A stretch of 34,046 nt of DNA from a bacterium (GTDB taxonomy: Bacteria; Patescibacteriota; Minisyncoccia; Phycocordibacterales; Phycocordibacteraceae). Shown here piece after piece: positions 1 through 34,046 of the stretch; the stretch's first letter is position 1, and every line of letters starts with the position of its first letter. A program made the translations under genes and the position numbers. The notes under the pieces were generated by a model. That model did no database searches, was not told where the DNA came from, and saw only the letters and a program-made list of their open reading frames with translations. The stretch is taken from contig JAJYCP010000005.1 of the NCBI GenBank assembly GCA_021778295.1, positions 1 through 34,046 of the forward strand, read 5' to 3'.

Positions 1-172
1 GGAGTACGCCGTCTTTTTCTGCTGAAAAAGCGGCTCGTACTCGCGCCGTTACCACAGAGAGTACTTCCACGTTTCTAACTCGCTCCGCTCGTAAGAAACG
101 TGTGGTCGCGCGCTCCGTAAGCCTCTTACTGCCGCATACCCCTCGCGGGGAAACGGGGGTTTGAAATGGGTT
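1..172 (+). repeat. Dispersed hairpin repeat, copy A (left part cut by window edge)
   Basis: Core gagtacgccgtctttttctgctgaaaaagcggctcgtactcgcgccgt and end tttgaaatgggtt are shared with copies B (5897-6034) and C (33921-34046). Confidence 0.85.
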
Positions 173-203
173 CCAACGCATTTATAAGGTATACTCGGCT
201 CAT

Positions 204-728
204 ATGAACTTGTGGCACGATATAGATCCCGGTACGAAAGAAGAGATGAATGTCATCATTGAGATCCCAAAAGGATCGCACAATAAATACGAGATTGATA
301 AAAAGACCGGCATTATCAAACTCGACCGGGTCATGCACAGCGCGCAGGACTACCCTTTTGACTACGGTTTCATACCGCAGACGCTCTGGGACGATGGCGA
401 TGCACTTGATGTCGTACTGCTCACCACGCACCCGCTTGCGATCGGCATTCTCGCTCCTGCGCGGCCTATCGGCATCATGCACATGGTGGATGGCGGCGAC
501 GCGGACGAAAAAATCATCGCCGTCGCCTCGGGCGATCCGCGCTACGCGGAAGTGAAAGATATACGAGACGCGAATCAGCACGTACTCAAGGAAATAGCGC
601 ACTTCTTCGCAACATATAAGCAAATTCAAAAGAAAGAAGTTGCGGTCGGCGATTTTGAAGGCCGTTCTTTCGCCGAGGCCGCATACCTGCGGTCGCGGAA
701 AATGTACGACGATAAAAATAAAAAATGA
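204..728 (+). CDS. ppa: Inorganic pyrophosphatase
   Basis: MNLWHDIDPG...EIPKGSHNKYEIDKKTGIIKLDR...YPFDYGFIPQTLWDDGDALDVVLL: family I PPase signature. Confidence 0.95.
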   Translation: MNLWHDIDPGTKEEMNVIIEIPKGSHNKYEIDKKTGIIKLDRVMHSAQDYPFDYGFIPQTLWDDGDALDVVLLTTHPLAIGILAPARPIGIMHMVDGGDADEKIIAVASGDPRYAEVKDIRDANQHVLKEIAHFFATYKQIQKKEVAVGDFEGRSFAEAAYLRSRKMYDDKNKK

Positions 729-904
729 GTATGGACGATGAAAAAACTCTTCCGATCGGCGTCCCATCTCCCAAAGCACAGTCCTGGGGAGCGGTCATTT
801 CCATCGTGCTCATCGTGCTCATGGTCATTATCGGAGCCTTCTATGCGTGGGGACAGCGGATTGCGCAGGAGCGTTCATTTCCCGTATCGTCCACGACGCC
901 TTAA
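725..904 (+). CDS. Small single-TM protein (59 aa), overlapping the ppa stop by ATGA
   Basis: Translated by eye: MSMDDEKTLPIGVPSPKAQSWGAVISIVLIVLMVIIGAFYAWGQRIAQERSFPVSSTTP*. Below the size cutoff of the supplied ORF track. Confidence 0.7.
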   Translation: MSMDDEKTLPIGVPSPKAQSWGAVISIVLIVLMVIIGAFYAWGQRIAQERSFPVSSTTP

Positions 905-919
905 TTAAGATGTACTTCT

Positions 920-1522
920 ATGTATAAATACACCCAACCGCATGCTTCGATGCTCGTGCCGATGGTCGTAGAAAAGAGCCAGTTCGGCGAGCGCGCGTAC
1001 GATATCTACTCACGTCTTCTCAAGGAACGCATCGTCTTTCTCGGGGGGCCGATAGACGATGACACGGCGAATCTGGTGATTGCGCAGCTGCTTTTCCTCG
1101 AGGCTGAAGATCCAAAAAAAGACATTTCGCTCTATATAAACTCGCCTGGCGGCTCAGTCACCGCAACTTTAGCGATGGTCGACACGATGAATCATGTAAA
1201 GCCGGCGGTCTCCACCGTATGCGTCGGCATGGCGGCTTCGGGCGCGGCCATTCTTCTTTCTGCAGGAGAGAAAGGAAAACGGTTCGCCCTCCCGAATGCC
1301 GAGATCATGATCCACCAGCCGCACGGCGGCGCCGAAGGACAGGCGACTGATATCGAAATCACTGCAAAACAGATAATAAAACTCCGCGAACGGTTGAATA
1401 AAATTCTCGCAAAAAATACCGGTCAGTCGCTTGAGAAAATCGAGAAGGACGTGGAACGCGATTTCTTCATGACCGCGGAGGAGGCGAAGAAGTACGGTCT
1501 TGTCGACCAGGTGTACAAGTAG
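920..1522 (+). CDS. clpP: ATP-dependent Clp protease proteolytic subunit
   Basis: [55 protein letters not shown]: catalytic Ser/His motifs. Confidence 0.97.
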
Positions 1523-1535
1523 TTAAAAATTAAGA

Positions 1536-1580
1536 GCATGAAAAACAGCGCGGCGCAAAGCGCCGCGCTGTTTTTCATGC
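1536..1580. terminator. Perfect 21-bp stem, AAA loop hairpin; probable terminator
   Basis: gcatgaaaaacagcgcggcgc-aaa-gcgccgcgctgtttttcatgc, just after clpP. Confidence 0.8.
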
Positions 1581-1683
1581 TAGAGTCCAGGAACACCGTT
1601 TCGCTGCCCGACCTCACCCGCTGCCCGACCGCACACCCTTTTTAGAATCTTGCCCCCATGAATTGGGGATAATTGAACGGGTT

Positions 1684-3213
1684 ATGTCATTCAACATCGT
1701 ACTGCTATTGCTTGCGCTCTCGGGCGTGGGCGGCGTTGCGCTCGGCTACGTGCTGCGCGTCCTCATCGGTCTTGCACAACGCGGCTCGGTTGAACTCGAT
1801 ATCAAACAGAAACTGTTGCAGGCAAAAGAGCAGGCAACGAAGATACTGGCCGACGCGGAATACCGCGGAGCCGTTATCGAAACGGAGCGTCTTGCGCCTA
1901 TCGAAGAGCGCGAAGAAAAAGTCGCGTTACGGGAAGATCGTCTTGCCGCGCGCGAAGAATTCCTCGACTCCCGACAGCGTGATCTTGATGATAAGGAAAA
2001 TGAAGTGCGCGCGCGCGAGCAGGCGGTGGCGCGCACGAAGAGCGAAGCGGAGAATCTCGTCGCGGAGCGTTCCAAAGAGCTCGCAAAGATCGCGCATCTT
2101 TCAGAGACAGCCGCACGCGAAGAACTTTTTTCTGAAATCGAACGCACCCACGAGGAGGCTATCCTCTTGCGGCTCCAGAAACTCGCCGCAAACGGCCGCG
2201 AACGTCTCGAGGATAAGGCGCGCGCCATCCTCATAACCTCCATTCATCGCCTCGGGAATGCGGTTAATGCCGAGGTTATGTCGCTCTCCGTCATGCTTCC
2301 TTCCGAGGAAGTAAAGGGAAAAATAATCGGGAAAGAAGGCCGCAATATCAAAGCTTTTGAGCGCGCGACCGGCGTTGACGTTCTCATCGATGACGCACCG
2401 GATCGGATAGCGCTTTCGTCTTTCGACCCGCTGCGCAGAGCAATCGCAAAGATTGCGCTTGAAAAACTCATAGCCGACGGCCGTATCCAGCCCGCCAAGA
2501 TAGAGGAGACGGTAGAGAAAACGCGTGTCGAGGTTGCGGATATCATGAAGCAGAAAGGCGAAGCTGCGGCCTTTGAAAGCGGCGTCATAGGGCTTGATCC
2601 AAAACTTATCGCGCTCCTGGGGCGTCTCCATTTCAGGACGAGCTACGGACAGAATGTGCTGCAGCACTCTATCGAAATGGCGCATATCGCCGGTATGCTT
2701 GCCACGGAGCTCGGCGTTGACGCTTCCGTCGCGCGCACGGGAGCCCTCTTGCATGACATCGGCAAAGCGGTCGATCATGAGGTCCAGGGTACGCATGTCG
2801 AGATCGGGCGCAGAATCCTGGAGAAATTCGGCGTCGATAAGCGCGTCATCCAGGCGATGCAATCGCATCATGAGGAGTACCCGTATGAGACGCCCGAAGC
2901 AATCATCGTGCAGGTGGCGGATGCCATTTCAGGTAGCCGCCCGGGCGCCCGCCGCGATACGGTCGATCGCTATCTCGAACGCCTCAGCGATCTCGAGCGT
3001 CTCGCCGGCGCATTCGAGGGCGTCGAGAAAGTCTATGCCATTTCGGCAGGTCGCGAACTGCGGGTCTTTGTAAATCCCGGCAAAGTGTCCGATCTCGCGA
3101 TGCACGCGCTCGCGCGCGACATAGCGACGCGCATACAGGCTGAGTTGAAATACCCGGGTGAGATCAAGGTGAACATCATCCGCGAGAATCGAGTCGTAGA
3201 ATTCGCCCGCTAA
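1684..3213 (+). CDS. rny: Ribonuclease Y (TM + coiled coil + KH + HD)
   Basis: N-terminal TM, charged coiled coil, KH segment GKIIGKEGRNIKAFERATGVDVLIDDAP, HD segment GALLHDIGKAVDHE. ATG at 1684 preferred over the TTG at 1663. Confidence 0.95.
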   Translation: MSFNIVLLLLALSGVGGVALGYVLRVLIGLAQRGSVELDIKQKLLQAKEQATKILADAEYRGAVIETERLAPIEEREEKVALREDRLAAREEFLDSRQRDLDDKENEVRAREQAVARTKSEAENLVAERSKELAKIAHLSETAAREELFSEIERTHEEAILLRLQKLAANGRERLEDKARAILITSIHRLGNAVNAEVMSLSVMLPSEEVKGKIIGKEGRNIKAFERATGVDVLIDDAPDRIALSSFDPLRRAIAKIALEKLIADGRIQPAKIEETVEKTRVEVADIMKQKGEAAAFESGVIGLDPKLIALLGRLHFRTSYGQNVLQHSIEMAHIAGMLATELGVDASVARTGALLHDIGKAVDHEVQGTHVEIGRRILEKFGVDKRVIQAMQSHHEEYPYETPEAIIVQVADAISGSRPGARRDTVDRYLERLSDLERLAGAFEGVEKVYAISAGRELRVFVNPGKVSDLAMHALARDIATRIQAELKYPGEIKVNIIRENRVVEFAR

Positions 3214-3252
3214 CGTTATTGCGCACTATCCACGAGCTCCTGTAAAGGCCTC

Positions 3253-3280
3253 TTGCATAATGTGGCGCATTTCCTATACT
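3253..3280 (+). promoter_or_regulatory. Sigma70-like promoter for the HU gene
   Basis: TTGCAT - 16 bp - TATACT upstream of the HU ATG. Confidence 0.45.
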
Positions 3281-3335
3281 TTCCCGCATACCCGCCTATA
3301 CATCGTGCCGCGGGGTTACCAGTTAGCAGATACTC

Positions 3336-3608
3336 ATGAACAAAGCAGATATTGTCGACAAGGTGCATGGCGTTCTCGGCTCCACGAAAGCCGACGCCGA
3401 ACGCGCCGTTGAGACGGTCATAGACTCGATTGTTTCCGGCCTCAAATCGGGTGACGAGGTTTCTATCGCGGGACTTGGTATCTTTGCAACGAAAGCGCGC
3501 CAGGCGCGCGAGGGCCGTAATCCCCGCACCGGTGAGACGATTCACATCGCGGCTTCGCGTACGGCAAAGTTCCGCCCGGCCAAAGCGCTCAAGGACGCGG
3601 TGAAATAA
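3336..3608 (+). CDS. hup: HU-family DNA-binding protein
   Basis: MNKADIVDKV...GDEVSIAGLGIFATKARQAREGRNPRTGETIHIAASRTAKFRPAKALKDAV. Confidence 0.93.
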   Translation: MNKADIVDKVHGVLGSTKADAERAVETVIDSIVSGLKSGDEVSIAGLGIFATKARQAREGRNPRTGETIHIAASRTAKFRPAKALKDAVK

Positions 3609-3654
3609 GCCACTAAAACCAACGCTCATTTGGCAGTAAAAACTGCCGACAGTC

Positions 3655-3708
3655 TTTTAAAGAGAAAACCGTAGTACCCTCGGGTGCTACGGTTTTCTCT
3701 TTAAAGCG
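3655..3708. terminator. Long-stem hairpin terminator after HU
   Basis: tttaaagagaaaaccgtag...ctacggttttctctttaaa, 19-bp perfect outer stem continuing inward. Confidence 0.75.
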
Positions 3709-3750
3709 CCGCATTTGTTGAACTATCAATGCCACGCTACAATCAGAATC

Positions 3751-4413
3751 ATGAACTATATTCAGAAAGTAGAGGATGCAAAAAAATTGATACGCGAGTC
3801 GATCGCTATCTATCCGAAAATTATTCTCGGATCTTCTTTCGGCAAGGATTCGATGGTGACACTCCACCTCGCCTTGTCGGTGAAACCCGATATTCCTGTA
3901 TTCTCGATCCTCGCCAACACCGAGTTCCCGGAAACGTATGCATTTGCGGAAGAAATGGTCCGTAAATATGAGTTGAATTACACGCCGCATATATTCGAGC
4001 AGGTGCAAGGCAAGAAATGCTGCGGGGAGCCGAAGGTTGAAAAGACGAGAGAGGCTCTCAAAGATTATGATGCCTGGATTTCCGGAGTGAGAAAAACGGA
4101 AGGCATCACAAGAGCCAATTTCAATCCGGTAGAAGAAAAAAACGGACTCACAAAAATCAATCCGATACTCGAGTTCACGGAATTGGACATCTGGAGATAT
4201 CTCGCACTCAATGAAGTTCCGGTAAATCCGAAATACAAAGAGGGTTACAGGAGTCTGGGATGTAGCCTCTGTTCTTTCCCCGAAGAGGATGAATCTGAAA
4301 GTGAGCGCGCGGGAAGGTGGAAAGGAACGGCGGACGCCTGCGGCGAATGCGGCATACACACGCATCCTTTGCGGAATTCGCTTTTGGAGCACAAAGAGGT
4401 GCGGGTTGCCTAG
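3751..4413 (+). CDS. APS/PAPS reductase-like protein (CysH family)
   Basis: SSFGKDSMVTLHLAL PP-loop-like motif, KKCCGEPKVEKTREAL, AWISGVRKTEGITR, LDIWRYLALNEVPVNPKYKEGYRSLGCSLC, C-terminal ERAGRWKGTADACGECGIH. ATG at 3751; AT-richer than neighbours. Confidence 0.88.
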   Translation: MNYIQKVEDAKKLIRESIAIYPKIILGSSFGKDSMVTLHLALSVKPDIPVFSILANTEFPETYAFAEEMVRKYELNYTPHIFEQVQGKKCCGEPKVEKTREALKDYDAWISGVRKTEGITRANFNPVEEKNGLTKINPILEFTELDIWRYLALNEVPVNPKYKEGYRSLGCSLCSFPEEDESESERAGRWKGTADACGECGIHTHPLRNSLLEHKEVRVA

Positions 4414-4442
4414 CCTCTATTCTTATCTTACTACTCACTCGA

Positions 4443-4457
4443 GTGCGGGATAGGAGA
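4443..4457 (-). repeat. Direct copy of the tRNA-Gly(UCC) 3' end (15 bp, gtgcgggataggaga)
   Basis: Identical to 4611-4625 at the 3' end of the tRNA; offset 168 bp. Confidence 0.85.
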
Positions 4458-4544
4458 CCGCGAGTACGCTTATCGAAGCTTACAGCTTCAGTACACCTTA
4501 TGGATATTTTGCTTCAGGAAATCGCAAAATATGCTCACAAGGTT

Positions 4545-4592
4545 TTCGATTCTCCCACGCAGGCCTCCCAGGCCTGCTATCCCGCACAATTT
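4545..4592 (+). repeat. Inverted copy of tRNA-Gly(UCC) T-arm/acceptor 3' end and trailer, interrupted by a hairpin
   Basis: ttcgattctcc (4545-4555) + cacgcaggcctcccaggcctg (hairpin) + ctatcccgcacaattt (4577-4592); the flanks together are the reverse complement of 4606-4631. Confidence 0.8.
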
Positions 4593-4611
4593 CTCACCAG
4601 GTTCTAAATTG

Positions 4612-4682
4612 TGCGGGATAGGAGAATCGAACTCCTGCTCTCAGTTTGGAAAACTGACGTTCTGCCATTAAACTAATCCCGC
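4612..4682 (-). tRNA. tRNA-Gly (anticodon UCC)
   Basis: GCGGGAT TA GTTTAATGGCAGAAC G TCAGT TTTCCAA ACTGA GAGC AGGAG TTCGATT CTCCT ATCCCGC A; full cloverleaf, no encoded CCA. Confidence 0.93.
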
Positions 4683-4720
4683 CTAATGCGAGAATACCAT
4701 TTTTAGGTTAGCGTAGTCAT

Positions 4721-5896
4721 ATGTCGCGCTTCGCGCACTATTTCAGCATCGTTGCGGCGCTCATCCTCGGAGCTTTTATCGTCGCCTTCTCGGGCCATAC
4801 GGCTGTTTCGCATGTTCCCGCGACGGCTATCCCTGCTACTCCTTCAACGCTTTCCGTATTGCCCGGCTCTGTCGCCTCCACAAGTCTCGATTCGAGCAAG
4901 AGCGCGACGACAACTCGTTCGGAGCAAGCGGCTCCTGTTCCCGCTCAAAAAAAACCTGCCGCCTCGCCCGCACCCGCGTTTACCGCACCCCCCGCGCCTT
5001 TGTCGACGTCTACACCGCCCGCGGCGAAGCCGGTTTCCACTCCAGCCCCACTCCCCTCATCCGGGAATGCGGAATTTGATGCTTCCGCAGTGGCATTGCG
5101 TGCTGCACTCGTAAACATCATCTGTTACGCTCCCGCCGGAAGCGGCCTGCATTCCATTTCGGGCAGTGGCGTTTTCATCAGTCCCAAAGGCATCATCCTT
5201 ACCAATGCGCATATTGCGCAGTATTTCCTTCTCTTCAATCGCGGCGTTTCTTGCACCATACGTTCCGGAAGTCCCGCAGTGAGCCGCTATAGCGCAAAAC
5301 TTGTCTTTATTTCAAGCGCCTGGGTGCGTGCCAACACGGGAGTGCTCACCGAAACGGCCCCAAGCGGCACAGGCGAGTACGATTTTGCCCTCCTCGCTGT
5401 GGACACGAGCGTTACCGCCGATCCGCTCCCCGATCCGTTCTCTTTTGTACCGCTTGCCACTGCCCCGCCGGCATCCGGCACCCCGGTCGTTATCGCCTCC
5501 TATGGCGCGCAATTCCTTGACCTAAGCCAAGTGCAGCACGACCTCTTTCCGACGGTTGTTTTCGGTTCGGTAAAAAATGTATTCACCTTCGGCACGAACA
5601 CCATTGATGTGCTTGCGCTTGGAGGTTCCGCGGCGGCGCAAGAAGGCTCCTCGGGCGGCGGCGTCTCTAATGCCGCCGGCACGCTCGTCGGCACCATCAC
5701 CACAAGCACGGTACAAGGCGCAACCGCTACCCGTTCCTTAAGCGCGATAACCGCTTCCTATATCCGTGCCGAGTATGCAAGCGAGACCGGACAAGCGCTC
5801 GATCTCTTGCTTGCGGAATCGACCTCGACCGCTATCGCAAATTTCGCGCCGCAGATGCCTCCGCTCGAGTCAGTGTTAACTGCTGCTTTGCCCTAA
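4721..5896 (+). CDS. Secreted/anchored trypsin-like serine protease
   Basis: N-terminal TM, Pro/Ala/Thr-rich linker, GSGVFISPKGIILTNAHIAQ (His), YDFALLAVD (Asp), EGSSGGGVSNAAGTLVGTIT (Ser). Confidence 0.82.
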   Translation: MSRFAHYFSIVAALILGAFIVAFSGHTAVSHVPATAIPATPSTLSVLPGSVASTSLDSSKSATTTRSEQAAPVPAQKKPAASPAPAFTAPPAPLSTSTPPAAKPVSTPAPLPSSGNAEFDASAVALRAALVNIICYAPAGSGLHSISGSGVFISPKGIILTNAHIAQYFLLFNRGVSCTIRSGSPAVSRYSAKLVFISSAWVRANTGVLTETAPSGTGEYDFALLAVDTSVTADPLPDPFSFVPLATAPPASGTPVVIASYGAQFLDLSQVQHDLFPTVVFGSVKNVFTFGTNTIDVLALGGSAAAQEGSSGGGVSNAAGTLVGTITTSTVQGATATRSLSAITASYIRAEYASETGQALDLLLAESTSTAIANFAPQMPPLESVLTAALP

Positions 5897-6034
5897 AACC
5901 CATCTCAAACCCCCGCTCGCGTATGCGACAGAAAGGAGTACGCCGTCTTTTTGTGCTCAAAAAGCGGCTCGTACTCGCGCCGTCGCGCTCCGTAAGCCTC
6001 TTTCCGCCGCATACGCGAGCGGGGGAGATGGGGA
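5897..6034 (+). repeat. Dispersed hairpin repeat, copy B (complete)
   Basis: 18-bp perfect arms cccccgctcgcgtatgcg (5910-5927) / cgcatacgcgagcggggg (6008-6025), outer arms cccatct/agatggg, central hairpin gtacgccgtctttttgtgctcaaaaagcggctcgtac. Confidence 0.9.
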
Positions 6035-6060
6035 GGGTCGTCTCTCCCCATTTCTTTTCT
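6028..6060 (+). terminator. Hairpin followed by a T-rich tract
   Basis: atggggag-ggtcgtct-ctccccat then ttcttttct. Confidence 0.55.
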
Positions 6061-6083
6061 TTCAGTCGGGCCGCCGAGAATTG
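6056..6083 (-). repeat. Direct copy of the tRNA-Pro 3' end and trailer (28 bp)
   Basis: tttctttcagtcgggccgccgagaattg is identical to 6226-6253; offset 170 bp. Confidence 0.9.
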
Positions 6084-6183
6084 GTCACGAGTCACTAACC
6101 GAAATGCTCCGTGCACTCGCATTTCGTTAAGCGCTCTCGACCCCGGCTCGCCGGGTTCGCATGGCTCACCCATGGCTCCGCCT

Positions 6184-6212
6184 TTCAATTCTCGGGCGAA
6201 TGCTTCGCATTC
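6184..6212 (+). repeat. Inverted copy of tRNA-Pro T-arm segment followed by a hairpin
   Basis: ttcaattctcgg (6184-6195) is the reverse complement of 6244-6255; followed by gaatgc-ttc-gcattc. Confidence 0.75.
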
Positions 6213-6235
6213 TCGCCCCTCCTCATTTCTTTCAG

Positions 6236-6306
6236 TCGGGCCGCCGAGAATTGAACTCGGTCTGCTTGCTCCCAAAGCAAGTGTACTACCGGCATACTCC
6301 GGCCCG
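6236..6306 (-). tRNA. tRNA-Pro (anticodon UGG), atypical core
   Basis: CGGGCCG GA GTATGCCGGTAGTAC A CTTGC TTTGGGA GCAAG CAGAC CGAG TTCAATT CTCGG CGGCCCG A; G instead of U at position 8. Confidence 0.85.
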
Positions 6307-6327
6307 TGAGCGACCATTCTAACAGTT

Positions 6328-6723
6328 TTAGACTATCTGCGGCAGATAGCAGACCAGCGCCTTGCCGTCTCTGCGCCGCAGCCACACGAGACACCCGTCT
6401 ATTTGCCAGTCCCCTTCCCATCCTTTTTCAAGCACATACCATTCTCCCGTTCGCGCAAGCCTCCGTATCTTTGCCTCATGAAGATTAAGCGATGGTCCGT
6501 ATTCGTCCTGTGTGTTTTTTTCGTCAGGGAATTCGTCAGCAAGAACGGTTTTTACCTCGACAACATGCACGGTGCCGGTTTTCTCAGCAATAAGGTCGAG
6601 CTCTCCTGTTTTACGAGCGACATTACGATCAACTATTTTAAATCCATGCCGCCGCAAGTATTCCGCGGCAACCCGTTCCCCCAAAGCACCAATCTCTTTC
6701 CGACTTTTAATTGAAATGTCCAC
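6328..6723 (-). CDS. UPF0102/YraN family endonuclease-like protein
   Basis: IGALGERVAAEYLRRHGFKIVDRNVARKTGELDLIAEKTGTVHVVEVKT. Confidence 0.9.
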   Translation of the reverse strand: MDISIKSRKEIGALGERVAAEYLRRHGFKIVDRNVARKTGELDLIAEKTGTVHVVEVKTVLADEFPDEKNTQDEYGPSLNLHEAKIRRLARTGEWYVLEKGWEGDWQIDGCLVWLRRRDGKALVCYLPQIV

Positions 6724-6763
6724 GGCCTTTAGAAATACGGCTCATTTACTGAGTATACTCTAG

Positions 6764-6838
6764 GATTAATAATTTTTCTCATCACAGACATGTGTCCTTT
6801 ATCCCCACTATGAACATGTTTATCCACTTTTAGACACA
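6764..6838 (+). promoter_or_regulatory. Candidate DnaA-box cluster with adjacent AT-rich stretch (possible oriC)
   Basis: AT-rich attaataattttt, then TTATCCCCA (6799), TTATCCACT (6820), TTAGACACA (6830), same orientation, spaced 21 and 10 bp. Confidence 0.35.
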
Positions 6839-6852
6839 TAATGAAAAGACAT

Positions 6853-6880
6853 GCAAAAATGGCTAATTTTAGCCATTTTC
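6853..6880 (-). terminator. Intrinsic terminator for the tRNA-Arg/tRNA-Gly unit
   Basis: Minus strand gaaaatggctaaaattagccatttttgc. Confidence 0.7.
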
Positions 6881-6926
6881 ATATGGAAACTGTAGTACTA
6901 AGTAGTTTAGCGCACGCATGTCTCGG

Positions 6927-6997
6927 TGCGGGTAGGGAGAATCGAACTCCCATCATCTGATTGGCAACCAGATGTTCTACCATTGAACCATACCCGC
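6927..6997 (-). tRNA. tRNA-Gly (anticodon GCC)
   Basis: GCGGGTA TG GTTCAATGGTAGAAC A TCTGG TTGCCAA TCAGA TGATGGGAGTTCGATTCTCCC TACCCGC A. Confidence 0.94.
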
Positions 6998-7038
6998 TTC
7001 AGACGGAATACTACCATGTCCTCCATTTTCATTTCCAG

Positions 7039-7110
7039 TGCCCTCGCCAGGATTCGAACCCGGAACGTCTGATCCGAAGTCAGATGTGATATCCATTTCA
7101 CCACGAGGGC
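7039..7110 (-). tRNA. tRNA-Arg (anticodon UCG)
   Basis: GCCCTCG TG GTGAAATGGATATCAC A TCTGA CTTCGGA TCAGA CGTTCCGGGTTCGAATCCTGG CGAGGGC A. Confidence 0.94.
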
Positions 7111-7183
7111 GTGTCTGCATACTATACCAAGTGAGCGAGTTCCAGGCTTCATACGAGTTTACGACACGTGGTAGTATCACGCC

Positions 7184-8656
7184 ATGCGCTCTCTCATTCA
7201 AAATATTCCGAAAGAGGTTCTATCGGTAGAAGCGACTCTTCGCGAGAAAGGTTTTGAAGCATATCTTGTCGGCGGATGCGTCCGCGACCTCATTATCGGC
7301 AAGGAACCGAAGGACTGGGATATCACCACCAATGCCACACCAGAGCAGATCCAGGCCGTATTCCCGGACTCTTTCTACGAAAACGACTACGGGACGGTCG
7401 GGGTGAAGACCGGTTCAGAGGATCCGCGCCTCGCTATCGTGGAAGTGACTCCCTACCGCACCGAGTCCGGGTATTCCGACAAGCGCCGGCCGGACAAAGT
7501 TGAATTCGGCACTTCCCTCCTTGAGGATCTCGCGCGGCGGGATTTCACCATCAATGCCATCGCACTCGATGATTCTAAAGGACATATAGTCGATCCCTAT
7601 GACGGTCAAAAGGACATAAAGGACAAAATAGTACGGACTGTCGGCGCTCCGTCTGAGCGTTTTAACGAAGATGCGCTACGAATGCTTCGCGCAGTTCGTT
7701 TTGTTGCCGAACTTGGATTCGGAATAGATGGCGATACTGCTGCTGCAATAAGCGAAAATAACAAGCATTTAAGCAACGTTTCACGTGAAAGAGTTCGGGA
7801 TGAGCTTGTAAGAATACTCAATTCAAATCAACCGATGAATGCCCTCGTTCTCGCGCAGCAACTCGGTATTCTTGTGTTTATAGCACCGGATATCATGCGC
7901 GGTATTGGCGTTGATCAGAACCAGGCGCATAGTTATGACGTTTTTGGGCATCTTATGCGAACGATGCAGCACGCTGCAGACAAAAACTGGAACTTTGATA
8001 TACGACTCGCCGGACTTTTCCACGATATATCAAAACCAGAAACGCGTCGATGGTCTGATGAGAAGAATGACTGGACATTCCATGGACACGAGGTTGTTGG
8101 TTCACGTGTAACAAAGAAAATACTTGAGGATTTGCACTTTTCACGCGAAACAATTGAAAAGGTCGTAAAACTTGTGCGCTGGCACATGTTTTTTTCGGAT
8201 CCAGAACAAATAACACTTTCTGCAGTTCGAAGGATGATAAAGAACGTTGGAGAAGAGAACATATGGGACCTTTTAAACCTTCGTATCTGTGACCGTATCG
8301 GTACGGGAAGACCGAAAGAACAACCGTTCCGATTCAGAAAATATAAAGCCATGGTTGAACAAGCGCTTCGTGATCCGATTTCAGTATCTATGCTCAAAAC
8401 GGATGGAAAACGCATAATGGACCTATTCAACGAGAAACCGGGGCCAAAAATAGGTTATGTACTTCACGCTCTCCTTGAGGAAGTATTGGATAATCCGGAT
8501 ATGAATACAGAAGAATATATCGATAAGCGTACAAAAGAGCTTCTATCTATGCCTGAGGATACTCTCCGGGAGCTGGGTGAGGCAGGTAAAAAGCGTCGTG
8601 AAGCGGCAGAAGATGAGGAAATAAAGCAAATAATGGAGAAACACCACGTTTGTTAA
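7184..8656 (+). CDS. cca: CCA tRNA nucleotidyltransferase / poly(A) polymerase family with HD domain
   Basis: FEAYLVGGCVRDLIIGKEPKDWDITTNATPEQI, RRDFTINAIALD, RFNEDALRMLRAVRFVAELGF, HD region LAGLFHDISKPETR. Confidence 0.93.
   Translation: MRSLIQNIPKEVLSVEATLREKGFEAYLVGGCVRDLIIGKEPKDWDITTNATPEQIQAVFPDSFYENDYGTVGVKTGSEDPRLAIVEVTPYRTESGYSDKRRPDKVEFGTSLLEDLARRDFTINAIALDDSKGHIVDPYDGQKDIKDKIVRTVGAPSERFNEDALRMLRAVRFVAELGFGIDGDTAAAISENNKHLSNVSRERVRDELVRILNSNQPMNALVLAQQLGILVFIAPDIMRGIGVDQNQAHSYDVFGHLMRTMQHAADKNWNFDIRLAGLFHDISKPETRRWSDEKNDWTFHGHEVVGSRVTKKILEDLHFSRETIEKVVKLVRWHMFFSDPEQITLSAVRRMIKNVGEENIWDLLNLRICDRIGTGRPKEQPFRFRKYKAMVEQALRDPISVSMLKTDGKRIMDLFNEKPGPKIGYVLHALLEEVLDNPDMNTEEYIDKRTKELLSMPEDTLRELGEAGKKRREAAEDEEIKQIMEKHHVC
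7777..7792. promoter_or_regulatory. parS-like site (14/16 to TGTTTCACGTGAAACA)
   Basis: CGTTTCACGTGAAAGA inside cca. Confidence 0.45.
8098..8113. promoter_or_regulatory. parS-like site
   Basis: TGGTTCACGTGTAACA inside cca; 15/16 if the variable consensus positions are allowed. Confidence 0.45.
8137..8152. promoter_or_regulatory. Degenerate parS-like site (13/16)
   Basis: CTTTTCACGCGAAACA inside cca. Confidence 0.25.
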
Positions 8657-8689
8657 TTGCGCGTAAAACAAGTCGCCCGTCCCATCCCC

Positions 8690-8709
8690 GCTGCAAAGCA
8701 GTCGGGGCA
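8690..8709 (+). terminator. Hairpin after cca
   Basis: ccccgctgc-aaa-gcagtcgggg. Confidence 0.4.
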
Positions 8710-8731
8710 TTCTGGCCGATCCAAGTAAAAT

Positions 8732-8747
8732 TGTTCCACGTGGAACA
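8732..8747. promoter_or_regulatory. parS site (perfect 16-bp palindrome)
   Basis: TGTTCCACGTGGAACA fits the ParB consensus TGTTNCACGTGNAACA, intergenic. Confidence 0.75.
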
Positions 8748-8755
8748 TTGAAAAC

Positions 8756-8838
8756 AAAAAACCGCCCTAAGCGGTTGGATAAAAAGGAGCGGGGGCGTAA
8801 ATGATAGGTATCCAACCAGAGAGTAAGGGCGGTTTTTT
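8756..8838 (+). terminator. Long two-segment hairpin ending in a T6 tract; terminator or small structured RNA
   Basis: aaaaaaccgccct (8756-8768)/agggcggtttttt (8826-8838) and ggttggata (8773-8781)/tatccaacc (8809-8817). Confidence 0.6.
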
Positions 8839-8847
8839 AACACCAGC

Positions 8848-8863
8848 GCTTTCACGTGGAACA
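8848..8863. promoter_or_regulatory. parS-like site (14/16)
   Basis: GCTTTCACGTGGAACA versus TGTTTCACGTGGAACA, intergenic. Confidence 0.5.
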
Positions 8864-8988
8864 CCGTGCGCAGTCATTGATGCGGATCGCCGCGGCGTAA
8901 GCAGGTGTCTCGATAGGCGCGCTGATAACGGACAGAACAACAAAGAACTTCCTGCCCTCCTACAAAGATATACTTATAAAAGACAATG

Positions 8989-9018
8989 TAAAGGACATGC
9001 TGTGGACAGTGTCCTTTA
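8989..9018 (-). terminator. Hairpin at the xthA 3' end
   Basis: taaaggaca-(12 nt)-tgtccttta, 9-bp stem overlapping the xthA stop. Confidence 0.45.
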
Positions 9019-9786
9019 TAGTGCGAGCGTTATCGAAAGAGGGCAGTGATCTGAGCCATGGATGTCAGCGTGGATTTCGGCTTTTCTGAGGTGCCGCATG
9101 AACTCACTTGCAATGAAAAAATAATCAATACGCCAGCCAATATTCCGATCGCGTGCGTGAGTCTTCATGTCCCAGTACGTATACGCGTGCGCCAGAGTGG
9201 GATGGAAATGACGAAATGAATCGATATAACCGGCACGCATCACTTCATCAATCCACGCACGTTCTTCGGGAAGAAAACCGGTATTCCCCTCATTTTCTTT
9301 TGGGCGCGCGAGGTCTATCGTTTCGTGGGCGGTATTCACATCCCCGCAAAATATGACCGGTTTTTTCTCGCGAAGCTTCTCTGCGAATGCGAGAAAAGCG
9401 TCATAGAAACGCATTTTGTAATCAAGCCGTTCGGGGCCCTGCCCCCCGTTGGGGAAGTACGCATTCAGCAACCAAAAATCTTCGTATTCCGCACCAACGA
9501 GCCGCCCCTCCTGATCAAACTCTCTGATGCCCATGCCATAGATAACGGACAGCGGCTCAATTTTTGAATAAATCGCAACGCCGCTGTAGCCTTTTTTGAC
9601 CTGTGAAGAAGAAAAGAAAGAGGAGAAACCGGCGCCATCGCGCATGGCATCCGGAACCTGTTCCGGGTGCGCCTTGGTCTCTTGCAGGCAGAATATATCG
9701 GGTTTCGTCCCTTTTAAAAATGCTTCCCAATAACCGTTTTTCCCGAGTGATCGGATCCCGTTCACATTCCAAGAGACAATTTTCAT
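9016..9786 (-). CDS. xthA: Exodeoxyribonuclease III (AP endonuclease, EEP family)
   Basis: MKIVSWNVNGIRSLGKNGYWEAFLKGTKPDIFCLQETKAHPEQVP...WRIDYFFIASEFM...GSDHCPLSITL. Confidence 0.95.
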   Translation of the reverse strand: MKIVSWNVNGIRSLGKNGYWEAFLKGTKPDIFCLQETKAHPEQVPDAMRDGAGFSSFFSSSQVKKGYSGVAIYSKIEPLSVIYGMGIREFDQEGRLVGAEYEDFWLLNAYFPNGGQGPERLDYKMRFYDAFLAFAEKLREKKPVIFCGDVNTAHETIDLARPKENEGNTGFLPEERAWIDEVMRAGYIDSFRHFHPTLAHAYTYWDMKTHARDRNIGWRIDYFFIASEFMRHLRKAEIHADIHGSDHCPLSITLAL

Positions 9787-9813
9787 GCGGGTATTGTATA
9801 CCTTCCGTACGTG

Positions 9814-10731
9814 CTACGTGCGATTTTTCCCGTGGTATTTCTTATGAATTTCGTGCAGATGGGTATCGGTGACATGGGTGTATATCTGGGTAGTATTGAT
9901 AGAGGCATGACCGAGAAGCTGCTGGACGGAGCGGATATCGGCGCCATTGCTCAGAAGGTCGGTTGCAAAAGAATGGCGCAGTACATGGGGCGTAACTTTT
10001 TTCGTAATCCCCGCTTTTGTCGCGGCGCGTTTGATGATGCGTTCAATGGAACGAGGCGTAAGACGCGACGGAATCTGGGTACCGGTTGGAATATTCACGA
10101 AGAGCGCATCCGCCATATCTTTACGCGCCTTGAGATATGCAACAACGGCGCTTTTAGCGGCATCCGAAAGAAAAACAACACGCACTTTCTCGCCCTTGCC
10201 GCGTACCGAGAAGGAATCCCGCGCAAGATCCAGATCAGTATCAAGCGCGCACAGTTCGGAGACGCGCAGTCCGGTGGAGAAAAGCATCTCAAGTATCGCG
10301 GTATCGCGCAGATCTCTTTCCTCGGTTCCGTGCGCGGACTTCAAGAGGCGCTCAAGCTCGGCGCTCGTGATGAGGTCGAGTTCGCGCTCAGGGAGTTTTG
10401 CCAGCTCAATGCGTTCGGGCGAAATGCATTCGATCTCGCGCTTGCGCAAGAATTTGAGAAACGCACGAAGCGCGATCATGTAGTAATTCTGCGTTCGGCG
10501 TTTCATACCGCCGCCGCTAGTACCCGGTTGGCGGTTCAACCACTGGCGAAACTCGCGTATATTCTGTTCGGTAATGTCGGTGACCCTCCTAACGCCCGTT
10601 TGCGCAAAATAACGCGTAAGATAATGATCATAATTCTCGATAGTCTTCACCGCACGGCCCCGTTCAATCTCGATATACTCGAGAAATTGCCGTTTCGCAG
10701 CCTCAGCTTCCATGGGGACAGTATAACGCAC
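9814..10731 (-). CDS. Tyrosine recombinase, XerC/XerD type
   Basis: Phage-integrase-like N-terminal SAM domain; ATLFSTGLRVSELCAL-type motif, THVLRHSFATDLLSNGADIRSVQQLLGHASINTTQIYTHVT with R-H-R-H/Y residues. Confidence 0.93.
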   Translation of the reverse strand: MRYTVPMEAEAAKRQFLEYIEIERGRAVKTIENYDHYLTRYFAQTGVRRVTDITEQNIREFRQWLNRQPGTSGGGMKRRTQNYYMIALRAFLKFLRKREIECISPERIELAKLPERELDLITSAELERLLKSAHGTEERDLRDTAILEMLFSTGLRVSELCALDTDLDLARDSFSVRGKGEKVRVVFLSDAAKSAVVAYLKARKDMADALFVNIPTGTQIPSRLTPRSIERIIKRAATKAGITKKVTPHVLRHSFATDLLSNGADIRSVQQLLGHASINTTQIYTHVTDTHLHEIHKKYHGKNRT

Positions 10732-10787
10732 GCAATATTGTGCGACACTTGCATATATGAATAAGCCGTGGTAAGGTGGTGAAATCC

Positions 10788-11054
10788 ATGCTTACCACAA
10801 AGAAAAAGGCGGCAGTCATAAAGAATACCGCCCGTCATGATACGGACACCGGTTCTCCGGATGTGCAGGTTGCGCTTCTCTCGAAACAGATCGACGAACT
10901 CGCCAAGCATCTCAAGAAGAACCCGAAAGATTTTCACTCGCGTCGCGGCCTTCTCCAGATGGTCGCCGATCGCCGAACGCATTTGCGCTATCTTGAGACG
11001 AACGACAAACGCCGCTACAGCGCGGTCGTAAAAAAGCTTGGTTTGAAGAAGTAA
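10788..11054 (+). CDS. rpsO: 30S ribosomal protein S15
   Basis: DTGSPDVQVALLSKQIDELAKHLKKNPKDFHSRRGLLQMVADRRTHLRYLETNDKRRYSAVVKKLGLKK; ATG at 10788. Confidence 0.96.
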   Translation: MLTTKKKAAVIKNTARHDTDTGSPDVQVALLSKQIDELAKHLKKNPKDFHSRRGLLQMVADRRTHLRYLETNDKRRYSAVVKKLGLKK

Positions 11055-11098
11055 CCCGGGAGCGAGGGGTGCGTGCGGTCAGGTGGTAAGATAGGGAA

Positions 11099-11132
11099 GC
11101 GGCATTCCGCCGCGTTTTATTCAGTTTTTTTA
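11099..11132 (+). terminator. Terminator after rpsO
   Basis: gcggc-attcc-gccgc followed by gttttattcagttttttt. Confidence 0.6.
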
Positions 11133-11164
11133 TATTATTTGCGTTTGCATAAGCATTTATTTCT

Positions 11165-11680
11165 ATGGCAGTCATCAAACATCCGGCGCAGCGCGTAGGG
11201 GTATTCATCGATACTCAGAATCTCTACCACAGCGCCAAGCATCTCTATAAAGCGCGGGTTAATTTCGGTAAAATCCTCGAGGAGGCCGTCGGCGGCCGTA
11301 TTCTTGTGCGTGCCATCGCCTACGTCATTTCAACCGAAAGCGGCGAGGAGAAAAACTTCTTCGAAGCGCTCACCAAGATGGGCATAGAGACGAAAGTGAA
11401 AGATCTCCAGATATTCGCCGACGGCGCGAAGAAAGCCGACTGGGACGTCGGGCTCGCTATTGACGCGGTCAAGCTTGCGCCAAAACTCGATACGGTCGTT
11501 CTTGTGACCGGCGACGGCGACTTTATCCCGCTCATCCAATACCTCGACATGAATGAAGGATGCCAAGTCGAAGTCATTTCTTTTGGGAAATCTTCTTCGG
11601 GCAAGCTGAAGGAAGCGGCCCATGCGTTCACCGATTTGTGCGACGATCCGCACAAGTTCACTATCGCATCACGCGGATAA
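11165..11680 (+). CDS. NYN domain (LabA/DUF88-like) protein
   Basis: VGVFIDTQNLYHSAKHLY...KKADWDVGLAIDAVKLAPKLDTVVLVTGDGDFIPLIQYL. Confidence 0.88.
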   Translation: MAVIKHPAQRVGVFIDTQNLYHSAKHLYKARVNFGKILEEAVGGRILVRAIAYVISTESGEEKNFFEALTKMGIETKVKDLQIFADGAKKADWDVGLAIDAVKLAPKLDTVVLVTGDGDFIPLIQYLDMNEGCQVEVISFGKSSSGKLKEAAHAFTDLCDDPHKFTIASRG

Positions 11681-11721
11681 CTCGCTGCAGGGCGCACCAG
11701 ATGCGCTACTATGAGTAACGA

Positions 11722-12888
11722 ATGGATACGAATACATCCGTAGCACATAACGCTCCCGAGGAGGAACAGCCGAAGAAGTATATCCGTACATTCGAGAGCG
11801 ACATGGCGACCCTTCAGAAGGGAGGTGTCCCCGATCTCACCCCGTTTGCCGGAAGTTCTCCAGCGGCGGTCGAAGCCGCCGCTCGCCCCTCACCGGCCGT
11901 GGAGATTCCGGCTCCGGCACAAACTCCCGCACCGCCTACGGCTCCCCAAACTCCCGTGCCAAAGCTGGAACCGTTGCCGCGACCTGAGCCCCCTGTGGCG
12001 GCGCCGCCTCCGGCGAAGCCCAATCCGGCTGAAACCTACGCAAGTGATTTTTCAGACCGGATGAAAGAAGCCCATGCCTCAACCCTGACGGTACTCGCGG
12101 CAGAGGAGGATTCGGCACCGCGCGCTCCCCAGAAGATGGAACAGAAGTCAGCCCATACCGGTCTCTACGTTTCCGTCGGCGTGGCACTTCTTGTCGCGGG
12201 CGCGGCGGGCGTGTACGCCGCCTATGTGCGCTATCACGCCAATACGGCGCCAGTCGCCATCGCGCCGGCAGTTGTAGCGCCGATATTCGTCGACGAACGC
12301 GAACAAGTTTCAGGTACGGGATCCGTGCTTGCGAACGCGATCGAACAATCGGTTACTCGCCCGGTGCAGGGTGTCGTTCGGCTTCTATACCTCGCAAACG
12401 CAACGACCACGGACAATAACGTGTTTCTCGCACTCAACGTGTCGGCTCCCGATATCCTTCTACGCAACGTGAACGCCATGGGCGGCATGACCGGCATCAT
12501 AAATGTGAACGGCGCGCAAAGCCCCTTTTTCATACTTTCCGTCGCCTCCTATAGCGATACGTTTGCCGGCATGCTTTCGTGGGAGAGTACGATGCCGAGC
12601 TCGCTCGCCGCGTTCTTTCCTCCTTATGCACATACGACTGCAACGACGACCGCGACAACGACTTCGACAGCGAAGCAAAAAACGGCGGCATCGGGTACCT
12701 CAAGTCCGCAGCCGGGTTTCCAAGATGAGGTCGTGAGCAACCACGATGTGCGCGTCTACCGCGACGCTTCGGGACGGAGCGTTCTTCTCTACGGCTATTG
12801 GAATCAGAGTACCCTCATCATCGCGCGCGATGGCGCCGCGTTTTCCGAGATAGTGCAGCGGCTCGCGACATCACGCGCGCAGAACTGA
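11722..12888 (+). CDS. Hypothetical single-TM protein with long Pro/Ala-rich N-terminal region
   Basis: Low-complexity P/A segment, TM GLYVSVGVALLVAGAAGVYAAYV, then a putative extracytoplasmic domain. Confidence 0.65.
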   Translation: MDTNTSVAHNAPEEEQPKKYIRTFESDMATLQKGGVPDLTPFAGSSPAAVEAAARPSPAVEIPAPAQTPAPPTAPQTPVPKLEPLPRPEPPVAAPPPAKPNPAETYASDFSDRMKEAHASTLTVLAAEEDSAPRAPQKMEQKSAHTGLYVSVGVALLVAGAAGVYAAYVRYHANTAPVAIAPAVVAPIFVDEREQVSGTGSVLANAIEQSVTRPVQGVVRLLYLANATTTDNNVFLALNVSAPDILLRNVNAMGGMTGIINVNGAQSPFFILSVASYSDTFAGMLSWESTMPSSLAAFFPPYAHTTATTTATTTSTAKQKTAASGTSSPQPGFQDEVVSNHDVRVYRDASGRSVLLYGYWNQSTLIIARDGAAFSEIVQRLATSRAQN

Positions 12889-12911
12889 TACTCTGCTATC
12901 ATCTGCGCACA

Positions 12912-13271
12912 ATGCATAAACACATGAAGACAGAACATTTCAAGCAGAAACTTTTAGCGGAAAAGGAAAAACTGGAGACGGAGATGGGAAGCGTCGGACG
13001 CAAGAACCCGGCGGTGCCAAACGATTGGGAGCTTGCGCCCTCTGAAACAGGTATGGAATCGGACATTATCGACCAAGCCGATGCGCTGCTAAACCGAGAA
13101 AACAGTGCGGCCATCCTCGCCGACCTGGAAGCGCGGTACGACAGCGTTCTCGCGGCTCTTTCAAGAATCGAGAAGGGGACGTACGGGAAATGCGAAGTAT
13201 GCGCGCAGGAAATAGAGGAGGCTCGCCTTGAGGCCGATGCCGCAAGCACAACCTGCGTCACGCATTTATAA
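12912..13271 (+). CDS. DksA/TraR-type zinc finger protein
   Basis: LEARYDSVLAALSRIEKGTYGKCEVCAQEIEEARLEADAASTTCVTHL; start at ATG 12912. Confidence 0.85.
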   Translation: MHKHMKTEHFKQKLLAEKEKLETEMGSVGRKNPAVPNDWELAPSETGMESDIIDQADALLNRENSAAILADLEARYDSVLAALSRIEKGTYGKCEVCAQEIEEARLEADAASTTCVTHL

Positions 13272-13284
13272 ATAATACATACTT

Positions 13285-14865
13285 GTGTCCGCACCGCCCT
13301 CAAAACGCGCGCCGAAACAAGCACATCCTACCGCCGACGGTACGGTACCGAGGCACGGGTATGCCAAAACGCTCGCCGCGCAGCCGGTCGGGTCGGGAGC
13401 GGAAATGGTCAGCGTAGAAGCCGATCTCACGCGCGGACTGCACGCTTTCTCGATCGTAGGTCTCGCCGACAAAGCGGTAGAGGAGGCGCGCGACAGGGTA
13501 AGCGCGGCGATACGCCACTGCGGTTACAAACCTCCCAAACAGCACAATAAGCGCATCGTCTTGTCGCTTTCGCCTGCCGATCTGAAGAAAGAGGGTTCGC
13601 ACTATGATCTCGCACTCGCACTCGCATACCTCATTGCGGCAGGCGACCTTGCGGCGCTTCCGGAGGAGATGCTCTGCATCGGGGAACTTGCCCTCGACGG
13701 GACGCTGCAAACGGTGCGCGGCGTTCTTCCGCAAGTGCTTGCCGCAAAGCGCCGTGGCGTAAAGACGGTCTTTGTTCCGCCGGGGAATGCGCGCGAGGCG
13801 CTTCTGGCGGAGGGGAGCGCCGTCTATGCGCCCGCATCGCTCGCGGAACTTTTGCAGCACTTGAAAGGCGAGAAACTCCTGCCGCGCCTTGTGCGCGACC
13901 GACGCATGCTACCGCCGCCGGCCGCCATTGATCTAAGCGATGTGAAGGGTCAGGAAAGCGCGAAGCGTGCGCTCGAAATAGCCGCCACCGGGCGCCATAA
14001 TATCGTTTTCTACGGTCCGCCGGGCACCGGTAAGACCATGCTCGCCCGGGCGCTTCCCGGCATTCTTCCGCCGCTTACCGACGATGAGGTGCTTGAAGTG
14101 ACTGCCATACATTCAACCGCAGGACTCCTTCGGGAGGGTGAAGCGATATACTGGCCCCCGTTTCGCGCGCCGCATCATTCGGTGTCGCATGTGGCCATTG
14201 TAGGCGGCGGTACTTTCCCAAAGGCAGGCGAGGTGACACTTGCGCACAAAGGCGTACTTTTTCTCGACGAATTCCCCGAATTTGAATCCCGTTCGCTCGA
14301 GGCGCTGCGGCAGCCGCTCGAGGATCACATCGTTACCGTCTCACGGGCGCGTGCAACCGTTACTTTCCCGGCCGATTGCATGATCGTCGCGGCAATGAAT
14401 CCTGCGGACACCATTTCGGGCGATGCACGGGTGACCGAGCGCGCTGCGCTCAAACAGGCGCGCCGCATTTCGCGACCTATTATCGATCGGCTCGATCTCT
14501 GGATCGAAGTACCGCTTGTTCCGCACGACACGCTCGCGAAACTTGCACGCGGCGAGCCCTCCGCCCTCGTGCGGGAACGCGTCATCGCGGCGCGCAAGCT
14601 TTCCGAGAAGCGCGGTGGCGCACCGGGAATGACGAATGCCGCGCTTACAAGCCGCGAACTCGATGAGGGAAGTAATTTCAGCGCAGCGGCAAAGGAAGCG
14701 CTTACGAATGCCGCAGCGCGGATGCATCTTTCACCGCGCAGCTACCACCGCACCATGCGCGTTGCGCGCACCATCGCAGATCTCGCCGGCTCGGAGTCCG
14801 TACTACCGGTATACGTCCACGAAGCATTGCAGTATCGTCCGCGCGGGCTGTTTTCATTCGAATAA
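13285..14865 (+). CDS. comM: YifB/ComM family Mg-chelatase-like AAA+ ATPase
   Basis: [84 protein letters not shown]. Confidence 0.93.
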
Positions 14866-14873
14866 TAAATAAA

Positions 14874-14914
14874 TGAAAAGCGCCGCGCCGCCAAACGCGC
14901 CGCGCCGCTTTTCA
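14874..14914. terminator. GC-rich hairpin between convergent genes
   Basis: atgaaaagcgccgcgccgccaaacgcgccgcgccgcttttcat. Confidence 0.6.
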
Positions 14915-14927
14915 TCTCAAGACGAAG

Positions 14928-15704
14928 TTATTGCGGGGAACAGATACTGCCGAGCGGACATTGCGCAAATGGATTTTTTGCGCCGCGAACTTCGAAATGA
15001 AGATGCGGACCGGTCGCCATGCCGGTCATACCGACATAGCCGATGATCTGGCCGCCAAGAACCGCCTGTCCCGGCGAAACGATCGCGTGGGTCATGTGGG
15101 CGTAGAGTGTCTCGGTATTGTTATCGTGAGTGATAACGACGTAATTGCCGTAACCGCCGTTCCAGCCGCCGTTGCTCCGCGCCACGATGACAGTCCCGCT
15201 GGCGGCCGCATGAATCGGCGTACCGCGCGGGGCACCGATATCAACCGCGTTCCATCCGTGAATGGATTGCGTGATAACGCCGCCCGGTAACGGATTGTCA
15301 TAATAACCAGGTTGGGCCGGACCGCTACCGCCAAGATAAGGTTCATAGATGACACGCCCTGACGAGAATCGTATTCCCCCGCCGGTTCTGGATACCATCG
15401 GCGTAGAGACTTCGCCTCCCGGAATTATGATCTTCGAGCCGACGACAAGCGGTGTTTCCGGATCAAGACCGTTGAATTGGGCGATTTCGGTCGCATCGGC
15501 GGTGTACTTTTTGGCGATTGACTTCAACGTATCGCCCTTCATGACTATGTGTTCGATTCCGGAAACCGGCAAAATGATAAGCATGTCGCCGGGGTGCACG
15601 TCTCGCGTGCTTTTGAGATTGTTCGCCCATATGATGGTATTCACTGAAACGCCAAACATATTGGCAATTTCAGAGAGTGTATCCCCTGGGCGTACCACAT
15701 ACAC
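14928..15704 (-). CDS. LysM-repeat M23 peptidase; real N-terminus probably extends upstream toward ~16100
   Basis: Two LysM units (YVVRPGDTLSEIANMFGVSVNTIIWANNL; HIVMKGDTLKSIAKKYTADATEIAQFNGLD) and M23 core GWNAVDIGAPRGTPIHAAASGTVIVA...GNYVVITHDNNTETLYAHM...GPHLHFEVR. The frame stays open to 16106. Confidence 0.93.
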   Translation of the reverse strand: MYVVRPGDTLSEIANMFGVSVNTIIWANNLKSTRDVHPGDMLIILPVSGIEHIVMKGDTLKSIAKKYTADATEIAQFNGLDPETPLVVGSKIIIPGGEVSTPMVSRTGGGIRFSSGRVIYEPYLGGSGPAQPGYYDNPLPGGVITQSIHGWNAVDIGAPRGTPIHAAASGTVIVARSNGGWNGGYGNYVVITHDNNTETLYAHMTHAIVSPGQAVLGGQIIGYVGMTGMATGPHLHFEVRGAKNPFAQCPLGSICSPQ

Positions 15705-16098
15705 AGAAATGCGGTCTGGCGGAGCTACTTTCGAAATATCGGCAATCGTACCGCCCGGGCCGCTGTAGGGAACGAGCGCAGAACCATCGGAAGTCGCAAA
15801 CGCAAGCGGTGCGCCGATATTCGGATCGGTATTTACCGCCGCGACGAGCGCGGGCGTTGAGGCGCTTGGGACGAACGTATTCGTCGCCGCATCCGCGCTT
15901 GAGAACGGCCAAAAAGCATTCGCGCGATTCGGCAGAACCGCTATCGAGAGAGCGACAACCGCGCATCCTGTGATGAGCAGAGCGGCTTGTTCAAGTACCC
16001 GGTATATATCTCGTTTCGTGCACGTCCGCAGCGAATCGGGAGGTTGTGGTTTTGAATCGATAAGGGAAACGAGGGTTACCGGCGGGTCTGCGCATACA

Positions 16099-16135
16099 AA
16101 AATGGCTTACATACTCCGTATATAAGCCATTTCTT
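16099..16135. terminator. Hairpin between divergent genes, 10-bp stem plus inner stem
   Basis: aaatggctta-c-atac-tcc-gtat-a-taagccattt. Confidence 0.5.
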
Positions 16136-16241
16136 GAATACTTCCGTATCAGAAGATACCGCCAATCTAACGCAGATTGCCCTCCAAATCAACCCGGGTT
16201 CGGAAGGATTGTGGAAATCGGCAAAATGCTACAGTGCTCAA

Positions 16242-18152
16242 GTGAAATACCTGGAAGGATTAAATGACGCGCAACGCCGCGCGGTTCTCGCTGTGGACGG
16301 TCCGGTATCGGTTCTTGCGGGAGCGGGAAGCGGGAAAACGCGCGTACTCACGACGCGCATCTATCATCTCGTCCGCGAAGGCGTTCCTCCGGAAGAAATA
16401 CTCGCTGTTACATTTACCAATAAAGCCGCGCGGGAGATGCGCGCGCGGGTCCGAGCGATGCTCGGGGAAGAAGATACTGCGGCAGTTCCTCTCATAGCGA
16501 CTTTCCACGGTCTCGGACGCGAGCTTCTCGAATCCTACGGAACCGCGATCGGCATACCGCGTTTTTTCAGCGTCTACGATCGCGATGATTCTGAGAAGGC
16601 GATTGCCGCGGCGCTCAAGGCGCTCGATGTCTCGACAAAAGAGCTCTCCCCGCGCGCAGTGTTGGGCCGCATCTCGCGCCATAAGGGCGAGGGAGTTCAC
16701 GCGCGTGAGTTCTACGAGAAACACGCGCACGGCAGTTTCGGCGCGCGCGTTGTCGCGGAGGCGTGGCTTCGCTATGAGACAACGCTCAAAGAGGAGAAGG
16801 CGCTCGACTTTGACGATCTCATCGCCGTACCGTTGCGGCTTCTTGAAGAACACGCCGACATTCGCGAACGCGCGCAGAACCGCTGGCGCTATATCCACAT
16901 CGACGAGTACCAGGATACGAACGCGCTCCAAGGCCGCCTCGCAGACCTGCTCGCGCAGAGGCACCGGAATCTCTTCGTCGTTGGCGATATCGATCAGACC
17001 ATTTACACGTGGCGCGGAGCGACGATCGAGAATTTGCTGGAGTTTGATACAGCGTATCCCGAGGCGCAGACGATTATTCTTGAACACAATTACCGTTCGA
17101 CGAAAAACTTAGTCGACGCGGCGAATGCGGTCATAGAGAAGAACAAAAATCGCAAGAAAAAATACTCGACGACCGAGAATGCTTCGGGCGAACCGATTGT
17201 CATACACAGTGCGCTTGGCGCCGAAGAGGAAGCGCGCTGGATCGCGGAAAAAATACGGGAACTCTTGCGAAGCGGTACCGCGGCCGAAGAAATCGCGATA
17301 CTTTTCCGTACGAACTTCCAATCGCGCGCACTCGAGGAAGGTCTTTTGAAAGCCGGAGTGCCGTACAAACTTCTCGGCACGCGCTTTTTTGCGCGCAAAG
17401 AAGTGAAAGATGCGCTTGCCTGGATGCGTCTCGCGATGGATACGACGCGCGAAGTCGATAAAATCCGCGCCGCCGCCGCCCCGCCCCGCGGTATCGGTAA
17501 AGTAACGCTCGGCAAGCTCGCGGCGGGACAGCGCTCAGAACTGCGTTCCGGAGAGCTCGCGAAAGTCGAGCAATTTGAACATATCGTTACCGAACTCGCG
17601 CGCGCCACAGACGCACTCGTACCTTCAGAGTTTGTGAAGCTCGTTATCGAAAAAAGCGGTCTGCGCCGCGCGCTCTTGGAGGAGGGAAGCGAGGAAGACC
17701 GCGAACGGTTCGAAAATATCGAGGAGCTTGCTTCAGTCGCCGCGCGCCACGACAGCGCGTCCGGCAAGGGAAGTATCTCTGCGTTTCTTGCGGAAGCCGC
17801 GCTCGCAAGCGATCAGGACGAGATGGATCAGGGCGAGAAAACCGGTGTGACGCTCATGACCGTTCATGCGGCAAAAGGTCTCGAGTTCGACACGGTTTTC
17901 GTAAGCGGCATGGAGGAAGGATTATTCCCGCACCAGGGTATGGGCTCTGAAAACGACCGCGACGAGGAGGAAGAGCGGCGACTTTTTTACGTCGCGATGA
18001 CGCGCGCGAAAACGCGGCTTTTTCTCACGTTTGCCCGTGTGCGCAAGATCTACGGCAGCGATTACGCGGCGGAACCTTCTTCTTTTCTTTCCGATATCGA
18101 TCCCTCCCTCGTTGCCTATGACGGAACGGAAGGGAATGATATCTTTATATAA
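16242..18152 (+). CDS. UvrD/PcrA-type superfamily 1 DNA helicase
   Basis: LNDAQRRAVLAVDGPVSVLAGAGSGKTRVLTTRI, AVTFTNKAAREMRARV, IHIDEYQDTNALQ, VVGDIDQTIYTWRGA, VTLMTVHAAKGLEFDTVFVSGMEEGLFPH, RRLFYVAMTRAK. GTG 16242 preferred over TTG 16134. Confidence 0.95.
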   Translation: MKYLEGLNDAQRRAVLAVDGPVSVLAGAGSGKTRVLTTRIYHLVREGVPPEEILAVTFTNKAAREMRARVRAMLGEEDTAAVPLIATFHGLGRELLESYGTAIGIPRFFSVYDRDDSEKAIAAALKALDVSTKELSPRAVLGRISRHKGEGVHAREFYEKHAHGSFGARVVAEAWLRYETTLKEEKALDFDDLIAVPLRLLEEHADIRERAQNRWRYIHIDEYQDTNALQGRLADLLAQRHRNLFVVGDIDQTIYTWRGATIENLLEFDTAYPEAQTIILEHNYRSTKNLVDAANAVIEKNKNRKKKYSTTENASGEPIVIHSALGAEEEARWIAEKIRELLRSGTAAEEIAILFRTNFQSRALEEGLLKAGVPYKLLGTRFFARKEVKDALAWMRLAMDTTREVDKIRAAAAPPRGIGKVTLGKLAAGQRSELRSGELAKVEQFEHIVTELARATDALVPSEFVKLVIEKSGLRRALLEEGSEEDRERFENIEELASVAARHDSASGKGSISAFLAEAALASDQDEMDQGEKTGVTLMTVHAAKGLEFDTVFVSGMEEGLFPHQGMGSENDRDEEEERRLFYVAMTRAKTRLFLTFARVRKIYGSDYAAEPSSFLSDIDPSLVAYDGTEGNDIFI

Positions 18153-18172
18153 AATCCTCACAGGTTAATCCC

Positions 18173-19753
18173 ATGATTCAGTACTATCTCAGCATCTTCA
18201 TAGCGGGCTTCTCGCTCATGACCGTGGAGATAGTTTCATCGAGAATCGTTGCGCCGATCATCGGCTCCTCGATTTTCACCTGGACCTCGGTTATTGGGAT
18301 AACTCTTCTCGGGCTATCCATAGGAAGTCTCGTGGGGGGAGAAATAGCTGATAAATATCTCAAAGTGTATGGGCAGAAAGTCTTGTCCTTTGCGCTATTA
18401 GTCGCAGCGTTTTCCGTGTATCTCATCGTACCGCTCTCGAGAAACGTGAGCTTCATCCTAAACGAACCGTTTTCTTTGCCCGTATTGTCCCTACTTATAT
18501 GCGGTATGCTATTTCTTTTGCCGGCGCTCTCACTAGGGGTGCTCTCGCCGATAATTTTTAAACTGTACGTCGGGGATATAAAAAATATAGGAAAAAAATA
18601 TGGAGTACTTTCGAGCATCTGGTCGATCGGGAGCATTTTTGGCGTTTTTGTAACGGGATTTTATTTCATATCCGCGATCGGCAGTTCCGGCATCATCTCG
18701 TTGGTATCCGCGACGCTTCTTCTCCTTTTCTACTTCTTCTCCTTCAAGAATCTTGAGCGAAGCTCCCCTCATTTCAAACAACATCTTGCGTTCCTCATCA
18801 TTCTGTCCCTGCTTCTCCCGGTTACTTTTTTTTTTGAAAAAAGACCCCCGCTCCCTTCAAGCATACTCTTTCAAAAAGAGACTGCGTATTATGATTTGCG
18901 CGTGGTTGAGTACGACCTGTTTCCGCAATACGGGGGAAACAGAATACTTTTCCTTGATGCGGATCCCAATAGTGTCCAGACAGAGAAACCTTCAAAAGAA
19001 TTCTACACCGACATCTATCCGGCGTTTTCAGCTCTGTCAGATACGCTCAAAAATATCTACGTCATCGGCGCCGGCGCGTATACCTTACCCATTAATTTGC
19101 GAAAATATTATCCCCACTCGAATATAACCGTTTCAGAAATCGATCCTGAGGTCGAGAAGGTAGGTCGCGCGTATTTTAATGTGGGTAGCTATAACATAAA
19201 GACGGTGATAGGGGATGCGCGGTTAAATTTTTCTCCGGTGCGCAGCACCGGAAAAAAATACGACCTGGTGTTCGGCGATGCGTATAACTCGTTCATCTCC
19301 GTACCGTGGTATCTCATGACGAAGGAATTCTTCTCGGACGTGAAAAACACTCTGAACCCCGGCGGCATTTTCGCGGTCAATTTCATCGGAACGCTCCAAG
19401 GCCCGCAATCGGAAATGTTCGGAAGCGTATACAACACCATGAGAGACGTCTTCCCGAACGACTACATTTTTTCATTCGGGAATACCCCGGGCGAGATACA
19501 AAACATAACGATAGTTGGCGTTAAGAGCGATACCCACTTGAGTTACGGTGTGCTGGTAAAGAAACTAGACACGATCGACCCGACCCATTTTTTGTCGAAG
19601 TCTCTGGTAAACAAGAGCTCGCTACAAAACAGCGCCCTTAGGAAGGACATGATTCTGACCGATAATTTTGCGCCCGTTGACACTATGATGACCGGGCTGA
19701 TGAGCGACTATTTTCCGAAATATCTGCCGCTCTACCGCAAAATGCTACAGTAA
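18173..19753 (+). CDS. Membrane protein with C-terminal spermidine-synthase-like methyltransferase fold
   Basis: About seven N-terminal TM segments; C-terminal NIYVIGAGAYTLPINLRKYYPHSNITVSEIDPEVEKVGRAYFN...IGDARLNFS...YDLVFGDAYNSFISVPWYLMTKEFF. Confidence 0.85.
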   Translation: MIQYYLSIFIAGFSLMTVEIVSSRIVAPIIGSSIFTWTSVIGITLLGLSIGSLVGGEIADKYLKVYGQKVLSFALLVAAFSVYLIVPLSRNVSFILNEPFSLPVLSLLICGMLFLLPALSLGVLSPIIFKLYVGDIKNIGKKYGVLSSIWSIGSIFGVFVTGFYFISAIGSSGIISLVSATLLLLFYFFSFKNLERSSPHFKQHLAFLIILSLLLPVTFFFEKRPPLPSSILFQKETAYYDLRVVEYDLFPQYGGNRILFLDADPNSVQTEKPSKEFYTDIYPAFSALSDTLKNIYVIGAGAYTLPINLRKYYPHSNITVSEIDPEVEKVGRAYFNVGSYNIKTVIGDARLNFSPVRSTGKKYDLVFGDAYNSFISVPWYLMTKEFFSDVKNTLNPGGIFAVNFIGTLQGPQSEMFGSVYNTMRDVFPNDYIFSFGNTPGEIQNITIVGVKSDTHLSYGVLVKKLDTIDPTHFLSKSLVNKSSLQNSALRKDMILTDNFAPVDTMMTGLMSDYFPKYLPLYRKMLQ

Positions 19754-19756
19754 GGC

Positions 19757-20515
19757 ATGGTACGTGCGAAAAAGTCGCTCGGACAGAATTTCCTGATTCA
19801 TCAGCGCGTTGCGGAACGCATCGCGATGACGGCGAAGCTTTCACCGCACGATACGGTGTTTGAGATCGGTCCGGGCACCGGCATGCTCACTAAGGAACTC
19901 CTCAAGCGCGCCCGAAAAGTGATTGCCATCGAAGCCGACGGCGAGCTATTTGAAAAATTGCGTATCGATCTCGCGCGCGAGATCGCAGAGAAACGGCTTG
20001 ATCTCCGGCATGGCGATATACGCGCGTTCGACACCGCCACTCTCCCGAAGGGGTATGTGCTCGTGGCGAACATTCCCTACTACCTCACCGGAGAAATATT
20101 CCGGATGTTTCTCGAGTCGGATGTCCAGCCGCGCTCCTTGACGCTCCTCGTACAAAAAGAAGTCGCCGAGCGTATCGCACGAGCGAAAAAAGAAAGCATT
20201 CTCTCGCTCTCGGTGAAAGTGTATGGCGTTCCGACATACGAATTCACCGTTGTTCGCGGCGCTTTCAAGCCCGCGCCGAAAGTGGATTCTGCCGTGCTCT
20301 CGATTCGGGATATTTCGCGAAAGAATTTTGTAACCCGTAAAGACGAGCTTCTGTTTTTTACGCTCCTGCATGCCGGTTTCGCACACAAGCGAAAATTCGC
20401 GCGGAAGAATATCATTGAGGCGGGATTTCCCGCCGGTGATATTCCGGAGAAAGCGCGTGCTGAAGACCTTTCTCTTGCCGACTGGCTTACACTCCTGCGC
20501 GCGGCAAAAGTATAA
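19757..20515 (+). CDS. rsmA: 16S rRNA adenine dimethyltransferase KsgA/RsmA
   Basis: VRAKKSLGQNFLIHQRVAERIA, DTVFEIGPGTGMLTKELL, LVANIPYYLTGEIFRMFLES. Confidence 0.95.
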   Translation: MVRAKKSLGQNFLIHQRVAERIAMTAKLSPHDTVFEIGPGTGMLTKELLKRARKVIAIEADGELFEKLRIDLAREIAEKRLDLRHGDIRAFDTATLPKGYVLVANIPYYLTGEIFRMFLESDVQPRSLTLLVQKEVAERIARAKKESILSLSVKVYGVPTYEFTVVRGAFKPAPKVDSAVLSIRDISRKNFVTRKDELLFFTLLHAGFAHKRKFARKNIIEAGFPAGDIPEKARAEDLSLADWLTLLRAAKV

Positions 20516-20587
20516 GGAATAATGCACATATATTGATAGAGGCCCCCTCTTAAAAGGAGGGCTACTGGTATACTGGTACTGCATACT

Positions 20588-21625
20588 ATGGGGAAGATTT
20601 CCGGAACATGGCGGATTGTCGGGGCGACGCTTCTGTCGGCAGTGTTCGTTGTCGGTGCGTATGTGTTCGCGCAGGGTGTCGGAGCGCCGCCGGTCGCCGA
20701 AGCGTCGACGGAAACGGCGCTTCTACAGGCGCTTGCGACGAAAGACTCGAACGGCGACGGTCTTCCGGACTGGGAAAAGGTGCTCTACGGAATTCCGGTG
20801 AATGCCACAACCACCGATTACTTCCACCTCGGCATGACCGACGGCGAGGCGGTTGCCAGAGGCCTCATCGTGCCAACGGCGATTGCTAATATCTCGGCTG
20901 CAACGTCCTCCCCTTCCGCTTCAGACGGTTCTCTCCCGCCGCCGCCTGCAGCAGGGACTATCACCGCCGCTTTCACAAAGAATTTTCTCACGCTCTATCT
21001 CTCCGCAAAACAAGCAAACGGTGGCGCACCTCTGTCCCAGACGGACACGATGACTATCGCTCAGGAGGCATTGAACCAGCTTGCGCAGATGGTAACTGCG
21101 GCACCGAATTTCAAATCGGCGCAGGATCTTACGGTCTCCGGTTCGGGTCCCGACGCGCTCAAGGCTTTCGCGGCGGCGGCCGGAGCGATCTTTGCGAAGA
21201 ACACCAGCAATGCGACCACGAGCGAAATCAATTATTTGAAATATGCGGTTGAAGGCAATGACGCTAGCGCGCTTACGCACATCGCATCGATAGCGAAAGC
21301 GTATCGGGACATAGCCGCCGGACTCGCGGTCCTTCCGGTGCCTGAAGAACTTTCCACCACCGATCTCATGCTCATAAACGCGCTCGCGCGCATAAGCCAG
21401 ATTACGAGTGATTTCACGCGCGCCAACACCGACCCGCTTGCGACCATTCTCGCGCTCAAACAGTACCCGCAGGCAGTACTCGCCTTGAACACGGCATTTA
21501 CCTATATCGGAACAACATATAAAGACGCCGGAATTACGCTTCCCGCCGGCACGCCAGGAGCGTCCTTTGTAAACCTCATCACGGACATCGCGGCGAACCA
21601 GAACGCCGCCTCTTCACAACCATGA
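20588..21625 (+). CDS. Secreted/anchored protein with a D-rich putative Ca-binding motif
   Basis: N-terminal TM; TKDSNGDGLPDWEKVLYG resembles thrombospondin type 3-like repeats; ATGA overlap with the next gene. Confidence 0.6.
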   Translation: MGKISGTWRIVGATLLSAVFVVGAYVFAQGVGAPPVAEASTETALLQALATKDSNGDGLPDWEKVLYGIPVNATTTDYFHLGMTDGEAVARGLIVPTAIANISAATSSPSASDGSLPPPPAAGTITAAFTKNFLTLYLSAKQANGGAPLSQTDTMTIAQEALNQLAQMVTAAPNFKSAQDLTVSGSGPDALKAFAAAAGAIFAKNTSNATTSEINYLKYAVEGNDASALTHIASIAKAYRDIAAGLAVLPVPEELSTTDLMLINALARISQITSDFTRANTDPLATILALKQYPQAVLALNTAFTYIGTTYKDAGITLPAGTPGASFVNLITDIAANQNAASSQP

Positions 21626-23244
21626 ACTCGCGTCCTTTCGCTACAACGCTCGCAGTACTACTCACGATCTTACTCGTCGCACCCCCGGTATTTTTTGTCG
21701 CGCCGCAAAAAGCGCATGCGACATTGCCCGTTTTCGATTATATAAACTATATCGAGAACGGCTTTAATCTCGCTAAAAATACAATTACCTCAATTCAAAC
21801 AACAACGAGCGCTATCGCGAATACAGCGCTTTATGTCGATAAATATGTGCTTGAACCGCTCGCTTTCGTTCTCTCGGGGGAATTGCTCAAATCCATGACC
21901 GCAGGCGTCATTGCGTTTGTCGATGGACAATCAAACGGCACCGGCTCGCCGCAGTTCGTGCAAGACTTGCAAGGACACTTGCAGAACGTCGGAGACGTGC
22001 AGGCGCGCGCGTTCTTTACGCAGTTCAGTCAGAATTCAAATTCGCCGTTTGCTTCCGCGATCGCTTCATCGTTGCAGACCAACTATCTCCAGCACACAAG
22101 CCTCGCGGGCTTTTTCGCCGAGAATAAAAATACGCTCGATCAGTACTCGCCGAATCCGACAGCTTTCCTTGCGGGAGACTTCTCGCAAGGCGGGGTTGGC
22201 GCATGGTTCGCGCTCACGACCCAAAACCAGAACAATCCCTATACGCTCTACCAAGCTTCGCAGAGTGAGCTCTCAAGTATGGTGGTCGGCGCGACCTCCG
22301 CGCGCCTCGCAGAGCTCAACTGGGGAAAGGGGTTCCTTTCCTGGTGCGGTTCTCTCCCAAGCGGCGGTGTCTCAGTCGGTGTGCCCACAGACCCGTGCAC
22401 CAGAAGTGACGGCACACCGGGCATGATAAAGACGCCGGGGTCGGTCATCCAGGCAACCCTCAACACAGCGCTCGGAACCACATTCGGCAAACTGGTCAAC
22501 ATGGGAAATGCGAGCGCCGAAATCAACAGCATCATGGGCAATATCGCCACCACTCTCGACACGGTGGATTTCGCGACACAAATCCTCGGCGGCTCTAACT
22601 CCGGTGGCCTTTTTGGCGTAGGCGGAGGCGGCGGACTAGCACAGCAGTATCGAGATACTCCCGGTTATCTGGGCGTCACTCAGTCGGGCGTAGCGCAAAG
22701 CGCCGCATCGCTTCCGTTTTCCGGCTCCGATATGCTAAACAGAGTCGCTCAGTATCAGGCCGCGTGGACCGCCATCAACACTGCGGCGACTGCCGCATCG
22801 GCAAGCGTCAACGATCTTATCAACTATTGCTCCGCCTCGGGAACGAGCAGCCAAAACGCCACCATCATCAGCGATGCGCAAGCCGCATTGGCAAATGAAA
22901 TCAATCCGGTGTTTACGCAAGTCGCGGCAGCTTCTTCCATAGCATCCGCCGCGCAGGCGATGGTGCAGAAGGTACAGACTGAATTGACTTCCAGCGCCTC
23001 TGGAGCGGGAGGCGCCTATACCGCGGACATACAAACGCTCCAAACCATGCCGCCGACGGCAACCGATGTTGCGAATGCGCAAGTGCAAGCCGCGTCCTCC
23101 GGCGTCACTGCATCCTCTACCGGTTCGGTTTCACTTTCCGTCACCGGGTACCCCCTTGTCGATCAGATGAATCTCATCAGCGCGAACGCCCAGACGCTCA
23201 AGAGTTCCTGCACCTCCCCGACGGCGTCCTCAACCGCCCCTTGA
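21622..23244 (+). CDS. Secreted helical protein, possibly VirB5/TrbJ-like
   Basis: Signal peptide; DYINYIENGFNLAKNTITSIQTTTSAIANTALYVDKYVLEPLAF; position directly before a polytopic TrbL/VirB6-like gene. Confidence 0.5.
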   Translation: MNSRPFATTLAVLLTILLVAPPVFFVAPQKAHATLPVFDYINYIENGFNLAKNTITSIQTTTSAIANTALYVDKYVLEPLAFVLSGELLKSMTAGVIAFVDGQSNGTGSPQFVQDLQGHLQNVGDVQARAFFTQFSQNSNSPFASAIASSLQTNYLQHTSLAGFFAENKNTLDQYSPNPTAFLAGDFSQGGVGAWFALTTQNQNNPYTLYQASQSELSSMVVGATSARLAELNWGKGFLSWCGSLPSGGVSVGVPTDPCTRSDGTPGMIKTPGSVIQATLNTALGTTFGKLVNMGNASAEINSIMGNIATTLDTVDFATQILGGSNSGGLFGVGGGGGLAQQYRDTPGYLGVTQSGVAQSAASLPFSGSDMLNRVAQYQAAWTAINTAATAASASVNDLINYCSASGTSSQNATIISDAQAALANEINPVFTQVAAASSIASAAQAMVQKVQTELTSSASGAGGAYTADIQTLQTMPPTATDVANAQVQAASSGVTASSTGSVSLSVTGYPLVDQMNLISANAQTLKSSCTSPTASSTAP

Positions 23245-23245
23245 T

Positions 23246-25357
23246 ATGTCGCGCTCTCTTACCACTATCCTCATCACGCTCGGGCTCATTGTGAGTGCGG
23301 CGGGTGCGTACGCACCCGCCGCACATGCGCAGACAGCCACATCACCCGCGTCGAGCGTGCAAACCACTACCGCTGGCGCGAACAATCCGATCCCACTACC
23401 TACCGATCCCGGAAAGAATGCGGGATTCGGGGCCATCATGACATGGATCATGGGCCTTTTCGCATGGTTGCTTGGTATTGCAATACTCTTGCTCGACAAT
23501 GTCGTGTTTTATACGGTGGTCACTATGGGAACGTATGTGAACCATCTTTCTGCCGTCGGTATCGCCTGGAGAGTTCTGCGCGACGTCGGCAATATCGTCC
23601 TCATTTTCGGTTTCCTTGCCATCGGCATCTCCACTATCCTCAACACCAACCGCCTGGGTTACGGAACACATATGCTCCCGATGCTGCTTGTCGCCGCCGT
23701 TTTCCTTAACTTTTCCCTCTTCATATCCGAAGCGATTATTGATACCGGGAACCTTTTCGCAACCGAATTCTATACGCAAATAAACGGCGGTTCCCCTCCG
23801 ACGGCTCCAAATTTTACCTCGGCGAACATATCGAATGAGGGTATCTCCAACAAAATAATGTCGCAATTGGGATTCCAGAGTATTTACGGCTCCCCACTTA
23901 ATCATCCCGCCGATCTCTCAGGAAGCAATAGCTGGATTATCGGCTTTATGGGCATAATCCTCTTTATGGTTGCGGCGTTCGTGATGTTCTCGCTCGCATT
24001 CGTGCTTATCACGCGTTTCGTCATTCTCATCCTCCTCATCATTGTCGCGCCCATCGGTTTCGCCGGCCTTGCGGTACCGAAGCTGACCGGAATGGCGAAG
24101 CAATGGTGGGGAATGCTCTTTGAGCAGACTATCACTGCGCCGGTACTGCTTCTCCTGCTTTACATCGCTCTGAAGGTCATCACCGATGCAAGTTTCCTCA
24201 CCGGTTTCAGCCCGCCCGGCAGTTCAAGCGGTGCCAATGCATGGACCGGCTACATCAACAACGCAAACCTTACCGGTTTTGGGAGTGTGATGCTCTCTTT
24301 CATCGTCGCGATGGGTCTGCTTCTCGCAGTCGTTATTTCCGCCAAGAAAATGTCGGCCTCGGGCGCCGGTTGGGCAACAAAAACCGCCGGTGCCGCCACG
24401 TTCGGCGTCGCGGCGTGGGGTGCGAACAGGACCGTCGGGCGCGGCGCCTATTACCTAAGACGCCGCGCGCTGCAAAGCCAGACCTTCAACCGAATTGATG
24501 CCGCAACAGGGCGCGTCACGAGCCGCGCGCTCGGGTCTGCGGCGACCGCGTCGTATGACGTGCGCTCCTCGAAGGCGTTCAAGAATCTGCCCTTCGGCGG
24601 AATCGCAGCCGGCGAAGCGGCGAAAGGCGGCTTCGCCGGTGCACGCAAACGCTCTATAGAAGAGCAGGAGAAAGCCGCAAAAGCTATCGAGGAGGCACAT
24701 AAGGAGGCACTCAGACCAAATACTAAGGAACAAGAGCGTATTGATATAGCGAACAAAGCACATGAAGCAGCGGTTGGGGCACACAATGAAGTGAAGACGG
24801 CGCATGAGAAAGTCGTACAAGAAGAAAAGGATACTCGCGAGCGCGTCAAACAGGACAAGGCGGAAGTTGAACGTCTCACCAAGGTAGACAGCGATAATAG
24901 GAACAAAGGTGTATTTGATCCTAAGGCTACGAATGACCTGAAGGCAGCTCAACAAAAGCTTGGGGAAAGCGAGCAAAGGCTCGCCACAACGACCGCTGCA
25001 CTCGCTACAGCGGCCGAGACCCTCAAGCAGACGAAAGATACAGAGATAAAGGCCGAAAAAGAAAAGATTGAAGCGGAGAAAGCCCCGAACGACCGTATGA
25101 CCGCAAGCATAAAGGAAAATAAGAAAGCGTATGCGGAGGGGCTTGAAAATCCTAATCTGATTGGCTTTGTCATCAATGGCCCCGCATCGGGAGCGGCTGC
25201 GCGAAAGATAAAAGCTTCCCTAAAAGAGAAGGGCGATAATGATAAGGTGATCGCACTGCTGAAAAAAATGAATGAGGCTGAGCAGGCGGAAAAAAAGAAA
25301 GGGGGAGAGGGAGAAGAAAAGCCGAAAGAAGAAAATAAACCCGAAGCGGGACACTAG
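23246..25357 (+). CDS. Polytopic membrane protein, TrbL/VirB6-like, with C-terminal charged coiled coil
   Basis: Signal peptide, multiple TM segments (IMTWIMGLFAWLLGIAILLLDNVVFYTVV; FVMFSLAFVLITRFVILILLIIVAPIGFAGLAVP), then ~250 aa of E/K-rich helix. Confidence 0.6.
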   Translation: MSRSLTTILITLGLIVSAAGAYAPAAHAQTATSPASSVQTTTAGANNPIPLPTDPGKNAGFGAIMTWIMGLFAWLLGIAILLLDNVVFYTVVTMGTYVNHLSAVGIAWRVLRDVGNIVLIFGFLAIGISTILNTNRLGYGTHMLPMLLVAAVFLNFSLFISEAIIDTGNLFATEFYTQINGGSPPTAPNFTSANISNEGISNKIMSQLGFQSIYGSPLNHPADLSGSNSWIIGFMGIILFMVAAFVMFSLAFVLITRFVILILLIIVAPIGFAGLAVPKLTGMAKQWWGMLFEQTITAPVLLLLLYIALKVITDASFLTGFSPPGSSSGANAWTGYINNANLTGFGSVMLSFIVAMGLLLAVVISAKKMSASGAGWATKTAGAATFGVAAWGANRTVGRGAYYLRRRALQSQTFNRIDAATGRVTSRALGSAATASYDVRSSKAFKNLPFGGIAAGEAAKGGFAGARKRSIEEQEKAAKAIEEAHKEALRPNTKEQERIDIANKAHEAAVGAHNEVKTAHEKVVQEEKDTRERVKQDKAEVERLTKVDSDNRNKGVFDPKATNDLKAAQQKLGESEQRLATTTAALATAAETLKQTKDTEIKAEKEKIEAEKAPNDRMTASIKENKKAYAEGLENPNLIGFVINGPASGAAARKIKASLKEKGDNDKVIALLKKMNEAEQAEKKKGGEGEEKPKEENKPEAGH

Positions 25358-25360
25358 GCT

Positions 25361-26074
25361 ATGGACCAACAACGAGAACCGACGTTTGAAGAAAGCATCA
25401 AAGAAGTGATGCAGACCTTGCCGCCGCCCATTCGAAACTATCTCTCGCAAGGGAAATACTCGATAGTCGCGAAGAACCTAATGAGGAAATACAGTCTCCA
25501 TATCGACCAGGGCGGCGTGCTTGAGCGCGAGATCATGCTGCTTCTTATGGGTATCGAGAATCCGGACGAGTTTGCCGCTTCACTGAAGAGTGATGCGACG
25601 CTCTCGGAAGATGTCGTGAGAAATATCATGACCGATGTCAATCAGGAAATCTTCGTTCCGCTTCAGAAGGAAATGCGCAACGCGGGAAGCGGGGCGCAGG
25701 AAGAGAGATCCGCGGCGCCGCGAGCGAGCGTCCCGAGCTACGTTCCTTCTCCATCGGCGCGAGCGCCCGTTTCCTCCATCGGCGCGCCCTTGCCGCCAAA
25801 AATGGCGATGCCGCAACCGAAAGCCACCTCCGACATTACGTCGCCTCCGCTTCAAATGCTTCCTTTGGGAGAAGAAAAGAAAGAACGTATTTCAAATATC
25901 GCTCCCCGCCCATCCGCGCTGCCGCCGGCAAATCTTCCCGGTGCACTCGCGCCAAACGCTATTCAGAGCATCAAACGTCCCGCACCACCCCCGCCATTTC
26001 GTCCCGCCGCCCCCGCCAAACCCTACTCGACCGATCCCTACCGCGAACCGATCGACGAACCACCAACAGAGTAG
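25361..26074 (+). CDS. Hypothetical protein with proline-rich C-terminal half
   Basis: Helical N-terminus followed by a PAPP-rich low-complexity region; appears co-transcribed with 23246..25357. Confidence 0.55.
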   Translation: MDQQREPTFEESIKEVMQTLPPPIRNYLSQGKYSIVAKNLMRKYSLHIDQGGVLEREIMLLLMGIENPDEFAASLKSDATLSEDVVRNIMTDVNQEIFVPLQKEMRNAGSGAQEERSAAPRASVPSYVPSPSARAPVSSIGAPLPPKMAMPQPKATSDITSPPLQMLPLGEEKKERISNIAPRPSALPPANLPGALAPNAIQSIKRPAPPPPFRPAAPAKPYSTDPYREPIDEPPTE

Positions 26075-26135
26075 TTGCATTCTACGCGTTATTCCTTTAC
26101 AGTATCGCTGACCCTCTGCGGGTCTTCTTTTTCAA

Positions 26136-26549
26136 ATGGCCACCATCAACCAGCTCTCAAAGAAAGGGCGCAAGACGAGAACGTCGAAGACGACCGTGCC
26201 TGCTTTGGCGCGCGGTTTTAACGCACTCAAAAATCGCCCGACCTACTACCCCTCGCCTTTCAAGCGCGGGGTGTGCACCAAAGTGACCACGAAGACCCCG
26301 AGAAAGCCGAACTCCGCCATCCGAAAAATCGCCCGCGTGCGCCTCACCAACGGCATGGAAGTGACCGCGTACATTCCGGGCGAAGGACACAATTTGCAGG
26401 AACATTCGGTCGTGTTGCTTCGCGGCGGACGCGTCAAGGACATCGGTGTCCAGTACACCATCGTGCGCGGCAAGCTCGACACGAGCGGCATTGAGAAACG
26501 TCGCCGCTCCCGCTCCCGCTACGGCGCGAAGCGCCCCTCAGCGAAATAA
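26136..26549 (+). CDS. rpsL: 30S ribosomal protein S12
   Basis: [60 protein letters not shown]. Confidence 0.97.
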
Positions 26550-26551
26550 CC

Positions 26552-27016
26552 ATGCGCCGCCCCCTCAAAAAGAAGCGCACCTGGCGTCCCGACCTGAAAT
26601 ACGGTTCGGAGACGCTCACCCGTTTCATCAATGCGGTCATGTGGGATGGCAAAAAAGACACCGCGCGCGCGGTCGTCTACAGTGCGCTTGCTGTCATTAA
26701 AGAAGGCGGTGCCGACCCTCTTGAGACGTTTGAAGCGGCATTGCGCAACGTCTCGCCCTTGATGGAAGTTCGTTCGCGGCGCGTCGGCGGTGCAAACTAC
26801 CAGGTGCCGCGCGAAGTCCCGCAGAATCGCCGCCTTGCGCTCTCGTTCCGCTGGCTCATCAATGCCGCCCGCGCGAAAAAAGGAAAGCCGATGGCACAGA
26901 AACTCGCCGCAGAACTCCTCCTCGCCGCAAAGAACGAGGGCGATGCGATCAAAAAGAAAGACGACATGCACCGCATGGCGGAAAGCAACAAGGCATTTGC
27001 GCACTTTGCGTGGTAA
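26552..27016 (+). CDS. rpsG: 30S ribosomal protein S7
   Basis: RRPLKKKRTWRPDLKYGSETLTRFINAVMWDGKKDTARAVVYSAL...GGANYQVPREVPQNRRLALSFRWLINAAR. Confidence 0.96.
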   Translation: MRRPLKKKRTWRPDLKYGSETLTRFINAVMWDGKKDTARAVVYSALAVIKEGGADPLETFEAALRNVSPLMEVRSRRVGGANYQVPREVPQNRRLALSFRWLINAARAKKGKPMAQKLAAELLLAAKNEGDAIKKKDDMHRMAESNKAFAHFAW

Positions 27017-27046
27017 CTCACAGCGCTTTTATTTTTATTCATTTGT

Positions 27047-29194
27047 ATGAATCGCGACTATCCGCTTGAGAAGGTACGCAACTTCGGCATCATCGCCCAC
27101 ATTGATGCGGGGAAAACGACCACCAGCGAGCGCGTGCTTTTCTACACCGGCAGCCAGCACAAAATAGGGGAAGTGCACGAGGGCGAGACGACGACCGACT
27201 GGATGGAACAGGAACGCGAGCGCGGCATCACCATCACCTCGGCCGCCATCACCTGTTTCTGGACGAAGACGGGAGAAAAGGACAAGAAAGACACGTCAAA
27301 GAAATTCCGCTTCAACATCATCGATACGCCCGGACACATCGACTTTACGGCCGAGGTGAAGCGTTCAATGCGCGTCTTGGACGGCGCCATCGTCGTCTTT
27401 GACGGGGTTGCGGGCGTGGAGCCGCAATCGGAAACTAACTGGCGCTATGCCGACGAAGCGCGGGTGCCGCGTGTCTGTTTCATCAACAAGCTCGATCGCA
27501 CCGGAGCTTCGTTTGAAAATTCTTATGCGAGCATTCTCGATCGGCTCTCGCCGAAAGCGATTCGCATGCAGATCCCAATCGGTGAAGAAGCCGCGCACGA
27601 AGGTGTTGTCGATCTGCTCACGCTCAAGGCGTATACCTTCTCGGGGAATATGGGCGAGGAAGTCGTCGAAGGCGACGTGCCGGAGAATCTTCTGGAAACA
27701 GCGAAGAAATACCGTGCGGAACTCGTTGAACGCATTGTAGAAAACGACGATGCGGCGATGAACGCGTATCTTGAAGGGAAAGAGCCGACGATTGATGAGC
27801 TCAAGGCGATTTTGCGCACCGCGGTCATTCACAACGAGATATTCCCCGTCTATTGCGGCAGTGCGCTCAAGAACAAAGGCGTACAGCTCGTGCTTGATGC
27901 GGTGGTCGACTACCTCCCGTCTCCTCTCGATTTGCTTCCTGCGACCGGGAAGAATCCGAAGACCGGCGAACCGATCGAACGTCATGCCTCCGACGACGAA
28001 CCGTTCTGCGCGCTCGCTTTCAAACTCCAGACTGACCCGTTCGTGGGTGCGCTTACGTTCTTCCGCGTCTATTCGGGAACGCTCACCGCCGGTTCCTACG
28101 TCTACAACTCGACGACGGGTTCGCGCGAGCGCGTCGGCCGCATCGTGCGCCTGCAAGCCGACAAACGCGAAGAAGTCGAAAAAGTGTTCACAGGCGAGAT
28201 TGCCGCCGCCGTCGGCCTCAAAGATACAAGAACGTCGCATACGCTCTGCGATGAAGCGAATCCGATTGTGCTCGAGGAGATCAAGTTCCCTGAACCGGTG
28301 GTCAGTCTGCGCATCGAGCCGAAGACAAAAGCGGATCAGGAGAAGATGGGCATCGCGCTCCACAAACTTTCCGATGAGGACCCGACTTTCCGCATCAAAA
28401 CCGACGACGAGACGGGCGAGACTATCATTTCCGGCATGGGCGAACTGCATCTCGAGATCCTTGTCGACCGCATGAAGCGTGAGTTCGGCGTCGTCGCCGA
28501 CGTGGGCAAGCCGCAGGTGGCCTATCGGGAAACCATTCTCGGGTCTTCGGAAGCCGAGGGCAAATACATAAAACAGACCGGCGGGCGCGGCCAGTACGGT
28601 CACGTGAAAATCCGCATGAAGAAAATAGAGCCGGTCGTCGAAGGCGCAAAAATCCCGAAAAACACGACGCGCGAAGACCATTTTGAATTCATCAACAACA
28701 TCAAAGGCGGCGTCGTTCCCCAGGAATACATTCCGGCGGTGGAAAAAGGCGTGCGTGAAGCGATGGCGCGCGGTTTCCTCGCAGGATTTCCGATGGTCGA
28801 CGTTTCCGTCGAACTGTACGACGGCTCCTATCACGATGTCGACTCCTCGGAAATCGCTTTCAAGATTGCCGCCTCGATGGCATTTCAAGAAGCGGCGCAG
28901 AAGGCAAAGCCCGTCATCCTCGAACCGATTATGCGCGTCGAGGTCATCGTGCCGGAACAGTTCATGGGGGACATCACAGGGAACCTTTCAGGGAAGCGCG
29001 GCCAGATAGAAGGGATGGAGGATCGCGGCATGAGCAAGGCGGTGCACGCCAAAGTGCCGCTTTCCGAAATGTTCGGCTACACCACGATTCTGCGCTCAAT
29101 GACCGAAGGACGCGGGAGCATGACTATGGAGTTCGATCACTACGATACCGTTCCGCAAAACGTCGCCGCCGACATCATCGCGAGCAGAAAGTAG
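27047..29194 (+). CDS. fusA: Elongation factor G
   Basis: [68 protein letters not shown]. Confidence 0.98.
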
Positions 29195-29239
29195 TCGTTC
29201 CCACCCACAAATCTCCGCACCGTCTTGCATTCCCGCGAC

Positions 29240-29458
29240 GCTTCTCGTATAGTTCTCGTAACGCATCTTGGCGTCGCTCTTTGGCTTGTCTGCATCTGTG
29301 AGTCGGCAAGCTTAGGAGTTTGTTCCGACTCGCGTCGGAATTACTGGCAAGTGAGCGAGTAAAAAGAACATGTCCGCATTTTCTTTTTCGAGCGAACGCA
29401 GCCAGAAAGAAGTTTGTAAAAACTTCTTATTCGTGATTAGCAACTAAATTATCCGATT
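29240..29458 (+). promoter_or_regulatory. Structured leader upstream of tuf with competing hairpins
   Basis: gagtcgg (29300-29306)/ccgactc (29325-29331) is mutually exclusive with ttccgac (29323-29329)/gtcggaa (29334-29340); also gaagttt-gtaa-aaacttc near the end. Confidence 0.5.
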
Positions 29459-30658
<1,200 letters not shown>

Positions 30659-30684
30659 GTACCAGATCGCGCGCACCACATTCT

Positions 30685-31077
30685 ATGGCAACAGCGACAG
30701 CAGCAGCGAAACCCAAGGCAAAACCGAAAGCGAAGCGCGCTCCGAAGAAGACGGTCGTAGCCGCACCTTCCGAGCATAAGCTCCGCATTCGCGTGCGCGC
30801 CTATGAGCATAAGATTCTCGATCTCTCGGTGAAACAGATCATGGACACTGCAGCGCGCTTCGATGCGACGGTCGTCGGCCCGGTGCCGCTTCCGACCGAA
30901 ATCAAGCGCTGGACGGTAAACCGTTCGACGTTCGTCCACAAAGATGCGCGCGAACAATTCGAGATGCGCATCCATAAGCGCCTCATCGATATCCTGAACC
31001 CTTCACCGAAGGTCATCGAGGCTCTCACGAACCTCAATCTTCCTTCCGGGGTCACGATTGATGTGAAAATGGTCTAA
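30685..31077 (+). CDS. rpsJ: 30S ribosomal protein S10 with basic N-terminal extension
   Basis: KLRIRVRAYEHKILDLSVKQIMDTAARFDATVVGPVPLPTEIKRWTVNRSTFVHKDAREQFEMRIHKRLIDIL. Confidence 0.96.
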   Translation: MATATAAAKPKAKPKAKRAPKKTVVAAPSEHKLRIRVRAYEHKILDLSVKQIMDTAARFDATVVGPVPLPTEIKRWTVNRSTFVHKDAREQFEMRIHKRLIDILNPSPKVIEALTNLNLPSGVTIDVKMV

Positions 31078-31099
31078 TCGCGCTTTCAAACAGATCGCC

Positions 31100-31141
31100 A
31101 AGAAAACAAATACCGCCCGTACGGGCGGTATTTGTTTTCTT
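31100..31141. terminator. Perfect 42-bp palindrome between rpsJ and rplC; probable bidirectional terminator
   Basis: aagaaaacaaataccgcccgt|acgggcggtatttgttttctt. Confidence 0.75.
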
Positions 31142-31150
31142 GCATTGTCC

Positions 31151-31245
31151 GGTCCGGTAGTGTAGGGTGTGCTCAAACGCTACGTACGGCCCCGCAGCCG
31201 GACCTATGGCAACTCGCGCGACGCGATTTGCTGTCGCGCGTTGCT
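31151..31245 (+). promoter_or_regulatory. Structured leader directly upstream of rplC
   Basis: ggtccgg (31151-31157)/ccggacc (31198-31204); gcaa-ct-cgcgcgac...gtcgcgcg-ttgc hairpin ending 10 nt before the ATG. Confidence 0.5.
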
Positions 31246-31254
31246 ATTTACCTC

Positions 31255-31872
31255 ATGAAATTCATTCTCGCAAAGAAAAAGGGCATGACCCGGATCTTCA
31301 CGGAAGACGGACGCGCGAAAGCGGCTACTATTTTGGGTGCCGGAGCTATGACCGTTACGCAGGTAAAGAGCGCGGAGGGTAAAGACGGCTATGCGGCAAT
31401 CCAGGTCGGTACGGGTATTCGCAAAACGAAAAATATCAGCAAGGCTGTTTTGGGACATACCAAAGGCAAGGGCTATGCGGCTCTGCGCGAGTTCCGTACC
31501 GCCAACGCTGCAGCTGAAATCGGCAGTGAGATCGACGTATCGATTTTTGCCGTCGGCGACACGGTGCGTGTTTCAGGCCTTACCAAAGGCAAGGGGTTTG
31601 CGGGCGTGGTGAAACGCCACGGTTTCCATGGCGGTCCGCGCACCCACGGTCAGAAACACTCCGAACGCGAGGCCGGTTCCATCGGCGGATCGGGCGGGCG
31701 GGCGGGCGGGCGTGTTGCCAAAGGTATTCGCATGGCCGGCCGCATGGGTCAGGATCGCGTCACGATTGAGAATCTCAAGGTGCTTTCCGTCGATGCGGCG
31801 GCGGGCGAGATCGTCGTCTCGGGAGCGGTACCGGGCGCCCGCGGCACGCTTCTCGAGATAGTCTCCGCATAA
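31255..31872 (+). CDS. rplC: 50S ribosomal protein L3
   Basis: MKFILAKKKGMTRIF...GVVKRHGFHGGPRTHGQKHSEREAGSIG...MAGRMGQDRVTIENLKVL; ATG at 31255. Confidence 0.96.
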   Translation: MKFILAKKKGMTRIFTEDGRAKAATILGAGAMTVTQVKSAEGKDGYAAIQVGTGIRKTKNISKAVLGHTKGKGYAALREFRTANAAAEIGSEIDVSIFAVGDTVRVSGLTKGKGFAGVVKRHGFHGGPRTHGQKHSEREAGSIGGSGGRAGGRVAKGIRMAGRMGQDRVTIENLKVLSVDAAAGEIVVSGAVPGARGTLLEIVSA

Positions 31873-31882
31873 TTTGCATACC

Positions 31883-32635
31883 ATGGCAACCACAAAGAAA
31901 ACGACACCGAGAAAGAAAACCGCCGCAACGCCCGCAGTGCGTGCGCAGAAAGCCGCACCCTCTTCGCTTGAACTGGCAATCTTTTCCATGGACGGCGGGA
32001 AAGTCGGGACCATCGCGCTTCCGGATGCGCTTTTCGGCGCGCCCTGGAGAAGCGACCTCGTGCACCAGGTGACAACCGCGATGCAGGCGAACGCGCGCCA
32101 AAACCGCGCCCACACGAAAGACCGTTCCGAAGTCTCGGGCGGCGGCAAGAAGCCGTGGAAACAAAAGGGTACCGGTCAGGCGCGCCACGGCTCGAGCCGT
32201 TCGCCGATCTGGCGCCACGGCGGCGTCACGTTCGGTCCGCGCAAAGAGCGCGATTACAGCGAGAAGATCAACCGCAAGATGCGTATCAATGCGCTTATCT
32301 CGGTTCTTTCGAGGAAAGCGAAAGATGATGAAATAATCCTGGTAGACAAGTTTTCCTTTGCCGCGCCGAAGACGGCGCTCGCCAAGAGCGCACTCCTCGC
32401 GCTCGCCAAGGGTTCCGCCGCCGCTTCGCTTGCCGCAAAAAAGAAAAACGCGGCGCTCCTCGCGCTCGCCGGCTATGACGGCAATGCGGTGAAAAGTTTC
32501 CGCAATCTCGGTTCGGTCGCAACGGAGGAGGCGCGCAACCTGAACCCGGTGGATGTGATGACGCACAAATATCTCATTATAGAAAATCCGGAGGCAGCAT
32601 TCGCCGTGCTTCTTGCCCGCGCCAAAGCTAAATAA
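31883..32635 (+). CDS. rplD: 50S ribosomal protein L4 with basic N-terminal extension
   Basis: RSEVSGGGKKPWKQKGTGQARHGSSRSPIWRHGGVTFGPRKERDYSEKINRKMR; ATG at 31883. Confidence 0.95.
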   Translation: MATTKKTTPRKKTAATPAVRAQKAAPSSLELAIFSMDGGKVGTIALPDALFGAPWRSDLVHQVTTAMQANARQNRAHTKDRSEVSGGGKKPWKQKGTGQARHGSSRSPIWRHGGVTFGPRKERDYSEKINRKMRINALISVLSRKAKDDEIILVDKFSFAAPKTALAKSALLALAKGSAAASLAAKKKNAALLALAGYDGNAVKSFRNLGSVATEEARNLNPVDVMTHKYLIIENPEAAFAVLLARAKAK

Positions 32636-32641
32636 ACTACC

Positions 32642-33001
32642 ATGGCAATCTTCGGCACAACCAAAAAAGAGAAAGAGGCAAAACGCGTAGGGCAGACGCG
32701 CGCGCGGAAACTCGCGAGCGGCATCGCGCACGAAATCATTCGCGCGCCGTGGTTCTCCGAAAAAGCGCTTATTGCGACCGAGAAAGGCGTCTACACGTTT
32801 TCCGTGCCGGCGCGCGCTAGCAAAGCCGATATCGCCGGCGCGCTCAAAGAAATATACAAGGTCGCTCCGCGGAAGATCCGCATCGTGAATCTCCCCGCGA
32901 AACGCAAAGCGATGCGTACGCGCCGCGGCGTGGGCACGCGCGCCGCGCGCCGCAAGGCCTACGTGTATCTGAAAGCGGGCGACACCATTCAGTTCGCCTA
33001 A
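32642..33001 (+). CDS. rplW: 50S ribosomal protein L23
   Basis: IIRAPWFSEKALIATEKGVYTFSVPARASKADIAGALKEIYKVAPRKIRIVNLPAKRKAMRTRRGVGTRAARRKAYVYLKAGDTI. Confidence 0.94.
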   Translation: MAIFGTTKKEKEAKRVGQTRARKLASGIAHEIIRAPWFSEKALIATEKGVYTFSVPARASKADIAGALKEIYKVAPRKIRIVNLPAKRKAMRTRRGVGTRAARRKAYVYLKAGDTIQFA

Positions 33002-33021
33002 GTCGCCTAAATTATTTTCGT

Positions 33022-33870
33022 ATGAAATCCTATCGTCCCACCACCAAGAGCCGCCGCCACATGACCACGCTGCCGTACCGGGAGCTCCTCTCGGGCGATG
33101 CGCCGCACAAGCCATTGATGAAAAAGAAAAAGCGTCAGGGCGGCCGGAACGGTTTCGGACGCATTACGACGCGCCATCAGGGCGGCGGTCACAAGCGCCG
33201 TTTGCGCGATGTGGATTTTATCTATGACAAGAAAGATATTCCGGCGAAAATAGAAACCGTCGAATATGATCCTTTCCGTTCCGCCTTCATCGGACTCGCG
33301 CTCTACCGCGACGGCGCGCGTCGCTACGTCGTCCTTCCCAAAGAGCTCGGCGTCGGTTCTTCTTTTGTCGTTTCGGAACATGCGCCGCTTACGCTCGGGA
33401 ACCGTCTCCCGCTCGGCAAAATCCCCGTCGGTACTTTTGTGTACAACGTCGAGCTTTCTCCGGGCGCGGGCGCCGTACTCGCCCGTTCCGCCGGGAACGC
33501 CGCCGAAGTGGTTGCGCATGACGCGGGGTATGCACAATTGAAACTTCCCTCAAGCGAGATCCGCAAAGTGTCCGATCTCGCATGGGCGAGCATCGGCACG
33601 GTCGGCAACGAAGAGTACAATCTCGTTGTCATCGGTAAAGCGGGGCGCAGCCGCTGGATGGGCATCCGCCCGACCGTCCGCGGAACCGCTATGAACCCCG
33701 TCGACCACCCCCATGGCGGCGGCGAAGGAAAACAAGGCCGCGGCCTCAAGCGTGCAAAGACCATGTGGGGAAAGCCCTCCGGCAAGGGACAGAAGACGCG
33801 AACGCCGAAAAAGTACTCGAATAATCTTATTATCTCCCGTAGGAAAGTCGGTAAGAAGCGCAAGGGTTAA
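33022..33870 (+). CDS. rplB: 50S ribosomal protein L2
   Basis: GGRNGFGRITTRHQGGGHKRRLRDVDF...RPTVRGTAMNPVDHPHGGGEGKQGRG. Confidence 0.97.
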   Translation: MKSYRPTTKSRRHMTTLPYRELLSGDAPHKPLMKKKKRQGGRNGFGRITTRHQGGGHKRRLRDVDFIYDKKDIPAKIETVEYDPFRSAFIGLALYRDGARRYVVLPKELGVGSSFVVSEHAPLTLGNRLPLGKIPVGTFVYNVELSPGAGAVLARSAGNAAEVVAHDAGYAQLKLPSSEIRKVSDLAWASIGTVGNEEYNLVVIGKAGRSRWMGIRPTVRGTAMNPVDHPHGGGEGKQGRGLKRAKTMWGKPSGKGQKTRTPKKYSNNLIISRRKVGKKRKG

Positions 33871-33883
33871 AATTTTACGAATC

Positions 33884-33920
33884 GCAAAACCCCCGCACGA
33901 AAGTGCGGGGCTTTTGTTTG
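33884..33920 (+). terminator. Intrinsic terminator after rplB
   Basis: ccccgcac-gaaa-gtgcgggg flanked by caaaa/ttttg. Confidence 0.8.
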
Positions 33921-34046
33921 AACCCATTTCAAAACGCCGCTCGGGTATGCCGCAGGAAAGGTACGCCGTCTTTTTCTGCTGAAAAAGCGTCTCGCTCTCG
34001 CCTCGTCAGGCTCCGAGAGCCCTTTCCTGCGGCATACCCCTCGCGT
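33921..34046 (+). repeat. Dispersed hairpin repeat, copy C (right part cut by window edge)
   Basis: aacccatttcaaa left end; 19-bp perfect arms gggtatgccgcaggaaagg (33943-33961)/cctttcctgcggcataccc (34021-34039); core gtacgccgtctttttctgctgaaaaagcg. Confidence 0.88.

Follow-up and report, generated by a model that had tools for sequence, protein, structure and literature searches.

Many tRNA genes of Patescibacteria are followed by short folded cassettes that form a large family, apparently one not described before. Two of them lie in the stretch of DNA analysed here (the window, 34,046 nucleotides, from a tiny uncultured bacterium), behind the genes for tRNA-Gly(UCC) and tRNA-Pro(UGG). The members share a layout with sharp boundaries and with arms that are tailored to the adjacent tRNA. 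They occur in arrays and at sites that are occupied in one genome and empty in another, their cores are shared within genomes, and some units carry genes. The probable reading, in our judgement, is a tRNA-anchored cassette system with an integron-like layout and without the hallmarks of integrons. A unit would consist of a spacer, usually a terminator-like hairpin alone and sometimes one or more genes, followed by an inverted copy of the tRNA end in two parts (a'1 and a'2) separated by a hairpin (hp1), a core of type I or type II, and a direct copy of the tRNA end (A2).

Architecture of the two units in the window

The anchor gene for tRNA-Gly(UCC) occupies positions 4611-4682 on the minus strand, as identified by both ARAGORN and Rfam, and all further features of this unit lie on the same strand. 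Since the unit runs on the minus strand, the copy at 4443 is distal to the tRNA rather than proximal. The copied sequence is the tRNA 3' end from the T-loop to the discriminator (4612-4631). It is followed by a trailer (4593-4610), the first 5 nt of which pair with the inverted copy. The original prediction had proposed that the tRNA end recurs as an interrupted inverted copy and again as a direct copy, with hairpins between, and each of these features was found. The inverted copy is present in two parts, with a'1 (4578-4592) complementary to the acceptor 3' strand and trailer and a'2 (4545-4555) to the T-loop and the 3' strand of the T-stem, where complementarity ends at tRNA position 53|54. 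The inverted arm is perfect, unconserved trailer bases included. Between the two parts is a 22-nt stretch containing hp1, a 19-nt hairpin with a GGG loop (GCAGGCCT-GGG-AGGCCTGC, 4559-4577) located where T-stem and acceptor meet (tRNA position 65|66).

The structured core lies at about 4465-4544, and R1, the covariance model of the type I core, matches positions 4465-4555 with 90.6 bits. The core contains a long hairpin with a bulged A (4495-4543) and hp3, a fully covarying 5-bp hairpin with a GTA loop (4475-4489). A small hairpin, hp4 (4460-4469), is a feature that type I cores have in one of their two sub-forms. The unit is closed by A2 (4443-4457), a 15-nt direct copy identical to 4611-4625 at an offset of 168 bp. 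Folded as a single strand, the region 4420-4682 gave a z score of -7.7, and none of 200 dinucleotide shuffles folded as well. Rfam, searched over this region at both gathering and permissive thresholds, matched the tRNA alone, and no other family in Rfam 15 corresponds to the unit.

The second unit, overlooked in the original prediction, lies behind tRNA-Pro(UGG) (6235-6306), also on the minus strand. It comprises hp1 (6194-6218), an inverted T-loop and T-stem copy as a'2 (6184-6193), a core matching the type II model R2 with 77.7 bits (6083-6193), and A2 (6056-6082). Its A2 spans 27 nt and repeats the tRNA-Pro 3' end and trailer exactly, in direct orientation, being identical to 6226-6252 at an offset of 170 bp. 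The type II core is unrelated to type I and occupies the identical slot behind tRNAs.

Extent of the family and its link to tRNA genes

A DNA search with the region of the tRNA-Gly unit returned the core as a match of its own, apart from the tRNA, at other places in the same genome and, in relatives, at several places per genome. In 40 aligned type I cores all 13 of the 13 predicted core pairs covary, with changes on both sides and pairing kept. A further count of compensatory changes was left out of account owing to bias from an RNA folding program. Type I cores occur in 29 of 59 relatives at up to 41 copies per genome, ranging from 0-5 in the genus of the window to as many as 41 in the other families of its order. 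In an even sample of 240 genomes from across the phylum they are confined to that same order. Type II cores are phylum-wide, being present in 46 of the 59 relatives and in 28 of the 240 sampled genomes. The genome of the window itself, with 43 tRNA genes, contains two cores of type I and four of type II. An exact search for core patterns in 85,462 species returned 73 stretches, and all those with informative titles are Patescibacteria, including Kaiser-, Taylor-, Nomura-, Vogel-, Yonath-, Zambryski- and Lloydbacteria, the remainder being titled just 'bacterium'. Viral contigs gave no exact match to three core patterns. We found no description of the cassette family in the literature covered, which left out most subscription journals and preprints.

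The association with tRNA genes is strongly oriented. Within a first set of 148 cores, 91 begin 20-114 nt behind a tRNA on the same strand and none behind one on the opposite strand, the anchor tRNAs spanning 37 anticodons. For type II cores the corresponding counts were 30 of 44 and zero. In an enlarged set of 228 distinct type I and 71 type II cores, 117 and 47, respectively, lie no more than 150 nt behind a tRNA on their own strand; for tRNAs on the opposite strand the corresponding counts are two and none. Many of the cores more than 150 nt from a tRNA belong to a unit in second or third place within an array, or stand at the end of a locus or contig; part of the cores are far from any tRNA. 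Around core copies without a tRNA, Rfam returned merely rRNA, tRNA and sub-threshold noise. Exact 13-nt copies of tRNA ends were found 27 times within 400 nt downstream of the tRNA, against once upstream, and in one copy-rich genome (G056) a type I core stands just behind about 15 of 21 listed tRNA genes. The original prediction had suggested looking behind other tRNAs and in relatives, and the outcome was strongly positive, with the same architecture behind many tRNA genes. Because it recurs with matching arms behind dozens of other tRNA genes, the arrangement in the window is far beyond chance.

Two side observations concern the surroundings of the cores. At two loci from different candidate phyla (L053 and L074), a common conserved non-coding stretch, AAAAGGCAGGTTCCATGTGTTTAGGCATAAA...AAAAGTCCGGAATTATGCCTGCCTC..., lies directly upstream of a type I core. 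It contains no tRNA and has no Rfam match, and is perhaps another anchor RNA. The loops and trailers of many units (for example L019, L034 and L051) are rich in GAGCGAAGCGA-like sequences with GCGAAGC, which is an unusually stable DNA mini-hairpin.

The substitutions within paired positions bear on the form in which the units fold. Among the non-Watson-Crick cells of the long helix, the ratio of G-T to A-C is 17:2 outside two columns that differ between the sub-forms and 39:30 with them. The idea that both DNA strands matter, drawn from the near-equal counts, was dropped because most A-C cells fall in those two sub-form-dependent columns. The ratio is 18:2 in type II cores, 4:2 in hp1 and 3:6 in hp3. 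The excess of G-T in most pairs of the long helix and in type II favours folding of the sense strand, as RNA or single-stranded DNA. Such an excess would be predicted if the unit were a host RNA element, in which a read-through transcript forms a tRNA-like minihelix of acceptor and T-stem that regulates tRNA maturation or competes with it, and the position of the units on the tRNA's own strand also fits this explanation. It is nevertheless improbable, since hp1 and hp3 show no G-T preference, compared with 24:1 in the tRNA acceptor stems of the same loci, and the element is lacking at most tRNAs and in many relatives. In several units (L021, L023 and L063) a terminator-like hairpin also stands between the tRNA and the inverted copy, which is evidence against routine co-transcription. 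Of the two ideas originally put forward, an RNA that competes with tRNA folding is not needed but might also apply. The other, an element integrated at the tRNA 3' end with attL/attR-like copies, is supported by the flanking copies and by the empty sites, arrays and gene-bearing units described below.

Tailored arms, shared cores, and occupied and empty sites

We compared the arms with the tRNA in 90 units that have a clear anchor. A2 is identical to its own tRNA at 13 of 13 nt in 43 of the 90, whereas the ends of other tRNAs reach 12 of 13 in merely 0.04% of trials. The inverted arm is perfect over 10 nt of a'2 in 56 of the units and over 8 nt of a'1 in 32. Its boundaries are equally regular: complementarity ends at tRNA position 53|54 in all 83 of 83 anchored units, for a'2 the end falls at the T-stem/acceptor junction in 57 of the 83, and the insert between the inverted arms measures 22-25 nt in 48 of 54. 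In the case of tRNA-Glu the arm tracks the acceptor 3' strand (as the Watson-Crick partner of T71) and not the 5' strand, which identifies it as an inverted copy rather than a decayed duplicate of the tRNA.

The cores follow the genome and not the tRNA. The nearest relative of a core is in its own genome in 40 of 90 cases (mean 7.3 and maximum 18 with shuffled labels) and at the same anticodon in 2 of 90 (2.6 expected). In G056, the core at tRNA-Gly(GCC) and the one at tRNA-Pro(UGG) have about 98% identity over the stretch from GAA to GTTC. Their units differ in the trailer, the two inverted arms, hp1 and A2, each of which fits its own tRNA. Cores seem to travel between the tRNAs of one genome.

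Orthologous sites both with and without a unit occur within a single genus. Between tRNA-Arg(UCG) and tRNA-Gly(GCC), the genome of the window (G000) and three others (G014, G016 and G019) have an empty spacer. In G013 this spacer is occupied, and what follows A2 there can be aligned with what follows the tRNA at the empty sites. A further genome, G008, also has a unit behind tRNA-Arg(UCG), and several orthologous tRNA-Gly(UCC) genes within the genus have none. Tandem arrays whose units have differing cores exist as well.

Part of this pattern could be explained by homologous recombination between the tRNA end and A2, which would give precise loss, together with gene conversion of the cores. 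In the main rival explanation the units would be old, vertically inherited structured elements that are repeatedly lost, without any need for transposition. Gene conversion or replication template switching would then homogenise the cores within a genome, and hairpin-templated correction would keep the arms matched to the tRNA. The sharing of core copies within a genome without hp1 or the trailer agrees with this, as do the strong compensatory changes in the cores; the direct repeats would make precise loss easy, and hairpins are known to arise and to be maintained through template switching (PMC8794818). Set against it are the strong patchiness inside a single genus, whose genomes have 0-5 type I copies each, an inverted arm in the window that is perfect even at the unconserved trailer bases, the presence of two unrelated core types in one slot, and the use of the same site to close gene-bearing units. 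On balance we consider inheritance without transposition unlikely.

The system of mobile cassettes that we prefer would, for its part, add and remove units through site-specific recombination inside the shared end of the tRNA. Recombination at this position would leave the tRNA intact, and arrays would extend by repeated insertion. Neither an excision circle nor an insertion event was seen. Simple site-specific recombination leaves the tRNA-specific tailoring of the arms unexplained. We speculate that the tailoring is best explained by hairpin-templated copying, or template switching, which is known from replication (PMC8794818). Here it might act on the end of the tRNA together with its near-palindromic partner and so fit the inverted arm to each new tRNA. 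Template-switch hairpin evolution would yield reverse-complement copies and paired stem changes like those in the units; unlike them, it is a mutational process and not an element, and it leaves the conserved core and its spread unexplained. How the arms of an element come to be re-tailored for each host tRNA is a testable question in its own right.

Gene-bearing units, possible mobilisers and unusual loci

Most units contain no gene, and gene-bearing units are rare in the sample. Five unit ends close gene-carrying units of 0.7-3.7 kb, the clearest being those at tRNA-Asn, tRNA-Ser and tRNA-Gln. The tRNA-Asn example (L052) is a 691-bp unit in which a DUF4260 gene is followed by a terminator-like hairpin, a'1, hp1, a'2, the core and A2. 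Behind tRNA-Ser (L266), a 1273-bp unit carries a short-chain dehydrogenase (SDR) gene. At tRNA-Gln (L267) there are two consecutive units, and a type II site together with a copied tRNA-Gln end closes each of them. The first, of 3.7 kb, contains several ORFs including one HNH endonuclease and one DUF4145 protein, and the second, of 1.4 kb, a 308-aa ORF. A TspO-like gene lies inside an array at tRNA-Asn (L071), and a damaged DUF218-like gene in another unit (L126). A search for longer units linked to a tRNA by an exact copy of its end turned up just a few, and none of the cargo ORFs tested is an integrase.

Head-to-tail arrays of optional genes, each followed by a folded, imperfectly palindromic site, recall integron cassettes. 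As with attC, the structure is conserved, the stems are variable and the sites of one genome resemble each other. That the units are genuine integron cassettes, or form an attC array (CALIN), is nonetheless extremely unlikely. Integron integrase (IntI, TIGR02249) scored above its curated cut-off in none of the 59 relatives, the matches being merely Xer-like, and the R''/R' pair of attC (RYYYAAC...GTTRRRY) was found in none of 327 sites, as against 4 in shuffles. These two results led us to reject an integron identity. Unlike integron cassettes, moreover, the units are mostly without a gene, are anchored at many tRNA genes and have arms made of forward and reversed tRNA 3' ends.

A second comparison is with tRNA-integrated islands, ICEs and tandem accretion, which also insert at the 3' end of a tRNA gene, leave the gene intact between direct repeats and form arrays by repeated insertion. 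A direct repeat of the tRNA 3' end flanks the insert here too. The units differ in being mostly about 0.15-0.25 kb long and without an integrase, in ending with a conserved structured core, in holding an inverted copy of the tRNA end, and in the use of the same core at most kinds of tRNA. REP and BIME elements mobilised with RAYT (Y1) are likewise short, palindromic, non-coding repeats scattered between genes, whereas the present units are larger, multi-hairpin and tRNA-specific, and several copy-rich genomes have no Y1.

No dedicated mobiliser was found among the genes checked in copy-rich genomes, namely reverse transcriptase, Y1 transposase and tyrosine recombinases. A retroelement was rejected on the absence of RVT_1 from six of these genomes (G025, G032, G033, G034, G036 and G056), and Y1 transposase on its absence from three (G025, G032 and G034). 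In most copy-rich genomes there is just one tyrosine recombinase. In the genome of the window the sole one detected is Xer-like, and its gene lies within the window at 9814-10731 on the minus strand. It is possible that the recombinase acting on the units is the housekeeping Xer enzyme. The folded terminal site may be what the recombinase recognises, comparable to the attC sites of integrons, which are recognised by shape. A more far-reaching proposal, which we put forward tentatively, is that Patescibacteria have a new class of gene-cassette mobility, with tRNA genes as docking sites for arrays of cassettes, with folded ends tailored by copying to each individual tRNA, and with units moved as folded DNA by a non-integron recombinase, possibly Xer. 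Genomes of Patescibacteria are tiny and their gain of genes is poorly understood, and a clade-wide tRNA-docked cassette system would, if true, be a new route of gene exchange in these bacteria. With the R1 and R2 covariance models, further members of the family can be searched for immediately.

A few loci show unusual arrangements. In one genome (G025; L037, L079 and L107), complete type I cores are nested in the long hairpin of another core. At L101 the core (991-1081, plus strand) is inverted between flanking copies of a tRNA end, with a tRNA at 1135-1207 on the minus strand, as if the core had flipped between its own inverted arms. A core-less remnant behind tRNA-Gly(GCC) (L204), GTGCAGGTAAG-TAGA-CTTGCCCAC, consists of the inverted arm joined to the direct copy. 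Behind tRNA-Pro(UGG) at L008, the 3' half of tRNA-Pro is present in tandem, with its T-loop (TTCG^ATTC) split by 28 unrelated nt.
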